In this document: positions 1 through 64,000 of the stretch, piece after piece
How the letters are laid out: each line of letters opens with the position of its first letter
Numbering within the stretch: position 1 is the stretch's first letter
Assembly: GCF_000365025.1 (NCBI RefSeq)
Contig: NZ_KB823012.1
Span: forward strand, 186,001 to 250,000
Source: Robiginitomaculum antarcticum DSM 21748
Lineage (GTDB): Bacteria; Pseudomonadota; Alphaproteobacteria; Caulobacterales; Maricaulaceae
Length of the DNA stretch: 64,000 bases
Direction: 5' to 3'
Translations under genes and position numbers: made by a program
Notes under the pieces: generated by a model
Database searches by the model: none
What the model saw: only the letters and a program-made list of their open reading frames with translations
What the model was told of the DNA's origin: nothing

Positions 1-484
1 GCTCGCCCATAGCGACTACGCTGCGCATAGACGGGGCACTGCCGATCAAATCGTCAAAGGTGAGCGTGTTCTGGCTGGTTTTATTGAGGCGTTTGACTTC
101 GGTGGACAGCGTGTTGATTTCCAGCGCATTGCGGATAGAGACGATCAGGCGTTCAGGACTGGCGGGTTTAACGACGAAATCGCGCGCCCCTGCTTGCATC
201 GCCGCAACAACGGCGTCGATGCTGCCCCGGCCTGTCAGGACAATTACCGGAAGCTCGGGCCGTATTTTCTGCAGCTCGGCCAAAGTATCCATGCCGCCGA
301 GACCGGGCATGATCAGATCGAGCATGACGACATCTATAAAGCCGCCATTGGCGCCGGCGATTTTATCCAGCGCCGCGTCCCCGCTCTCGGCTTGAAGTGT
401 TTTAAATCCGCTTTTTTCAATGACCGCTTGGAGCAATCTGCGCTGCGTCGGGTCGTCATCGACAATTAAGACTGTTTTGGACAT
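1..484 (-). CDS. NtrC-family response regulator, partial (C-terminus outside window)
   Basis: Reading the minus strand from the ATG at 484 gives an N-terminal receiver domain followed by the beginning of an AAA+ sigma-54 interaction domain; the rest lies left of base 1. Visible receiver features are the acidic pocket (IVDDD near residues 7-11), the phospho-acceptor Asp56 in the VMLDLIMPG stretch, the switch Thr in VLTGRG and the conserved Lys in FVVKPAS. The linker leads into LIGSAPSMR, the usual opening of a sigma-54 AAA+ domain. It should be the output half of a two-component system that activates sigma-54 promoters. The partner kinase and target genes cannot be seen. An AAGG-type ribosome site lies about ten bases before the start. 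Confidence 0.88.
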   Translation of the reverse strand, partial: MSKTVLIVDDDPTQRRLLQAVIEKSGFKTLQAESGDAALDKIAGANGGFIDVVMLDLIMPGLGGMDTLAELQKIRPELPVIVLTGRGSIDAVVAAMQAGARDFVVKPASPERLIVSIRNALEINTLSTEVKRLNKTSQNTLTFDDLIGSAPSMRSVVAMGE

Positions 485-698
485 CCCGATACCTTATTAT
501 TAGGGCGCGGCTCTTATGGCGCGCGTCAAATCTGCACGTCTCATAGGCGCTTGGCGTAAATTTTCCCTTCAGAGGCAAGGTTAACATGGTGTTGAGAGGC
601 CCCAATCGGTTGCGAAACAGCAAAATTTTCCAGCGCGTCTTGGCGCAATAGATGTCCCATGCTAAGGCGGGCCAAATTGACTCTTACAGGAGGGCGCT

Positions 699-989
699 AT
701 GGCGCAATCTGACTATAAACGCGGTAATATGATCGTTGAGGATCATAAGGGAACTTTTGGCGGTTTTGTTGCTGTCTCTATATGGGCCACCGGCCTGCTT
801 GTGATAATTGTTTTGATGGCGACCTTAATTTTTGCCGCAAAATTTGCTTTTCTCCCCTCATTGATCGCAACATTTATTGTCGGCGTGATTTACGGCCTAG
901 TGCTGAAAATGAGCTTGCGGTGGTATGCTATTCTCTTCTTTTTTGCGATTTTTGCTGTGATCGTCGCCGCGATCGGTGCATTGCTCTAA
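699..989 (+). CDS. Small membrane protein resembling aa3-type oxidase subunit IV (COX4_pro_2-like)
   Basis: This 96-residue protein has a short hydrophilic N-terminus and about three hydrophobic segments (roughly residues 22-46, 50-68 and 74-96). The stretch IVEDHKGTFGGF just before the first membrane segment resembles the small bacterial aa3 oxidase subunit IV family, a protein often found just upstream of pntA in alphaproteobacteria. The match is from memory, and the family usually has one helix rather than three, so the oxidase role is only inferred. A strong AGGAGG ribosome site precedes the ATG. A terminator follows, so it is probably transcribed separately from pntAa. Confidence 0.6.
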   Translation: MAQSDYKRGNMIVEDHKGTFGGFVAVSIWATGLLVIIVLMATLIFAAKFAFLPSLIATFIVGVIYGLVLKMSLRWYAILFFFAIFAVIVAAIGALL

Positions 990-1058
990 TTTATAGCCGT
1001 TTTCACAGCGTTTAGAGCGAATTGGTCATATCAATACCCAAAAAAGTCCTATTTTGAT

Positions 1059-1088
1059 AAAAAGCGGTCCCTTGGGGCCGCTTTTTTA
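1059..1088 (+). terminator. Rho-independent terminator between the small membrane gene and pntAa
   Basis: An 11-bp stem (1060-1070 with 1075-1085, one G-T pair) closes a CTTG loop and runs into a T tract. It separates the small membrane gene from pntAa, so pntAa probably has its own promoter in 1089-1151. Confidence 0.85.
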
Positions 1089-1151
1089 TTGGCTTGCGCA
1101 GGAATTAAACGCTAACCAAAACGCTAAACTGCCATAAGAATTGGATTCGAC

Positions 1152-2291
1152 GTGAAAATAGCTGTCCTCAATGATCAAAGCGGCGCGGAAGCCCGTGTTA
1201 GCGCCTCTCTAGACAGTGTGAAGTCCTACATTGCTGACGGACACAGCGTTGCTGTTGTAAAAGGGGCGGGCAAAGCCGCAAACATCTCTGATGCCGATTA
1301 TAAAGCTGTGGGCGCAACCATTGCCGCGACGAACACAGCCGCTGTCAAAACAGCCGATCTGGTTATGTCAGTGGTTGGCGGCAATGCTAAACTGGTTGCC
1401 GGTATGAAAAAAGGCGCCGGTATTTGTGGTCTGATGAATCCGGCCGATAGCGCCGCATATGTCAAAGCCTGCGCGGACGCAGGCGTCGACGCATTCGCGC
1501 TGGAATATATCCCGCGTATTTCACGCGCGCAAAGCATGGACGTGCTGTCCAGCCAATCTAATCTGTCAGGATACCGCGCCGTGATTGAAGCGGGCAGCGA
1601 ATATGGCCGCGCCTTTCCCATGATGATGACGGCCGCCGGCACGGTCGCTCCGGCCAAAGTGTTTATAATGGGCGCAGGGGTGGCCGGTTTGCAGGCCATT
1701 GCCACGGCCCGCCGCCTTGGCGCAGTGACAACGGCAACTGACGTGCGCCCCGCCGCCAAAGAGCAGGTGGCCTCATTAGGCGCGAAATTTGTGGCCGTTG
1801 AGAATGAAGAATTTAAAGCCGCAGAAACGGCGGGAGGCTACGCCAAACAAATGAGTCCAGAGTATCAAAAACTGCAAGCCGAGTTAACCGCGACCCATGT
1901 GGCCAAACAGGACATCGTCGTCACCACGGCGCTGATCCCCGGACGCGCTGCGCCCGTGCTGATTACCAAAGAGATGGTCGCGTCGATGAAGCCGGGCAGC
2001 GTGCTCATTGACCTCGCGGTAGAACGCGGCGGCAATGTGCAGGGCGCAAAACCGGGCGAAGTTGTGACCACGAAAAATGGCGTCAAAATTGTCGGGCATC
2101 TGAATTGGCCATCACGCATGGCGGGCGATTCCAGCTCGCTCTTTGCGCGCAATCTTAAAAACTTTTTGCCGCTGCTGACAGCCGAAGGCGGGGTATACGG
2201 CCCCGATTATGACGACGACATTATCATAGGCTGCCTACTGACACATGGCGGCGCGGTCGTGCATGAGCGCCTGACAGGAGAAAAATCATGA
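1152..2291 (+). CDS. pntAa: NAD(P)+ transhydrogenase, subunit alpha 1 (domain I)
   Basis: This is the soluble NAD(H)-binding domain I of the proton-translocating transhydrogenase, which uses the proton gradient to pass hydride from NADH to NADP+ and so supplies NADPH. At 379 residues it is the short form, with the membrane part encoded separately as in Rhodospirillum rubrum. The dinucleotide fold GAGVAGLQAI is at residues 174-183, followed by the TDVRP segment near 196-200. The RAQSMD loop at 125-130 corresponds to the RQD loop that contacts nicotinamide. The start is a GTG with only a weak ribosome site. The stop overlaps the pntAb start by four bases (ATGA), so the two are translationally coupled. 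Confidence 0.95.
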   Translation: MKIAVLNDQSGAEARVSASLDSVKSYIADGHSVAVVKGAGKAANISDADYKAVGATIAATNTAAVKTADLVMSVVGGNAKLVAGMKKGAGICGLMNPADSAAYVKACADAGVDAFALEYIPRISRAQSMDVLSSQSNLSGYRAVIEAGSEYGRAFPMMMTAAGTVAPAKVFIMGAGVAGLQAIATARRLGAVTTATDVRPAAKEQVASLGAKFVAVENEEFKAAETAGGYAKQMSPEYQKLQAELTATHVAKQDIVVTTALIPGRAAPVLITKEMVASMKPGSVLIDLAVERGGNVQGAKPGEVVTTKNGVKIVGHLNWPSRMAGDSSSLFARNLKNFLPLLTAEGGVYGPDYDDDIIIGCLLTHGGAVVHERLTGEKS

Positions 2292-2623
2292 GTATGATGT
2301 TACCGTTAATGGCGAGCGCGACAGGCGCGACGCCGATCATCTATCTATTTGCGATTTTCATCCTCGCCATATTTGTTGGCTATTATGTGGTCTGGTCAGT
2401 CACGCCCGCATTGCACACGCCGCTAATGGCTGTGACCAATGCCATTTCCTCCGTCATTATCGTTGGCGCGCTGGCCGCGATTAGCGCGAATAAATTAGGC
2501 ATGGGCTTCGGTATTGCTGACGGCTTCGGATTTGTCGCAACGGCGCTTTGTGCGGTCAATATTTTCGGCGGCTTTCTGGTGACCCAGCGCATGCTCGCCA
2601 TGTATAAAAAGAAAGAGAAGTAG
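2288..2623 (+). CDS. pntAb: NAD(P)+ transhydrogenase, subunit alpha 2 (membrane part)
   Basis: This 111-residue, mostly hydrophobic protein has three likely membrane helices and supplies the N-terminal part of transhydrogenase domain II, the proton channel. It sits exactly between pntAa and pntB, starting inside the last codons of pntAa and ending one base before pntB. The short basic C-terminus (YKKKEK) fits the cytoplasmic end. The assignment rests on length, hydrophobicity and its fixed place in the operon. Confidence 0.93.
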   Translation: MSMMLPLMASATGATPIIYLFAIFILAIFVGYYVVWSVTPALHTPLMAVTNAISSVIIVGALAAISANKLGMGFGIADGFGFVATALCAVNIFGGFLVTQRMLAMYKKKEK

Positions 2624-2624
2624 G

Positions 2625-4034
2625 ATGACCCTTTCTCCAAATGTGGCCGCTATGGCCTATATCGTCTCGGGCGTCCTGTTCATCATGGCGCTGCGCGGGC
2701 TTAGCTCACCGGAGACGTCGCGGCGCGGCAATACTTACGGTATGGTCGGGATCGGCATCGCCATTGTAACCAGCCTATTATATTTCGGCATGCTGGGCAG
2801 CGGCCCGCTCGTCAAAGTCGGCGGCGCCTTAATAATTGGCGGCGGTATTGGCGCAGTGATTGCCAAGCGCATCGCTATGACGGCTATGCCGCAACTGATT
2901 GCCTTTTTCCACAGTCTTGTCGGTCTGGCTGCCGTGCTGGTCGCCTGCGCGGCCTTCTTTTCGCCCGAAGCTTTCGGCATTGGCGAGCGCGGATTTGTGG
3001 CAGGCTACAGCCTGCTTGAGCTGTCCCTCGGCGCAGCGATTGGCGCGATCACCTTTACCGGGTCGATCATCGCGTTTTTGAAACTCAATGGGAATATGTC
3101 CGGCTCGCCCATCCTGCTTCCGGGCCGTCATTTTATTAATCTGGGTCTCGTGCTCGCCGTCGCCGTGCTCGTCGGCATGACCATGGCCAGCGGGGGAGCA
3201 TCTGCCCCCGTCTTTATCGTCATTATCGCGCTAACTTTGATATTGGGCGTGACGCTGATCGTGCCGATTGGCGGCGCGGATATGCCCGTCGTCATCTCTA
3301 TGCTGAACAGCTATTCGGGCTGGGCGGCAGCGGCGCTCGGCTTCACGCTGGGTAATCTGGCGCTGATTATTACCGGCGCATTGGTCGGCAGTTCCGGCGC
3401 AATCCTGTCTTATATCATGTGCAAAGGCATGAACCGTGGGTTCCTGTCAGTCATTCTGGGCGGGTTTGGCGCGGTCGCGTCCGAGGCTGCTGCGGGCGGC
3501 GGTGAGCAAAAACCGTTTAAACGCGGCAGCGCCGAAGACGCGGCCTTCATCATGAAAAACGCCTCGAAAGTCATCATCGTGCCGGGCTACGGCCTCGCCG
3601 TCGCGCAGGCGCAGCACGCCACTCGCGAAATGGCGGATGCGCTCAAAGCTGAAGGCGTGGACGTGAAATACGCCATCCATCCGGTTGCAGGCCGTATGCC
3701 GGGTCATATGAATGTCCTGCTCGCGGAAGCCAATGTCCCCTATGACGAAGTCTTCGAACTTGAGGATATCAACAGCGAATTTTCCACCGCCGAAGTCGCT
3801 TTCGTGGTCGGCGCCAATGACGTCACCAACCCCTCAGCCAAGACCGATCCGGCCTCGCCAATCTTCGGCATGCCTATACTGGACGTGGAAAAAGCGGGCA
3901 CAGTTTTGTTTGTCAAACGCTCTATGTCATCGGGTTATGCCGGCGTCGATAATCCGCTCTTTTACGCCGATAATACGATGATGCTTTTGTCCGATGCCAA
4001 GAAAATGGTCGAAGAAATTATTAAAGCGCTCTAG
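2625..4034 (+). CDS. pntB: NAD(P)+ transhydrogenase, subunit beta
   Basis: This 469-residue protein has the multi-helix membrane domain II (residues 1 to about 285) followed by the soluble NADP(H)-binding domain III. Domain III shows GYGLAVAQAQ at 321-330, HPVAGRMPGHMNVLLAEA from 352, GANDVTNPSA at 397-406 and KRSMSSGYAGVDNP from 431, all hallmarks of PntB. Together with PntAa and PntAb it makes the inner-membrane enzyme that supplies NADPH. Its stop codon shares a CTAG with the stop of the convergent sulfotransferase gene, with no terminator in between. Confidence 0.96.
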   Translation: MTLSPNVAAMAYIVSGVLFIMALRGLSSPETSRRGNTYGMVGIGIAIVTSLLYFGMLGSGPLVKVGGALIIGGGIGAVIAKRIAMTAMPQLIAFFHSLVGLAAVLVACAAFFSPEAFGIGERGFVAGYSLLELSLGAAIGAITFTGSIIAFLKLNGNMSGSPILLPGRHFINLGLVLAVAVLVGMTMASGGASAPVFIVIIALTLILGVTLIVPIGGADMPVVISMLNSYSGWAAAALGFTLGNLALIITGALVGSSGAILSYIMCKGMNRGFLSVILGGFGAVASEAAAGGGEQKPFKRGSAEDAAFIMKNASKVIIVPGYGLAVAQAQHATREMADALKAEGVDVKYAIHPVAGRMPGHMNVLLAEANVPYDEVFELEDINSEFSTAEVAFVVGANDVTNPSAKTDPASPIFGMPILDVEKAGTVLFVKRSMSSGYAGVDNPLFYADNTMMLLSDAKKMVEEIIKAL

Positions 4035-4942
4035 GCCGTAATAAGGCCGCCATGTTTCAACCAAAGCGCCGCGTCCTCGCCAAGTTCTTCAATCATTTTA
4101 TTTTCATAGGCGGCGTTTTCGTCGTCTGTGAGAACGTCTTTCCACCGGCCATTTATGCCCTTGTTGATGAAGACCTTTGCCCCGGCGTCCCAGAATGCGC
4201 CGCCGAGTGGAACGCTTTTCATGGCGTTTTCCTTCATCCATTCAAAGCTACAATATTCGACGATTCTGTCCCAACGGCTCTCGTTAATCTCGATAGATAA
4301 AAAATCTGCAATCCTGCGCATCGCTTGCGGCATGTCCTTTTTCATATCGCTAAAATGCAGGAACATCACATTAGGCAAATTGCGGATATTCCACCAGCTG
4401 CGCACATTGTCCCAGAACGACCAGAACGGATAGCCGTCCTTGTCCATCCAATCGTGCCAATATTCACGAATATCTTCGGGTGGAGGATCAATCGGCGGTC
4501 CGATACGGCCGGGTGTATTGTTCAGAGCGTCATACCAAACGTTATTAGCATTTGAATGATGATTATAGAGGCTCCAGACTACATCGCGTCCATCTCGTCC
4601 AATATAGATATATTTTGCTTGAGGTGAAAATTTTAGCGCGTCCACGGGCAGATGAGTTTTCATAAAGCGCCGGTGTTTTTGGGCTTCGATCTCGGGAAGT
4701 TTGACGGCCTTTGGCGGCACGCGAAGATCGACCCATGGCGACATTTCAGCAACAGACAAATCCGGATCTCCCCCGAAAATCATTTGAGCAATCATCTGCT
4801 GTGTCCAGGTCGTCCCGGACTTTCCATAGGTCGAGATGATAATGTCGTCATCGCGAATCTTTAGATCATTCCAAATCGTGGAGTCAAAATGATGATTGCA
4901 AAGCTCACGTGATTTTTTGGGCCAAGAAAGTGTATCTGCCAT
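4031..4942 (-). CDS. Sulfotransferase family protein (PAPS-dependent)
   Basis: The protein has the cytosolic sulfotransferase pattern. Counting from an in-frame ATG eleven codons upstream, the PAPS 5'-phosphosulfate loop TYGKSGTTW is at 49-57, the KTHLP motif with the likely catalytic His at 106-110, the 3'-phosphate site GRDGRDVVWSLYNH at 126-139, and the closing KGINGRW segment near the C-terminus. It would transfer sulfate from PAPS to an alcohol or amine; the substrate is not evident. I prefer the ATG at 4942 (303 residues) because a G-rich ribosome-like stretch precedes it; the upstream ATG at 4975 has none. The gene is somewhat more AT-rich than pntB. Confidence 0.85.
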   Translation of the reverse strand: MADTLSWPKKSRELCNHHFDSTIWNDLKIRDDDIIISTYGKSGTTWTQQMIAQMIFGGDPDLSVAEMSPWVDLRVPPKAVKLPEIEAQKHRRFMKTHLPVDALKFSPQAKYIYIGRDGRDVVWSLYNHHSNANNVWYDALNNTPGRIGPPIDPPPEDIREYWHDWMDKDGYPFWSFWDNVRSWWNIRNLPNVMFLHFSDMKKDMPQAMRRIADFLSIEINESRWDRIVEYCSFEWMKENAMKSVPLGGAFWDAGAKVFINKGINGRWKDVLTDDENAAYENKMIEELGEDAALWLKHGGLITA

Positions 4943-5207
4943 ACCGCCCCCATATTTTGGCACGGCTAATAGCATAAAATTCGCAAATTTTCAAGATTTT
5001 AGAATTGCCTGATCAAAGCAGACCGGAATGTAGAGACATGGCTTCATCAATTTCAATCTTCTGGTACCACCTTGAAGCGCTTTAGGCGTTTTTTCTCTCC
5101 CGCTTATCCCTCCTGCGCGAAGCGGTCTTTGACGCGATAGACAATATCCGCTAGGCGCGGTGTTGATTTAAAAACCCTACACCAAGTCAAAGACACAAGG
5201 TCGCCTT

Positions 5208-5678
5208 ATGCAAAATATAATCGGATTTCATTATACGCTCAAAGATAAAGACGGCGCTGTGCTGGACAGCTCTGAAGGGCAGCCGCCTATGTTGGTCATG
5301 ACCGGCGCGCAGCAGATCATTCCGGGACTGGAAAAAGAGCTGATGAAAATGAAAAAGGGAGAGAAACAGACGGTCGTTATTGCGCCCGAGAATGCTTATG
5401 GCCCCGTCCAAGAGGATATGAAACTGACCGTCAAACGCGAGCAATTCCCCGAAGGCGCGCAGCTTCACGTCGGGCAGCAATTTAAAATCAATCAAGAGCC
5501 GCAGGCGCCCGTCTTTACCGTCACGGCGATTAAAGACGACAATATTCACATTGACGGCAATCACCCCATGGCGGGCAAAGAGCTACATTTCGATGTTGAC
5601 GTGACTGAAAAACGTATGCCGACACCGGACGAGCTGGCCCATGGTCACGCTCACGGCCCCGGTGGCCATCACCACTAA
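5208..5678 (+). CDS. slyD: FKBP-type peptidyl-prolyl isomerase, SlyD-like
   Basis: This 156-residue protein matches the SlyD class: an FKBP fold (GQPPMLVMTGAQQIIPGLEKELMKMKKGEK, ENAYGP) split by an insert-in-flap chaperone domain (about residues 70-125), and a His-rich tail (AHGHAHGPGGHHH) that can bind nickel or other metals. It should catalyse cis-trans isomerisation of X-Pro bonds in the cytoplasm and help fold client proteins; in enterobacteria SlyD also delivers nickel. No hydrogenase or urease genes are nearby. A weak AAGGTC ribosome site precedes the ATG. Confidence 0.92.
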   Translation: MQNIIGFHYTLKDKDGAVLDSSEGQPPMLVMTGAQQIIPGLEKELMKMKKGEKQTVVIAPENAYGPVQEDMKLTVKREQFPEGAQLHVGQQFKINQEPQAPVFTVTAIKDDNIHIDGNHPMAGKELHFDVDVTEKRMPTPDELAHGHAHGPGGHHH

Positions 5679-5777
5679 AATTAAGCGGTAATAACCACCC
5701 CTAAATATTATTTCATTCTCTGTGACAGGTTTAACGTGTAGACCGTCTATTATGGATAAACCTTACGTGAGAGACAG

Positions 5778-6833
5778 ATGAAAGCCTTATATTTAACCGG
5801 CGTAGCATGTTTTTTTATGGCGGCATGCGGCGCCCCGGGTAATGACCCTTCAGAGGACGCCGCAGAGATATCGCCGCAAGCAATTCTGTCAGCACAGAAC
5901 GCCGCGCAGTATTTTGACCGTGACAGCTTAGCCGCCGATCCTAAAATTGTGGACTGCACATTATCCGGCGGCGCGACGGCGAAATGTTTGTCGATCACGT
6001 TAAAGCCAGCGCCGGAGAGTTTCACTATCGGCCCGTGGTGTCCGCGCAATATCAGTGACGGCCCGGATGTGTCGGGTATCTGGCTGGAGGGCGGCAAAGT
6101 CTATGACGCCGATGGGGCGTTTATCCAAAATATGTCGACATTTTACGATGATTCTGATTGGCAAATGTTTGACCCGGCAACAGGCAAGATTAATATCACA
6201 GATAGCAAGATTTCCTGCGCAGCGGCGGCGCGCCCCGATGTCGACCCGCAATATCAAAACCACTGCGTTGAATGTCAGATATCGTATCTGGATGAAGGCC
6301 TAAGCCCGACTTATGTTATTCCGCTTCACCCCGTGCCCGCCTTAAACATTGCGCCGCGTGTTGATCATGGCGGGGTCGGCGTCGCCTTTAGCGGCGCGCG
6401 GCTGGACGCCTCTGCGCCAACTGATGCCATTTTAGCTGCGCATACTGTGGCGCCATTTGATGATTGCGGCGGTCATGTGAATTTGAATGCGGGCTATCAC
6501 ATTCATGCGGTGATGGATTGCCTGACCGAAGTGCCCGGTGCAGGGGGCCACGGTTCGCAAATCGGTCTCGCCATGGACGGCTATGGCCTATTTGCGCGAT
6601 ATCTATCCGGCGGCGTTGAGCCTACGGATTTAGACCAATGCCGGGGCCATGAGGTTGACGGTATCGGCTATCATTACCACGTGAATGCGCCGGGTGAAAA
6701 CGCAATTATCGGCTGTCATAGCGGACAAACGGGCTGCACGTTGGAGGATTCCGGCGCGGTGTGTGATTCCAGTCAAGTGCAAGGGCGACCGCCAAGAGGT
6801 AATGTCCCGCCGCCCGGGCGAGATAACCGCTAA
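5778..6833 (+). CDS. YHYH-domain lipoprotein
   Basis: The protein starts with a lipoprotein signal (hydrophobic stretch then FMAAC-G, predicted lipidation at Cys17). The C-terminal half carries the YHYH family signature GIGYHYHVNAPGENAIIGCHSGQTGC, preceded by His- and Cys-containing segments (CGGHVNLNAGYHIH). Paired His and Cys residues suggest a metal-binding or disulfide-stabilised periplasmic domain; the family has no settled function that I know. The last residues are Pro/Arg-rich. Its TAA stop interleaves with the stop of the convergent trpA gene. Confidence 0.75.
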   Translation: MKALYLTGVACFFMAACGAPGNDPSEDAAEISPQAILSAQNAAQYFDRDSLAADPKIVDCTLSGGATAKCLSITLKPAPESFTIGPWCPRNISDGPDVSGIWLEGGKVYDADGAFIQNMSTFYDDSDWQMFDPATGKINITDSKISCAAAARPDVDPQYQNHCVECQISYLDEGLSPTYVIPLHPVPALNIAPRVDHGGVGVAFSGARLDASAPTDAILAAHTVAPFDDCGGHVNLNAGYHIHAVMDCLTEVPGAGGHGSQIGLAMDGYGLFARYLSGGVEPTDLDQCRGHEVDGIGYHYHVNAPGENAIIGCHSGQTGCTLEDSGAVCDSSQVQGRPPRGNVPPPGRDNR

Positions 6834-7615
6834 GCGCTGTGCGCGCCGTCCGCGAGGGATTTGACCAAGGCTAGAGCCTCTTCCTCGCCTTGCTCGTGCA
6901 GGGCTTTGACGATGGCCGTGCCGACGACAACGCCGTCCGCGATTGTGCCGATTTGCGCCGCGCGCTCCGGCGTTTTTACGCCAAAGCCGACGACAACTGG
7001 CAGGCCGGACGCTTTACGCACGGCGGCGACTTGCGCGCTAATATCGCCGCTACCGTCACCCGATAGCGCCGTGCCCGTCACGCCCGTCATAGAAACATAA
7101 TAAACAAAACCCTTCGTGCCGCGCACAACGTCGGGAAGGCGCGCCGCATCGGTTGTCGGCGTGGCAAGGCGGATTAGCGCCAAATCATGAGGCTCAAACG
7201 CCTTGCGCAATGGCGCGTCTTCCTCGGGCGGGAGGTCAACAATAATCGCGCCGTCTACGCCGGCCTTGTGGGCCGCCTTGGCAAATTCCGCTTCGCCCAT
7301 TTGGTGGATAGGATTAAAATATCCCATCAGGATGATGGGAGTATCGCTATTCGTGCGGCGAAAATCGGCCGCCATATCTAATATCGTTTTCAGCGTCGTG
7401 CCGGACTTGCGCGCGCGAATGCCCGCCTCTTCAATTACGGGGCCGTCCGCCATCGGGTCGGTGAACGGAATGCCCAGCTCGATAATATCCACGCCATAGG
7501 CGGGCAGGGCGTTCATCACGCGCTGACTGGCTACGCGGTCAGGATCCCCGCCCATAATATAAGCGACAAAGACGGTGGAGGTTTTAGAGAAAGTAGCGTT
7601 AAGGCGTTGGGTCAT
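6830..7615 (-). CDS. trpA: Tryptophan synthase alpha chain
   Basis: TrpA cleaves indole-3-glycerol phosphate to indole and glyceraldehyde 3-phosphate in the last stage of tryptophan synthesis. The 261-residue length is normal. The ELGIPFTDPMADGPVI segment holds the catalytic Glu, IIVDLPPEE the catalytic Asp, and the phosphate-binding end shows VVGFGVKTPERA and ADGVVVGTAIV. It belongs to trpF-trpB-trpA on the minus strand but is separated from trpB by about 1.2 kb carrying two opposing AT-rich genes. Only 18 bases separate its start from the start of the first of those genes, so its promoter must lie inside the inserted DNA or transcripts must read through it. Confidence 0.96.
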   Translation of the reverse strand: MTQRLNATFSKTSTVFVAYIMGGDPDRVASQRVMNALPAYGVDIIELGIPFTDPMADGPVIEEAGIRARKSGTTLKTILDMAADFRRTNSDTPIILMGYFNPIHQMGEAEFAKAAHKAGVDGAIIVDLPPEEDAPLRKAFEPHDLALIRLATPTTDAARLPDVVRGTKGFVYYVSMTGVTGTALSGDGSGDISAQVAAVRKASGLPVVVGFGVKTPERAAQIGTIADGVVVGTAIVKALHEQGEEEALALVKSLADGAHSA

Positions 7616-7633
7616 TGCTAATATGCTTTTCTT

Positions 7634-8233
7634 GTGACATTTAACCTATGCTTTAGGATGGGTTCGAGCGTTTTGAAATTAGTATTTATAGATTATTTAA
7701 ATTCAATTGACCTTGACCGTACTGCTTCTGCATTTGCGATATGCATCTCTTTAGTAGCACTTTTATTTTCGTTTCTAAATTATAAATTACGGCGGCAAGA
7801 TCGGAAATCTCATATGCCGGCGCTTGAGGTATATTATGAGACAGGAACAAGATTTTCTTCAGAAGAAGAACAATATGATAACGCAAATTACTGTTGGTCA
7901 TTCAGAATAATGATTACAAACACGTCAAGATCGCACAATTCAATTCTCGGTGCGCAATTAAAAATTAGTTATATTGGATACTCAGGAGACGAAGGCGAGC
8001 TTGTTCTAGACAATGTGAATTCAAGAACCGACGACTTTAATACCCCTGTAAGTTTAACACCGATGGAGAGTGTGTCTGGATGGTTCACATTCTCCACGAC
8101 AGTTAATATCTATAATGACTTGAAAAACCTGACTTACGAAATAGAAATCATGGATGCGGCAAAACTTGGCAAGAAGGTTGAACCAATCGTAATTTTACCA
8201 ATGAGATTAAAGAACGATGAGAAAAAAAGTTAG
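7634..8233 (+). CDS. Unknown membrane-anchored protein, first gene of AT-rich pair inside trp operon
   Basis: I do not recognise this 199-residue protein. It has one hydrophobic helix near the N-terminus (about residues 31-50, AFAICISLVALLFSF) followed by a basic patch (KLRRQDRKSH), so the remaining 150 residues are probably cytoplasmic or exposed on one face. That part is rich in beta-prone residues. The start is a GTG at 7634; an ATG eight codons later is an alternative, and neither has a clear ribosome site. The codon use is strikingly AT-rich against trpA and trpB. The 3' end overlaps the next gene by 17 bases, implying coupling. The pair looks horizontally acquired. Confidence 0.7.
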   Translation: MTFNLCFRMGSSVLKLVFIDYLNSIDLDRTASAFAICISLVALLFSFLNYKLRRQDRKSHMPALEVYYETGTRFSSEEEQYDNANYCWSFRIMITNTSRSHNSILGAQLKISYIGYSGDEGELVLDNVNSRTDDFNTPVSLTPMESVSGWFTFSTTVNIYNDLKNLTYEIEIMDAAKLGKKVEPIVILPMRLKNDEKKS

Positions 8234-8762
8234 GCTAAAAAATATTGTTCCGTTAATGAACGTTGGTCTGGTTAGCATGCCAAATGTAGCTGATGGTAAA
8301 ATGGTGGCTAACTTAGTTCTAGATTTGCAGAAATATCCAAGTGTTCTTAAATACATTCAAGCACACACTCCAGACATGAGTGGAGATGCAAATACACAGT
8401 GGTTCATGTCTAATAAAGGTGCCGCATATCTACTTATTGAGGCCTCTAAACCCGCTAAGGTCGAATTTACTATACCCTTTTCAATGAAGTCGCATGCACT
8501 TAGCGCTGACCATATAATGCGCACGAGATGTGCATATCTACAAGGCTCAAATCTGCTGCTGGGAAAGAGCACTAACATTGACGCCCCCAGCATCCTTGTT
8601 GAAATTCCTGCTCAGCCGTTAAAAAGTCGTTGGGAAAATCATCTCCACAAATATTTTGAAAAGAGATTTCGAAAAAGGGGCTTTAATAAAGCTGAGGCAA
8701 AAAAATTCTCCAAAAAACATATAGAGGAATTTAGAGAGTTTGGATCAGTTAGGCAGAAGTAA
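8217..8762 (+). CDS. Unknown basic protein, second gene of AT-rich pair inside trp operon
   Basis: I do not recognise this 181-residue protein. It lacks a signal peptide and membrane segments. The N-terminal two thirds look like a mixed alpha/beta fold; the last 45 residues are strongly basic and helical (KYFEKRFRKRGFNKAEAKKF), suggesting nucleic-acid or membrane-surface contact. It starts inside the end of the preceding gene (17-base overlap) and ends 35 bases before the stop of the convergent trpB. The AT-rich codon use matches its partner and not its surroundings. The two probably act together. Confidence 0.7.
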   Translation: MRKKVRLKNIVPLMNVGLVSMPNVADGKMVANLVLDLQKYPSVLKYIQAHTPDMSGDANTQWFMSNKGAAYLLIEASKPAKVEFTIPFSMKSHALSADHIMRTRCAYLQGSNLLLGKSTNIDAPSILVEIPAQPLKSRWENHLHKYFEKRFRKRGFNKAEAKKFSKKHIEEFREFGSVRQK

Positions 8763-8797
8763 TCTCTATAATACTTTTCAGTTTCACCTATACCTAC

Positions 8798-10042
8798 TTA
8801 ATAAGCCTTCGTATTCTCGCCGTCTGTCCCTGCCGCGATATCTTCGCCGAGCGCTTCGGCGATGGTGAAGACGTCTTTGTCGCCGCGGCCGCACATATTC
8901 ATGATGATAAGTCCGTCTTTGCCTAATTCTTTGGCGAGATCGACGGTGCGCGGAATGGCGTGGCTGGGCTCCAATGCTGGCAATATACCTTCAAGGCGCG
9001 CGCATTCTTGGAACCAGTGCAGCGCTTCCTCGTCTGTGGCACTTACATATTCGGCGCGGCCAATATCGTGCAGCCAGGCATGTTCCGGCCCGATGCCGGG
9101 ATAGTCTAGACCCGCAGATATAGAATGCGCGTCAGCGATCTGGCCGTGCTCGTCTTGTAATAAATAGGTGCGGTTACCGTGCAGCACGCCCGGCGAGCCG
9201 CCCGTCAGCGAGGCCGCGTGCAGCCCGCTATCGACGCCGCGCCCGGCCGCTTCGACCCCGATCAGGCGCACGGATGCGTCCGGAACAAAGTCATGGAAAA
9301 GCCCCATCGCGTTTGATCCGCCGCCAATACAGGCGACCGCCGCGTCAGGCAGGCGGCCTTCGCGGTCCAGAATTTGCGCTTTGGCTTCGCGGCCAATAAT
9401 GGCTTGGAAATCGCGCACCATAGCGGGGTAGGGATGCGGGCCCGCCACTGTGCCGATACAGTAAAATGTGTCGCCGACATTGGTAACCCAGTCGCGAAGG
9501 GCTTCATTCATCGCGTCTTTTAATGTCGCAGTCCCGCTATGCACAGCGCGCACTTCGGCCCCTAAGAGACGCATACGAAACACATTGGGTTTTTGGCGCA
9601 CAATATCCGTTGCGCCCATATAGACGATGCATTTCAGGCCAAACCGCGCCGCGACGGTCGCGGTGGCGACGCCGTGCTGGCCCGCGCCGGTCTCCGCGAT
9701 GATGCGGGTTTTGCCCATACGCCGCGCCAGCAGAATTTGGCCCATACAATTGTTGATTTTGTGCGCGCCCGTGTGGTTAAGCTCGTCGCGTTTAAAGTAG
9801 ATTTTTGCGCCGCCCGCATGCTCCGTCAGACGTTCTGCGAAATAAAGCGGGCTGGGGCGACCGACATAATGAGCGAGAAAATCATCAAGCTCGGCGATGA
9901 AAGCCGGGTCGACTTTGGCCTCATTATAAGCCTGCTCCAGCTCCAAAATCGGCGGCATTAAGGTCTCGGCGACATACCGCCCGCCAAATTCACCAAAGCG
10001 CCCGCGCTCATCGGGATAGGTCATATTATCGAATTTATTCAT
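8798..10042 (-). CDS. trpB: Tryptophan synthase beta chain
   Basis: TrpB joins indole and serine to make tryptophan using pyridoxal phosphate. The 414-residue length fits the family. The PLP lysine is Lys95 in [19 protein letters not shown] is the substrate carboxylate loop, and GGGSNAMG near residue 240 binds the PLP phosphate. It overlaps trpF by four bases (ATGA) on the minus strand. Its usual downstream partner trpA is displaced by the AT-rich insert, so coordination of alpha and beta subunit levels may be changed. Confidence 0.97.
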
Positions 10043-10686
10043 GGCGAGACTGCCTTCATTAGAGCCTTGATTTTCGCGGCGTCTTTTATGCCAGCGGCCT
10101 TCTCAACACCAGAGCTTACGTCTAAAATTACTGCGCCGGTTGCGACCGCCGAGGCCGCGTTATCGGGGTTTATGCCGCCCGCAAGCGCCCAGATTTTTGG
10201 CATGGGATTGCCGGTAATCATAGTCCAGTCAAAAGCCGCGCCATGTCCGCCCTGTACGGTGCTGCCTACGGGCGGGGCGGCGTCATAGAGAATAAAATCG
10301 ACAATGCCGGAAAATGTCTCGGCCTGTTTGAAATCCGCTTTATTACGAATTTTTACGGCCTTGATGATTTTTGCGCCGGAGAGTTTTGCGACCTTAGCTG
10401 CGCGCTCCGGCGTCTCGTTACCGTGAAGCTGGATATAATCCGGCTGCATAATGGCCGCGATATCGCCGATCAGGTCATCATCGGCGTCTACGGTTACGGC
10501 CACGGTTTGCGCCGCGCTTTTAGCGGGCCGTGATAAGCGGGCCGCGTCTGTCACGCTAAGCCGTCTGGGGCTTGCCGCTTCGACGATAAAGCCGAGATAT
10601 GACGCCCCCGCGCTAATGGCGGCCTCGATATCTTCAGCGCGGGTTAAGCCGCAAATTTTTACGTGTGTTTGCACAGGCTGTGTCAT
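10039..10686 (-). CDS. trpF: Phosphoribosylanthranilate isomerase
   Basis: TrpF isomerises N-(5-phosphoribosyl)anthranilate in the tryptophan pathway. The 215-residue TIM barrel shows KICGLT near the N-terminus (catalytic Cys), QLHGNE, the aspartate in [17 protein letters not shown] and the phosphate-binding LAGGINPDN plus LDVSSGVE segments. It heads the trpF-trpB pair and diverges from the Rieske oxygenase gene across 52 bases, which must hold both promoters. Confidence 0.96.
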
Positions 10687-10738
10687 GGGTCTTGCTTACG
10701 GGATTGCCCCTGTGCGGGATAGACCCTAAAGCGGTGCT

Positions 10739-11776
10739 ATGAATGATTTTGCATTTGATATCTGGTATTTCGCCACCTTGTCCGGAGACATTAAAACGGG
10801 GCAGCTTATCCGTATTGAAATTGCGGGGCAGCCGATAACATTGGGCCGTAAACGTGACGGAAGCGTATTTGCCTTGCGTGATATTTGCCCGCACCGCGCT
10901 GCGCCGCTCTCGGCCGGACAGATGAAGGGCGACACGGTTGAGTGTCCTTATCACGGCTGGCGCTTTGACGCGGATGACGGGAAATGCACCGAAATTCCGG
11001 CGCTGTGCAGTGATCAGGATATGGACGTTGAGCGCATTGGCGTGCGCAGCTATCCGGCGCGAGAACAAGGTCATTTGGTTTGGGTGTATATCGCCGCCGA
11101 TCCCAAATCCACCGCGCCGCCCGCCGTGCAGCCGCCATATTTTGCGCTCGCAGAGCTAAAGCCCGTCATGCGCGACGGGGTGCTCCTGAATTGTCATGTC
11201 GATCACGCCGTAATCGGATTGATGGATCCCGCCCACGGCCCCTATGTGCATAGCCAGTGGTGGTGGCGGTCTGAAAAATCCATGCATGAAAAGGCCAAAG
11301 CGTTTGAGCCGCGCGAGCTGGGTTTTGCCATGGCGCGCCACAGTCCGTCATCGAACAGTTTTGCCTATAAAATTCTTGGCGGAAAACCCGAGACAGAGAT
11401 CACATTTCGCCTGCCCGGAATACGCACCGAGCATGTTCGCGTGGGCAAGAAACAGCTTTTGTCCTTCACCGCCGTGACGCCCATTGACGAGAGCCACACG
11501 CAAATCACACAGGTCTTTTTCACCGATATCGGCTTGATAAAGTGGCTGCGCCCTGTCGTGGCCCGGTTTGCGGCGGCGTTTTTACGTCAAGATGCCAATA
11601 TGGTGGATTTGCAACAAATGGGCCTCAAACATGATCCGCGCCTGATGCTGGTCGATGACGCGGACACACAGGCGAAATGGTATCACGCTATTAAACGCGA
11701 ATGGGCCAAGAGCCGCGAAGAGGGCCGGGATTTCGTCAATCCGGTCAAAGCGAGGGTGTTGCGCTGGCGGAGTTGA
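10739..11776 (+). CDS. Rieske [2Fe-2S] ring-hydroxylating oxygenase, alpha subunit type
   Basis: The N-terminal Rieske domain has Cys50-x-His52 and Cys69-x2-His72 (CPH...CPYH), ligands of the 2Fe-2S cluster. The C-terminal catalytic domain shows DHAVIGLMDPAHGPYVH, which matches the mononuclear iron site (two His plus an acidic residue). The 345-residue size and layout resemble oxygenase components of the VanA/CAO type. It should hydroxylate or demethylate an aromatic or related hydrophobic compound with electrons from a reductase that is not encoded nearby. Substrate unknown. A 130-bp inverted-repeat element begins two bases after its stop. Confidence 0.85.
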   Translation: MNDFAFDIWYFATLSGDIKTGQLIRIEIAGQPITLGRKRDGSVFALRDICPHRAAPLSAGQMKGDTVECPYHGWRFDADDGKCTEIPALCSDQDMDVERIGVRSYPAREQGHLVWVYIAADPKSTAPPAVQPPYFALAELKPVMRDGVLLNCHVDHAVIGLMDPAHGPYVHSQWWWRSEKSMHEKAKAFEPRELGFAMARHSPSSNSFAYKILGGKPETEITFRLPGIRTEHVRVGKKQLLSFTAVTPIDESHTQITQVFFTDIGLIKWLRPVVARFAAAFLRQDANMVDLQQMGLKHDPRLMLVDDADTQAKWYHAIKREWAKSREEGRDFVNPVKARVLRWRS

Positions 11777-11778
11777 AG

Positions 11779-11908
11779 TGCCCCCATCCCCCTCACTGCG
11801 TTCGGGTACTTCCCCCGCAAGCGGGAGAAGGTTTCCGCGCCAAGAACTGTTAATCTTCCCCTGTTTACGGGGGAAGTGGGCCGCGCAAAGCGCGGGTCGA
11901 TGGGGGCA
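11779..11908. repeat. Nested inverted-repeat element (REP/MITE-like)
   Basis: The element is bounded by perfect 9-bp inverted ends (TGCCCCCAT at 11779-11787, ATGGGGGCA at 11900-11908). Inside are two further palindromic units, one around CTTCCCCCGC...GGGAGAAG and one around CTTCCCC...GGGGGAAG, so the whole 130 bp can fold as a cruciform or long RNA hairpin. It has no coding potential that I trust. It lies in the 309-base gap between the oxygenase gene and ileS and could be a mobile repeat, a terminator for the oxygenase, or both. Confidence 0.7.
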
Positions 11909-11998
11909 TTCCCTAACACCCAACCCTCTCGACTTAACCCCGCTCCCATGTTAGCCCGCGTCCATGGTCAAATTGATACCCATAATTCGAATTATCAG

Positions 11999-12029
11999 CC
12001 CGTCCCGCTAGATATTATCGCGGGCCGGG
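11999..12029 (+). other. Stem-loop upstream of ileS
   Basis: A 10-bp stem with one mismatch (11999-12008 with 12020-12029) around an 11-base loop lies about 55 bases upstream of the ileS start. Just before it is a perfect 14-bp palindrome, ATAATTCGAATTAT, at 11982-11995. They could be part of the ileS leader or an operator; no T-box motif was seen. Confidence 0.4.
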
Positions 12030-12085
12030 ATAATGCCAATTTGCTGTAATTCGAACACCGACCACCCTATTTCCAGAGATGACAT

Positions 12086-15000
12086 ATGAGCACTGATGCC
12101 CAAACAGGTCGCGATTACCGCGAGACCCTGTTTCTTCCCCAAACTGACTTTCCGATGCGCGCCGGGCTGCCCAAAAAAGAGCCGGAATGGCTGGAGCGTT
12201 GGGAGCGGATTGGTCTGTATCACAAGCTGCGCGAGGACGCCAAAGGCCGCACCCCTTATACGCTGCATGACGGCCCGCCCTATGCCAATGGTCATATCCA
12301 TATGGGCACGGCGATGAATAAAGTGCTCAAAGATATGGTCGTGCGCGCCCATCAAATGAGCGGCTTTGACGCCAATTATGTGCCGGGCTGGGATTGTCAC
12401 GGCCTGCCGATTGAATGGAAAGTCGAAGAGGAATTTCGCGGTAAGGGCCGCGCCAAAGACGATGTCCCGGCTAGCGAATTTCGCGCGCGATGCCGCGAAT
12501 ATGCGGCCAAATGGGTCGACGTTCAAAAGGCCGAATTTAAACGTCTTGGCGTCATCGGCGATTGGGATAATCCGTATTTAACGATGCGCTTTGAGAGCGA
12601 GGCGCGCATCTGTGACGAGCTTTTAAAAATTGCCAAAACCGGACAGCTTTATCGCGGCTATAAACCCGTCATGTGGTCACCCGTTGAGCAAACGGCGCTC
12701 GCCGAAGCCGAGGTAGAATATCACGACCGCCGCGCCACGCAGATTTATGTGCGCTTTCCGGTCTGTGCTTTCACATTGGGCGTGTCTTATTCTGACAAAA
12801 CCGCACCTGCGCCTGAACTGGAAACGATGCATCGCGTGCAGTGGTCAGAAAGTGAGGCTATCGACACTGCCGATCAAGACTTTGAAGACACATATATTAA
12901 GGATGTAAGTGTCGTTATTTGGACAACCACACCGTGGACTATTCCTGCAAACCGAGCCGTTTGTTTCTCACCTAGTATTTCATACGGGCTTTATAAAATA
13001 GAAGCTCTTGGTGACCCTGGCTTCCCCCTTGGTCAAACTGTCGGCGACAAATTGATTGTGGCTGATAAGCTTTGGGACAACGTGGCTAAGGCAGCTCATA
13101 TAACAGAGTTTACAAGACTTTCGGATGTTTCGTCTGAACTTCTAAAGCATGCAGATCTCGACCACCCGCTCAAAAATATGGAAGGTGCAGACGGTAAATT
13201 CGATTTCGCCATACCAATGCTTGTCGGCGACCATGTTACTGCCGAAGCGGGTACGGGCTTTGTCCACACCGCTCCGAGCCACGGTGAGGATGACTATATG
13301 GTCTGGTTTGCTAATAAAGATAGGCTGGAGGCGCGCGGTATTGATGCCAGCGTTCCCAATACAATGGACGATTCAGGCTGTTATACCGATGTGATGCCGA
13401 GCCGCTTTGAAGGCCTCGATGTTATCCGCACAAGCGGTAAAAAACGCGGCCAAGACGGTAAAGCCAACGCCGAAGTTCTTAAAGCGCTTGTCGAATGCGG
13501 TAATCTGCTGTCGCGCGGGATTATGACCTTGCGCGACGCCCATAGCTGGCGCTCCAAAGCGCCTGTAATCCGCCGCGCCACGCCGCAATGGTTTATCTCT
13601 ATGACCGCAGATCACGATGGTAGGGGCGGGCTGCGCGAGAAAGCCAAAGCCGAGATTGCCAAGACAAAATTCTGGCCGGAGCGCGGGCGTAACCGCATTG
13701 GCACAATGGTGGCGGATCGTCCTGATTGGTTGATCTCACGGCAGCGCTCATGGGGCGTGCCGATTACGTTGATCGTTCACGAAGACGGGCGCCTGCATAC
13801 CGATCTTCCCGACGCGGACGCAATCAACGCCCGCATCCTCGCGGCTGTGAATGAGCATGGCGTCGACGGTTGGTTTGACGCCGATATTGCCGATCTGATG
13901 GGCGACGATAGCGGAGGATGGACGAAAGTCACCGATATTCTCGATGTCTGGTTTGATAGTGGCTGTACTCATGCGTTCTGTTTGAAAGAACGTGATGATT
14001 TGCCCGACCGCGCTGATCTCTATCTTGAAGGCAGCGACCAACATCGCGGTTGGTTCCAAAGCTCGCTGCTGGAAAGCTGCGCGGTTTATGGCGAGGCCCC
14101 GTATAAAGGCGTGCTGACCCACGGATTTGTCGTCGATGAAAAGGGCTATAAAATGTCCAAATCTCTGGGCAATACGATCAGCCCTGAAGATTTAAATAAA
14201 CAATATGGCGCGGAAATTGTGCGCCTCTGGGCGGCGTCGTCCGACTTTACCGAAGAAGTGAAAATCGGCAAAGAAATCATCCAGACCAGCACGGACGCCT
14301 ACCGTAAACTGCGCAATACTTTGCGCTATATGATCGGCGCGCTGGACGGATATTCTGAGGCTGACGCGATTGATATCGTCGATATGCCCGCGCTGGAGCG
14401 CTGGGTTTTACACCGCCTGCATGAACTGGACGCTGTGGTGAAAGACGGCGTAGAAAATCACGATTATAAAAAGATTTTCAGCACATTGTTTAATTTCTGT
14501 ACGGTCGATCTGTCGGCGTTTTATTTCGATATTCGCAAAGACGCGCTGTATTGCGACCCGCTGGGCAGCACGCGCCGCCGCGCTTGCCGCACAGTTATGA
14601 GCTATATTTTCGAGCGTCTGACTTTATGGCTCTCGCCCATATTGTGCTTCACTATGGAAGAAGTCTGGCAGCAGCGCTTCCCTAGCGAGGATGGCAGCGT
14701 GCATATGGAGCAATTCCCCGATACGCCGGACAGCTGGCATGACGCGGTTTTGGCAGAAAATATTAAAAGTATGCGAAACTTACGGGATTTGGCAAATGAA
14801 CAAATTGAACCCATGCGTAAAGATGGAACAATTAAATCCAGTCTAGAAGCTATTATTTCGGTTTTTGCGCCTGTAACAGAAATTGCCGACGATTTAAGAC
14901 TAGATGAAAATAGTTGGTACACAGATCCGAGTAATCCAACGGACTCCGTGGCTGACTACTTAATTGTAAGTCACTGCATGTTTGTACCACAAGACAATTC

Positions 15001-15145
15001 TGGTATTTTCCTTCAGGTTAAAACTTTATCTGAAAACGCGGCCTACACGAAATGCCCGCGCAGCTGGAAATATTTCAAAGCCGAAAACGGCGCGGATATT
15101 ACGCCGCGTGACGCGGTTGCCGTTCAGCAATGGGATGCATCATAA
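12086..15145 (+). CDS. ileS: Isoleucyl-tRNA synthetase
   Basis: Class I aminoacyl-tRNA synthetase that charges tRNA-Ile with isoleucine. The HIGH-type motif lies in NGHIHMG near residues 69-74 and KMSKS is at 689-693. The CP1 editing domain (with WTTTPWTIPAN and the GTGFVHTAPSHGEDDY segment) lies in between. At 1019 residues it is of the longer alphaproteobacterial type. Two parts of the gene, about 12760-13230 (editing domain) and about 14755-15040 (C-terminal region), are clearly more AT-rich with different codon choice from the rest. Its stop overlaps the lspA start (TAATG), so ileS, lspA and mnmC look like one transcript. Confidence 0.97.
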   Translation: MSTDAQTGRDYRETLFLPQTDFPMRAGLPKKEPEWLERWERIGLYHKLREDAKGRTPYTLHDGPPYANGHIHMGTAMNKVLKDMVVRAHQMSGFDANYVPGWDCHGLPIEWKVEEEFRGKGRAKDDVPASEFRARCREYAAKWVDVQKAEFKRLGVIGDWDNPYLTMRFESEARICDELLKIAKTGQLYRGYKPVMWSPVEQTALAEAEVEYHDRRATQIYVRFPVCAFTLGVSYSDKTAPAPELETMHRVQWSESEAIDTADQDFEDTYIKDVSVVIWTTTPWTIPANRAVCFSPSISYGLYKIEALGDPGFPLGQTVGDKLIVADKLWDNVAKAAHITEFTRLSDVSSELLKHADLDHPLKNMEGADGKFDFAIPMLVGDHVTAEAGTGFVHTAPSHGEDDYMVWFANKDRLEARGIDASVPNTMDDSGCYTDVMPSRFEGLDVIRTSGKKRGQDGKANAEVLKALVECGNLLSRGIMTLRDAHSWRSKAPVIRRATPQWFISMTADHDGRGGLREKAKAEIAKTKFWPERGRNRIGTMVADRPDWLISRQRSWGVPITLIVHEDGRLHTDLPDADAINARILAAVNEHGVDGWFDADIADLMGDDSGGWTKVTDILDVWFDSGCTHAFCLKERDDLPDRADLYLEGSDQHRGWFQSSLLESCAVYGEAPYKGVLTHGFVVDEKGYKMSKSLGNTISPEDLNKQYGAEIVRLWAASSDFTEEVKIGKEIIQTSTDAYRKLRNTLRYMIGALDGYSEADAIDIVDMPALERWVLHRLHELDAVVKDGVENHDYKKIFSTLFNFCTVDLSAFYFDIRKDALYCDPLGSTRRRACRTVMSYIFERLTLWLSPILCFTMEEVWQQRFPSEDGSVHMEQFPDTPDSWHDAVLAENIKSMRNLRDLANEQIEPMRKDGTIKSSLEAIISVFAPVTEIADDLRLDENSWYTDPSNPTDSVADYLIVSHCMFVPQDNSGIFLQVKTLSENAAYTKCPRSWKYFKAENGADITPRDAVAVQQWDAS

Positions 15146-15729
15146 TGGCGACTAAAGATACCAAATGGCGACGCTTTATTGAAGCGCCGCGCAAGGCCGG
15201 ACAGCTCTGGATTTATCTGGGGCTTATTCCCGCGCTGGGCATCGCGATTGATCAGTTTCTAAAATGGAAAGTGCTCGATTTTTTCAATAAAACCTACGGC
15301 GTTCCCGTTGATCTTTGCGCGCGGCCTAATGCGCCGCATACTTTGCATGAACTGCCCGGCCTGATGGATTTGAATCTATCATGTAATTACGGGATTAGCT
15401 GGGGCATGCTGGGCGGCGCGAATGAGTTTAAACGATGGGGCCTCGCGGCTTTTGCGATTATCGTCTCAATCCTGTTGGCGTGGCTTTTGGTTAAGACCAA
15501 AGATCGGCTGAGCAGTCTGTCATTTGCGCTCATTCTGGCCGGCTCTATCGGTAATGTGATTGACCGCGTGCGCTATGGCGCTGTCGTCGATTTTATCGAT
15601 TTTTCAAGCTTGAAATTTAATTTCATTTTTAATCCCGCAGATGTGTTCATTACAATGGGCGTCATCGGTATGCTTGCCGCCGTTTTGCTCGGCGCCGATA
15701 CACAGGCGGGCAAGCCCGCCCAAAAATAA
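15145..15729 (+). CDS. lspA: Lipoprotein signal peptidase (signal peptidase II)
   Basis: Inner-membrane aspartyl protease that cleaves signal peptides from prolipoproteins. Four hydrophobic segments are visible. Family motifs are AIDQFLKWKV near the N-terminus, the catalytic Asp segment GNVIDRVRYGAVVDFIDF, and FNPADVFITMGV. I choose the ATG at 15145, which forms a TAATG overlap with ileS, over an in-frame ATG at 15130 inside ileS. At 194 residues it is slightly longer than average because of a hydrophilic N-terminus. The stop overlaps mnmC by one base. The ileS-lspA neighbourhood is a common bacterial arrangement. Confidence 0.95.
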   Translation: MATKDTKWRRFIEAPRKAGQLWIYLGLIPALGIAIDQFLKWKVLDFFNKTYGVPVDLCARPNAPHTLHELPGLMDLNLSCNYGISWGMLGGANEFKRWGLAAFAIIVSILLAWLLVKTKDRLSSLSFALILAGSIGNVIDRVRYGAVVDFIDFSSLKFNFIFNPADVFITMGVIGMLAAVLLGADTQAGKPAQK

Positions 15730-17486
15730 TGCCGGAGCTTGTCCCGCTCACCGCAACGCCGCCTGCGCAGCTGGATTTTTCGCGTAGCGGCACGCTCGCC
15801 AGCACGACCTTTGATGATATATATTTCTCAGTCGATGGCGGTCTGGAAGAATGCCGCGATGTTTATCTGCGCGGATGCGGCTTGCCGGAGCGATGGGCAG
15901 GGCGCGACAATTTTACCATAGCCGAGCTTGGGTTTGGCACAGGGCTGAACTTTTTGGCGACAATCGAGATGTGGCAGGCGCATCGCCCGTCTGACACGGC
16001 GCGGCTGACTTATATCGCGGTTGAGGGCTTCCCGCTGTCTAAGGCCGAATTGCGCAAAGCTTATGCGCATGTGAAAACGCTTTCTCCCGATGTGAAGCGG
16101 CTTCACGGTTTATGGCCTGACCGGGTCAAAGGCGTGCATGTTTTGGATTTTGACGATGTGCGTTTGATCCTTATCCACGACCTCGTTGAACAAGCCTTAG
16201 AGCAAATTGATTTTGCGACGGATGCATGGTTTCTGGACGGCTTCACGCCGAGCAAAAATCCGGATATGTGGGCGCAGAACGTTCTCAAAAAAGTCTACGC
16301 CCTATCCGCGCCGGGGTGCCGTGTCGGCACATTTACGGTGGCGGGTGATGTGCGCCGAAGCCTGATGAATGCGGGATTTTCTGTGTCGAAACAGCCCGGG
16401 TTTGGCCGTAAGCGTGAGCGCCTGGAGGCGGTGAAAGCGGGCGAGACACCTGCGCCTAAAACCGCCCCGCGCGTCGCTATTATTGGCGGGGGCATTGCGG
16501 GCCTTATGACTGCGCTGCATTTGCGCGCACATGGCGCGCAATCCGTAATCTACACTGATAAAGGCGATAGCCCGGCAAGCGGCAATGCGAGGGCAATCGT
16601 CAAGCCGCGCCTTGATATTTTAGACCGCCCGGAGTCGCGGTTTTTCAATGCGGCCTATCTTTACGCGGTTAGGGCTTACCCGGCAGAGTTCATTAATGAC
16701 TACGGCGTCTATCATATCGCGAAGTCAGATAAAGAGCGAAAGCGGTTTGAAAAACTGGCCGGTAATCAACAGCTTCCTATGGAGCATATGAAATTCATTG
16801 CCGCGCCCGATTACAGCCTCGATGCGCGATTTGGCGCGCTCTATTTTCCGCAAGCTCTTGTCATTGATCCCGCGTCATTGACGCAGTCTTTGATGTCAGA
16901 GTTTGAAAATTATGAGTCCCAAGTGCTGAATATTCACACGACAGAGGATGGCGTGGACTTAAAATTCGCAGACGGCAAGTCCGAGCGCTTCGATCACGTC
17001 GTCATTTGCGCAGGGCAGGGCGTGCGTCACCTTTTGCCGGATATGGATGTGCGCTTTCAACGCGGGCAAATTACCCAAGTTAAAACCGGTGCCGCATTGG
17101 ACAATGCCGCGACATATGGCGGCTACGCTATTCCGGGTCAGGATGCGGTCTGGCTGGGCGCGACCCACGCCCCGCATGAAAGCCGCGATAATGCTGCGAT
17201 TTTAACGTCTGAAGATCAGGAGAATATAGATAATTATATCGCGCGCGGTGGACAGGGCGGCGAAATTGTTGATCATCGCGCCTCTGTACGCGTGACGACG
17301 CCTATCACCCTGCCGATCGCGGGGCTACTATCCGAGCATATTCATATTTTCAGTGGTCTCGGCGGGCGGGGATTTGTGTTTGCACCTCTATTGGGCGCGC
17401 ATATTGCGGCCAAGATTTGCGGCGCGCCGGATGTTATTGCCAAAGACGCGGCCGTTTTGTTTAAGCCGCGCATGAAAACGCCTTGA
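15729..17486 (+). CDS. mnmC: Bifunctional tRNA mnm5s2U34 methyltransferase / FAD-dependent cmnm5s2U oxidoreductase
   Basis: MnmC finishes the mnm5s2U modification at tRNA wobble position 34. The N-terminal part (about residues 1-240) is the MnmC2 methyltransferase with the SAM-binding AELGFGTGLNFL at 65-76 and WFLDGFTPSKNPDMW. The C-terminal part is the MnmC1 FAD oxidase, beginning with VAIIGGGIAGL (GGGIAG at 253-258) and ending with FSGLGGRGFVFAPLLG. Both halves are intact, so this is the fused form. The ATG overlaps the lspA stop (TAATG). The 585-residue length is a little below the Escherichia coli enzyme. Confidence 0.93.
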   Translation: MPELVPLTATPPAQLDFSRSGTLASTTFDDIYFSVDGGLEECRDVYLRGCGLPERWAGRDNFTIAELGFGTGLNFLATIEMWQAHRPSDTARLTYIAVEGFPLSKAELRKAYAHVKTLSPDVKRLHGLWPDRVKGVHVLDFDDVRLILIHDLVEQALEQIDFATDAWFLDGFTPSKNPDMWAQNVLKKVYALSAPGCRVGTFTVAGDVRRSLMNAGFSVSKQPGFGRKRERLEAVKAGETPAPKTAPRVAIIGGGIAGLMTALHLRAHGAQSVIYTDKGDSPASGNARAIVKPRLDILDRPESRFFNAAYLYAVRAYPAEFINDYGVYHIAKSDKERKRFEKLAGNQQLPMEHMKFIAAPDYSLDARFGALYFPQALVIDPASLTQSLMSEFENYESQVLNIHTTEDGVDLKFADGKSERFDHVVICAGQGVRHLLPDMDVRFQRGQITQVKTGAALDNAATYGGYAIPGQDAVWLGATHAPHESRDNAAILTSEDQENIDNYIARGGQGGEIVDHRASVRVTTPITLPIAGLLSEHIHIFSGLGGRGFVFAPLLGAHIAAKICGAPDVIAKDAAVLFKPRMKTP

Positions 17487-17523
17487 CCAACGCGCGAGAG
17501 CCGCTTCGATCAAGGCGCCATAA

Positions 17524-17561
17524 CTGCGCCGCCCAACCTTTTTACAGGCAGGACGGCGCAG
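17524..17561. terminator. Possible bidirectional hairpin between convergent mnmC and the GIN gene
   Basis: An 8-bp perfect inverted repeat (CTGCGCCG at 17524-17531, CGGCGCAG at 17554-17561) lies in the 98-base gap between two convergent genes. There is no T tract after the stem, so it may be a weak terminator or an mRNA end stabiliser. Confidence 0.35.
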
Positions 17562-17584
17562 CGATTCACAAGGGGTGACGCGGT

Positions 17585-18616
17585 CTAATCGCGCTTATCA
17601 ATGTCGATATCGGCTGATCCGCTTTCGCGTTGATCCACTGATCCGGTGACGTGATGAACATAAATATCTGCCGCTCCGGTGGCCCGAAGGTCGGCATCCT
17701 TAGCCGTGCCGCCATACTCAATTGTCGAAGACCCAGAGGATGAAATATAGAGCATGTCTGTGTCTCCGTCATCGACTTCAATATCGCCTGATCCGCTGGA
17801 TTCCAGACGGGTCGGTCCGGAAATAGAGTCAATTTCAATATCTCCGGAGCCTCGCATAGAGGCCTCGGCGCCGCCGCTGACATTGCCGACAGACACATCA
17901 CCTGAGCCGCGCAGCGACAAATTGAGCTTTCCGGTCACGTCTTCTAATTCGATATCACCGCTGCCGCGAAGGCTAATATCGGCATTGGCTACATTGCCTG
18001 TGACGATATCGCCGGAGCCGGATAAATCCGCCCGTAGATCGCGGGCATTTTTAATACTGACATCGCCGCTACCACGAAGGTTTAGATCCGCGTCGTGGAC
18101 ATTTCCGGCCATAATATCGCCGGAGCCGGATAACTCGACACGCAGATCGCCGTCCAGATCACCCATATTAATTTTGCCGCAGGCCTGAACCTCGACATTA
18201 GCTCCGCCCAAATCCCCTGTCTCGATAAAGGGGATGGAGTTGCGGACAACCAGGATGGTGTTTGATGGTGCGCTGATTGTCAGCTTGGGATAATCTTCAA
18301 TATCCTCATAGCCGCCAATAGTGCCGGACTTTTTCTTGCTCCAGCTCCAATTACCGTAATAGCCTTTACATTTATCGCCATCAGGCTTGCGGATGCCGCC
18401 ATCAATCACGAGGTTTTCGCCATCATTATGCTGCGTCATATCTTTTTTATTCGTGACAGAGGCCACGGATAAGGGGGCCGTATTGTCGGTGATGAGCGTC
18501 ACTGTGCCGACGAAGTTTTCGATGACAAGCTCGGGGCCGTCTTCTGCTTGCGCGCTCATGGCGAATGCAGAGGCTAATAGCGGCAATGTCGCGGCGGTAA
18601 TCAGAAATTTAGTCAT
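17585..18616 (-). CDS. Secreted GIN/DUF2807 beta-solenoid protein
   Basis: A Sec signal peptide (cleavage likely after AQA, residue 24) is followed by about 140 residues typical of the DUF2807 head GIN domain and then, from residue 164, ten tandem units of 18-20 residues. Seven begin with GSGDI or GSGDV and three with the variants GSSTI, GAADI and GSADI. This is the pattern of a right-handed parallel beta-helix. It is probably periplasmic or surface-exposed. GIN/Toastrack-type domains are known from memory to be encoded beside PspC proteins, which fits its position as the last gene of the psp run on this strand. An AGAGAGAAAA leader precedes the ATG. Confidence 0.8.
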   Translation of the reverse strand: MTKFLITAATLPLLASAFAMSAQAEDGPELVIENFVGTVTLITDNTAPLSVASVTNKKDMTQHNDGENLVIDGGIRKPDGDKCKGYYGNWSWSKKKSGTIGGYEDIEDYPKLTISAPSNTILVVRNSIPFIETGDLGGANVEVQACGKINMGDLDGDLRVELSGSGDIMAGNVHDADLNLRGSGDVSIKNARDLRADLSGSGDIVTGNVANADISLRGSGDIELEDVTGKLNLSLRGSGDVSVGNVSGGAEASMRGSGDIEIDSISGPTRLESSGSGDIEVDDGDTDMLYISSSGSSTIEYGGTAKDADLRATGAADIYVHHVTGSVDQRESGSADIDIDKRD

Positions 18617-18646
18617 AGTGTTTTCTCTCTGTATTTTCAGGCGGTT

Positions 18647-18862
18647 TTAAAGGGCGAGCGCAAGTTGACGCCCGCTTTGGAAGCCAATGACAATCTGCGT
18701 TCGAGCCGTTTTGGCTTCGCGGATAAAGGCGCCGCTTTCAAGGCTTGCGCCGAAGGCCATTGGCCCCGCGGTAAGCTCTACGGCGATCGGCTGGACGGCA
18801 AATGTTCCGCCGCCTATGGCAGATAATGCCAGGGTTGATGCGATTAAGGTTTTGGTCAGCAT
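18647..18862 (-). CDS. Small exported protein of the psp locus, unknown
   Basis: This 71-residue protein has an N-terminal signal-like segment (TLIASTLALSAIGGGTFA) and a short mature part without recognised motif. I do not know its family. The start is well supported by AAGGAGGAGAGAGA just before the ATG. It ends 30 bases before the GIN gene and so is probably co-transcribed with it. A short perfect palindrome (18888-18902) and a 10-bp inverted repeat (18909-18918 with 18945-18954) lie upstream, between it and pspC. Confidence 0.65.
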   Translation of the reverse strand: MLTKTLIASTLALSAIGGGTFAVQPIAVELTAGPMAFGASLESGAFIREAKTARTQIVIGFQSGRQLALAL

Positions 18863-18908
18863 GGTCTCTCTCCTCCTTGCCGGGTGGACAGGCTAAGCCT
18901 GTTTAGGG

Positions 18909-18954
18909 CCTTCCGGAGGCGGGCGTCGGGGGTGACGGCGCGCACTCCGGAAGG
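18909..18954. other. Inverted repeat between pspC and the small exported gene
   Basis: CCTTCCGGAG (18909-18918) and CTCCGGAAGG (18945-18954) are perfect complements separated by 26 bases of GC-rich DNA. With no T tract on either side this is more likely a processing or pausing hairpin than a strong terminator. It may separate pspABC expression from the two downstream genes. Confidence 0.5.
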
Positions 18955-19014
18955 AATTTGGCGAGGCGTTTAAGGGGGACGCCTGCCGGGGGTTGGCTGG
19001 GTGTCTAGCGCAGG

Positions 19015-19512
19015 CTAGTTTTCCAGATCACGGAACTGGCGGCGAAGCTGCCATTCCGATGAGGTGATGGATTTTTCCAGATCCGCCAGACGGGTTTCGA
19101 CGCTACGAAACTTGCTTCTGACATCTTTGAAAGTGGCCGTTGATTTAACCGGTTGCGTAATATTTAGATCTGCGCGCTCTGCCCGGCGGGCCTTGCGGGT
19201 TTCGTATTTTTTGCGGCGGTATGGTGCGCGATTATCGCTGGGAACAAATATCCACAATCCAAAATAAATTGCAAAAACAAGCGGGCCGAGCAAAAAGAAG
19301 AAAGCCAGCACAAAGAGGAGGCGGACAATTACTGGGTCAATGCCGGAGTAATCTCCGATGCCTGCGCATACTCCGCCCCAGACGCCGTCGATTTTATTAC
19401 GGGTTAGGCGCTTGGGAACATCGTCGACATATTCAACGTCTTCGTGCTCTCCGGTGCCCCAATTCGTATCGTTCATGGCGCGGTGAAAGCGGTTTTTATA
19501 TCGTTTTGTCAT
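19015..19512 (-). CDS. pspC: PspC-domain membrane protein
   Basis: The PspC domain occupies about residues 30-90: KRLTRNKIDGVWGGVCAGIGDYSGIDPVIVRLLFVL followed by a second hydrophobic helix ending LWIFVPSDNR. The rest is a basic linker and a C-terminal coiled coil, longer than in Escherichia coli PspC. In the known system PspB and PspC sense inner-membrane stress and recruit PspA. I choose the ATG at 19512 because GGAGAGAGAGAA precedes it; an in-frame start ten codons upstream has no such signal. It overlaps pspB by 17 bases. Confidence 0.88.
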   Translation of the reverse strand: MTKRYKNRFHRAMNDTNWGTGEHEDVEYVDDVPKRLTRNKIDGVWGGVCAGIGDYSGIDPVIVRLLFVLAFFFLLGPLVFAIYFGLWIFVPSDNRAPYRRKKYETRKARRAERADLNITQPVKSTATFKDVRSKFRSVETRLADLEKSITSSEWQLRRQFRDLEN

Positions 19513-19744
19513 TTCTCTCTCTCCAGTTTGGAACTTCGTCATCCAAAATGCGCTCTAGAACCTGAACGCGTTGGTCGAAAATATCGGCCAGTTTTGACAT
19601 GCGTTCCAATTCAGCGATTTGGTCGCCACTCATATGATCCATCATGCGTTCTTTATGGGAGAAGTAGCTTTTTAACATTGCGCTACCCACGCCCATCACG
19701 ATCGCGATAATCGGTATCATGAATACTAGGATTTCAGGTCTCAT
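19496..19744 (-). CDS. pspB: Phage shock protein B
   Basis: This 82-residue protein has one N-terminal membrane helix (residues 4-24, ILVFMIPIIAIVMGVGSAML) and a cytoplasmic helical tail rich in charged residues (IAELERMSKLADIFDQRVQVLERIL), the PspB design. It would act with PspC in sensing envelope stress. It lies between pspA (159 bases upstream) and pspC (overlapping by 17 bases). A GAGAGAGA leader precedes the ATG. Confidence 0.88.
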   Translation of the reverse strand: MRPEILVFMIPIIAIVMGVGSAMLKSYFSHKERMMDHMSGDQIAELERMSKLADIFDQRVQVLERILDDEVPNWRERNDKTI

Positions 19745-19807
19745 TTAGGTCTCTCTCTCGTATTTTTGCCACTCAGTTTAAGGTCTGGCGGCTATATTTA
19801 GGTTTGG

Positions 19808-19888
19808 CCTGCGCCGGCGGGGCACTACTCCACCTCTCTCATATGGGGCCAGGGTTGAACGGGTCAACAACCCCGCGCCGGACGCAGG
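19808..19888 (-). other. Imperfect long hairpin between pspA and pspB
   Basis: CCTGCGCCGGCGGGG starting at 19808 is largely complementary to the segment ending CGCAGG at 19888, with small bulges, giving a long GC-rich stem that starts 16 bases after the pspA stop. Such a hairpin could protect the pspA message 3' end or limit read-through, keeping PspA more abundant than PspB and PspC. Confidence 0.5.
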
Positions 19889-19903
19889 TCCAAAGTTTAC
19901 GGC

Positions 19904-20596
19904 TTATTTAGTCGCCGCTTTTTTCGCTTTGGGTTCAGATTTGGTCATCCGCGCCTTGAGTTGTGACAGTTCGTCCTCGACGGCTTCATTAGATTCAATC
20001 TCGGCAAACTGGCTTTCCAGACTCTGACCTTTACCAAGGTCAAAGCTCTCAACCTGGGCTTCCAGATCATCGACCTTGCGCTCAACACGCTCGTAGCGGG
20101 CCAAAGCGTCGTCAACTTTGCTGTCAGTCAGCTGTGTGCGTACACGGATACGGTTCTGGGCCGTTGTGCCGCGCATCATAAGCGATTTGTGCTTGGCTTT
20201 AGCTTCATTAAGCTTGGCTTGAAGCTTTTGTAGGTCGGAATCGGCTTTCTCGACATTTTCGTCCAGAATTTGGATCTCGCGGCGGACAACTTCCGCCATT
20301 TGCTCAGCTTGCTGCTTGGCGCCAATTGCGCCCCGGGCCAGATCTTCGCGCTCTTTAGAGATAGCGAGTTCGGCTTTTGACGCCCATTCATCTGAGCGGG
20401 CCTCATAGCTTTCCGCTTTGCGCTGTAATTCTTTACGCTCAGCAATAGAGCGGGCGGCTTCAGTCCGCACTTCGACAAGAGTGTCTTCCATTTCCTGAAT
20501 AATCAGGCGTGCGATTTTTTCGGGATTTTCGGCTTTTTCAATCATAGAATTCAGATTTGAATTTATGATGTCGCCCATGCGTGAAAATATTCCCAT
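19904..20596 (-). CDS. pspA: Phage shock protein A (IM30 family)
   Basis: PspA is a peripheral inner-membrane protein of the ESCRT-III-like family that coats damaged membrane and helps hold the proton gradient; in enterobacteria it also inhibits PspF. The 230-residue protein opens with the amphipathic helix MGIFSRMGDIINSNLNSMIEKAENPEK and is helical coiled coil throughout, ending in a Lys/Ala-rich tail (KSEPKAKKAATK). The AAGGAG ribosome site and ATG are clear. It is the third gene from the divergent regulator, after two tiny ORFs. Confidence 0.95.
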   Translation of the reverse strand: MGIFSRMGDIINSNLNSMIEKAENPEKIARLIIQEMEDTLVEVRTEAARSIAERKELQRKAESYEARSDEWASKAELAISKEREDLARGAIGAKQQAEQMAEVVRREIQILDENVEKADSDLQKLQAKLNEAKAKHKSLMMRGTTAQNRIRVRTQLTDSKVDDALARYERVERKVDDLEAQVESFDLGKGQSLESQFAEIESNEAVEDELSQLKARMTKSEPKAKKAATK

Positions 20597-20641
20597 GATA
20601 ATCTCCTTAGATATTAATGCGGTTTAGGGGTGGGGTGGGGG

Positions 20642-20797
20642 TTAGAGGAAAAATCCACCGATCATCAGACCGGCAACGAAGAAGCCCCAGGACTCCGTCG
20701 GACGTGTCGACAGATAACGGGTAAAGCGCCGAAATGTGCTGCTGGCTTCGCTGCGGTGACTGCGGCTTTCAAATTCATTTTCAAAATCAGTGTTCAT
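20642..20797 (-). CDS. 51-residue membrane protein preceding pspA
   Basis: A short ORF encodes an acidic then basic N-terminal half and one hydrophobic C-terminal segment ending in ESWGFFVAGLMIGGFFL. The ATG at 20797 sits seven bases after GAGGAA; an upstream ATG at 20803 in the same frame is too close to it. The gene ends 45 bases before pspA, so it is probably co-transcribed. A one-helix membrane protein in a psp operon recalls PspD or PspG in role, but I see no sequence basis for equating them. Confidence 0.6.
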   Translation of the reverse strand: MNTDFENEFESRSHRSEASSTFRRFTRYLSTRPTESWGFFVAGLMIGGFFL

Positions 20798-20878
20798 GTT
20801 CATTTCCTCGTCGTCTTAAATGGGGGAATTTCGGCCCGTCCCTCAATTTTATGCGGGGACGGGGGTGGCCGGTTTTGA

Positions 20879-21025
20879 CTAGATGCCAAAACCGGCAATG
20901 TGGGATCCGCCAACATAGCTTGATACGGCGGCGATGTGACGGCGGCGGCGTGAATTGCGAACCCGGTGGGACGCTAAAGATGTGCCGATATTTTTCTCGT
21001 CAATCATATGTGTTGAATAAGTCAT
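20879..21025 (-). CDS. 48-residue basic ORF, first in the psp run
   Basis: This ORF of 48 residues (MTYSTHMIDEKNIG... with an Arg-rich centre NSRRRRHIA and a Gly-rich end) begins after a GAGAGAGAGAGA leader like those of pspB and pspC. It is the first ORF downstream of the pspF-psp intergenic region, 81 bases before the 51-residue ORF. It has no recognised family. Its reality rests on the leader and its place, so it remains tentative; it could be a leader peptide. Confidence 0.4.
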   Translation of the reverse strand: MTYSTHMIDEKNIGTSLASHRVRNSRRRRHIAAVSSYVGGSHIAGFGI

Positions 21026-21173
21026 TGCGTTTTCTCTCTCTCTCGTAACCGTCGGGGCGGGATGTCCCTTTCGGTGTGACCCCAGTATGCAATATAAGAG
21101 AGCGGAAAGTCACGATATTCTAAATCATTGATTTATATAGATTAAATAAGATTTTTGCGCATGACCGTAATTT

Positions 21174-21190
21174 GCAATAGTAATTATTGC
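21174..21190. promoter_or_regulatory. Palindrome in the pspF-psp intergenic region
   Basis: GCAATA-GTAAT-TATTGC is a 6-bp-arm inverted repeat 48 bases upstream of the pspF-like gene and about 150 bases upstream of the psp run. It may be the operator for the HTH domain of the regulator. No convincing -24/-12 sigma-54 promoter was found in 21026-21237. Confidence 0.35.
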
Positions 21191-21237
21191 CTATAAATGG
21201 TATTTAAAACTAATAAAAGTAGTTTACAGGACTAATT

Positions 21238-22275
21238 ATGAGCAAATTACAGACTCAACCCATCGGTCAATCGCCAGCCTTTTTGGCCACGCTAGACCGG
21301 ATATCGCATTGCGCGGCGCTGGATCACACGCTGTTAGTGGTTGGGGAACGCGGTACGGGCAAATCCATGACAGCGGGACGGCTTCATTTCCTGTCGCCCC
21401 GATGGGAACAAAGTTTCAATGCGGTCAGTTGCGCCGCTTATGATGACGAACAGCTCGAAGCTCATATTTTTGGAGAGGATATAAGTGCGGGTCTGATTGA
21501 GCGCGGTGAGGGCGGGACATTATTTCTGGACTCTATAGAGAGTATGAGCCCTCGTGTGCAGGAAAAGCTCCTGCGCCTCGTTGAAGACGGTGAGTATGAG
21601 CGTCTGCGCGGGGATGATGTCTACAGCGCTAATATTCGCATTATCGCGACCAGCGGTATTGACCTGCCCGCCGCGGCCGGAGCCAAGGCCTTCCGGCAGG
21701 ACTTGCTGGATATCCTGTCTACCGACGTGATTACTCTGCCGCCGCTTCGACGCCGCATCTCTGATATCGAGGCCTTGGCCAATTACTTTGCGCGGGAGCG
21801 CGTTAAGGCGCTCAAGGCAGAAAGCTTCCCGGGATTTACGCCCGAGGTGATCGCATTTTTGGAAGGGCAGGACTGGCCCGGTAATGTACGGCAGCTTCGA
21901 AGTGTGGCGATACGCGCAGTCAATAATGCTTTTCTGGATGATAACAGTTTTGATGGCCCGATTGGCGATGTCCGCATGGATCCCTTTGAGGGGCCGTGGC
22001 GACTTGCCGTTCTCCACGATGCACCTGTGCAGACGATTCTGCCACCGGATCAACTTCATGCACCGCAACCGGGCGCGCCGCAGTCAGCCCCACCGCAAAA
22101 TATCGCGCCAAAATCTGAGGGTGATTTCTATGAGCGGGTTAATGCGTTTGAAAAAACGCTGATCGTGCAGGCGATGGACACACAGGGGCAACATCAAAAG
22201 AAAGCGGCCGCATTCCTTGGTCTGACCTATCACGCCTTTCGCGGGCAGTTGCGAAAGCACGGACTACGCAAATAA
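21238..22275 (+). CDS. PspF-like AAA+ regulator with degenerate sigma-54 activation domain
   Basis: By position and layout this is PspF: an AAA+ domain without receiver, then a Pro-rich linker and a Fis-type HTH (about residues 300-345). Walker A is intact (GERGTGKS, 36-43). However, where PspF has FGHEAGAFTGA, this protein has only FGEDISAGLIE (78-88), so the GAFTGA loop that contacts sigma-54 is deleted. Walker B reads LFLDS (Ser99 replacing the usual Glu), and the conserved FRxDLLxRL segment reads FRQDLLDIL (Ile159 for Arg). It probably binds DNA but is unlikely to hydrolyse ATP or remodel sigma-54 RNA polymerase. It diverges from the psp genes. Confidence 0.85.
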   Translation: MSKLQTQPIGQSPAFLATLDRISHCAALDHTLLVVGERGTGKSMTAGRLHFLSPRWEQSFNAVSCAAYDDEQLEAHIFGEDISAGLIERGEGGTLFLDSIESMSPRVQEKLLRLVEDGEYERLRGDDVYSANIRIIATSGIDLPAAAGAKAFRQDLLDILSTDVITLPPLRRRISDIEALANYFARERVKALKAESFPGFTPEVIAFLEGQDWPGNVRQLRSVAIRAVNNAFLDDNSFDGPIGDVRMDPFEGPWRLAVLHDAPVQTILPPDQLHAPQPGAPQSAPPQNIAPKSEGDFYERVNAFEKTLIVQAMDTQGQHQKKAAAFLGLTYHAFRGQLRKHGLRK

Positions 22276-22284
22276 TACGCTTAG

Positions 22285-22674
22285 CTATTCTGACTGAGGC
22301 AGCGGAGGACCGTCTGAGCGGCGGATAAGCGCCTTATCTTCAGTCCGGCGATATTTATCGGGGTCGGTATCTGGGGTAACAGTCTGACTATTCATGCCGA
22401 GGGGCTCAACGGGCGGTATCTCGCGCTGCGCTGTTTTTACGGCATTTGACGGGCCGGGCTCTGCGCCGTTTAACGCTGCTGACTGCTGCGCGCCAATGGC
22501 GCGGCGGGCGGCTTCTATCTTGGCCTCGCGGGCCAGACGTGCCTCTTCCGCTAGATCGATAACGGGCTGCGGCGGAGTCTCCACGACGACTTCAGGCTTA
22601 GGCTGACAGCCGCTAAGCATAGCCACGCCTAATAGGCTGAATGCGGCCATTCTAAAAAGAGGACGATGTGACAT
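22285..22674 (-). CDS. Small lipoprotein, unknown
   Basis: A lipoprotein signal (AFSLLGVAMLSGC, lipidation at Cys23) is followed by about 105 hydrophilic residues with a short charged helix (LAEEARLAREAKIEAARRAIG) and a Pro-rich tail. No family recognised. It ends nine bases from the stop of the convergent pspF-like gene. It probably forms an operon with nothing; the lytic transglycosylase upstream on the same strand is 52 bases away and could be co-transcribed. Confidence 0.7.
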   Translation of the reverse strand: MSHRPLFRMAAFSLLGVAMLSGCQPKPEVVVETPPQPVIDLAEEARLAREAKIEAARRAIGAQQSAALNGAEPGPSNAVKTAQREIPPVEPLGMNSQTVTPDTDPDKYRRTEDKALIRRSDGPPLPQSE

Positions 22675-22726
22675 AAAGGTCTCCGTGAATTAACACGAAA
22701 CATGACACGAATTGTTTAAAGTTACG

Positions 22727-24010
22727 CTAAGGCAGCAGCCCCGCTGCCACGACGATACGGGCGTAGAGCGTTTGTTCAATATATCCGTCAGCAGCGAGCC
22801 CGTTTGCGGCCTGCCATGCGCGAATGGCTTTGCGGCTATTCGGGCCGATCTGTCCGTCCACGCCTTGCGTATCATATCCTAGTGCCGTCAGCGCGGTTTG
22901 CATATTTTTCTTTTGCGACAGCGATAAAGGCTTGTCATCTTTTGGCCACGGCCGCGAAATTAAGCGCTGCCCGGACAGTCCAGTCGCTAAGCTGGTAATG
23001 CCTGTCACATAGCTGGATGAATTATTATACCGTTTGATAGCGTCAAAATTCTTAAACGTCAGGAATGCCGGGCCGCGTGACCCTGCAGGCACGTAGAGCC
23101 GTGCGGGCATATTGGCGTAGCTGGACGTAAACGCGCCGCCGCCAACAGGAGATACGCCGAGAGCCCGCCATTCGCTGACGGTCATTTTACGTCCATCTGA
23201 TAATGCGAAATTGAAATCCGGCGCGAAGATGATCTCTGTCATTACCGGCTCGCCGCGACGCCAGCCGGATTTGGATAGATAATTAGCTGCGCTGGCGAGC
23301 GCGTCCTCGGGACTGTTCCACAGGTCAATATTGCCATCGGCATTATAATCCACGGCGTAGTCGCGGAATGTGGACGGGATAAATTGTGTCATGCCCATGG
23401 CTCCTGCCCATGACGAAACAAGCTGGTCTTGGCGGACTTTGCGGTTGGCCAGAAGGTCCAGGATTGCAAAAAGTTGGGTTTCACCAAATTTTTGACGCCG
23501 CCCGTCAAAGGCGAAGCTGGCTAATGCACTAATTGCGTCATAATTACCCTGAATGTCGCCATAAGCTGATTCCAAGCCCCAAATGGCCGTCAGCGTATGA
23601 CGATCAACGCCAAAATCACGTTCAATATTGTTAAACATTTGTTCATGAGCTGTTAGCTGAGCCATACCGCCGTTCAGACGCCGCTCATTCATGGCATTAT
23701 CAATATAACTCCAAACCGGTTTCGTAAATTCGGGTTGGCTGTCATTAGACGCGATGGCGTCCTCGCGCAGCTCTGCCGGGGCGATGACGGCGATAACAAG
23801 AGCGGGGTCATAGCCTTTGGCAAGGGCGCGATTGGTAAAATCCGCTTTCCAAGCGTCGAACTTTACCTGCGGGGTCGTGTCCGGATTTATAATTTTGACC
23901 TCAGACCCACGTACATCATTTGCGGCAGTGTTGGCTGAGCTCATTGCGCTTTGCGGCGCAGCTGCGCAGGCAGAGATGAGAAGGGGTACACAAAGTAATA
24001 AACGCCGCAT
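22727..24010 (-). CDS. Lytic murein transglycosylase (MltB family) with C-terminal peptidoglycan-binding domain
   Basis: The enzyme cleaves the glycan strand of murein to give 1,6-anhydro ends. A lipoprotein signal ends in LLISAC (Cys15). The SLT-2 catalytic domain shows the catalytic Glu147 in AIWGLESAYG and the following FAFDGRRQKFGETQL and MGMTQFIPSTFRDYAVDYNADG motifs. From about residue 365 a PG_binding_1 domain is visible (LTALGYDTQGVDGQIGPNSRKAIRAWQAANGL). It is anchored in the envelope, probably the outer membrane. At 427 residues it is normal for this two-domain form. Confidence 0.93.
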   Translation of the reverse strand: MRRLLLCVPLLISACAAAPQSAMSSANTAANDVRGSEVKIINPDTTPQVKFDAWKADFTNRALAKGYDPALVIAVIAPAELREDAIASNDSQPEFTKPVWSYIDNAMNERRLNGGMAQLTAHEQMFNNIERDFGVDRHTLTAIWGLESAYGDIQGNYDAISALASFAFDGRRQKFGETQLFAILDLLANRKVRQDQLVSSWAGAMGMTQFIPSTFRDYAVDYNADGNIDLWNSPEDALASAANYLSKSGWRRGEPVMTEIIFAPDFNFALSDGRKMTVSEWRALGVSPVGGGAFTSSYANMPARLYVPAGSRGPAFLTFKNFDAIKRYNNSSSYVTGITSLATGLSGQRLISRPWPKDDKPLSLSQKKNMQTALTALGYDTQGVDGQIGPNSRKAIRAWQAANGLAADGYIEQTLYARIVVAAGLLP

Positions 24011-24226
24011 GTCGTATCCTTTATATATATTAATTACATACCAACATTAGACGCGATCCGGCCTAAGTAAATGTTACAACATGTTAAAAAGCAGAACGGG
24101 GGCTGTCATCTCGTTGGCATTTCAATGTGCATGGACTGATATTTGCGGTGGAATTGATGTTGACACACCCCGCCCTCATCCATAGATAACGCGCTTACCT
24201 CAATTGAGAACAAAATCGAGTCCGTC

Positions 24227-24352
24227 ATGAAAGTCCGCAGTTCATTAAGATCACTGAAGAACCGCCATCGCGATTGCCAGGTCGTGCGCCGCAAAGGCCG
24301 TCTTTACGTTATTAACAAGACCGATCCGCGTTTTAAAGCGCGCCAAGGCTAA
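24227..24352 (+). CDS. rpmJ: 50S ribosomal protein bL36
   Basis: The 41-residue product begins [16 protein letters not shown] and ends with [13 protein letters not shown], the typical alphaproteobacterial bL36. It has only one Cys (Cys17) and so belongs to the zinc-free type. It stands alone, as rpmJ often does in this class, just upstream of a TPR protein. The upstream gap 24011-24226 should hold its promoter; I saw no other feature there. Confidence 0.95.
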
Positions 24353-24436
24353 TTCAATCTGCCCTACGGCAGGTTTACGAAAATTTACGTGTTGTTACCG
24401 CTTGCGCCGTCCGGCGTAGAGCGGCATTCTGCGCGC

Positions 24437-25147
24437 ATGTTAAAAGCTTTTTCCCTCTCACTGATAATGTGTTTCGCAGTGATATTCAGTGCGGTCACAA
24501 TAAGTGCGCAAACGGTTGATCCCGACTCTATCCCTTTGCCGGAACTTGCGCCGTTGCCGGATGCCCCACAGCGTGATGAGGGGTCACAAGGCGGCGAAGA
24601 GCCGTCTCTTGACGGAGCCGCTGAAAATGCCCGTCCCGACGTCTTCATACTCTCCCCTGAAGACCGCCAGGCGCAGCTTGATGATTTGTTCGCAAAACTG
24701 GAACGTGAAAAAGACCCAAAAAATGCTGAGCTGATTGCTGAAGAAATTTGGGCGATCTGGCTTCAATCTGGCAGCCCGTCTATTGATTTATTGCTCCGCC
24801 GCGGCGTTGCCGCGCAAATGGCTGGCGATCTCCCCAAAGCGCGACGTTTTTACGAACACGTTATACGCTTGCAGCCGGACTACGCCGAAGGGTGGGCACG
24901 CTCTGCCCGCTTGGCGTTAGAACAGGGCCGGGTTGCGGACGCGCAAGCGGATACCGTTCAGGCCCTGATTGTTGAGCCGCGCCACTTTTACGCGCTGTGG
25001 ACTTTGGGCAATATATTTGAGCGTACCGGACAGCCGACCGCCGCTTTTGAGACGTATTCTCAAGCTCTGTCACTTTATCCGGCGCTGGAGCAGGTTGAGA
25101 AGCGGGTCGATGCTCTGCGCGGTCAGGCCGAAGGTCAGTCCCTATAG
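24437..25147 (+). CDS. Periplasmic TPR protein
   Basis: A signal peptide (LSLIMCFAVIFSAVTISAQ) precedes an acidic, Pro-rich spacer and a C-terminal set of about three TPR-like helical repeats (from roughly residue 105: GVAAQMAGDLPKARRFYEHVIRLQPDYAEGW and so on). TPR proteins scaffold other proteins; partner unknown. I use the ATG at 24437 because it opens the signal peptide; a GTG 48 bases upstream is in frame but without support. rpmJ followed by such a protein is a known alphaproteobacterial order. Confidence 0.8.
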   Translation: MLKAFSLSLIMCFAVIFSAVTISAQTVDPDSIPLPELAPLPDAPQRDEGSQGGEEPSLDGAAENARPDVFILSPEDRQAQLDDLFAKLEREKDPKNAELIAEEIWAIWLQSGSPSIDLLLRRGVAAQMAGDLPKARRFYEHVIRLQPDYAEGWARSARLALEQGRVADAQADTVQALIVEPRHFYALWTLGNIFERTGQPTAAFETYSQALSLYPALEQVEKRVDALRGQAEGQSL

Positions 25148-25172
25148 GAATATTTACCGGACCATATTTTTG

Positions 25173-26177
25173 CTATGTCTCCGTAAATAGGGTCTCGAAA
25201 ACATCATCCGGCAGATCATCATAAGATTCGACGATATGTACTGGGATATCCAACTCACCGAATTTCGCGATAGCGGCCTGATCTTCGACGTCGTCAATAG
25301 GCCCTGCGCGGCGGAAAATAGCTTGGCTGATGCGGCCGGCATGGCGGATTGCGGCGGCGGCGTAGACTTGGGGATCATGCTGTCCGGTATCGCCGATTAG
25401 AACAAAATTCAACTCCGGATTAGATCCCAATATAAGATCAATAGCTTCGCCCTTATGATCGCCATGGGTGCCGGTGACGAGCTGGTTTTCGCCAATGCCA
25501 AAATCCCTTAAGAATTTTGGGCCGCGTGGCAGGCCTGCGCGCTCAAAGATAGTGATCAGAAATTTATGCAAATTCCACGGCGACGAACTCACATAAAATA
25601 CGGGCCAGCGGCGCGCTTCAAAACTGTTAAATAAACGAATGGCATCGTCAAATATGACCCGGCTATCCACATTTCCCGTGAGGGTCGTGATCAAATTTTT
25701 CGGTAATGACCACGCATCGGTTTGCAACACTGTGTCGTCAATATCGCTGATAATACCGACGCGTATATCATGTGGCGGCACGAAGATAGGGAGCGTAGCG
25801 CGGGCATCATATTGCGGAAGATAAACTTCAACCTCATGCCATCCTGCATCCGCGCGGGGAAGCTCAAGCGCGAAATAGCCCTCATCATCGGTGCGCGTTG
25901 TAAACGCTCCGGATTGCACTTCTACATCAGCCAGTTCATCTGTTAAAAACCGCGCGGCCATGGATTGTAGATTGTCCCAGACCGAAGGCTCTTCATCAAA
26001 ATTTTCCTTGCGATAGGTCACCAATCGTCCGCGCGCGACCATGCCAGTTGGCGTCGCGTAGCCGATATGGGGCAATATATGTGCCGGCTCCAAACTGTCG
26101 GAAATATGGATTTTATCCCATAGGCTTTCTGCGCCGATGAGGGCTTTCAAAATTGTTGATTTTAAAGTTCCGCTCAT
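25173..26177 (-). CDS. APP1-family phosphatidate phosphatase
   Basis: The C-terminal two thirds match the APP1/DUF2183 catalytic domain: DIDDT at residues 145-149 (the HAD-type DxDxT active site) within GIISDIDDTVLQTD, then FYVSSSPWNLHKFL and FVLIGDTGQHD. In yeast App1 converts phosphatidate to diacylglycerol. The N-terminal third has a beta-sandwich look. The gene overlaps the upstream EEP phosphatase by four bases, suggesting both act on phospholipid or other phosphate esters. Confidence 0.88.
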   Translation of the reverse strand: MSGTLKSTILKALIGAESLWDKIHISDSLEPAHILPHIGYATPTGMVARGRLVTYRKENFDEEPSVWDNLQSMAARFLTDELADVEVQSGAFTTRTDDEGYFALELPRADAGWHEVEVYLPQYDARATLPIFVPPHDIRVGIISDIDDTVLQTDAWSLPKNLITTLTGNVDSRVIFDDAIRLFNSFEARRWPVFYVSSSPWNLHKFLITIFERAGLPRGPKFLRDFGIGENQLVTGTHGDHKGEAIDLILGSNPELNFVLIGDTGQHDPQVYAAAAIRHAGRISQAIFRRAGPIDDVEDQAAIAKFGELDIPVHIVESYDDLPDDVFETLFTET

Positions 26178-27145
26178 AATGTGTCTTTCAAACCCAGGCT
26201 GATAAAGATCGGAAAATGATCGGAGCCGTATTTTGGTAGTCTTTGCATCGTAATCAAGCCGAAATGATCCGAGTGGAATATATGATCCAGCGGCCAGCGC
26301 ATAAAGACATGTTTTGCATTATAACTGTTAAACAGCCCCCGACCCCGACGCGGGTCCAGAAGTTTGCTGACTCTTAGGAAGTTTTGCGTTGTGCGCGACC
26401 AGCCGACATCATTTAAATCGCCCGTGACAATAACCGGCCCGTCATAATTATAGGCCTCGCGCGCAATAATTTGTAGTTCCTGATCCATGTCTGCAGTATC
26501 ATCTTCGGGACGCGGCGGACGCGGGTGGACTCCGAAAAATCGAATAATTTTCCCGTCCAAATCCAAATCCATTGTTAACGAAGGGATATGATCCTGTACC
26601 AGATAGCGCTCCTTGACATCTTTTATCGGAAGCTTGGAGTAAAACAGCATGCCGTTATAATCATTCAATGGCAGAAGGTAAGTATGAGGATAATCGCTCT
26701 CGATTTCGGTTAGATAGCTTTTCCATTTTTCATCCGTTTCCACGAGAAAAATAAGATCAGGATTCTTATCTCGTATTGAGGCAATTAAACCTTCGCTCTG
26801 CTCATTATCCATGAGGACATTGCCGACAAGAATTTTAAGCTCTGTATCGACCTTGCCGGGTAATATTGTCGGGCTATCAATTTTGGCTATAGGCGTGAAC
26901 GGGTAGATACTGGACAGGCAGTATATGATTGATCCCATCAGGCCCAGCACAAGCAGGATTGTCCACGCATTGACATGACCGAAAATCATGATGGCGACAA
27001 TCATGACGGCATTAAATATGGCGATTTGAATGCGCGGATATATCCAGCCACGCATCCACCAAATCTGCGTGTTGAGAACAGCGCTGAACGCGGCGATTAA
27101 TCCGGCAAATGCAAGAAGGTATAAAACCGAGTACAGTAAGAACAT
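26174..27145 (-). CDS. Membrane-anchored endonuclease/exonuclease/phosphatase family protein
   Basis: About three hydrophobic helices (residues 1-90) are followed by an EEP fold: ILVGNVLMDN, FLVETDEKW (metal-binding Glu), FFGVHPRPP, VIVTGDLNDVGWS, the DHIF segment and the closing GSDHFPIFISL. The family hydrolyses phosphodiesters or phosphate esters in nucleic acids or lipids; with a membrane anchor and coupling to an APP1 phosphatase, a lipid or inositol-type substrate is plausible. The 110 bases upstream to the dipeptidase end hold a small nested inverted repeat but no gene. Confidence 0.82.
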   Translation of the reverse strand: MFLLYSVLYLLAFAGLIAAFSAVLNTQIWWMRGWIYPRIQIAIFNAVMIVAIMIFGHVNAWTILLVLGLMGSIIYCLSSIYPFTPIAKIDSPTILPGKVDTELKILVGNVLMDNEQSEGLIASIRDKNPDLIFLVETDEKWKSYLTEIESDYPHTYLLPLNDYNGMLFYSKLPIKDVKERYLVQDHIPSLTMDLDLDGKIIRFFGVHPRPPRPEDDTADMDQELQIIAREAYNYDGPVIVTGDLNDVGWSRTTQNFLRVSKLLDPRRGRGLFNSYNAKHVFMRWPLDHIFHSDHFGLITMQRLPKYGSDHFPIFISLGLKDTL

Positions 27146-27255
27146 AAATACGGCCTGTTATTAGATGAAGTCAATCCCTGTCATTTTAACGAAGCGAATG
27201 GAAGAGCGTTCCATAACAATTCACGGTCGCTTCGGATGTTAGCTTAGGGCCGCCT

Positions 27256-28416
27256 TCATTTCCCCAGATTTTCGCTGAAAAACCGTACCGCGTTCCCACC
27301 CATAACTTTGGTTATAACGCGCCGCTCCATGCCTTTTTGCATTAGAGCTTGGGTTATCGCGGCCAGCTCCGATGTGTCCAGCGTTGTCGTGACTGTACCG
27401 TCGAAATCGGACCCCAAAGCAACCGCGTCAGCACCTAAAATATCCACTGCGTAGATGACCGCGTCAGCAATCCCGCCCGGCGAGATATCACATATAACAC
27501 CGTCGAAATATCCAATGCCGATAATGCCGCCACGTCCAGTAATTTCGAGTAGCAGCTCATCGGGTAGGTTCCGGTTTGCAGTAGCCGGGCAGGCGCTGCG
27601 CACGCCGCCATGAGAAATAATAAGCGGTGTATCGCTCATCGCCAGCACGTCGCGCACGACCGCCTCGCTGCTATGGGCAACATCAATGATAATGCCCATG
27701 CGGCGCATCTCGATCACGGCGTCGCGTCCAAACGGCGTTAGACCGGACTTGCTTTTGCCATGCATGGATCCGCCGAGTTCATTATCGAAAAAATGCTGCA
27801 GCCCCATAATGCGGTAACCTTTATCATAAAGCCGCTCAATATTCTCGATCTTGCCTTCCAGCGGATGCGCGCCTTCGGTCAGCAGCAGCGCGACTAATTT
27901 GTCACCCGCCATCGCAGATTTAAAACTTTGCGCGTCACGGGCAATGACTAGATTTCCGTTATCTTCAAGCTTTATCAAACGTTCGGCCTGATAAGCGGCG
28001 CGCTCATAGATGCTGCTCCACGAGCGCGGCGGCCAGAACTGCACCTTCGCCAGCAGGGAAATATCATCTGCACCTTGGCCGTCATTTTCATCAAAATTCA
28101 GTCCGCGCGGACTTTTGGTAACAGCGGAGAACACCTGCAATTTGACATTTCCTTCGACTAACCGCGGAATATCCACATGACCGCGATCATTGCGATTAGC
28201 GAGGCTTCGCGCCCATAACAGACTATCACTATGAAGGTCAGCGACAGTCAGCGTATCGTGAAAAGCTTGCGCGTCCTCGCTAATTACATAAGGCGCGTGA
28301 TCAATAACAACATTCATTTTGGCGTCTTGCTGTGGAACAATATAGAATGTTAACGCGGCGACCCCAATGACCAACAGAATAGCGGCGATTAGAACACTCC
28401 ATTTTAATGCGCGCAT
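27256..28416 (-). CDS. Membrane dipeptidase (M19 family)
   Basis: Zinc dipeptidase of the renal dipeptidase type. An N-terminal membrane anchor (residues 7-27) precedes DLHSDSL (zinc ligands His62 and Asp64), LTEGAHPLEG (bridging Glu), VDVAHSS, ISHGGVRS and ALGSDFDG. It should cleave dipeptides, including those with D-residues, outside the inner membrane. Its ATG overlaps the stop of the isoaspartyl peptidase gene by one base, so the two form a peptide-scavenging pair. Confidence 0.92.
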   Translation of the reverse strand: MRALKWSVLIAAILLVIGVAALTFYIVPQQDAKMNVVIDHAPYVISEDAQAFHDTLTVADLHSDSLLWARSLANRNDRGHVDIPRLVEGNVKLQVFSAVTKSPRGLNFDENDGQGADDISLLAKVQFWPPRSWSSIYERAAYQAERLIKLEDNGNLVIARDAQSFKSAMAGDKLVALLLTEGAHPLEGKIENIERLYDKGYRIMGLQHFFDNELGGSMHGKSKSGLTPFGRDAVIEMRRMGIIIDVAHSSEAVVRDVLAMSDTPLIISHGGVRSACPATANRNLPDELLLEITGRGGIIGIGYFDGVICDISPGGIADAVIYAVDILGADAVALGSDFDGTVTTTLDTSELAAITQALMQKGMERRVITKVMGGNAVRFFSENLGK

Positions 28417-29501
28417 TATTTGTCCTCACCGCTTTCATTGAGCTCGAAAATCTCAACCCGCATCACGCCTGTGGATGTGGCTGCGCCGCGATACATGCCT
28501 TTGGTGTTAAAGCTGAACCCGACCGAACCGTCCGCGCCGACGCCGATAATGCCACCGTCACCGCCCAAACCGTCAAGTTCTGTATGGATCGCGTAGTCCA
28601 TAGCGGTTTGCAGCGGCTCGCCTATATATTCCATGCGCGTGCAGACCAGTTTGGAAATACCGCCGCGAATGAAATACTCCCCGGTTCCTGTTGCGCTAAC
28701 CGCGCAATATTTATTGTCGGCATATGTGCCTGCGCCGATTATTGGCGTGTCGCCTACGCGGCCAAATTCTTTGGCCGTAAGCCCGCCCGTTGATGTCGCA
28801 GCGGCGAGGTCTCCGCAACCATCTTTGACGACAGCGCCGACCGTGCCAAAGCGTGTTTCGGGTGTGTTATAGGCCTGTTTTTGCGCGAGTTTCTTCTCAA
28901 GCTGATCACGCCGCCGCTGCGTCTGGAAATATTCGCGGGGTACAATTGTAAGACCTTGCGATCTTGCAAATTGCTCCGCGCCTTCGCCGGACAACAGCAC
29001 ATGACGCGAATAATCCAGCACAGCACGCGCGGCCAAAATGGGGTTACGCACGACCGTGACGCTGCTGACCGCGCCCGCATCACGCTGGCGTCCATCCATG
29101 ATCGAGGCGTCCATTTCATTGATACGCGCGGCGCTGAAAACCGCGCCTTTGCCGGCATTAAATTTCGGATCATCTTCGAGACCCATAATCATGTGCTGCG
29201 CCGTATCCAGCGCGCTATGCCCGCGATTAAGCATATCGCGGCCGGAAGACATGACATCCGTTAGGGTTGCGCGGTAATCGGCCTCGGTCTGCGCGCTCAT
29301 GCTCTCGCGCTGCATCACGCCCGCGCCGCCATGGATGGCCAGTGACCAAGCCACATTTGCGGGGCAACGGGCCTCATAGGCAATGACAGACATGCCGGGA
29401 TCGACAAAGCCTTTGGCCATTATTTCCGAGCCTGCGTCTTGCGCTGTTACGCATCCTGCCAAAAGGGCGGCGGTAGCGCAGCCAGTGATAAACCGTGTCA
29501 T
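28416..29501 (-). CDS. Isoaspartyl peptidase/L-asparaginase lipoprotein (Ntn hydrolase)
   Basis: A type 2 asparaginase that matures by self-cleavage at a nucleophilic Thr, here Thr220 in RFGTVGAVVKDG. Other marks are IHGGAG near residue 57, FNAGKGAVF, and the ATSTGGLTAKEFGRVGDTPIIGAGTYAD segment. A lipoprotein signal ends at Cys17 (ALLAGC), so the enzyme works outside the cytoplasm, unlike the Escherichia coli one. It should hydrolyse isoaspartyl dipeptides from damaged proteins and feeds the coupled M19 dipeptidase pathway. Confidence 0.93.
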   Translation of the reverse strand: MTRFITGCATAALLAGCVTAQDAGSEIMAKGFVDPGMSVIAYEARCPANVAWSLAIHGGAGVMQRESMSAQTEADYRATLTDVMSSGRDMLNRGHSALDTAQHMIMGLEDDPKFNAGKGAVFSAARINEMDASIMDGRQRDAGAVSSVTVVRNPILAARAVLDYSRHVLLSGEGAEQFARSQGLTIVPREYFQTQRRRDQLEKKLAQKQAYNTPETRFGTVGAVVKDGCGDLAAATSTGGLTAKEFGRVGDTPIIGAGTYADNKYCAVSATGTGEYFIRGGISKLVCTRMEYIGEPLQTAMDYAIHTELDGLGGDGGIIGVGADGSVGFSFNTKGMYRGAATSTGVMRVEIFELNESGEDK

Positions 29502-29629
29502 AAATCCTCCCGAAATATCTCATCCACATCTTTTGTGCGGGCTTTGATTGCGCTTATGGCATGACTTGACCTATCAGTCAGGCCAAATTCTAAATTCGAC
29601 ACGTCTGAGTGTCAGCGACAGGACATATT

Positions 29630-29896
29630 ATGCTAAGTGACGAGCAACGCGCCGACCAATTGGGTCAGGCGACACAGGAAAAACTTCGTCAATACGTAGC
29701 CCGTATTGAGCGTTTGGAGGCTGAGAAGGCCGAGTTGGCGGCTGATGTCCGCGAGGTTTACGCCGAGATCAAAACCTTCGGCCTTGACCCTAAAATCATC
29801 CGTAAAGTCGTATCTTTGCGTAAAAAAGACGCCAATGAACGCGCCGAAGAAGAAGCGCTGCTGGACATGTATCTAGAGGTCGTTGGCGAGAGCTAA
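29630..29896 (+). CDS. gapR: GapR/DUF2312 nucleoid-associated protein
   Basis: GapR encircles overtwisted AT-rich DNA ahead of replication and transcription and is essential in Caulobacter. The product (88 residues from the ATG at 29630) shows the family core EKLRQYVARIERLEAEKAELAADVREVYAEIKTFGLDPKIIRKVVSLRKKD, a long coiled coil. I prefer this ATG because AGGAC precedes it; a GTG 21 bases upstream is also in frame. The gene diverges from the isoaspartyl peptidase gene. Confidence 0.92.
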   Translation: MLSDEQRADQLGQATQEKLRQYVARIERLEAEKAELAADVREVYAEIKTFGLDPKIIRKVVSLRKKDANERAEEEALLDMYLEVVGES

Positions 29897-29917
29897 AAGT
29901 GCCGCTATAGTCCGCAA

Positions 29918-30421
29918 ATGGACGAGAGTGATCAAGACCACGACGATGCGCGCGACAAACAGCGCGACAAAGAGCGGCGCGCCAAAGCCCGTAAGGCGCG
30001 CGCGGCTAAGCGTAAGCTCGAGCGTCTATCCAAATCCTTGGAAGAGGTTGACGATCTGACCGACTGGGAGGCCGAATTTTCCGAGAGCCTGTCTGAGCGT
30101 CTCGAAAAATTTGATAGCGGATTTGTCGATCCAGAAAAAGGCGGCCGGAATGAAGCCCTGTCCTACGCGCAAAAAAAGATATTTTCCCAGCTGCGCAAGA
30201 AAGACAAAGATCATAATAGCGGTAAGGGCTTGCGGCGAAGCAGCTTCAAATCCAAAGGCCCTAAATTTTCGCCGCGCGTGCGACAATTGGATGATGATTT
30301 TGAGGACGCCCCCGTCAGCGAGCGAGCCCGTGCCAAAGCCCCTCCGGTGGCTATGCCGTCTGCGCCGCCGCCGAAAGGAAAGCCCTTTTTGCGTATCGTT
30401 AAACCGGATGAACAGGATTGA
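29918..30421 (+). CDS. Unknown highly charged protein after gapR
   Basis: This 167-residue protein is almost entirely hydrophilic: a basic/acidic N-terminal coiled coil (residues 1-45), an acidic middle, and a Pro-rich C-terminus. It resembles alphaproteobacterial proteins of unknown function found near gapR, but I do not recognise a named family. It follows gapR by 21 bases on the same strand and is probably co-transcribed. Confidence 0.6.
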   Translation: MDESDQDHDDARDKQRDKERRAKARKARAAKRKLERLSKSLEEVDDLTDWEAEFSESLSERLEKFDSGFVDPEKGGRNEALSYAQKKIFSQLRKKDKDHNSGKGLRRSSFKSKGPKFSPRVRQLDDDFEDAPVSERARAKAPPVAMPSAPPPKGKPFLRIVKPDEQD

Positions 30422-30496
30422 GCCCAAATCCGGCAGTGTTATGATAACTTAACTTGGCCCGCGCAAATCTTCGCGCTAAGAGACAGGCGATTATTA

Positions 30497-31048
30497 ATGA
30501 ACAGGCGAGTCGAGATGTCACAGAAAATTATAACAGGTTTGATTATTGGGGCCGTTCTGGCCACGTCGGGTTGCGCGTCAATTGCGCGGGCCAGCGGCGC
30601 GACCAAATCTGCACCGAATGAATTTAACATCCTGACCAAGCCGCCGCTTGTCGTACCGCCGGAGTATAATTTGCGGCCGCCAAAGGCCGGAGAGTTCCGC
30701 GCCGAAGAGGCCTATAGCTCCAAGGTTGCCCGCGAAGCGCTTCTGGGCGAAGTTGACGATGCCAAGCCCAGCCAGGGTGAAATCCTGCTGATGACGCAAG
30801 CCGGAGCCGGCCGCGCCGACCCTGCAATCCGCGTTGCGATTGACGGGTCTAACCAAGTCGAGAAAAAGCCGAGTGGATTTTCGCAGCGCATAATGAGCTG
30901 GCGTGACGGCAAAGCCGTCGACGCAACAGGCGCGCCGCTGGATCCTGAAACCGAAGCCCGGCGTTTGGAAGCCATCCAATCCGCCACAGGAGGCGGTGAC
31001 GTGCGCATTCGTAAACAGCCCTCCGGCGCAAAACTTCCGGGGCTATAA
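30497..31048 (+). CDS. DUF3035 lipoprotein
   Basis: A lipoprotein signal (IIGAVLATSGC) leads to the DUF3035 signature SAPNEFNILTKPPLVVPPEYNLRPPKAGE. The family is common in alphaproteobacteria and thought to sit in the outer membrane; its role is not established. The start may be the ATG at 30497 or the one at 30515; both give a plausible signal peptide. mutL follows after 21 bases. Confidence 0.85.
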   Translation: MNRRVEMSQKIITGLIIGAVLATSGCASIARASGATKSAPNEFNILTKPPLVVPPEYNLRPPKAGEFRAEEAYSSKVAREALLGEVDDAKPSQGEILLMTQAGAGRADPAIRVAIDGSNQVEKKPSGFSQRIMSWRDGKAVDATGAPLDPETEARRLEAIQSATGGGDVRIRKQPSGAKLPGL

Positions 31049-31069
31049 CCTCCGGCCTGCGGGGCCGAT

Positions 31070-32944
31070 ATGAGCCAAGACATCATTTTTCGACTTCCGG
31101 CGCAAACGGTCAACCGCATTGCCGCCGGAGAGGTGATTGAGCGCCCTGCCAGCGCGGTCAAAGAATTGGTTGAAAATGCGCTTGACGCCGGCGCGACCTC
31201 CATTGAAATCCGTATTGAAGGCGGTGGCCGCGAGGCCATCATTATCACCGATAACGGCCAAGGCATGAGCCGCGAGGATTTATGCCTCGCCGTAGAGCGC
31301 CACGCCACATCCAAGTTACGCCCGTCTGAGGACGGAGAATGGGACCTTCTCAATATCGCCACTATGGGATTTCGCGGTGAGGCCCTACCGTCCATCGGCT
31401 CTGTCTCGCGGTTAAGCATTACGACCCAGACTATAGACAGCCCCAATGCGTGGGAATTGTCTGTTGAAGGCGGAGAGATCAGCGGCCCCAAACCCGCGCC
31501 GCGCCTTGGCGTCTCGGGCACGCGCGTCGCCGTACATGATCTGTTTTTCGCGACCCCTGCGCGGCTGAAATTTCTAAAAACCGAGCGCTCCGAAACCATG
31601 GCGATCACGGATATTGTCAAGCGTCTGGCCATGGCCCGCCCCGACGTGACGTTTCATATGTCGCATGGCGAGCGCGCTAATTTCCGCGCTAGCGCCGAAG
31701 CTCTGTCCGATGACGGTCGTCTGGCGCGTCTGTCGGGAATATTAGGCAAAGATTTCAGTGCCAATGCACTGGCGATTGACGCCCAGCGCGAAGGCATTCG
31801 TCTGTCGGGGTTTGCGGGTCTGCCGACTTATTCGCGCGGCGCCGCGACCCATCAATATTTATTCGTCAATGACCGCCCTGTGCGTGACCGTTTGTTGCAC
31901 GGCGCGCTGCGCGGGGCTTATCAGGACTTTCTGGCGCGGCAACGTCATCCCGTGGCCGCACTTTATCTGGATCTGCCGCCTGACCTTGTTGATGTAAATG
32001 TCCATCCGGCCAAAACTGAAGTGCGGTTTCGCGATCCGTCGCTGGTGCGCGGATTAATTGTCGGCGCGCTGCGTCACGCTCTGGCCGGAGCGGGGCATCG
32101 CGCCAGCACAACTGTGTCGCAATACGCGCTGGGGAAAATTCAGGCGGGCGGCGGTGGTCACAGCATTGGGCAAGACGCGATGCCGTTCCAGCAAAATTAC
32201 GCGCCGCGCTCCGGATTTGGCAGCGGGTATAATCCGCAAGCTTATGAGCCCAGCCTACGCCCTTTAGTTGATGGCATGTCGGCGAAGGTGGAAGAGGGCG
32301 CAGAGATTTACGGGCAGGCTTATTCGCAGCAGGATCATCCCAATGCGCCGCAACACGATCAAGACTATCCGCTCGGCATGGCCCGCGCGCAATTGCATGA
32401 GACTTATGTCGTCGCGCAAACGGCGGACGGCATTGTCATTGTCGATCAACATGCGGCCCATGAACGCCTTGTCTATGAACGCATGAAAAAAGCTATGGAC
32501 GGTAAGGGCGTCGAGCGCCAAGTGCTGCTCATTCCCGATATTGTTGATCTGGGAGAGGACGAGGCTGCGCGCCTTCTCGCGCGCTCAGATGAGCTGGAAG
32601 AAATGGGCCTGGTGATTGAAAGCTTCGGCGCAGGCGCGGTCGCCGTGCGCGAAACACCCGCGCTGCTGGGTGAGATGAATATCCAAGGGCTGATTCGTGA
32701 TCTGGCCGATGATCTGGCCGAGCATAAGCAGACTTTATCTTTGCGCGAGCGCTTTGAACATGTCTGCGGCACCATGGCCTGTCACGGCAGTGTCCGCGCG
32801 GGCCGTCGCCTGAACGGTCACGAGATGAACGCGCTGCTGCGGCAAATGGAAGACACGCCCCATAGCGGGCAATGCAATCATGGCCGCCCGACCTATGTCG
32901 AGCTTAAACTCGCAGATATTGAACGGCTCTTTGGGCGGCGTTAG
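31070..32944 (+). CDS. mutL: DNA mismatch repair protein MutL
   Basis: MutL couples mismatch recognition to strand removal. The N-terminal GHKL ATPase domain shows [33 protein letters not shown] and the [13 protein letters not shown] loop. After a Gly/Gln-rich linker, the C-terminal dimerisation domain includes [15 protein letters not shown] and ends with a CNHGRPT-type segment. That domain carries the DQHAAxER motif typical of endonuclease-active MutL, so strand nicking is plausible. Length 624 is normal. A bidirectional terminator follows. Confidence 0.96.
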
Positions 32945-32951
32945 CCACAAA

Positions 32952-32976
32952 AAAGCCCGCTACGGGAGCGGGCTTT
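32952..32976. terminator. Bidirectional terminator between mutL and the transaldolase gene
   Basis: AAAGCCCGCT (32952-32961) and AGCGGGCTTT (32967-32976) form a 10-bp stem with a 5-base loop, with A-rich sequence on the left and T residues on the right, serving mutL and the convergent gene. Confidence 0.85.
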
Positions 32977-32996
32977 AGGTTCAATATTTGCGCCGT

Positions 32997-33650
32997 TTAC
33001 AAAATGCTTTGGCCGGTTTTTTCCCAGTCTTTGAGGAAGGCGGCGAGACCTTTATCGGTCAGCGGATGCTCGGCCATTTTGCGGATCACCTCCGGCGGCG
33101 CGGTCATCACGTCTGCGCCGACAAGCGCGCAGGCTTTAGCGTGGCCGCCATTGCGAATCGAGGCTGCGAGGATTTCAGTCTCATATCCGTAATTGTCAAA
33201 AATGATGCGGATTTCTTCGATCAATTCCATACCGTCAACGCCGATATCGTCCAAACGCCCAATAAATGGCGAGACGAATGTTGCGCCGGCTTTGGCCGCC
33301 AGAAGCGCTTGGTTGGCTGAGAAGCACAACGTCACATTGGTTTGCGTGCCTTCACCCGACAAAACCTTACAGGCTTTCAAACCATCCAGTGTCAGCGGGA
33401 GCTTGACGCAGACATTTTTCGAGATCTTGCGCAGTTTGCGGCCTTCGGCGATCATAGCATCGGCTTCGGTGGCCGTGACTTCGGCGCTGACGGGGCCTTC
33501 AACCATGGCGCAAATCTCTTTGATGACTTCGATGAAGTCGCGGCCGGATTTGGCAATAATAGATGGGTTGGTTGTGACGCCGTCCACAAACCCTATATCA
33601 TTAAGATAGGCAATCTGGTCAAGATCAGCACTGTCGACAAAAAATTTCAT
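32997..33650 (-). CDS. Transaldolase / fructose-6-phosphate aldolase-like (short type)
   Basis: A 217-residue TIM-barrel of the short transaldolase class. It opens with [32 protein letters not shown] and has the Schiff-base Lys83 in [19 protein letters not shown] and [11 protein letters not shown] are the other signatures. It carries dihydroxyacetone or glyceraldehyde units in the non-oxidative pentose phosphate pathway; whether it is a true transaldolase or a fructose-6-phosphate aldolase cannot be read from motifs alone. The ATG at 33650 is supported by GGAGAG; a longer frame to 33698 is not. Confidence 0.92.
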
Positions 33651-33706
33651 ATTCGCTCTCCGATTTACAGGCGATTTCGTTGGCGCGTCTGTTAGCATAG
33701 ATTTTC

Positions 33707-35878
33707 ATGATTCACAGCGTTTCAGTTTTATTTCCTGTCGGCGTCCCGCGCCCGTTCGATTATGGCGTGCCGCATGGTCTGCCGGGCGGAGAGCAGCTGC
33801 GCGCGGGGAGCTTTGTCTATGCCCCATTGGGGCAGCAAATGAAGCTGGGCGTTGTTGTCGCCACACACGACGCGCCGGACACTGAGCGCAAGCTCAAAGA
33901 TATTGCGCAGGTCAAAAACTGCGCGCCGCTGACCACCGCCATGATGGAGTTCATCGCTTTTACCGCGCGTTATAATTGCGCGCCGCCGGGCATGGTGTTG
34001 CGCATGGTTTTGCGCAGTTATAAAGCGCTCGACCCGTCGCCCATGGTCACGCGATATGCGCCCAGCGGCAGCGTGCCTGTGCGTCTGTCGTCCGCGCGGC
34101 AAAAGGTACTGGACGCCGATATAGACTGGCCCGCCCGCGCCGCAGAGGCCGCGAACGCCGCCGGCGTGTCGTCCGGCGTGGTGAGCGGCATGGCCAAGGT
34201 CGGCGCGCTGCACGCGATTGAAGAGCCTCTGGATCCACAGTTCGAGACGCCCAATCCTGATCTGTCAGGCCTGTCTCTGACGCCCGGACAGGCGGCGGCG
34301 GCGGCGCAGCTTGAACGCCTTGTTGCGGGCGGGCGATTTGAAGCGGCCTTGCTGGACGGCGTGACGGGGTCGGGCAAGACGGAGGTGTATTTCGAGGCCG
34401 CCGCGCAGGCTTTACGGGACGGTAATCAAGCTCTGATTCTTGTTCCTGAAATTGCTCTGACCCAAGCAGGCCTCGCGCGGTTCAAACAGCGCTTCGGCGC
34501 AGAGCCTGCCGCTTGGCATAGCCAGATGGGAGACGCCGCCCGCCGCCGCACATGGCGTGAAGTCTATACAGGCCGGGCGGGGCTTGTCGTCGGGGCGCGC
34601 AGCGCGCTCTATCTGCCGTTTAAACGGCTTGGCCTGATCGTGGTCGATGAGGAGCACGACACAAGTTACAAACAAGAAGAGGGCGTGATTTATAATGCTC
34701 GCGATATGGCCGTGGTGCGGGCCAAATTAGAGCGCGCCACCGTCGTGCTGGCCAGCGCAACGCCGTCGCTTGAGGCGCTGACCAATGCGCGCAGCGGGCG
34801 GTTTCATCATATCATCTTGCCCGAACGTCCGGGCGCGGTGACTATGCCGGATGTGGCGCTCATCGACCTCAAAGAACACAAACCCGAGCGCGGCAAATAT
34901 CTGTCACAGCCGCTGATTGACGCGGTCACAGAGAGCCTGTCACGGGGTGAGCAGGCCATGCTTTATCTGAACCGGCGGGGCTATGCGCCGCTGATTATTT
35001 GCCGCGAATGCGGCGCGAAATTAAAATCCCCTGATACGGATAGCTGGCTGGTGCAACACCGCCGTACGGGCCGCGCCATGTGCCACCATACCGGATTTTC
35101 CATGCGTATGCCGCGCGCCTGCCCGACCTGCAAAGCCGAAGACAGCCTGTCTCCCGTCGGGCCGGGCGTCGAGCGGGTGGAAGAAGAAGCGCGGCTCTTA
35201 TTCCCCGATGCGCGCATTGAAGTTTTGTCCTCGGACACGGCGGGCGGGGCGGAGCATTTGCGCGCCCGTATGGCCCGTATGGCCAGCGGCGAGATCGACA
35301 TCCTCGTCGGCACGCAAATGGTGGTCAAAGGCCATAATTTTCCTAAGCTGACCTTTGTCGGCGTCGTGGATGGCGATTTAGGATTATCGGGCGGCGATCT
35401 GCGCGCGGGCGAGCGGACTTATCAGACTTTGGTGCAGGTCGCGGGCCGCGCGGGCCGCGCCGATAAACCGGGACGCGCGCTGATCCAGACGCATCAACCC
35501 GAACATGAAGCGCTCGCCGCGCTGGCCGCCGGAGACCGCGAGCGCTTTATTTCTGCGGAGTTAGAGATACGCGAGGCGCTCGAGCTTCCGCCTTACGGTA
35601 AGCTCGCCGCCGTGATTATCAGCGGCGCGACGCCGCAGCTGGCCGACAAAGCCTGTAGGGATTTTCTCGCTAAAGCGCCGCGCGCGGACGGCGTCGATAT
35701 CCTCGGCCCGTCCGAGGCTCCCATCGCGATGCTGCGCGGCCGTCACCGCCGCCGCTTTCTCGTGCAAGGCGCGATGAGCTTAAACCTGTCCGCCTATATG
35801 GCCGCGTGGCAATCCGCCTACCGGGTCCCGAGTAAGGTGAAACTCCAGATCGATATCGACCCGCAGGGCTTTATGTAG
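33707..35878 (+). CDS. priA: Primosomal replication helicase PriA
   Basis: PriA restarts stalled replication forks. The 723-residue protein has the DNA-binding N-domain, Walker A GVTGSGKT at 218-225, DEEH at 314-317 (Walker B), and a zinc-binding region with CREC and CPTCK pairs around residues 430-480. GTQMVVKGHNFP and VAGRAGRADKPG are helicase motifs V and VI. The last bases are overlapped by the convergent hipA gene. Confidence 0.96.
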   Translation: MIHSVSVLFPVGVPRPFDYGVPHGLPGGEQLRAGSFVYAPLGQQMKLGVVVATHDAPDTERKLKDIAQVKNCAPLTTAMMEFIAFTARYNCAPPGMVLRMVLRSYKALDPSPMVTRYAPSGSVPVRLSSARQKVLDADIDWPARAAEAANAAGVSSGVVSGMAKVGALHAIEEPLDPQFETPNPDLSGLSLTPGQAAAAAQLERLVAGGRFEAALLDGVTGSGKTEVYFEAAAQALRDGNQALILVPEIALTQAGLARFKQRFGAEPAAWHSQMGDAARRRTWREVYTGRAGLVVGARSALYLPFKRLGLIVVDEEHDTSYKQEEGVIYNARDMAVVRAKLERATVVLASATPSLEALTNARSGRFHHIILPERPGAVTMPDVALIDLKEHKPERGKYLSQPLIDAVTESLSRGEQAMLYLNRRGYAPLIICRECGAKLKSPDTDSWLVQHRRTGRAMCHHTGFSMRMPRACPTCKAEDSLSPVGPGVERVEEEARLLFPDARIEVLSSDTAGGAEHLRARMARMASGEIDILVGTQMVVKGHNFPKLTFVGVVDGDLGLSGGDLRAGERTYQTLVQVAGRAGRADKPGRALIQTHQPEHEALAALAAGDRERFISAELEIREALELPPYGKLAAVIISGATPQLADKACRDFLAKAPRADGVDILGPSEAPIAMLRGRHRRRFLVQGAMSLNLSAYMAAWQSAYRVPSKVKLQIDIDPQGFM

Positions 35879-37199
35879 GGGTATACGGCTCAGATAATAT
35901 GCCTAAGCGTGTCTGTGCAGCATTTTTGATCGATGCATGCATCTCCATAGGAAAGTTTTGAGGCAGTATTCCTTCAATATGGTCAAATGCTGTGTGGAAG
36001 GCTTCCACTATTTCTGTAATGCAATCATCAACAAAATCTTCGTTCAAATCTGCCGCGTTGGCCGTCTCATAATAATATCTACGGCAAATATTGAGTATTT
36101 TATAATGGGGCTTCCGCCCGACAGACATAGCTAATCTAAACTCTTTATGCTGAATTTGGGCTTTGTCGAACATAGGTTGTGCGGATAAAACGTCATAAAG
36201 TGGTGTTAGAGATATCTGTCCGTGCGGACGCAGAAATATACTAAAGTTTTTTGCGTGACCGTCTGTCGCTCCAATTAACCAAAATAAAATTTGAGATTTA
36301 AAAAGTGTTTTTTGATCTTTGGCGGGGTTATCACTTTTTCTAACGAGACGTAAGATATCAATTAAAGTTGGCCCGCCTTTATTCTGATATTTTTTGGTTG
36401 GAGGAACACCTAAAACTTGACACATATCTTCTTGTGGTAATCGGATGATCTTTCTATCAGGGGTATGGATGCGATCAAAACGTTCAACAATTAGAACAGT
36501 TTTGTCTTCAAAATGGGCTATTTTAATATTAGGTGTTTCAAGTCCAAATGCCCTTAGCAATTCCAAACAATAAAATTCATTTTCAACACTATTGGATAGA
36601 TCAACCATCCCAGTGCTAAATTCTATTTTTCCAATTTGAGTTTTGAAAATATGAGTAGTCGGTGTTGTCCCTATCGGTCGGCACCATGTTTTATCGACTT
36701 TAAGAAAAGCTGCTTTTTCCTGAGCGCCTGCAATCGAAATTCGAAAGCCGCCCTCTTGTTCTATTCCTAATGGGGCATGTTTAAGGTCGACGAGAATATT
36801 TCTGACTTGTTTCTCGGTTAAGGGCTCAAAAGCTCCGCTTTCATTTGCGTCATAAACGTAATCTTTTGGAATAAACTGTAATGCCCCGACACAATCTCGG
36901 CCGATTTGTGATAATAAATCGAAGGCATCCGTACTTTCTGAACCGATACGTTCGGCTATGCCTTTTAATATAGCTTGTGAATCCGGTAATAAATTATTGA
37001 AATATGCACTTACTCTTGCTCCACGGTGTGGAGTGTTTTGTAGGGGCAGGGATAGCGATATCGGCATTGCACGTTCCCAATTTAGCCAGGTCTTCGTGTA
37101 TGTGAAACTAATATTGCCGCTACTTTGCCTCTCATAAACACCAACAAGACGTCCGTTCAAAAGGACGTTCAGCAGAATGTTTTTACGGCGTCTACTCAT
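35871..37199 (-). CDS. hipA: HipA-type serine/threonine kinase toxin
   Basis: In Escherichia coli HipA phosphorylates glutamyl-tRNA synthetase and causes growth arrest. This 442-residue homologue keeps the main sites: Ser155 in RISIAGAQEK (autophosphorylation loop), Lys186 in THIFK, the catalytic Asp313 in ATDGHAKNFS and Asp336 in YDVLSAQ. It is therefore probably active. It overlaps hipB by eight bases. Its stop lies eight bases inside the end of priA. The codon use is AT-rich against priA, suggesting acquisition. Target not known. Confidence 0.92.
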   Translation of the reverse strand: MSRRRKNILLNVLLNGRLVGVYERQSSGNISFTYTKTWLNWERAMPISLSLPLQNTPHRGARVSAYFNNLLPDSQAILKGIAERIGSESTDAFDLLSQIGRDCVGALQFIPKDYVYDANESGAFEPLTEKQVRNILVDLKHAPLGIEQEGGFRISIAGAQEKAAFLKVDKTWCRPIGTTPTTHIFKTQIGKIEFSTGMVDLSNSVENEFYCLELLRAFGLETPNIKIAHFEDKTVLIVERFDRIHTPDRKIIRLPQEDMCQVLGVPPTKKYQNKGGPTLIDILRLVRKSDNPAKDQKTLFKSQILFWLIGATDGHAKNFSIFLRPHGQISLTPLYDVLSAQPMFDKAQIQHKEFRLAMSVGRKPHYKILNICRRYYYETANAADLNEDFVDDCITEIVEAFHTAFDHIEGILPQNFPMEMHASIKNAAQTRLGILSEPYTPT

Positions 37200-37449
37200 C
37201 AAACATGTCTATAATATCTTGAGCAGAACTCTTGCGGCGTGGCCGAAATTCAATTTCAAGATCCAGCATGGCTAAGATTCTAAAAACCAGATCAAGCACG
37301 CGGTTGGTGTCACCGCTTTCGAGGCGGGAAATGGACGTTTGGTGTAGATTTAAGCGTTTAGCCAGCTCAGCCTGACTAAGACCTTGCGCCAAACGGTACT
37401 GGGTTAAAATATGACCGACATCTTTCGTGGATCGTGCAAAGCGTTGCAT
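37192..37449 (-). CDS. hipB: HipB-type antitoxin and autorepressor
   Basis: An 85-residue Xre-type HTH protein (SQAELAKRLNLHQTSISRLESG at about residues 25-46) with a C-terminal tail that should bind HipA. The ATG at 37449 is chosen because GGAGGT lies five bases before it; an ATG at 37461 touches the first operator. HipB would repress the hipBA promoter by binding the four palindromes immediately upstream. Confidence 0.92.
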   Translation of the reverse strand: MQRFARSTKDVGHILTQYRLAQGLSQAELAKRLNLHQTSISRLESGDTNRVLDLVFRILAMLDLEIEFRPRRKSSAQDIIDMFDE

Positions 37450-37461
37450 CTTTACCTCCAT

Positions 37462-37555
37462 TATGCGTTAATCGCATAACTTGTATATATGCATTAAATG
37501 CATAAGAGTCAATATGCGTTATACGCATAATATATAAATATGCATTTAATGCATA
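37462..37555 (-). promoter_or_regulatory. hipBA operator array, four palindromes
   Basis: Four 17-bp palindromes of the form TATGC-N7-GCATA lie at 37462-37478, 37488-37504, 37513-37529 and 37539-37555. Start-to-start spacing is 26, 25 and 26 bp, about 2.5 helical turns, so successive sites face opposite sides of the DNA. The N7 cores are GTTAATC, ATTAAAT, GTTATAC and ATTTAAT. The design parallels the TATCC-N8-GGATA operators of Escherichia coli hipBA with a different half-site. Confidence 0.88.
37484..37512 (-). promoter_or_regulatory. hipBA sigma-70 promoter
   Basis: On the minus strand TTGACT (37512-37507) is followed after exactly 17 bp by TATATA (37489-37484). The second operator fills the spacer, the third abuts the -35 on its upstream side, and the first covers the expected transcription start, so repressor binding would exclude polymerase. 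Confidence 0.8.
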
Positions 37556-37583
37556 ATTTGTATAAGGTTACTCATTCCTAACC

Positions 37584-38105
37584 CTAGCCCTCCAAAACCT
37601 TATTTAAGCGCCGTTTCACCAGTGCTGTGACCTTCAAAAGGCCGTAATGGTCGAGGACGGCGCGGTAGATATCGTCGCGCTGGATTTTCTTATTGGCGGC
37701 TTTGATCTGTCCGATGACAACTTCAAGCTCGCTCATCGGGATGTCGGCAAAGCCGCGCGTGCCGAGGTCGCGGACAATGACGCGCTGTTGCGTCGGCAGG
37801 CGCGTGACCCAACATACGCTGTCCTCAAGGCCGTTTGTTTCCGGGTCGTCTTCGCGCTCGATAATGACCTCCCCGTTTTTTTCTCCGGCTAATAATGCGC
37901 GTTCAAATAATTTGCGCGGCGTTGAGGCGATTTTGAGCAGTCCGGCCGCTTTGGCGTAAGCCTGAAACAGCGGCAGCGCCTGCAACGGGCCTTCGGAAGC
38001 CAGAATTTCACACATGCCGTGCATGAATTGCGCCTGTGTCGCGCGGCGTGGGTCTGCCGTTGAGCGCTCCGGCCACGGTGTAAATTCGGTATATTTGATG
38101 GTCAT
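37584..38105 (-). CDS. Unknown protein downstream of the sdh terminators
   Basis: A 173-residue protein starting at the ATG at 38105, with AAGGGG well placed before it; an in-frame start 20 codons upstream overlaps the sdh terminator and is unlikely. No signal or membrane segment. The C-terminal 50 residues look like a winged-helix or small helical domain (IQRDDIYRAVLDHYGLLKVTALVKRRLNKVL), loosely recalling domains at the end of some helicase-like proteins. I do not recognise a family. The composition is like the core genome. Confidence 0.65.
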   Translation of the reverse strand: MTIKYTEFTPWPERSTADPRRATQAQFMHGMCEILASEGPLQALPLFQAYAKAAGLLKIASTPRKLFERALLAGEKNGEVIIEREDDPETNGLEDSVCWVTRLPTQQRVIVRDLGTRGFADIPMSELEVVIGQIKAANKKIQRDDIYRAVLDHYGLLKVTALVKRRLNKVLEG

Positions 38106-38152
38106 GGTTGTCCCCTTAATTATGACTGTAGCGCAAGCGTCCCAAAACGAAA

Positions 38153-38173
38153 AGCCCCGCACCATTCGGGGCT
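38153..38173 (-). terminator. Terminator downstream of sdhA
   Basis: A 7-bp stem (AGCCCCG/CGGGGCT) with a 7-base loop followed on the minus strand by a T-rich run (TTTTCGTTTT). It is the last of three hairpins after sdhA. Confidence 0.75.
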
Positions 38174-38205
38174 ATACAGCGTATAAATTTTTAACTTAAA
38201 TATTT

Positions 38206-38220
38206 GAGCCGTTTCGGCTC
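38206..38220 (-). other. Hairpin in the sdhA downstream region
   Basis: GAGCCG-TTT-CGGCTC is a tight 6-bp stem between the larger sdhA-proximal hairpin and the terminator, in AT-rich surroundings. Confidence 0.55.
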
Positions 38221-38243
38221 ATTAATTTTCCAGCCGAGAGATG

Positions 38244-38307
38244 CGTCCAAACCTACACGCTCGCGCGCTAAACGCTCGCGCATTCGCGTTTCCGCGCGGT
38301 TTGGACG
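38244..38307 (-). other. Long hairpin abutting the sdhA stop
   Basis: Perfect 9-bp arms (CGTCCAAAC at 38244-38252, GTTTGGACG at 38299-38307) enclose a CG-rich centre with a 10-base direct repeat (ACGCTCGCGC at 38257 and 38272). It begins immediately after the sdhA stop codon. It may protect the sdhCDA message from 3' decay. Confidence 0.6.
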
Positions 38308-40107
38308 TTAATACACCCGTTTTTTCGGCTTTATGTAATCTATGCCGTCCGTCATGGTGTAGTCATGGACGGGGCGGTAGTCGATTTTAACTTTGCCCGT
38401 ATCGGTATCGAAATAGCCGAGCGTATGCTTCATCCATTTTGCGTCATTACGGTCCGGATAATCCTCATGCGCGTGAGCGCCGCGGCTCTCTTTTCGGTTG
38501 GCGGCGCTGGTCATAGTGACGACGGCCTGACTGACAAGATTGTCCAGTTCTAACGCCTCCATCAAATCTGTGTTCCAGATCATGGTGCGGTCGGAGACGG
38601 AGATGTCTTTCATTTCAGTATAGACCTGCTGCACTTTTTCGACGCCTTCATTAAGGCTGTCTTCGGTGCGGAAGACCGCGCAATGGGCCTGCATAGTCTT
38701 TTGCAAGCGCAGGCGAATTTCGGCTGTGGGCTTGCTGCCTGTTGCAGTGCGAAAGCGCTCCAGTCGGGTCAGGCTTTGCGCTCCAGCCGTGTCCGGCAGA
38801 GGCTTTTGATCCGCGCCGGCGACAACTGTTTCGGCGCAGCGCAGGCCGGCCGCACGGCCAAAGACGACCAGGTCAATCAAGCTGTTTGAGCCCAGACGGT
38901 TGGCGCCGTGAACGGAGACGCAGGCCGCTTCGCCGACAGCCATAAGGCCGGGGACGACGTGATCCGGGTTCTTGCCCTTTTTGGTGACGACTTCGCCGTG
39001 ATAATTGGTTTGGATGCCGCCCATATTGTAATGGCAGGTCGGAAGAACCGGGATCGGTTCTTTGGTGACGTCAACGCCGGCAAAAATGCGCGCGGTCTCT
39101 GATATGCCCGGAAGGCGCTCAGCCAGAACGGCCGGGTCAAGGTGATCCAGATGCAGAAAGATATGGTCTTTCTCCGGCCCGACGCCGCGGCCTTCGCGAA
39201 TTTCCAAAGTCATGGCGCGGCTGACAACATCGCGGCTGGCCAGGTCTTTGGCGGACGGGGCGTAACGCTCCATAAAGCGCTCGCCTTCGGAATTGGTGAG
39301 ATAGCCGCCTTCGCCGCGCGAGCCTTCGGTAATCAGGCAGCCCGCGCCGTAAATGCCGGTCGGGTGGAACTGGATGAACTCCATATCTTGCACAGGCAGA
39401 CCTGCGCGCAAAACCATAGCATTGCCGTCGCCCGTGCAAGTATGAGCAGAAGTCGCGCTAAAGAAGACGCGGCCATAGCCGCCCGTGGCGAGAATGACTT
39501 TTTGCGCGCGGAAACGGTGCAGTGTTCCGTCGTCGAGTTTCCACGCCGTAATGCCGCGGCACTCGCCGTCTTCTATGATCAGATCGAGCGCGAAATATTC
39601 GATAAAGAATTCGGCGTCATAGCGCAGGGACTGGCCGTAAAGCGTATGCAGCATGGCGTGACCGGTTCGGTCCGCGGCGGCGCATGTGCGCTGCGCTTCC
39701 GGGCCTTGACCCATATTTTGCATCATGCCCCCGAATGGACGCTGATAAATTTTGCCCTCTTCGGTACGCGAAAAGGGCATGCCCCAATGCTCAAGTTCGT
39801 AAACGGCTTTGGGCGCTTCGCGGCAGAGATATTCGATTGAGTCCTGGTCGCCGAGCCAATCAGAGCCTTTAACCGTGTCATACATATGCCACTGCCACTC
39901 ATCGGGGCCCATATTGCCGAGGCTGGCGGCGATGCCGCCCTGCGCGGCCACGGTGTGGGACCGGGTTGGAAAGACTTTAGTGACGCAGGCGGTCTTAAGG
40001 CCCGCTTGGGCAGCGCCCAGTGTTGCGCGCAGGCCGGAGCCGCCCGCGCCAACAACGACGACGTCAAATGTATGGTCGGTCCATTTTTGTTGCGAATTTT
40101 CGCTCAT
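38308..40107 (-). CDS. sdhA: Succinate dehydrogenase flavoprotein subunit
   Basis: SdhA oxidises succinate to fumarate in the TCA cycle and passes electrons via SdhB to quinone. The 599-residue protein has the Rossmann motif [12 protein letters not shown] near residue 17, covalent-FAD His51 in SHTVAAQGG, the active-site GRGEGG-type region ([21 protein letters not shown]), HYNMGG and [22 protein letters not shown]. It is the last gene of sdhC-sdhD-sdhA on this strand. sdhB, which usually follows, is not here; hairpins and an unrelated gene follow instead. Confidence 0.97.
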
Positions 40108-40108
40108 C

Positions 40109-40492
40109 TTAGGCTCCCAGCCAAATACGGAATATGGATAATACGGCCAATAGCCAGAATCCGATGGATATAAGTGTCACGGCGAGCAGCAATCCCATAC
40201 GCGTGCCCCCTGACGTGTAATCAAGAATGACTTCGGTCAGGCCGCTGCGGCCGTGGAAAAATGCCGCTGTTACAAACAGCAGCAATGTCAGGGCGCCAAA
40301 TGTAGTCTCGATATAATCTAAAAATCCGTCAAATCCGTCCGGCGCACTGGAGAGAATGCCCCAGACGAGAAACGGTACGGTGATGGCGAGGATAATTGCG
40401 GAGACGCGGTGGGCAATAAAATGATGCGTGCCGTTATGCGCGCTGCCATGGCCTTTAACGCGGCTCATATCTGTTCTGAAATCCTGGGACAT
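40109..40492 (-). CDS. sdhD: Succinate dehydrogenase membrane anchor subunit
   Basis: A 127-residue protein with three hydrophobic helices, beginning with a hydrophilic His-rich N-terminus ([22 protein letters not shown]). His in [15 protein letters not shown] fits the heme b ligand of SdhD. It anchors SdhA/SdhB in the inner membrane and helps form the quinone site. It overlaps sdhC by one base (TAATG) and ends one base before sdhA. Confidence 0.93.
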
Positions 40493-40896
40493 TATACGCC
40501 TCCTACAGATGAGACGAGTATAAAGGTCAAGATGACCGCGATCACGGCGGCCGCCGCGATGATCGCTATGGACATGGCATTGGCAACAGGCGGGCTGAGC
40601 AGATGCCCACTATCCCAGATCAAATGACGTATGCCGTTGAGCATATGAAAGCTGAGAATGCCGATGACGATGAAAAATCCAATCGCGCCGAGCGGGGAAT
40701 AGAATATGGCGGAATAATTCATAAACACTTCGGGCCCTGCGGCCAATACGGCGAGAAATACCGATAAGAGAATGATCGCAAGATATAGCGCAACACCTGT
40801 GGCGCGGTGCAATATGGAGGACAGCATGGTCGGATGCCAGCGCCAGACCTGCAAATGAGGCGACAAAGGCCGCGTATCATTCCATTTCGATCCCAT
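40492..40896 (-). CDS. sdhC: Succinate dehydrogenase cytochrome b556 subunit
   Basis: The 134-residue protein shows RPLSPHLQVWRWHPTMLSSILHRATG near the N-terminus and HMLNGIRHLIWDSGH, the SdhC signatures that place the quinone-site Ser and Arg and the heme His. Three membrane helices are visible. I choose the ATG at 40896, preceded by GGAGAG; the longer frame to 40995 has no support. Confidence 0.94.
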   Translation of the reverse strand: MGSKWNDTRPLSPHLQVWRWHPTMLSSILHRATGVALYLAIILLSVFLAVLAAGPEVFMNYSAIFYSPLGAIGFFIVIGILSFHMLNGIRHLIWDSGHLLSPPVANAMSIAIIAAAAVIAVILTFILVSSVGGV

Positions 40897-41116
40897 AATT
40901 TTCTCTCCGTAAATCTTTGCGCGCAAAGTAAAGAGGCACGCTCTATAGTCAACGTGTAATGCTGGGTTTTGGACGTGCGACATATGGCGGGCCATCGCGT
41001 ATTGGCGTTTAAATATTCACGATAGCGTGTCATGCAGCTTTGGCTTTGGCCTTGCCCGTGCGCTACGGGACGGGTAAAGCCAATCGCCTAATACGCAATG
41101 AGAACAACAGGTCGAT

Positions 41117-42484
41117 ATGAGCGCTGTGCCGTCAGAGACAAAGTCTCCCGAAATTACTGATAAATCGCAAATGATTGAGCATCTCGCTGCGGGAAATAAG
41201 CCGCGCGAGAACTGGCGCATTGGCACTGAGCACGAGAAGATCGGATTTAATACCAAAACGCTTAAGCCGCTGCCCTATGAAGGCTCGACATCGATACGAA
41301 AAATGCTCGAAGGGCTACAGCGTTTTGACTGGGAGCCGATTTTAGAAAAAGGCTATCTCATTGCTCTGAAACGCAATGGAGCCTCCGTCAGCCTCGAGCC
41401 AGGCGGTCAATTTGAGCTGTCGGGTGCGCCGCTGAAAACCGTGCATGAGACGTGCCGCGAAGTTTCCCGCCATTTACGCGAAGTGCGCGATGTCGCCGGT
41501 GAAATCGGCGCGGGATTCCTATCGCTTGGATTCCGCCCCGATACAAAACTCGAAGACGTACCGATGATGCCCAAGGGGCGCTATAATATTATGAAATCCT
41601 ATATGCCCAAAGTCGGCACACATGGTCTGGAGATGATGTTTCGGACATGTACGGTTCAAACCAATCTGGATTTTGGCTCCGAAGCAGACATGGTCAAAAA
41701 AATGCGCGTCAGTCTGGCGCTGCAGCCGGTCGCGACGGCGCTGTTTGCTAATTCCCCGTTCACGGATGGGAAATTGAATGGTTATAAATCCTACCGCTCC
41801 CGCATCTGGCTCGACACGGATGCAGACCGCACCGGCATGCTGCCCTTTGCTTTCGATGAAGGGTTCGGTTTTGAACACTATGTCGATTACGCGCTGAATG
41901 TGCCGATGTATTTTGTTTATCGCGGCGGCACATATCTGGATGCCTCCGGTAAGTCATTCAAAGATTTCCTGAACGGAAACCTTGATATTGTGCCGGGGCA
42001 GCGCGCGACTATGCGCGACTTTGAGGATCACCTGTCGACAATATTTCCTGAAGTACGCTTGAAGCAATTTTTAGAAATGCGCGGTGCGGATACCGGGCCG
42101 TGGAACGAGCTGTGCGCGCTGCCTGCATTCTGGGTAGGCTTGCTCTACGACGAAACTGCGCTCGATGCAGCGTGGGATTTGGTCAAAGACTGGACGCAGG
42201 AAGAGCGTGAACAACTGCGCCGCGACGTGCCTAAAATGGGCCTGCAAACGCCCCATCGCGGCGGCACTCTGCAAGATGTGGCCAAGGCTGCGCTGGATAT
42301 CTCACGACACGGTCTAAACGCGCGGGCCCATCTGAACGGACATGGCGAAAGCGAAACCGTATTTTTGCAGGAGCTCGACGAATTTGCGCGCAGTGGCAAA
42401 TCCAATGCCGACCGTTTGATTGCCGATTATAAAGGCAAATGGGACGGCGATATTACGCGCGCCTACCAGGACTGCATTTATTAA
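41117..42484 (+). CDS. gshA: Glutamate-cysteine ligase (plant/alphaproteobacterial type)
   Basis: This enzyme makes gamma-glutamylcysteine, the first step of glutathione synthesis. The 455-residue sequence is the plant-like class: WRIGTEHEKIGF, LKRNGASVSLEPGGQFELSGAPL, MMFRTCTVQTNLDFGSEADM and KDFLNGNLDIVPGQRATMRDFEDHLSTIFPEVRLK. It is monocistronic between the sdh operon and a convergent TonB receptor gene, whose stop is nine bases away. Confidence 0.95.
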   Translation: MSAVPSETKSPEITDKSQMIEHLAAGNKPRENWRIGTEHEKIGFNTKTLKPLPYEGSTSIRKMLEGLQRFDWEPILEKGYLIALKRNGASVSLEPGGQFELSGAPLKTVHETCREVSRHLREVRDVAGEIGAGFLSLGFRPDTKLEDVPMMPKGRYNIMKSYMPKVGTHGLEMMFRTCTVQTNLDFGSEADMVKKMRVSLALQPVATALFANSPFTDGKLNGYKSYRSRIWLDTDADRTGMLPFAFDEGFGFEHYVDYALNVPMYFVYRGGTYLDASGKSFKDFLNGNLDIVPGQRATMRDFEDHLSTIFPEVRLKQFLEMRGADTGPWNELCALPAFWVGLLYDETALDAAWDLVKDWTQEEREQLRRDVPKMGLQTPHRGGTLQDVAKAALDISRHGLNARAHLNGHGESETVFLQELDEFARSGKSNADRLIADYKGKWDGDITRAYQDCIY

Positions 42485-42493
42485 GCTTTGGGT

Positions 42494-44584
42494 TTAAAAC
42501 GTCCCTGAAATAGAAACTTCAAAATCATTGCGAAAATAACGCTCGCGCTCTTCTATATAGTCCAGATTGCCGACATTGCGCTGGCCATCGAATACATCGC
42601 GGCGCAAACGTTCGGTGAACCCGCCCAGATTTCGAAATGTACCCCTGATCTTCAAACCGGCCACATCCTTGTGCTCGATAAAAACGGCTGAAAACGGATC
42701 GTCATAACTATTATTGACGATCTGAAAGATACCACGGCGCGGAACGCTGCGCTGGTAATTTAAACCGAAACCATAGGCGATATTCGTGTCAGGAATGTCA
42801 TGACGGAAATTGACTTCGGCCTTGCGGCTATCGCGTCCGTTAATGCGGCGTTTCGAGGTGAGAAGCGGATCCAGTAGCTCGCTGGATTGCGCGACAAGCG
42901 TGAAATTCAGCTCCGTACCGTCAAAGTTCCAGCGCTCGCCTTTAAGCGTGCCGCGCAGGATCGCTCCATATGCCGAGGCGGTGTCGATATTGCCAACGCC
43001 TTCGCCGTCTGTACCAATCGGGATGTTGTCGACAATATCTTCGATGTCTTCATAAAAGAGCCGAAGGTTTAAATTGGTGCCTTGGCCGAAATCTTTTTCA
43101 AATTCCAGCGCATGGTTCCAAAATTGAACCGGGACAAGTCTTGCATTTCCGGCTTGATCAATATCAGTCTCCAGACTGACCGATGAAATAAAGTCGAAAA
43201 AGTTTAGCTGCCCCACCCGCCGGCCAAGCTCATATCGAATATCCAGAGTGTCGCTCGCTGCATAAGCTGTATTGATAAAGCCTTTGGGCCGGACAAAACT
43301 GCGCGAGACATTATTTGCGCCGGATTGCGTGATTTCGGAATACTCTACGCCGATGGAGGCCTGGACTGTCAGTTTTTTACCGAATGTACGGTTATGCGTC
43401 AGCGTGATTTCACCGCGGTTTTCCTCAACCTTAGCGAGGGGGTCATCGAGCACCTCTTCAGTGAATAAAGCGCTGCGGTCTGCGGTGAAATAATCTGATT
43501 CAATATCGAGAAAATTATAGGCGCCTTCTGCGCTGATTTGCCAGTCCTGCCCCGCCTGCGTTCCCGCCCAGCTATATTCGGCGCGGCCTATGCTTTCTCC
43601 CTCATCTGCAACCTGATTGAACCGTTCACCCAGAGCAAAGCCCTGATCATCAAAATAGACAATCTCATTTCCCACGGGGGAATGCTCCAGGCGCTGCACG
43701 CCGATGAGTTTCAAATCTCCAATACCGAGCGGAAAGGCATAATCTGCTGAAATTTCCGCGTTCCATTCGTCCTCGCCGCGGCGAAAAATAGACGTATATG
43801 TGCTGCCGCGAGGCGTTAGTGCAGTTCGGTCGGATGTTTCTACAAAGTGAAAATTCACTTGCTGGTATTCTGCTGAGAGGTTTGCACTGTGTCCTTCGCG
43901 CGGCGCAAAGACCAGCGCGGCTGAGATTTTCGGAGCCTGAACTTCGCGGCCACCTTTTTCCTCGGCAGTCTCGTAAATAACGCCATCGGCATCGCGGACA
44001 CGCTCGGGACCAAATCCGGTGGAATTATCAGAATTGTCTTCAACGGTGAGCGTATAATCGATATCGCGCCATTTTCCCGACACAGTTGCATTGCCGCGCA
44101 GCCAGCGCGGCTGCGCGTCTTGGCGAAAGCGCGGACGCCAGCGCCAATTGCCCGACAACCCGGTCGTATTGACCCGTATATCGGCCACGTCCCCGGTCAA
44201 ACCCGGAATGCCTAAATCCGCGCCTTCGCGAATGGTAATTGAGACAACAGAGTCAGCCGGAATACGTCGCAATGCGGTGTGCGGTCCAACGGATTTTCCT
44301 GAGAGTCGCTTGCCGTTAATAAGAACATTTGCGCCGCCTTGTCCCAGACCGCGGCCATTATTATTGCCGCCGCTAATCTCAAAGCCCGGGACGCGCGCCA
44401 CCATATCAAGCGCATTTAGGGGCACGTAGGCGTTAAAATAAGCTGGAGTATAGACGCGAGCGGACGCGTCAGTAGACGCTGGTAAGTCCGGCGGAATTTG
44501 CGCCTGCCCGTAAGCCTTAGGCAAAGTTAAAGCCAAGCCGCTCAACACCACAAGCGACGCGGCCAATCTTATTGTTGCACGCAT
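42494..44584 (-). CDS. TonB-dependent outer membrane receptor
   Basis: A signal peptide (ASLVVLSGLALTLPKAYGQ) is followed by a compact plug domain (PLNALDMVARVPGFEISGGNNNGRGLGQGGANVLINGKRL and RIPADSVVSITIREGAD) and a beta-barrel with alternating aromatic strands. The protein ends in Phe (DFEVSISGTF), the usual beta-barrel signal. Length 696. I see no clear TonB box at the mature N-terminus. Substrate unknown; no uptake cluster is linked. The 269 bases upstream (44585-44853) hold only the two promoters. Confidence 0.88.
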   Translation of the reverse strand: MRATIRLAASLVVLSGLALTLPKAYGQAQIPPDLPASTDASARVYTPAYFNAYVPLNALDMVARVPGFEISGGNNNGRGLGQGGANVLINGKRLSGKSVGPHTALRRIPADSVVSITIREGADLGIPGLTGDVADIRVNTTGLSGNWRWRPRFRQDAQPRWLRGNATVSGKWRDIDYTLTVEDNSDNSTGFGPERVRDADGVIYETAEEKGGREVQAPKISAALVFAPREGHSANLSAEYQQVNFHFVETSDRTALTPRGSTYTSIFRRGEDEWNAEISADYAFPLGIGDLKLIGVQRLEHSPVGNEIVYFDDQGFALGERFNQVADEGESIGRAEYSWAGTQAGQDWQISAEGAYNFLDIESDYFTADRSALFTEEVLDDPLAKVEENRGEITLTHNRTFGKKLTVQASIGVEYSEITQSGANNVSRSFVRPKGFINTAYAASDTLDIRYELGRRVGQLNFFDFISSVSLETDIDQAGNARLVPVQFWNHALEFEKDFGQGTNLNLRLFYEDIEDIVDNIPIGTDGEGVGNIDTASAYGAILRGTLKGERWNFDGTELNFTLVAQSSELLDPLLTSKRRINGRDSRKAEVNFRHDIPDTNIAYGFGLNYQRSVPRRGIFQIVNNSYDDPFSAVFIEHKDVAGLKIRGTFRNLGGFTERLRRDVFDGQRNVGNLDYIEERERYFRNDFEVSISGTF

Positions 44585-44853
44585 TGATTAATTCCAACCC
44601 CATGGCGCTCTGCCTATGTGACAGCTACGAAAGACCTGCTTATCGACATCCTGATTCGATTGCTCTGCACAGCCTAATCGGTAAAAGCAATTATTTCTTT
44701 AACATAGCTTATATATGGGGCTATTTTGCCAAGTTTAGGCACGCCATTAGGAACGCAATTTAAAAACAACTTGAACCGCGCTTAAAGCACAGGCACAACG
44801 GGCCAAATTAATTATCGGCGCGTAACGCGCTCGGGGTAACTTAGGGGGTTTTA

Positions 44854-46491
44854 ATGGGAACGTTTTTTTGGTTCTTGAATGGAATATGTCTGGCGGGCTT
44901 GCTCGTCGTTATGTTCCAAATGCGAAATCATGAAAAAGGACTTTACGTTCTTTTCTTTGCGGAAATGTGGGAGAGATTTTCATATTACGGGATGCGCGCG
45001 CTTCTTGTTCTATATTTGACTAAGCATTTCCTGTTCTCGGACACGGTCGCATACGGACTTTACGGTGCATATGTGACTATTGTTTATATGACCCCCGTAA
45101 TTGGCGGGATGCTTGCTGACAAATATCTCGGCGCGCGAAGAGCCGTTATTATTGGCGGTGTTTTACTTGTTTTGGGCCATTTAGGCATGGCTGTAGAAGG
45201 CGACCCTGTTTTACCAGGAGAAACGCCTGACGGTAGCGTATTGAATATATTCTATTTCTCGCTAGCACTAATCGTCGCTGGTGTCGGATTTTTGAAAGCC
45301 AATATTTCAACAATTGTAGGGGCACTATACAGACGAACCGATGCCCGTCGTGATTCGGCTTTCACACTTTTCTACGTCGGCATCAATCTGGGCGCCGCAC
45401 TGGGGGCGCTATGGGCAGGTTATTTGGGCGAAAATTATGGTTGGAAATATGGCTTTGGTCTCGCTGGCATAGGTATGCTTGCCGGACTGGTTGTATTTGT
45501 TCTCTTCAAACCAGCTCTAAAAGGAGCCGGCGCGCCGCCAAGTATGGCGCGTTTGAAAGAGAAAGTCTTTATGGGGATATCGCGCGAGTGGATGATTTAT
45601 ATCTCCACAGTGCTTTCAGTTTTCGTGATTTGGGGCCTTGTTCGCAGTCAAGTCGTCGTCAACTGGTTACTACTCTTCTCTATGATCGGCGTTTATGGGT
45701 ACATCGTTTATCGTTCAGTGCGTCATTTGGAGCCGCATGCCCGTGACCGCATCTTTGTTGCTCTGTTTCTCATCTCTGTGAATGTTCTGTTCTGGGGTCT
45801 TTTTGAGCAAGCTGGCTCGTCCCTTAACCTCTATACAGACCGCGCCGTTGATCGGAACATTTGGGGCTCTGAAGTTGACGCATCAATTTTTCAGTCGATA
45901 AATGCGATTTATATTATCCTATTAGGGCCGGTTTTGGCCGCGCTCTGGGTGTTCCTGGGAAAACGCGGTCTTGATCCGTCCGCACCTTTGAAATTTGGCT
46001 TTGCTGTTATTCAGCTTGGCTTAGGTTTCTTAGTATTGGTATGGGGTGCAAATACTGCGGGTGCGAACTTAACACCGGTCATCTTTATCTTTCTGATCTA
46101 TCTCCTTCATACAACCGGCGAGCTGTGTATGTCGCCAGTGGGACTGTCGGCGATGACTCGCTTGGCGCCTGTTCAGATGGTCGGCTTGATGATGGGAGCA
46201 TGGTTCCTAGCCTCTGGCGCAGGCAACTCTGTTGCAGCACTGATCGCGCAAGCCACAGCGTCTGCCGGCGCTGATGGGGAGAGCCAAGTTCTTTCAGTCT
46301 ATTCTAAAGTTGGTTGGATCGCGATCGGCGTTGGGCTGCTTATGGCGGTCGCTTCGCCTGTCATCACGAAGTTCATGCATTTGGATACATTGCAGGACGA
46401 TACTGTTGATGATGATCTGGCCGGTCAGTCTCAAATTGGTGAGCCCATGGCCGCCGGTATTCACACTGAAGATGAGATGAAGTCTGACTAA
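44854..46491 (+). CDS. POT-family proton-dependent peptide transporter
   Basis: Twelve to fourteen membrane helices over 545 residues. The POT signature FFAEMWERFSYYGMRALLVLYL near residue 35 contains the ExxERFxYY proton-coupling motif. GGMLADKYLGARR and GELCMSPVGLSAMTRLAP are also typical. It imports di- and tripeptides with protons and fits an organism that also makes secreted dipeptidase and isoaspartyl peptidase. Its codon use is a little less GC-rich than its neighbours. An AGGGGG ribosome site precedes the ATG. Confidence 0.93.
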   Translation: MGTFFWFLNGICLAGLLVVMFQMRNHEKGLYVLFFAEMWERFSYYGMRALLVLYLTKHFLFSDTVAYGLYGAYVTIVYMTPVIGGMLADKYLGARRAVIIGGVLLVLGHLGMAVEGDPVLPGETPDGSVLNIFYFSLALIVAGVGFLKANISTIVGALYRRTDARRDSAFTLFYVGINLGAALGALWAGYLGENYGWKYGFGLAGIGMLAGLVVFVLFKPALKGAGAPPSMARLKEKVFMGISREWMIYISTVLSVFVIWGLVRSQVVVNWLLLFSMIGVYGYIVYRSVRHLEPHARDRIFVALFLISVNVLFWGLFEQAGSSLNLYTDRAVDRNIWGSEVDASIFQSINAIYIILLGPVLAALWVFLGKRGLDPSAPLKFGFAVIQLGLGFLVLVWGANTAGANLTPVIFIFLIYLLHTTGELCMSPVGLSAMTRLAPVQMVGLMMGAWFLASGAGNSVAALIAQATASAGADGESQVLSVYSKVGWIAIGVGLLMAVASPVITKFMHLDTLQDDTVDDDLAGQSQIGEPMAAGIHTEDEMKSD

Positions 46492-46511
46492 ACCTCATCA
46501 CATCACACATA

Positions 46512-46541
46512 AAAAAGCCCGCTCAATTGAGCGGGCTTTTT
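46512..46541. terminator. Bidirectional terminator between the POT gene and the DUF937 gene
   Basis: A perfect palindrome: AAAAAGCCCGCTCAA and its complement meet at the centre, giving a long stem flanked by A and T tracts, suitable for both convergent genes. Confidence 0.88.
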
Positions 46542-46569
46542 CTTTGGATCATATAAATAGAGGTGAGGG

Positions 46570-47250
46570 TTAGCGGCCCATAAAGCCTTTCATCGCTATA
46601 GCCAGCACATCGTCCATTGAACTGCCGTCGCCATCGGCGTCCAGCAAATTACCGAGGATGCCCATGCCTTGCTGATGGGTTTGCGCGGCGCGGCGCTGGC
46701 GCCGCTGGGGCGCGCCCGTCATAGCGCCGAGCAGGCTGCCCAAGCCGGTTCCGCCTTGCGGCGCTGTGCCCGCGCCCATGAGCTGCTGCATGGCCAGACC
46801 GGCCAAAGCGCTTTTCATCGTGCCGCCGCGCGTCTGTTTGGACAGGCTGCCCATCGCCATTGCGGCCACAAGGGGTAGCATTTTCTTGAGGATGTCCACG
46901 CCAAGTCCGGTCTTCTGCGCGGCATTGGCGGCAACGGCGCGGCTGACGTCTTTGGAGCCGAATAAATGGCCAAGAATAGCATTGCCGTCATTTTCAGTCT
47001 CAGCGCTGGTCAGAACCTGCGGGTTTTCAATATATTTTTCGTGATCGCCACTGCCCAGCGCGCCCAACAGACCGCTCAATCCGTCCGGCGTGCGGGCATT
47101 ATTTTTAAGACCTGAGCTGATAGCGGGAAGCAGCGCCATGAGGGCGCTTTGCGCCTGCTGCGGGTTTAGCCCGACTTTGGCGCCCGCCTGCTCAACCGCG
47201 CCGCCATTTTGCGCGCTCATAATCATATCTAATAAATTCATTCCGGCCAT
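46570..47250 (-). CDS. DUF937 protein
   Basis: The 226-residue protein is rich in Gly, Ala, Met and Gln. The N-terminal part (AKVGLNPQQAQSALMALLPAISSGLKNN) and the mid part (LKKMLPLVAAMAMG) match the DUF937 family, related to YidB. The C-terminus has a calcium-loop-like DADGDGSSMDDVL. No signal peptide. The role of the family is not known. It ends near the shared terminator. Confidence 0.8.
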   Translation of the reverse strand: MAGMNLLDMIMSAQNGGAVEQAGAKVGLNPQQAQSALMALLPAISSGLKNNARTPDGLSGLLGALGSGDHEKYIENPQVLTSAETENDGNAILGHLFGSKDVSRAVAANAAQKTGLGVDILKKMLPLVAAMAMGSLSKQTRGGTMKSALAGLAMQQLMGAGTAPQGGTGLGSLLGAMTGAPQRRQRRAAQTHQQGMGILGNLLDADGDGSSMDDVLAIAMKGFMGR

Positions 47251-47304
47251 TTTGGCATCTCCATTTTGGTTTAATGTGTTTGTAGGCGGCCATTCTGTGC
47301 GCGG

Positions 47305-48225
47305 CTAGGGAGGATCCGAATTAAGGTGTAAACGAACCCAGTCGCATGTCCCTATGGACTGCGCGGTCTTATGCGCGTTTTCAATACAGCGCTGCTTTTC
47401 ATCAAAGCGGATGAGTTCTTCCGGCGTCATGGGGCGATAATGTTGGGAGGATTGAAGCCGTGAATAGCCCAGACGTTCCGTCCATATCCATGTCCATAAC
47501 ATGGATTTTGCGCCGGGGTATTGATCCCGTTGCAGCGCTATATCGTGCGGAGCGCGGTCTGTCGCGATAACTTGAAATTCGGCTTGAGTAATAGGGCCAG
47601 TCGCGGTGGTAACGATCTTTTCAGTGCGCCAGACACATTGCGAAGCCCCGTTATAATATTCGATATCATTTTGTGTCACATCGCCTCTAAGCTTCCAGAC
47701 ATAAGTCGCAGCAGGATGGCGGGCCGCTTCCATATTCTCATAGCGGGTAATCTGGCCTGAAATATCGTCAGATATTGCGGCATAATCTGCCACATTTAGC
47801 GATCCATCGGGCGCAGCTCCGCCGCCGGGTGACAATAATTTCATCGCGCTGATAAAACAAAATATAGCAAAAAAGCCAATCATATGCGCGCTCATGCGCC
47901 AGAAAAATTTGCCGGTTTTAAGGATGTCGACATAAATAATGCCAATTCCGGCCCACAACATAAATAGACTTATCGCAAAGCTATATCCCCAATCCTGCAG
48001 GCTGATGCCATTGAAATCTGTTAGCAGACCGGCGGCCATTTCTGAACAGGCGGATTGAGTGTGAAGATAGATATTGAGTATGCGCCCGAAAATCAGATCA
48101 AAGCCAAACAGTAATATTATAAATATAACCGCCCAAAGCCAATATTCGCTTTGACGACGACGCACAGCTTTGCGCTCTGCGCGCCTCGCACGTCGCTGTG
48201 ATCCCCGGCTTAGCTTTTCACCCAT
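47305..48225 (-). CDS. Unknown membrane protein
   Basis: I do not recognise this 306-residue protein. It has a strongly basic N-terminus (RGSQRRARRAERKAVRRRQ), three hydrophobic helices (about residues 29-50, 80-102 and 110-128), and a soluble C-terminal domain of about 170 residues with four Cys (among them SQCVW, RCIEN and GTCDW). By the positive-inside rule the tail would lie in the periplasm. Standalone between the DUF937 gene and tldD. Confidence 0.65.
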   Translation of the reverse strand: MGEKLSRGSQRRARRAERKAVRRRQSEYWLWAVIFIILLFGFDLIFGRILNIYLHTQSACSEMAAGLLTDFNGISLQDWGYSFAISLFMLWAGIGIIYVDILKTGKFFWRMSAHMIGFFAIFCFISAMKLLSPGGGAAPDGSLNVADYAAISDDISGQITRYENMEAARHPAATYVWKLRGDVTQNDIEYYNGASQCVWRTEKIVTTATGPITQAEFQVIATDRAPHDIALQRDQYPGAKSMLWTWIWTERLGYSRLQSSQHYRPMTPEELIRFDEKQRCIENAHKTAQSIGTCDWVRLHLNSDPP

Positions 48226-48269
48226 AAGTTTAATATGGAGAATGAATAGGCTATTGGCAATATTAGGGA

Positions 48270-49688
48270 CTAAACCGCGCTGCCGCCCACCGTCAGGGCT
48301 TCAATATAAAGTGTCGGCTGCCCGACGCCGACGGGCAGGCCTTGGCCAGCCTTGCCGCAGACGCCAATCCCAGGATCAAGCTGGCTGTCATTACCGATCC
48401 GTTTGACTTGTGTCAGCACAGTTGGGCCGTCGCCGATGAGGGTCGCGCCTTTGACGGGATGCAGGATTTTACCGTTCTTGACGCGGTAAGCTTCAGTACA
48501 CTGAAAGACGAATTTACCATTGGTAATATCGACTTGTCCGCCCCCAAAATTGGTCGCGTAAATACCGTCTTTAAGCCCGTCGAGGATCTCGCCTGGGTCA
48601 TCATGACCGGACAGCATTTGCGTGTTGGTCATACGCGGCAGCGGCGCATGGGCAAAGCTTTCGCGCCGTCCATTGCCAGTGCTTTTCCCGCCCATTAGAC
48701 GGCCATTCATGCGGTCTTGCATATATCCCACCAGAATACCGTCTTCGATCAGGACGGTGCGCGATGTCGGAGTGCCTTCATCATCAATAGATAGCGATCC
48801 GCGCGCATTGGGCACAGTGCCGTCATCGACAATTGTGACGCCCGGGGCGGCGACGCGCTCGCCCATTTTTCCGGCAAAAGCCGACAGGCCTTTACGGTTA
48901 AAATCACCTTCAAGGCCATGCCCGATGGCTTCGTGCAGTAAGACGCCCGGCCAGCCGGGGCCAAGCACGACATCGAATTGTCCGGCAGGCGCAGGCTGCG
49001 CCGTCAGATTGACTTTGGCTTGACGAATGGCCTCATTGGCCAGGGTTTTCCATTGTGCCGGCGCAATAAATTGCCCGTATTCAGCGCGGCCGCCATGTCC
49101 GGCATAGCCATTTTCGCGGCGGCCTTTATCCTCGCAGGTGACAGAGATATTCAGGCGTACGAGCGGGCGGATATCATCATAGCGCTCCCCGCCAGCGCGC
49201 AAAATGGCGATGGCGCGGCGCGAGCCTGACATCGTAGCGGAAACCTGCACAACGCTGGGGTCTGCGGCCCGGCAATAGGCATCAATCTCCTGGAGGAGCG
49301 CGACTTTGGCCGCGAAATCCGGATCGGCAATCGGGTCTATATCCGGATAAAGCGCGCGGTTCGTGCGCGCAGGGGAGGCGTCAGCTTGTGCGGCTGCATG
49401 GCCGCCTTTGGCCAGACTGGCCGCCGCGCTGGCGCGGGTCAGGGCCCCGGCGCTCATTTCGCTACTTTGGGCAAATCCGGTGGTCTCGCCCGCCACGCAG
49501 CGCAGGCCAAAGCCGCGCGAGCTGTCAAAACTGGCATTTTTCAACCGGCCATCATCAAAGGTCAGAGATTCAGACGCGCCGCGTTCAATGAACAGCTCGC
49601 CATCGTCTGCGCCGCGCAATGTTGCGTCTAAAGTGGATTGGGCCTGGGCCGCGGAAAGGTCACAGCCTTCAAATATAAAATCTGTCAT
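48270..49688 (-). CDS. tldD: Metalloprotease TldD
   Basis: TldD with TldE forms a zinc protease that degrades unfolded peptides and matures some peptide antibiotics. The 472-residue protein has HEAIGH at 252-257 followed by GLEGDFNRKG, the TldD zinc site, and MTNTQMLSGHDDPGEI. The third ligand region (FQCTEAYRVKNGKI) is intact. tldE is not in the window. The start at 49688 gives full-length homology. Confidence 0.95.
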   Translation of the reverse strand: MTDFIFEGCDLSAAQAQSTLDATLRGADDGELFIERGASESLTFDDGRLKNASFDSSRGFGLRCVAGETTGFAQSSEMSAGALTRASAAASLAKGGHAAAQADASPARTNRALYPDIDPIADPDFAAKVALLQEIDAYCRAADPSVVQVSATMSGSRRAIAILRAGGERYDDIRPLVRLNISVTCEDKGRRENGYAGHGGRAEYGQFIAPAQWKTLANEAIRQAKVNLTAQPAPAGQFDVVLGPGWPGVLLHEAIGHGLEGDFNRKGLSAFAGKMGERVAAPGVTIVDDGTVPNARGSLSIDDEGTPTSRTVLIEDGILVGYMQDRMNGRLMGGKSTGNGRRESFAHAPLPRMTNTQMLSGHDDPGEILDGLKDGIYATNFGGGQVDITNGKFVFQCTEAYRVKNGKILHPVKGATLIGDGPTVLTQVKRIGNDSQLDPGIGVCGKAGQGLPVGVGQPTLYIEALTVGGSAV

Positions 49689-49820
49689 GAGGGTGATGTG
49701 GGACGCGGCAGAGACAAAGTAAAGATGCCGCGCGCAGCATAATCGTGACCCATAGCCACAGCGTGATTTGCAAATTACGGCTTGCCCGCTACAAACCCAT
49801 AATAACAGAGAGGCCGAATT

Positions 49821-50117
49821 ATGAGTATTTATAAAACAGCCTGCCGGACCCCCAATGCTGACGGGGTCACCAATATTCCGACTTGGAAATTTGAAGCTGT
49901 GCGGGAGGCCTTGCTTTGCGCAATAGATGATGCGGGCGATGGCGGTCTGACATTTAAGGCTATGACGCGGTCCGTGACATCAAGATTGAGCGAAGACGTG
50001 TTGTCTAAGCTCGGCTCAGTGGGGTGGCGTACAATGGCCGTCAAGTTGGAGTTGGAAGTGGTTGGGGAAATCAGAAAAGTCGATCAGAAATCTCCGCAAC
50101 GTCTGGTGCGGGCATGA
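49821..50117 (+). CDS. DUF6958-type protein coupled to purT
   Basis: A 98-residue protein with the family-like pattern [36 protein letters not shown] and [22 protein letters not shown] followed by SPQRLVRA. It looks like a small winged helix. Function unknown. Its stop overlaps the ATG of purT (ATGA), implying joint translation. Confidence 0.75.
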
Positions 50118-51337
50118 GCGGCGGTGTCCGTTTAGGAACCGCGCTAAGGCGGGGCGCGACTAAAGTGCTGTTTTGCGGCGCGGGGGAGCTCGGCAAAGAG
50201 GTCGTCATTGCGCTGCAGCGTCTTGGCGTTGAAACGATAGCGCTTGACCGGTATCCCGACGCGCCCGCTATGCAGGTCGCTCACCGATCCCATGTCGTGG
50301 ATATGCGTGACGGGAAAGCCCTTCGCGCTATTATCGAGCTTGAACAGCCTGACCTGATCGTACCGGAGATAGAAGCCATCGCAACCGCCACACTGGCCGA
50401 ACTGGAGCGCGAAGGGTATACCGTCATTCCAACAGCTAAAGCTGCGCAACTGACTATGGACCGCGAAGGTATTCGCCGTCTTGCGGCCGAAGACCTGGGC
50501 CTAAGAACGTCGCCCTACCGCTTTGCAGATACTGAAGATGAAGTGCGCGAAGCTATGGCGCAAATCGGCCTGCCGTGTGTGGTTAAGCCCGTTATGAGCA
50601 GTTCCGGCAAAGGGCAGAGCACAGCCTTCACAGAGGCTGATATTTCCCGTGTCTGGGCGTATTCGCAAACGGGCGGGCGCACAGGCGCGTCGCGCGTCAT
50701 TGTCGAAGGTTTCGTTGATTTTGATTATGAAATTACGCTGCTAACCGTGCGTCATGCGGGCGGCACGTCATTTTGCGCACCGATCGGACACCGTCAGGAC
50801 GGCGGCGACTATCAGGAAAGCTGGCAGCCCCATCCGATGAGCCCTGCAGCGCTACAAAACGCGCAGGATATGGCGGGAAAGATCACAGCGGCGCTGGGCG
50901 GTTACGGGGTGTTTGGTGTTGAGCTGTTTATCAAGGGTGATGTGGTGATCTTCTCCGAAGTTTCGCCGCGCCCGCATGACACAGGGTTGGTGACATTAGT
51001 CTCGCAAAATCTGTCAGAGTTTGAGCTCCATGCCCGCGCTATTTTGGGTCTGCCGATCCCGCAGATTATCCAAACCGGCCCCGCTGCATCCGCCGTGATA
51101 TTAGGGGAAGGGCATAGTAGCGACATCGCCTTTGACGGCGTTGCAGACGCTTTGTCCGAGGCCGGAGTGGATATCCGCCTGTTTGGTAAACCGGAGATAT
51201 CCGGCGTGCGGCGCCTCGGCGTCGCGCTGGCCACTGATGAGACGATTGATATAGCGCGGGAGAAAGCCCTGCGCGCGGCGGGCAAGGTGAAAGTGCGTTT
51301 TTTGGATGCGTGTGGAGCGGGTAAGTCCCTAGATTAG
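50114..51337 (+). CDS. purT: Formate-dependent phosphoribosylglycinamide formyltransferase
   Basis: PurT makes formyl-GAR from GAR, formate and ATP in purine synthesis without folate. The ATP-grasp fold is visible: [97 protein letters not shown] use the ATG at 50114 (407 residues) because it overlaps the previous stop and matches family length; a start at 50024 would add 30 unrelated residues. Confidence 0.95.
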
Positions 51338-51376
51338 GCCTTGGGCAAGGCTCCAATATTGAAAGAAAGTCCGGCT

Positions 51377-52318
51377 ATGTTAAAACTTGCTCTGCCCCAA
51401 ATCGCGCCGGTCTGGCTAGACCGGGCGGCGACAATTACGCGCGTTATAGACACGATAAATGAGGCGGCGGGCGAAGGCGCGCAGCTTGTTGTCTTCGGTG
51501 AAGGCCTTGTGCCCGGTTACCCATTCTGGGTCGATCTCACAGGCGGGGCGCAGTTTAACTCGCCAAAACAAAAAGAGCTTTTCGCCTATTACTCTGACCA
51601 AGCCGTGAGCATTGAAGCCGGGCATTTAGACGGCGTCTGCGCTGCGCTCAAGGCGGCTGGCATGGCCTGTTATCTGGGCGTAATAGAGCGCGCCGCTGAC
51701 CGCTCCGGGCACAGCCTGTATTGCAGCTATGTCTATATCAATGCAGGCGGACAGATAAAAAGCGTGCATCGTAAATTGCAGCCGACTTATGAAGAGCGGC
51801 TGGTCTGGTCACCGGGCGACGGGGCGGGATTGGTCACGCATAAACTCGGCGGTTTTACCGTCGGGGGACTGAACTGCTGGGAGAACTGGATGCCGCTGAC
51901 GCGCGCCGCGCTTTATGCGCAAGGCGAAGATTTGCACGTCATGTGCTGGCCCGGCTCAATCCGAAATACCGAAGATATTACGCCCGTTCTGGCTAAAGAA
52001 GGCCGGTCTTATTGTGTTTCAGTCAGCACGATCATGCGCCGCGAAGACGTCGGCGATACTGTGCCCTATGCGACAGAGATCCGCGCCGCCATGCCCGATG
52101 TCGCTGCCGATGGCGGATCCTGCATCGCCGCGCCGGATGGCAGCTGGGTGCTGCCGCCTGTCGTCCATCAAACGGGTATTCAATATGCAGAACTTGACCC
52201 GGCCTTTGTACGCCGCGAGCGGCAAAACTTTGACGCGGCCGGCCATTACAGCCGACCGGACGTGACACGTCTTATTGTGGACCGACGGCGGCAGAGCCTG
52301 GCGCGCTTTGAGGACTAA
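51377..52318 (+). CDS. Nitrilase
   Basis: Carbon-nitrogen hydrolase with the triad Glu42 (VVFGEG), Lys133 (VHRKLQPTYEER) and Cys167 (GGLNCWENWMPLTR). CWEN together with HRKLxPTxxER places it in the nitrilase/cyanide hydratase branch, which converts nitriles to acids. I use the ATG at 51377 (313 residues); a TTG at 51341 is in frame. It follows purT by 39 bases and may be co-transcribed. Its last 47 bases overlap the end of the convergent carboxylesterase gene. Confidence 0.9.
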   Translation: MLKLALPQIAPVWLDRAATITRVIDTINEAAGEGAQLVVFGEGLVPGYPFWVDLTGGAQFNSPKQKELFAYYSDQAVSIEAGHLDGVCAALKAAGMACYLGVIERAADRSGHSLYCSYVYINAGGQIKSVHRKLQPTYEERLVWSPGDGAGLVTHKLGGFTVGGLNCWENWMPLTRAALYAQGEDLHVMCWPGSIRNTEDITPVLAKEGRSYCVSVSTIMRREDVGDTVPYATEIRAAMPDVAADGGSCIAAPDGSWVLPPVVHQTGIQYAELDPAFVRRERQNFDAAGHYSRPDVTRLIVDRRRQSLARFED

Positions 52319-54029
52319 TGAGATCAAGATGATAGAGTAGGCCGGTCTCCAGCGCGTCGATTTTCACCTTGCGATATCCGGTCTGCGACTCGGCCAGCGG
52401 CGCGCCCGTATTGCCGCCAAAGATCATCCAGTTTTCGCCGTCATGCTCGGGCCATTCGATCAAACCCTCACCATTGGGGTTTCCTGTTCGCGCAAAATTT
52501 ACCCAGTAAGTCTGCATCATATCTTTGAGCGCTAAATCCTCTTTGGTCGGATCAAATGCAGCGGTCAGCGTGCCGAGGATAAAGGGAATTTCTGCGCCGT
52601 GATAGGCGCCCAATGTCTGCGTTTTGCTGGGCGGGACGCGGGTAAAAGCATAGAGATAAGACGGCGATCCGGCCTTGGCGTTTTGGCGCGTCACATACCG
52701 CACATTAACACCAAAAATTTCATCGCCCATGAGCTGCGTCCCTGCAGCCATAAAAGCCGCCGGATCAGACAAGCCATATTGCGATAAAATCGTATCTGTC
52801 GCAGCCGCGCCAAAAATAGGGGTCAGCGCCGCCGCTTGAGCGGCTATGCCATCGCGCGGAAAATCATCCAGCCAGACGGTCGGCTGGGGATCATCAGGGA
52901 AAAACAGAGTCCCCTCATCGGCATTATATCCAAATAGAGTGGGTACCGAGTGGAAGTCTGCATCACGGAAAGCAATGCCGACATTTTTCGGCAAGACCTC
53001 GCCGTCGCGTACCGGATGAAGGCCTTCGCCAATCATTGCGTCCATAGACAGTAAATCCATGAAATCGCTCGCAGGCAGCGCCCGTAATTGCGCGGCGGTT
53101 ACGTCATCAGCAAGGCCAAGGCCATGCGCGATTTTAAGGCCGCCCTCATGTCCGCTGGGCCAAGTGCTGGCATTTCCGGTGAGATCGCCCAAATGATAGG
53201 TCGACGCGCCGCTCTGGCCGATGGCGCGGTGAAACAGCCCCTTGGCAGCCGGCGCGCTCATCAGCTCTGTGACAGACCAGCCGCCAGCGGACTCGCCAAA
53301 AATAGTGACGTTCTCTGCGTCACCTCCATAGGCCGCGATATTATCTTTCACCCAATTTAGCGCTGCAATTTGGTCCATCAGGCCGTAATTACCCGAAACG
53401 CCGCGCGCATCATCAGCGGACAGGGCGGGATGGGTCATATAGCCAAAAGCGCCAAGGCGGTAATTAATCGTGACCAGAACAACGCCTTTTTGCGGCAGTT
53501 CGTCACTTTGGTAAAACCCTGTATCGCCGGAGCCAAAACTGTGACCGCCGCCATGTATCCAGACCATAACGGGCAATGGCGCGTCGCCGACATTGCCGTC
53601 CTGCGAAACATTCGGCGTGCGCACATTTAGATAGAGACAGTCTTCAGAATAATCGCCCGACGGCATCGCGGCTATTGCGCTTTTGATAATAAATTCTTTA
53701 GCGGTGGAAAAGCCCTGGCCTTCGACAATGCTGTCAATAAATCCGCCTTCGCTGCCCCTTGGCTGCATGCATCGATTACCAAATTCCGTGGCGTTAAATG
53801 TTTGCGCAAAGTCCGGAGCGGGGCTTGGCGTTGTCCAGCGTAAATCGCCGACTGGCGGCTGCGCAAAGGGGAGACCCATGAAATTGGCGACATTCGTCTT
53901 GGCATTCCACTTCCCGATAACGGCGCCTTGGGGCGTCTGCACGGCCGATGTGGGCGGCAGGGATTTATCACCGCAGGCCGCAAGAAAAAGTCCCGCGCTC
54001 AGCACAGCCAGAGTTGATAATTTACGCAT
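52272..54029 (-). CDS. Carboxylesterase type B lipoprotein
   Basis: An alpha/beta hydrolase of the carboxylesterase B family. A lipoprotein signal ends at LFLAAC. The catalytic Ser is in TIFGESAGGWSV; MVWIHGGGHSFGSGDTG forms the oxyanion hole, SEDCLYLNVRTP is the family mark, and the His lies in LGAYHGAEIPFILG. It should hydrolyse esters outside the inner membrane. The ATG at 54029 has GGGAGGG before it (585 residues); an upstream frame to 54140 is not supported. Confidence 0.92.
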   Translation of the reverse strand: MRKLSTLAVLSAGLFLAACGDKSLPPTSAVQTPQGAVIGKWNAKTNVANFMGLPFAQPPVGDLRWTTPSPAPDFAQTFNATEFGNRCMQPRGSEGGFIDSIVEGQGFSTAKEFIIKSAIAAMPSGDYSEDCLYLNVRTPNVSQDGNVGDAPLPVMVWIHGGGHSFGSGDTGFYQSDELPQKGVVLVTINYRLGAFGYMTHPALSADDARGVSGNYGLMDQIAALNWVKDNIAAYGGDAENVTIFGESAGGWSVTELMSAPAAKGLFHRAIGQSGASTYHLGDLTGNASTWPSGHEGGLKIAHGLGLADDVTAAQLRALPASDFMDLLSMDAMIGEGLHPVRDGEVLPKNVGIAFRDADFHSVPTLFGYNADEGTLFFPDDPQPTVWLDDFPRDGIAAQAAALTPIFGAAATDTILSQYGLSDPAAFMAAGTQLMGDEIFGVNVRYVTRQNAKAGSPSYLYAFTRVPPSKTQTLGAYHGAEIPFILGTLTAAFDPTKEDLALKDMMQTYWVNFARTGNPNGEGLIEWPEHDGENWMIFGGNTGAPLAESQTGYRKVKIDALETGLLYHLDLISPQSAPGSAAVGPQ

Positions 54030-54124
54030 AATCCCTCCCATTTTCTTTGAGTTTAGGCGGGCCGGCCGCGCAACGCCAAGACAAAACCCTGTTATTTTTG
54101 TATAGTGAGTATTAAGAGCCGCAC

Positions 54125-55225
54125 ATGGCACGGCAGGCATATCAATACGCGATTATCGGCGGCGGAATTATCGGACTATCCACGGCCTATGCTCTGCAGT
54201 TACGACATCCGAAATCCACGATATGTGTGATTGAAGCCGGCCCCGAATGCGGGTTTGGCGCCAGCTGGGCCAATGGCTCTATGATACATCCCTCTCAGGC
54301 CACGCCGTGGCGAGACTCTCACGCGCCAGCGACGGATCCAGCACTTGTGCGCGATATTTATCAACTCGCTGTGCGCTCTTCGGCGATTTTGCGCGCGCGG
54401 TTCAATGAATTCGACATTGCGCCGCGCCATCGCCGTGAGGGCTGCGCCAAAATTTACACTGACGTTTCGACATTACAGACCGATCAGGCTAAATTACAGG
54501 TTCTTATGGCGCTGGGTCTGCCTACAGAATTTATCGACTCATCCCAAATTGAAAAGCGCTTAAACATTAGCGCCGACGGGGCTGTTGGCGCCTATATATT
54601 CCCTAATGACCATAGCGGGCCGGCGCGCCTATATTGCCGTCACCTCGCGGCGCGCTTGGCGGCGGGCGGTGCCAAGCTGATGACGGCAAATGGTGCGGCC
54701 AATATTGAGGGCCAAGATATAATGCTGCAAAGCGGAGCAATAGTTGCCGCGCAGAACATTATCGTTGCGGCGGGATCAGGCTCTGCCGCGCTGGTCAATA
54801 TTGCGGGGCAGCATGCCGTGCGCGGATATTCGCGGACATTCGAATTGCCCGGCCATGAGCCTGATTTCCCGGTCATGCCGGTTATGGATGACGCAGCCCA
54901 TATGGCGATTGCGCCGATGGGAACACATTTGCGCGTCAGCGGCGGGGCCGACCCTGAGCCTATGAATAGCCCCCACCATTTGGATAGACATGTTATCTAT
55001 GACGCATTGGAGGCTTATCTGCGACAGCGCTGCCCCGGTCTGCCGCTGGATAATGCGCCAAAGAGTGACTGGACGGCGCTGCGTCCAATGAGCGATCAAG
55101 GCCCTGTCATCGCCTGTTTGCGTGACGGCTTATTCGTTAATACAGGTCATGGTCATATGGGCTGGACCTTATCTGCGGGCGCGGCTGACCGGATAGTAGA
55201 TATTATAAACGGCGCGGCGGCCTAG
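54125..55225 (+). CDS. FAD-dependent D-amino-acid dehydrogenase-like oxidoreductase
   Basis: A DAO-fold flavoenzyme: YAIIGGGIIGLSTAYALQLRHP at the N-terminus binds FAD, GASWANGSMIHPSQATPW is typical of DadA, and the C-terminus has LFVNTGHGHMGWTLSAGAADRIVD. DadA enzymes oxidise D-amino acids to oxo acids at the membrane. At 366 residues it is shorter than DadA (about 430), so another amine substrate is possible. Its stop shares a CTAG with the next convergent gene. Confidence 0.85.
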   Translation: MARQAYQYAIIGGGIIGLSTAYALQLRHPKSTICVIEAGPECGFGASWANGSMIHPSQATPWRDSHAPATDPALVRDIYQLAVRSSAILRARFNEFDIAPRHRREGCAKIYTDVSTLQTDQAKLQVLMALGLPTEFIDSSQIEKRLNISADGAVGAYIFPNDHSGPARLYCRHLAARLAAGGAKLMTANGAANIEGQDIMLQSGAIVAAQNIIVAAGSGSAALVNIAGQHAVRGYSRTFELPGHEPDFPVMPVMDDAAHMAIAPMGTHLRVSGGADPEPMNSPHHLDRHVIYDALEAYLRQRCPGLPLDNAPKSDWTALRPMSDQGPVIACLRDGLFVNTGHGHMGWTLSAGAADRIVDIINGAAA

Positions 55226-55461
55226 CGGCGCCCGAAACCGCCATTGCCTGTTTGAAATCCCATTAAATTGACGACGTGGATTAGGAGCACAAATGCGGTT
55301 GCGACAAATCCAAAGGCGATAAACATCCACGGCACCATGCGCGGCTCCAATTTATCGCGTGTCATACTTCCGCGCCAGAAGGACAAGGCTGCGCCAAGCA
55401 TACAAAAGATTAAAATCCCGATGGAAATCGCTATGTCAGGGCCGCCGTGCATGAGCGGCAA
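55222..55461 (-). CDS. Small two-helix membrane protein, unknown
   Basis: A 79-residue protein with two hydrophobic helices (residues 9-30 and 45-68) separated by a short basic/acidic loop (WRGSMTRDKLEPRMVP). It ends in a Gly-rich FQTGNGGFGRR. No family recognised. Convergent with the DAO-type gene, stops interleaved. Confidence 0.6.
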   Translation of the reverse strand: MPLMHGGPDIAISIGILIFCMLGAALSFWRGSMTRDKLEPRMVPWMFIAFGFVATAFVLLIHVVNLMGFQTGNGGFGRR

Positions 55462-55547
55462 ATGGGTAAGTCGAGCGCCGCCGTCAAGTCAAAATAAGAC
55501 ATTGTAATGTCCAACTATCCACAGATCGCGCTGTGAATACGGCAGGG

Positions 55548-55565
55548 CTGTCACAAAAGGTTCAC
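55548..55565 (+). promoter_or_regulatory. Putative Pho box upstream of the porin-pst operon
   Basis: CTGTCAC-AAAA-GGTTCAC has the direct-repeat form of a PhoB site (7-base repeats, 11-base period); the first half is a full CTGTCAC and the second matches four of seven. It lies 79 bases before the porin gene, consistent with induction in phosphate starvation. Confidence 0.6.
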
Positions 55566-55643
55566 AGAACCTATCCATATGGCTCGTGAATGCGAGCTTA
55601 TGCCCGCATTATCACACAGGTCATGAAGTTTAGGGGTTAGGGT

Positions 55644-56825
55644 ATGACAAGATTATATTTGAAGGGCGTGACGCTATTATCTGCTGCATTGCCAATGGCT
55701 TTTGCACAGTCTGCATATGCTCAAGAGATCACTCATAAAGTTAGCGGGCGGGTCATGATCGATTATTCGATTGTCGACGCGGACAATGCTAATATGGACT
55801 GGAGCGCGAGCGAACTGCGTCGCGCCCGTCTTGGCGTGTCGGGAAATATCGGTGACACCGTCAAATATAAGGTCGAGTTTAATACAAATTCATCTCAAGA
55901 CATCAATGTCGAAGACGCTTATTTACAATGGGCTCCGACAGGCGGAAAATGGAATATCAAAGCGGGCCAATTTAAAACGGCCAACTCGCTCGACGAACAA
56001 ACCAGTTCGCGCTTCATCTCGGCGCTCGAGCGTAGCGCCTTTACCGACGCCTTTGAATTTAACCGCCGCGTCGGTGTGTCCGTCAATGGCAGTGGCGAGA
56101 CATACACATTTTCTGCCGGGGTCTTCGGTGACAATTTAACGGTTGGGGCAACAGATGAAGGCAAAGCTGCGGCAGCACGCTTTACCTATACCCCTTATGT
56201 TTCAGGCAATGACGTCGTCCATCTGGGCGCGTCCTGGCGTTACCGCGAGGCCGGTGATGACCAGAGCGATTTACGCTATCGCCAGCGCACAAGCTCGCAC
56301 ATTCCGGGCCGGATTATCAGCACAGGCCGCGTTGCCGACCGTGACAATTTTCTGGGCGCTGAGGCGGCCGGGATAATGGGCAATGGGTGGGCCGCCGGTG
56401 AATATGGCGTACTGACGGCGCAGTGCACAAGCTGCACCGATGATCCGTCATTTGGCGGCGGTTATATCGAAGCCGGTTATATCTTCGGCGGACGCCGGAC
56501 CTATAAAGGCGGTAAATTTAACCGCCCGAAAGTCGACACCCCTGTCACCGATGGGGGCATGGGCGCGATTGCCATTATGGCCCGCTACGACACGCTCGAT
56601 CTGTCTGATAATAGCGTTAACGGCGGCGATATAGAGGCCGTCATCCTCGGCGCGGATTGGTATGCGACCAAATATACGCGTCTAGGCATCAACTATTTCA
56701 CCAATAGTGCCACTTTGGGCACAAGCACATCCGGCCTTGACCCGGCCTTCGCAGCGCTCGTGGCCAATAATGTCACCGGCGAAGATGTGAGCGGCGTGAA
56801 CATGCGCCTTCAATTTGATTTTTAA
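55644..56825 (+). CDS. Phosphate-selective porin (OprP/OprO type)
   Basis: Outer-membrane porin for phosphate or polyphosphate. A signal peptide (cleavage after SAYAQ) precedes VSGRVMIDYSIVDADN, ELRRARLGVSGNIGDTVKYKVEFN, VEDAYLQWAP and IKAGQFKTANSLDEQTSS, typical of the family. The protein ends in Phe (NMRLQFDF). It is first in the operon porin-pstS-pstC-pstA-pstB, so it supplies phosphate to the high-affinity uptake system. Confidence 0.92.
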   Translation: MTRLYLKGVTLLSAALPMAFAQSAYAQEITHKVSGRVMIDYSIVDADNANMDWSASELRRARLGVSGNIGDTVKYKVEFNTNSSQDINVEDAYLQWAPTGGKWNIKAGQFKTANSLDEQTSSRFISALERSAFTDAFEFNRRVGVSVNGSGETYTFSAGVFGDNLTVGATDEGKAAAARFTYTPYVSGNDVVHLGASWRYREAGDDQSDLRYRQRTSSHIPGRIISTGRVADRDNFLGAEAAGIMGNGWAAGEYGVLTAQCTSCTDDPSFGGGYIEAGYIFGGRRTYKGGKFNRPKVDTPVTDGGMGAIAIMARYDTLDLSDNSVNGGDIEAVILGADWYATKYTRLGINYFTNSATLGTSTSGLDPAFAALVANNVTGEDVSGVNMRLQFDF

Positions 56826-56861
56826 AGGCAGAGCAATCTGCGATCCACGATGGAGAGACCT

Positions 56862-57953
56862 ATGAAACATTCCCTTATGATAGCCCTGCTCAGCAGCACA
56901 GTGATGCTAACAGCATGCGGCGGCGATAAGCCTGCCGAAACAAGAGCCGAAACATCTGCCGTCAAGGCAACGGCGCCGTCTGAACAAACCGAAATCCGGA
57001 TTGTTGGCTCGTCCACAGTCTATCCCTTTTCGACCAAAGTTGCGCAGGAATATAAAAACAAAACCGGCCAAAATGTTGTGGTTGAATCCACCGGATCGGG
57101 CGGCGGTCATAAATTATTCTGTGATGGCAATGATATGAGCACGCCGGATATTACCAACTCCTCGCGTCGCCAGAAAAGCAGCGAACTTAAAAAATGCAAA
57201 GCCAATGGAGTTGGCGGCGTTGTTGAAGTTAAAATCGGATATGACGGGATCGTCATTGCTAATTCGCGCTCTACTGAGGCTATGCCGCTGACGCTAAAAC
57301 AAATCTACATGGCCTTCGCCAAAGACGTTCCGGTAAGTGATACGGACTGCACGATGCAGGCTAACCCCTATACATTGTGGTCAGATATTGATCCGACAAT
57401 GCCGAAAACAAAGATCGAAGCTTTCGGCCCCCCGCCTACATCCGGCACACGTGACGCCTTTGTCGAAGTCGCAATGGAAGGCGGCGCAAAGCAAGTTGCC
57501 TGTCTGGCCGAAATGAAAAACAGTGACGGCAAGATGTTTAAAAATATAGCCCATACGCTTCGCGAAGACGGCTATTGGATCGACTCCGGTGAAAATGATA
57601 ATGCGATCGTCCAGACATTGGTCAATACACCCACGGCTATTGGCATATTTGGCTATTCTTTCCTGGATCAAAATGGCGATAAAATCCGCGGTGCATTTGT
57701 GGATGGCGCAGAGCCGACATTTGAAAATATTGCCTCCGGGGCCTACCCAATTTCCCGCTCTTTATTTTTCTATATTAAAAAATCCCATGTTGCGCAGAAG
57801 TCAGTCATTAAAGATTTCGCCCTCGAATTTACCGACGAAGGCACATGGGGTCCGGGCGGCTATCTTGAAGAAATCGGACTTGTCCCGCTGCCCGATGCGC
57901 AGCGCGTCAAATACCGCGCGGCTGTTGAAAATATGACTCCTTATTCTCAATAG
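56862..57953 (+). CDS. pstS: Phosphate ABC transporter, substrate-binding lipoprotein
   Basis: A lipoprotein signal ends at MLTAC. The phosphate-binding loops appear as GSSTVYPFS and ESTGSGGGHKLFCDG, and PPTSGTRDAFVEVA. The ATG at 56862 follows GGAGAGACCT; an in-frame ATG four codons upstream overlaps that site. PstS captures phosphate in the periplasm for PstC/PstA. A hairpin follows the stop and may keep PstS levels above those of the membrane subunits. Confidence 0.94.
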   Translation: MKHSLMIALLSSTVMLTACGGDKPAETRAETSAVKATAPSEQTEIRIVGSSTVYPFSTKVAQEYKNKTGQNVVVESTGSGGGHKLFCDGNDMSTPDITNSSRRQKSSELKKCKANGVGGVVEVKIGYDGIVIANSRSTEAMPLTLKQIYMAFAKDVPVSDTDCTMQANPYTLWSDIDPTMPKTKIEAFGPPPTSGTRDAFVEVAMEGGAKQVACLAEMKNSDGKMFKNIAHTLREDGYWIDSGENDNAIVQTLVNTPTAIGIFGYSFLDQNGDKIRGAFVDGAEPTFENIASGAYPISRSLFFYIKKSHVAQKSVIKDFALEFTDEGTWGPGGYLEEIGLVPLPDAQRVKYRAAVENMTPYSQ

Positions 57954-57968
57954 ATTTGCCTTTCCAAA

Positions 57969-57991
57969 GGGGCGGTGATGAATGCCGCCCC
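57969..57991 (+). other. pstS-pstC intergenic hairpin
   Basis: GGGGCGG (57969-57975) pairs with CCGCCCC (57985-57991) around a 9-base loop. It starts 16 bases after the pstS stop and contains one candidate pstC start codon in its loop and the likely ribosome site in its stem. Confidence 0.7.
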
Positions 57992-59241
57992 GTTCACTTC
58001 TGACCGGCCGTACTTTCATGGAATTTTCTATCCCTGCTTATTGCGCGCTCATCGCGGCTATGGGCGTTTTGGCCTATATGTCGGCCAAGCGCCGTGCAAT
58101 GCACGTGGCCGCAGGCACTGTTACTAATGAAATAAGCCGTTCATTCCATTCAAGACCGAATTTCCACGGCGTCTTCGCTGCGGGCTTGGTTACCTTGCTG
58201 GCGTTCGGCGTGATGATTGGCGGCGTTATTGCCGGATTGCCGGGATGGCTCGTAATCGCGTTAATTGTCGTGCTGGCCGGACTGGCCTTTGCCTATACGC
58301 GCACAACAATCCGGGCCAATTTCAAAGCCCGCAATGTTGTCGAATTCGCGATAAAATCAGGTCTCGTAATTTGCTCCACTATTGCGGTTCTGACGACCAT
58401 CGGGATTGTCCTGTCTCTCTTATTTGAAAGCCTGCGCTTTTTCAAAGACGTGCCTGTTCTGGATTTTCTCACGGGCCTGCAATGGTCGCCGCAAACCGCT
58501 TTGCGCGAAGATCAGGCCGGGCAATCAGGCGCCTTTGGCGCGGTTCCGGTCTTCGCCGGGACATTCCTCGTTATGCTGGTCGCGATCAGTATTGCTGCGC
58601 CGACCGGCCTGATGATTGCCATGTATCTGTCTGAATATGCGTCTAAACGTACGCGCTCTATCGTTAAGCCCGCTATTGAAATTCTGGCCGGCGTTCCCAC
58701 TGTTGTTTATGGCTATTTCGCGCTGCTGACGGTCGGCCCGACCATTCGCAGCTTCGCTGAGTCTCTCGGCGCGTCCGTCCCGACACAAAGCGCCATTGCC
58801 GCCGGCTCAGTCATGGGCGTGATGATTATTCCATTTATTTCCTCTCTGTCAGACGACGTCATTAATGCCGTGCCGCAATCTTTGCGTGACGGTTCATATG
58901 CGCTTGGCGCAACGCGGTCTGAGACGATGATCAAAGTCGTTTTTGGCGGCGCGCTGCCCGGAATTATCGGCGCGCTCCTGCTGGCCGTTAGCCGCGCCAT
59001 TGGCGAGACGATGATCGTGGTCATGGCGGCGGGCCGCGCGGCTAATCTGACCGCCAATCCGTTCGAAGCTGTAACCACTGTCACCGTCCAGATCGTTGCA
59101 CTGCTCACCGGCGACACAGAATTTGATACAGCCAAGACGTTATCGGCATTTGCGCTTGGGCTGGTGCTGTTTGTCATCACGTTAATCCTAAATGTTATCG
59201 CGCTTATTATTGTGCGCCGTTACCGCGAGAGATATGATTGA
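57982..59241 (+). CDS. pstC: Phosphate ABC transporter permease
   Basis: A membrane permease with about eight hydrophobic segments. The C-terminal permease domain shows GLMIAMYLSEYASKRTRSIVKPAIEILAGVPTVVYGYFAL and the EAA-type loop LRDGSYALGATRSETMIKVVFGGALPGIIGA. Length 419 is long because of an N-terminal two-helix extension found in alphaproteobacterial PstC. The start is uncertain: 57982 lies in the hairpin loop after AAAGGGG, while an ATG at 58018 opens directly into the first helix. Confidence 0.92.
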   Translation: MPPRSLLTGRTFMEFSIPAYCALIAAMGVLAYMSAKRRAMHVAAGTVTNEISRSFHSRPNFHGVFAAGLVTLLAFGVMIGGVIAGLPGWLVIALIVVLAGLAFAYTRTTIRANFKARNVVEFAIKSGLVICSTIAVLTTIGIVLSLLFESLRFFKDVPVLDFLTGLQWSPQTALREDQAGQSGAFGAVPVFAGTFLVMLVAISIAAPTGLMIAMYLSEYASKRTRSIVKPAIEILAGVPTVVYGYFALLTVGPTIRSFAESLGASVPTQSAIAAGSVMGVMIIPFISSLSDDVINAVPQSLRDGSYALGATRSETMIKVVFGGALPGIIGALLLAVSRAIGETMIVVMAAGRAANLTANPFEAVTTVTVQIVALLTGDTEFDTAKTLSAFALGLVLFVITLILNVIALIIVRRYRERYD

Positions 59242-60554
59242 TGGCCAATCAACCGTCCATACATGCCGGCGTGCGCGCCCTTGCCCGTCTGAAAAAACGC
59301 CGCCGTAGCGAAGCTATATTCCGCGCCTTCGGTATTGCCGCCATCGTCTTTGCGATGTGCGCGCTAGCCTGGCTGCTCGGCTCAATTATTGGCACAGGCT
59401 ATAAAGCCTTTTATCAGCATAGCCTGACGCTTGAGGTCGAGCTGACCGAAAGTATTCTCGCGCCAAATGGGTCGCGAGATCCGGACACGCTGCGCAGGGC
59501 CAATTACCGCCGCATTATGCAAGAGGCGATGTTTACACGCTTCCCGGATATTGAAGGCCTGTCCTCGGCTGATCAGCGCGCCGCCAAGCGGCAGAACTTC
59601 GATATTATGTCGACCTCCGGCGGGCCGAACTATATACGCCAAATGGTGTTTAAAGATCCGGCGATGGTCGGGCAGACCATAACCGTGCGCATCCCGACAT
59701 CCGATATTGTGGACCAGTATCTCAAAGGCAATCTGAACGTTGATGTGCCTGAAGTGCAGCGCAAGATTTCCGACCGTCAGATTGCTTGGGTAAAAACCCT
59801 GCGACAGAGCGGCGAGATAAAAGCCGGATTTAACAAACGCCTTCTATTTAGTACGGATAGTCGTGACCCTGAATTGGCGGGCATTGCCAGCTCCTTTGTC
59901 GGCTCGCTGATGACCATGTTTGTGACTTTTCTACTGGCATTTCCTGTCGGCGTCGGCGCTGCGATCTGGCTGGACGAATTTGCGCCTAAAAACAAAGCCG
60001 TCGATTTTATCGAGATCAACATCAATAACCTTGCCGCTGTTCCTTCAATTGTCTTTGGCCTTCTAGGTCTGGCTGTGCTTCTCAACTGGGCGGGCATGCC
60101 GCGAAGCGCGCCGATTGTTGGCGGCATTGTTCTGGCTCTGCGCACATTTCCTACCATTATTATTGCGACCCGTTCGGCTCTTCGCGCTGTGCCGCCGTCC
60201 ATCCGAGACGGCGCATTATCGGTCGGCGCGTCCCATGTTCAGGCCGTCTTTCATCACAAGCTGCCTATGGCTGCGCCGGGGATTTTGACCGGTTCTATAA
60301 TTGGTATGGCGCAGGCTTTGGGCGAAACCGCGCCGCTATTGATGATCGGCATGGTCGCCTTTCTTACCGAAATTCCGTCCAGCCTGACCGAACCTGCCAC
60401 GGCACTGCCTGTCCAAATTTACCTCTGGTCAGATAGCGCAGAGCAGGCCTGGTCAGAGCGCACATCCGCAGCGATTATTATTCTCCTTATGGTGCTGGTC
60501 ACGATGAACGGTATTGCCATCTGGCTTCGTAGCCGCCTCGAAAAGCGCTGGTAA
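59241..60554 (+). CDS. pstA: Phosphate ABC transporter permease PstA with N-terminal extension
   Basis: The second permease (437 residues). After the first helix a hydrophilic extracytoplasmic domain (about residues 60-195) precedes the permease core, matching the DUF3333-type extension. The core shows [43 protein letters not shown] and the EAA loop [29 protein letters not shown]. The ATG overlaps the pstC stop by one base (TGATG). Confidence 0.93.
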
Positions 60555-60565
60555 CAGGACATTTC

Positions 60566-61342
60566 ATGACAGAAAATACGTCGAAAAATATCAAATTTAC
60601 CTGCCGCGATGTGCGGGTGTCTTATAGCGGTAAAGAGGCCGTTAAGGGCATTGATATTGAAATTGCCGACCGCAGCGTGACGGCCTTTATCGGCCCGTCG
60701 GGCTGCGGAAAATCTTCCTTCCTGCGCGTCTTTAACCGCATGAATGATACTATTCCCGGATGCGCGGTCACGGGCGATATCCGTATGGACGGCGAGGATA
60801 TTTACGCGCCCGGACTGGATCCTGTGCTGCTGCGCGCGCGCGTCGGCATGGTCTTTCAAAAGCCAAATCCCTTTCCAAAATCGATTTATGACAATGTCGC
60901 TTACGGCCCGCGCATTCACGGTCTGGCGGAGTCCAAAGCCGACCTTGATGAAATAGTCCATAACAGCCTGAAACGCGCCGGTCTGTGGGACGAGGTCAAA
61001 GACCGCCTGAAAGATAGCGGCACCGGCCTGTCCGGCGGCCAGCAGCAGCGCCTCGTCATTGCGCGCGCCATTGCCGTCAGCCCCGAAGTCATTTTGATGG
61101 ACGAACCCGCCAGCGCGCTTGACCCTATCGCCACAGCAAAGCTCGAAGTCCTGATCGAAGAGCTGAAAGAAAAATTCTGTATCGTCATTGTTACCCATTC
61201 TATGGCGCAGGCCGCGCGGATCTCGCAAAAGACTGCGTTTTTCCATATGGGCGATTTGGTTGAATATGACGAAACAGACCAAATATTTACCAATCCGGCA
61301 GAGTTGAGGACTCAAGACTATATCATGGGCCGCACCGGCTAA
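60566..61342 (+). CDS. pstB: Phosphate ABC transporter ATP-binding protein
   Basis: ABC ATPase with Walker A GPSGCGKS (43-50), Q-loop in [23 protein letters not shown] (typical of PstB), signature [14 protein letters not shown] and Walker [14 protein letters not shown]. It energises phosphate import. It ends the operon; phoU, which usually follows, is not found. Confidence 0.97.
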
Positions 61343-61355
61343 GCTGCGGCCTAAA

Positions 61356-61391
61356 TTGCCCGGATTGTCGTCGGAGTCTGACAACGGGCAA
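61356..61391 (+). terminator. Probable hairpin terminator of the pst operon
   Basis: TTGCCCG plus TTGTC pair with GACAA plus CGGGCAA (12 bp with a two-base bulge), followed eight bases later by TTTTT. It lies 14 bases after pstB and would end the operon. Confidence 0.55.
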
Positions 61392-61487
61392 CCCGTCCGT
61401 TTTTACAGACGTCTCTTAAATCTGAACAATTTTGACTCGCAGCTTAAAGCCGCAGGGCAGTTATAAACTGGTCTGGGCAGGCGTGGA

Positions 61488-62486
61488 TTAATCTTGGGAC
61501 AGCTGCACCTGATCCGGCCATTTCGTGAGTAGCTCGGGGTCAAGATTTTGTCCGCGCCATTTCAGGCGCCAGCACAGATGCGGCCCTGTCGAGCGGCCGC
61601 GCGTCCCGATTTTGCCAATCACATCACCGGTTTTTATAATCTGCCCCGGCTCCACCAAGACGTCCTGCATATGCATATAATAGCTGATTAGGCCCTGACC
61701 GTGATCAATCATGATTAGGCTGCCTTCAAAATACATATCCATATCAGCGAGGCTGACGACGCCGTCTGCGGGCGCGGTGATCGGCGTGCCGGCAGGCGCG
61801 GCCATATCAACCCCGTAATGCGGGCGTTTTTTAATACCGTTCAAAATACGTTGCGCGCCGAAATTAGTGGTCTTGATATAATCTTTAACGGGGCTCTCAA
61901 ATCCATCAGAGGTGAGGCGCACAACAGGCTCTTGACTGGCAAAGCCGATCTTTTTACGCGCGGTTGCCGCGCGAATGCGCTTTAGCTCCTCGGCGGTATA
62001 TTCACTGACCTGATTTTTCGGCAAACCGTCAATGCGCGAGATATCCCACTCGCGGGCCTTAACGTCAAAGGTTTGTGAATAGCTGTGTCCACCCGGATCA
62101 ACCAGCTTAGCCGTCACTGTAGATGGGGCGTCACGGTCAAACCCTAATATAACCTGTCCGCTGCCGTCTGACTGGACTTTTGTGCCGCCAAGGGTCACAT
62201 AAGTGCTGCCATAGGTGCGGCAAAGTAATGCGCCGCCTTGAACGGCCTGACCGACACAGGTGAGAGGCTTGCTCCAATCCATTTTTTTCGGCGCAGCGTC
62301 TGGATTTGGGGACGATGATTGCGCATCGTGCAAAGGTTCACTGTGAGGTTCAGCAACTTGCGCAGCTTTGGCAGCAATCGGTTTGATCTGCGGCGCGGGA
62401 ACATCCTGCGTCTTAGCGCTATCTTGCGCTTCGCTACTACAGGCGGCGAGGGCGATAATGCCCGCAAAAACCATGGTGCGGATCAT
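61488..62486 (-). CDS. M23-family metallopeptidase lipoprotein
   Basis: A lipoprotein signal (AGIIALAAC) is followed by a low-complexity linker and a central domain, then a C-terminal LytM/M23 domain: KRPHYGVDMAAPAGTPITAPADGVV holds the first zinc His and Asp, YYMHM the next and TGPHLCWRLKW the last, so all four zinc-site motifs are present. It is probably an active peptidoglycan endopeptidase or amidase activator. It overlaps the DUF2093 gene by four bases. Confidence 0.92.
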   Translation of the reverse strand: MIRTMVFAGIIALAACSSEAQDSAKTQDVPAPQIKPIAAKAAQVAEPHSEPLHDAQSSSPNPDAAPKKMDWSKPLTCVGQAVQGGALLCRTYGSTYVTLGGTKVQSDGSGQVILGFDRDAPSTVTAKLVDPGGHSYSQTFDVKAREWDISRIDGLPKNQVSEYTAEELKRIRAATARKKIGFASQEPVVRLTSDGFESPVKDYIKTTNFGAQRILNGIKKRPHYGVDMAAPAGTPITAPADGVVSLADMDMYFEGSLIMIDHGQGLISYYMHMQDVLVEPGQIIKTGDVIGKIGTRGRSTGPHLCWRLKWRGQNLDPELLTKWPDQVQLSQD

Positions 62487-62704
62487 GCGCTATCTTTCAA
62501 ATTTGTCTCTTTCCAGCGTGACCAACTGGCCTCTCCCGTGCAGTAGGCTTCCTGCAAATCCTCTGACCAATATTTCAATTGGTCAACGGGAATGCGCTCG
62601 CCTGTAACGGCGCACAGCACATAGGCGCCCGGTTCCATGATCATGTAATCGGGGGTGGCGTAGTGAATTTTCGCTTCGCCGGAAAAATTAGGTCCTGAGT
62701 TCAT
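62483..62704 (-). CDS. DUF2093 protein
   Basis: A 73-residue protein with the family pattern YMIMEPGAYVLCAVTGERIPVDQLKYWSEDLQEAYCTGEAS. DUF2093 genes sit after xseA in many alphaproteobacteria, as here (29 bases apart). Function not known; two Cys residues could bind metal. Confidence 0.85.
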   Translation of the reverse strand: MNSGPNFSGEAKIHYATPDYMIMEPGAYVLCAVTGERIPVDQLKYWSEDLQEAYCTGEASWSRWKETNLKDSA

Positions 62705-62733
62705 AATTATACCTTACAGCCGCGCGGGCAAAA

Positions 62734-64000
62734 CTAAAAGAGTCCCATCTGTGATTGGTCGGTTTTCTTTTTCTGTGTTTTTTTCGGTGTTTTTCTGGGT
62801 TTAGGTTTTGGCTTTATAGGCGTGCTGTCCGTGATCACGGCGCCGCGTGTGACGCCGCGCGCAAAGGTCAGGCTAACAGCGTCATTGACGGATAATGCCG
62901 CGCCGTCGCGCACAACCGCGCCGCTCTCATCGCTGACCAGAGCGTAGCCGCGGGCCAGCGTCGCCTGATAGCTAAAGGCGTCCAGCAGGGCGGCTTCGCG
63001 GGAGAGCTGCTTTGACTTGCGATCCAGATCCTGCCGGGCGGCGCGGGCCATACGGTCGGTCATGCGCGATAGGCGTTCGCCTGCCTGCGCGGTTTGGCGG
63101 GTCAGGCCCGAAGCCGATAAACGCAAAGATGATAGCGCGCTGCGGTGACGCGACAGCCCCATACGCAGGGCTGGGGTCAGCCGCGCCGACAGGTCGGATA
63201 GCTGGCGTTGCGCGCCTTGAGTGATCTGCGTCAGCTGCGGCAGACGCGCGGAAATTTCGCTAAGACGCTCACGATAGTTCATGAATAGATTTTGCGCGGT
63301 CGGAAACTTCGCGCTTGCCAAATCAAGGCGCTGTATTGAGCGCTCCAGCAATGTCTCGGCGCGGGGCAGACGCTCGGCTTTTAACCGATTGGCTTTATCG
63401 GCCACTAACCGCGTCAGGCCCCGGCGAAGCCGCGTCTCATAGTCTGATAATGTTTCCAGATAATCGGCGCGAACGGGCACGGCGACTTCGGCGGCCCCTG
63501 TCGGCGTCGGCGCGCGGTAATCGGCGACATAATCAATCAGCGTCCAGTCGGTCTCGTGCCCTACCGCGCTGATCAGCGGAATGTCAGAATCGGCCGCCGC
63601 GCGGACGACGCTTTCTTCGTTAAAGCACCACAAATCTTCGAGCGATCCGCCCCCGCGCGCGACGATAATCACGTCAGGGCGCGGGACTCCATATCCTGGG
63701 TCAATAGCGTTAAAGCCGTTAATCGCCGCTGTGATTTGCTCTGCGGCGCGGTCGCCCTGCACAAGGACGGGCCAGACTAAAATATGAACCGGAAAACGGT
63801 CTTCGATGCGGTGCAAAATATCGCGGATAACGCTACCGGTCGGAGATGTTACAACGCCAATAACTTTGGGCAGAAATGGAAGCTCGCGTTTGCGCTCGGC
63901 GGCAAATAAGCCTTCTGCGGCCAGCATTTTTTTGCGCTTTTCAAATAGCGCCATTAGCGCGCCCTGTCCGGCGGGCTCGAGATTATCGATAATCAGCTGG
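62734..64000 (-). CDS. xseA: Exodeoxyribonuclease VII large subunit, partial (N-terminus outside window)
   Basis: The minus-strand frame stays open to the right edge, so the N-terminal OB-fold is cut off. The catalytic domain is visible: [45 protein letters not shown] and [28 protein letters not shown], followed by the long coiled-coil region and [15 protein letters not shown]. The tail is Lys-rich and ends QMGLF, which looks like a beta-clamp binding motif. With XseB it degrades single-stranded DNA. Confidence 0.95.

Follow-up and report, generated by a model that had tools for sequence, protein, structure and literature searches.

Absence of the GAFTGA loop from PspF and an altered psp promoter point to sigma-54-independent phage-shock control in Robiginitomaculum antarcticum and its relatives

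The DNA stretch analysed in this study (64,000 nucleotides; hereafter the window) originates from the genome of Robiginitomaculum antarcticum DSM 21748 (2.77 Mb, 5 contigs), a member of a genus which, like Litorimonas, is placed in the Robiginitomaculaceae in the NCBI taxonomy. It contains a phage-shock (psp) locus with the following genes and, within pspF, the following sequence elements:

17585..18616, minus strand: DUF2807 protein, downstream of psp and possibly part of the same operon
19015..19542, minus strand: pspC, with a Pfam PspC domain, below the TIGR02978 cut-off
19496..19744, minus strand: pspB, identified by profile matches
19904..20596, minus strand: pspA, TIGR02977 score of 280.1 bits, above the cut-off of 242.95
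20642..20803, minus strand: small ORF2, 53 aa, with one hydrophobic C-terminal segment
20879..21025, minus strand: small ORF1, 48 aa, Arg-rich, the first ORF after the promoter
21238..22275, plus strand: loop-less pspF, 345 aa, identified by profile matches, alignment and structural model
21343..21366, plus strand: Walker A GERGTGKS (residues 36-43), kept
21400..21405, plus strand: Arg55-Trp56, both kept in the alignment to E. coli PspF
21469..21501, plus strand: remnant of the sigma-54 contact loop, FGEDISAGLIE (residues 78-88), GAFTGA absent
21517..21534, plus strand: Walker B TLFLDS (residues 94-99), catalytic Glu replaced by Ser99
21712..21714, plus strand: Ile159 at the position of arginine finger R168, within FRQDLLDIL

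The pspF product is composed of an AAA+ domain (approximately residues 9-230) and a Fis-type helix-turn-helix (HTH; approximately residues 297-340). Its best-scoring profiles are PspF models, although all scores lie below the equivalog cut-offs (e.g. 304.9 bits for TIGR02974, whose cut-off of 443.55 is not reached). The AlphaFold2 model (mean pLDDT 89.4) retains the AAA+ fold, and its ten best PDB matches are all PspF. Thus the protein has the features expected of a PspF orthologue, i.e. the AAA+ and Fis HTH domains, divergence from pspA and a best match to PspF models, while it lacks those of a sigma-54 activator: the GAFTGA loop, the Walker B Asp-Glu pair and a -24/-12 target promoter.

In the alignment to the E. 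coli PspF chains of the PDB, residue numbering is the same up to the contact loop, where a 9-residue gap falls exactly on GAFTGA. An earlier note on this DNA had described this deletion, an intact Walker A next to an LFLDS Walker B, and a gene diverging from a psp operon, and in all these points the sequence agrees with it: pspA, pspB and pspC are all encoded on the minus strand and pspF on the plus strand. The same note had counted the arginine finger as lost, which is correct for the R168 position (Ile159) but not for the other arginine-finger residue, R162, kept as Arg153. Moreover, this change does not belong to the pattern common to loop-less PspF proteins, since R168 is retained in 33 and R162 in 27 of the 47 that we compared (see below), and it concerns some species only. 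Ser64, which replaces the "glutamate switch" residue Asn64, is found in the window protein alone (1/47). According to passages of PMC4132715, N64 of E. coli PspF is the partner of E108 in this switch, the two residues couple the nucleotide to the GAFTGA loop, and an N64S variant escapes control by PspA.

We searched 137 genomes of the family and detected PspF (E <= 1e-45) in 72 of them, at 73 places. The comparison set of 82 loci consists of 72 of these places (a fragment in G139 was omitted) and 10 loci from three other families of the order. GAFTGA is present in 35 of the 82 proteins (in one case with an unread base, GAXTGA) and absent from 47. The Walker B Glu has exactly the same distribution: both features are missing in 47 loci and both are present in 35, with zero mixed cases. 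All 35 loop-bearing proteins carry Asp-Glu in Walker B, whereas the Glu position of the loop-less ones is occupied by Asn (36), Ser (3), His (3), Ala (3), Gly (1) or Asp (1). Alignment with related PspF proteins, proposed in the earlier note as a check, revealed that two members of the same genus (G002 and G003; 70 and 69% identity) have the deletion and the DS motif in common with the window protein, which argues against a sequencing error.

Other parts of the protein are retained. Walker A Lys42 and the Arg55-Trp56 pair occur in 47/47 loop-less proteins and sensor R227 in 46/47; Trp56, the residue on which inhibition of E. coli PspF by PspA depends (described in parts of PMC6003685 and PMC4132715), is also found in all 35 loop-bearing ones. 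Compared with the loop-bearing set, the loop-less proteins resemble one another less in the loop and Walker B regions (45 and 52% vs 78 and 84%) and more in the HTH (66% vs 46%), the latter being a soft contrast, as the loop-bearing set spans more families. In two genus groups (g1 and g12) canonical and rewired forms exist side by side within one genus, each with the matching promoter. One assembly (G144) carries two pspF-pspA loci (L050 and L051), both loop-less and with the new promoter type, perhaps as a result of duplication or of a mixed bin.

A wider scan, with one genome per species, covered the best 80 of 578 PspF relatives. Among these 80, only L095 and L096 lack the loop, and both were already in the 82-locus set; the remaining forms are GAFTGA (64), GAYTGA or GSFTGA (13) and GSFTDA (1), and the Walker B motif of two proteins (L099 and L165) was not readable by the pattern. 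Outside the family, loop and Glu are not invariably coupled: a Rhodospirillales PspF (L128), not included in the set, keeps GAFTGA and has lost the Walker B Glu (FLDML).

The region between pspF and pspA contains the following predicted sites, all read on the psp strand:

21220..21234, minus strand: operator-like site 1, TAGTCCTGTAAACTA (TRGT-N7-RCYA)
21198..21212, minus strand: operator-like site 2, TAGTTTTAAATACCA
21178..21192, minus strand: possible degenerate third site, 6/8 positions, found by eye and below the cut-off
21121..21133, minus strand: IHF-like site, matching the IHF consensus WATCAANNNNTTR at 9/9 positions
21108..21113, minus strand: -35-like GTGACT, situated where loop-bearing relatives have their -24/-12 promoter
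21084..21089, minus strand: -10-like CATACT, spacer 18, the pair matching 8/12

The fetched stretch includes pspA upstream in 81 of the 82 loci (the exception is L074). The psp strand of the whole pspF-pspA gap was scored with a simple set of weights representing the -24/-12 consensus (maximum 15.6); a cut-off of 13.1, between the two groups, was chosen after the scores had been seen. All 34 loop-bearing loci with pspA in reach score 13.2-15.6, indicating a sigma-54 site before psp, and all 47 loop-less loci score 13.0 or less (the highest being L064, whose match lies inside ORF1, and L030). The best value in the window is 12.0, in agreement with the earlier note, which had seen no clear -24/-12 site in this intergenic region. 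The -24 element of the 34 loop-bearing loci is TGGCAC in 33 and TGGCAT in one (L092); family f2 (six loci) differs in the -12 part by TTGA in place of TTGC. A genome-wide search of genome G000 with the -24/-12 pattern was uninformative as a positive control, yielding 17 matches with at most one mismatch, while the pattern in reverse gave 14.

When the two mixed genera were aligned, the -24/-12 site turned out to have been replaced in place and not deleted: the sequence upstream, including the IHF-like TCAATNANTTA, can still be recognised as the same, and the small ORFs and pspA come downstream. By eye, most loop-less gaps and five loop-bearing ones contain an ORF1-like frame, and most of the 81 gaps, including those of other families of the order, an ORF2-like frame. 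ORF1 and ORF2, which are located between the psp promoter and pspA, possibly encode unrecognised Psp proteins; neither gave a convincing match in Pfam or NCBIfam.

At the place of the -24/-12 site, 39 of the 47 loop-less loci and 2 of the 34 loop-bearing ones match TTGACA/TATAAT at 8/12 positions or more, as do 1.6% of background positions in the loop-less gaps; this place, unlike the consensus, was chosen with the pattern already in view. The -35-like element of the loop-less loci begins about 18 nt after the start of the TCAA of the IHF-like site, and the -10-like element follows 16-18 nt further on. The two relatives of the window carry TTGAAA-18-CATAAT, a second loop-less lineage GTGACA-16-CATTCT or close variants, and the large loop-less clade mostly TCGACA or TCGACT-17-CATATT or CATCTT. 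In 37 of the 47 loci the best-scoring -10-like sequence is CATNNT and not TATAAT. The predicted transcription start lies within about 2 nt of the old -24/-12 start, as counted by hand in L012, L017, L018 and L021. A standard scan of positions 20560-21260 under a 9-of-12 rule returned no sigma-70 promoter (shuffles: 1.1). An inverted repeat noted by eye around the new promoter (TCGAC/GTCG or GTGAC/GTCAC) was dropped, as it is inconsistent across lineages.

Within the 100 nt adjoining the pspF start, putative operators were counted as matches to TRGT-N7-RCYA at 7/8 positions or more, the motif having been read off the same alignments. The 47 loop-less loci contain 108 such sites vs 10.7 in shuffles (at least one in all 47, at least two in 42), and the 34 loop-bearing loci 40 vs 5.6, with one or more sites in 21 of them; in a different 100-nt stretch of the gap, the density is 0.08 sites per locus (78 loci). 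TRGT-N7-RCYA is a candidate binding site of PspF. The best match to WATCAANNNNTTR within a 65-nt stretch reaches 9, 8 or 7 of 9 positions in 19, 23 and 5 of the 47 loop-less loci, and 9, 8, 7 or 6 positions in 3, 19, 10 and 2 of the 34 loop-bearing ones, as raw counts. A stricter IHF pattern missed the site in 6 of the 34 loop-bearing loci.

The loop-less genes appear to be under purifying selection. Open frames without stops were found at all 47 places, and dN/dS amounts to 0.03-0.13 in seven loop-less pairs, ratios that are rough because dS is at least 0.97 in all seven (an eighth pair is saturated); five loop-bearing pairs also give 0.03-0.13, with one further pair saturated. Sequencing error and pseudogene formation are ruled out by the deletions shared across assemblies together with these low ratios. 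At the E-value limits used, 71 of the 137 family genomes have both pspF and pspA, one has pspF alone (G139) and two have pspA alone (G007 and G160). The latter two pspA genes (G007:C32:4746-5396 and G160:C26:135162-135815) may lie at contig ends or represent further rewiring.

Loss of rpoN is ruled out as the cause of these changes: the gene is present in the window's genome and was found in 34 of the 36 genomes tested, the two misses being assemblies that are 70 and 90% complete. Among four such activator-like proteins read in the window's genome, whose FlbD-, NtrC- and NtrX-like names were given from layout and neighbours, only the FlbD-like one, at the left edge of the window (L001), has a usable loop and appears as a canonical activator (GSFTGA, DE); five further, weaker Pfam places for this kind of protein were also detected. 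The NtrC-like (L094, C1:520456-524000) and NtrX-like (L002, C1:524113-527604) proteins lack GAFTGA and keep the Walker B Asp-Glu. Since Caulobacter NtrC and NtrX are also described as loop-less (in part of PMC10274813), these losses may be older than those in PspF.

How many times did PspF lose its loop? A marker tree of concatenated RpoB, RpoC and RpoN (27 genomes, 3261 columns) was built, in which G004 is represented by RpoN only and G005 by part of RpoC and RpoN, and from which G010, G021 and G023 were omitted for lack of RpoB and RpoC, so that genera g6 and g17 are missing. Its starred branches force three changes: one in the window's group, which is sister (100/100) to the loop-bearing G004 and G005 of the same genus, one in a group nested in genus g12, and one in a clade formed by g2, g9, g13 and g19. 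Three changes also resulted when a quick PspF tree was built with the loop and Walker B columns excluded, vs two with the full PspF tree including these trait columns, two with RpoN alone (up to three in bootstraps), and two forced by the starred branches of a 38-row PspF tree. On PspF (38 of 82 rows) a single origin of all three loop-less groups is rejected (p-AU 0.014), while a joint origin of the window's group and the large clade is compatible with this protein alone (p-AU 0.256). At least two independent origins are thus indicated by the trees, three being most likely. We read the changes as losses, taking into account that the loop occurs in the other families and that its regain is unlikely, and thus assuming no regain. 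Protein and promoter changed together in all three cases, for which a sign test gives p 0.25, as three events cannot reach significance; the weight of the association therefore lies in the complete separation of the two groups and in the in-place replacement.

The sequences themselves show the losses in the protein, the altered promoter, the parts that were kept, purifying selection and a minimum of two origins. That psp has become independent of sigma-54 in the loop-less loci is well supported by the comparison, in line with the earlier note, which suspected that the protein no longer activates sigma-54 and that the phage-shock circuit is rewired: none of the 47 loop-less loci has the loop, the Walker B Glu or the -24/-12 site, all 34 loop-bearing loci with pspA in reach have the three of them, and the comparison of PspF loci supports such rewiring. 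Because E108 and N64 couple the nucleotide to the loop, joint loss of loop and Glu would be expected once sigma-54 is no longer the partner. The retention of Walker A, Trp56, the HTH, the operator-like sites and the link to pspA suggests that loop-less PspF is still a regulator and probably still answers to PspA; the N64S change of the window protein counts against PspA control in this particular case, given the escape of the E. coli variant (reported in part of PMC4132715).

Our best explanation, which we consider rather probable, is that the window PspF is a genuine orthologue that is no longer a sigma-54 activator but an ATP-binding, PspA-controlled, sigma-70-type regulator, probably an activator. 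Without stress PspF would be held by PspA; freed by membrane stress, it would bind the operator array approximately 100-150 bp upstream of the start. Bending of the DNA at the IHF-like site could then bring it into contact with a sigma-70-type polymerase, whose recruitment, the simplest reading of the new promoter, would activate psp, with ATP bound and little or no hydrolysis, as reported for Rhodobacter NtrC. The promoter itself would have been rebuilt in place from -24/-12 to a weak -35/-10 pair with about the same start point. A broader version, to which we give roughly equal chances of being right or wrong, is that PspF of the Robiginitomaculaceae type three times became an ATP-binding, non-hydrolysing, PspA-gated sigma-70 enhancer-binding activator, the psp promoter each time being converted in place from -24/-12 to -35/-10 (mostly GAC, 16-18 nt, CAT), with operators, IHF-like site and start point unmoved.

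The main uncertainty concerns the sign of the effect of PspF on psp, i.e. activation or repression. The earlier note had offered a repressor or a sigma-70 regulator; the sigma-70-like promoter fits the latter better, though not decisively. As a TyrR-like repressor, loop-less PspF would act on pspF and perhaps on psp, which would be transcribed by sigma-70 polymerase constitutively or under another regulator, with PspA relieving or setting the repression. Kept operators and an IHF-like site taken alone would fit such a repressor too, since E. coli PspF together with IHF also represses the sigma-70 promoter of pspF, the same operators and IHF serving activation of pspA and repression of pspF (as described in parts of PMC3709507). 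TyrR, moreover, is listed as a GAFTGA-defective relative in PMC3162934, and the first operator-like site of the window ends 3 nt from the pspF start codon. We nevertheless regard repression as unlikely, for the sites lie approximately 100-150 bp upstream of the predicted psp start and not over it (hand count). Operators of TyrR-like repressors overlap the promoter that they repress. For a pure autorepressor without another target, the tie to pspA (71 genomes with both genes, 3 with one only) and the presence of Trp56 in 47/47 proteins would be unexpected.

It is less probable still that an alternative member of the sigma-70 family (RpoH or ECF) recognises the new promoter and provides the stress input, with PspF as a mere modulator. 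The CATNNT form of the -10-like element in 37/47 loci would suit such a factor, and the groES promoters of the same genomes include CTTGAC-N17-CCTATCT as well as forms with CATATG-like ends; the -35-like TCGACA and GTGACA, however, are devoid of the CTTG of those promoters, and a spacing of 16-18 is ordinary for sigma-70. The groES promoters did not separate sigma-70 from the heat-shock sigma. They differ by lineage (L264-L282), with CTTGACTC-N17-CCTATCT on the one hand and CTTGCG with CATATG-like ends on the other. Continued dependence of psp on sigma-54, via an unrecognised promoter or another activator acting in trans, would be conceivable in a genome that has rpoN and one canonical activator (L001), but is very improbable given that nothing above 13.0/15.6 was found in any of the 47 loop-less gaps, vs at least 13.2 in 34/34 loop-bearing ones. 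Least credible of all is a decaying remnant without function: several catalytic residues have indeed been lost, and the PspF branches leading to the window's group (0.89) and to the loop-less group of g12 (0.64) are long, but 47 intact frames, low dN/dS in seven of eight loop-less pairs and an HTH more alike than in loop-bearing proteins are hardly compatible with decay.

PspF is widely used as a minimal model for sigma-54 activators, and for many representatives of this family the label "sigma-54-dependent PspF" would be incorrect. Loop-less PspF raises the questions of what role is left to an AAA+ enhancer-binding protein in the absence of hydrolysis, and of whether a sigma-70 regulator can be gated by PspA. 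The presence of canonical and rewired forms in one lineage makes it possible to ask whether promoter or protein changed first, and rewiring of psp in this group of marine bacteria may be viewed as a natural experiment in stress-circuit change. Three origins, if true, would mean that a conserved stress circuit has switched polymerase repeatedly and in parallel.

Enhancer-binding proteins without GAFTGA are already known (NtrC, TyrR). A sigma-54 survey mentions about 110 relatives in which the loop deviates, naming TyrR, DhaR, HupR, VpsR and YplP (passages of PMC3162934). We found no report of a GAFTGA-less PspF in the literature searched, although the supplementary list of that survey might include one; the passages on PspF in two PSP surveys (PMC11237479 and PMC9239133) make no mention of it, PspF not being part of the detailed analysis in the former, as stated there. 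Within the literature searched, a GAFTGA-less PspF that has also lost the catalytic Glu, together with the parallel conversion of its target promoter, thus appears to be new.

Compared with E. coli PspF (PDB 2BJW and others; TIGR02974), the loop-less proteins likewise have no regulatory domain, diverge from pspABC and keep Walker A, Trp56, R227 and the HTH, and upstream operators and IHF are also features of E. coli psp (parts of PMC3709507); they differ in the absence of GAFTGA, of the Walker B Glu and of a -24/-12 site on psp, and in a TIGR02974 score below the cut-off. TyrR, DhaR, HupR and VpsR have, by description (passages of PMC3162934), the same fold with a defective loop, but other signals and targets. 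A further parallel is NtrC of Rhodobacter capsulatus and Caulobacter, a GAFTGA-less protein reported to act at sigma-70 promoters, for which, in Rhodobacter, ATP binding rather than hydrolysis has been reported (passages of PMC10274813). By description, the two systems share deletion of the sigma-54 contact loop, with Walker A kept in loop-less PspF. Those NtrC proteins are phosphorylated response regulators of nitrogen metabolism, whereas in the case of loop-less PspF, which has also lost the Walker B Glu, control by PspA would be expected.
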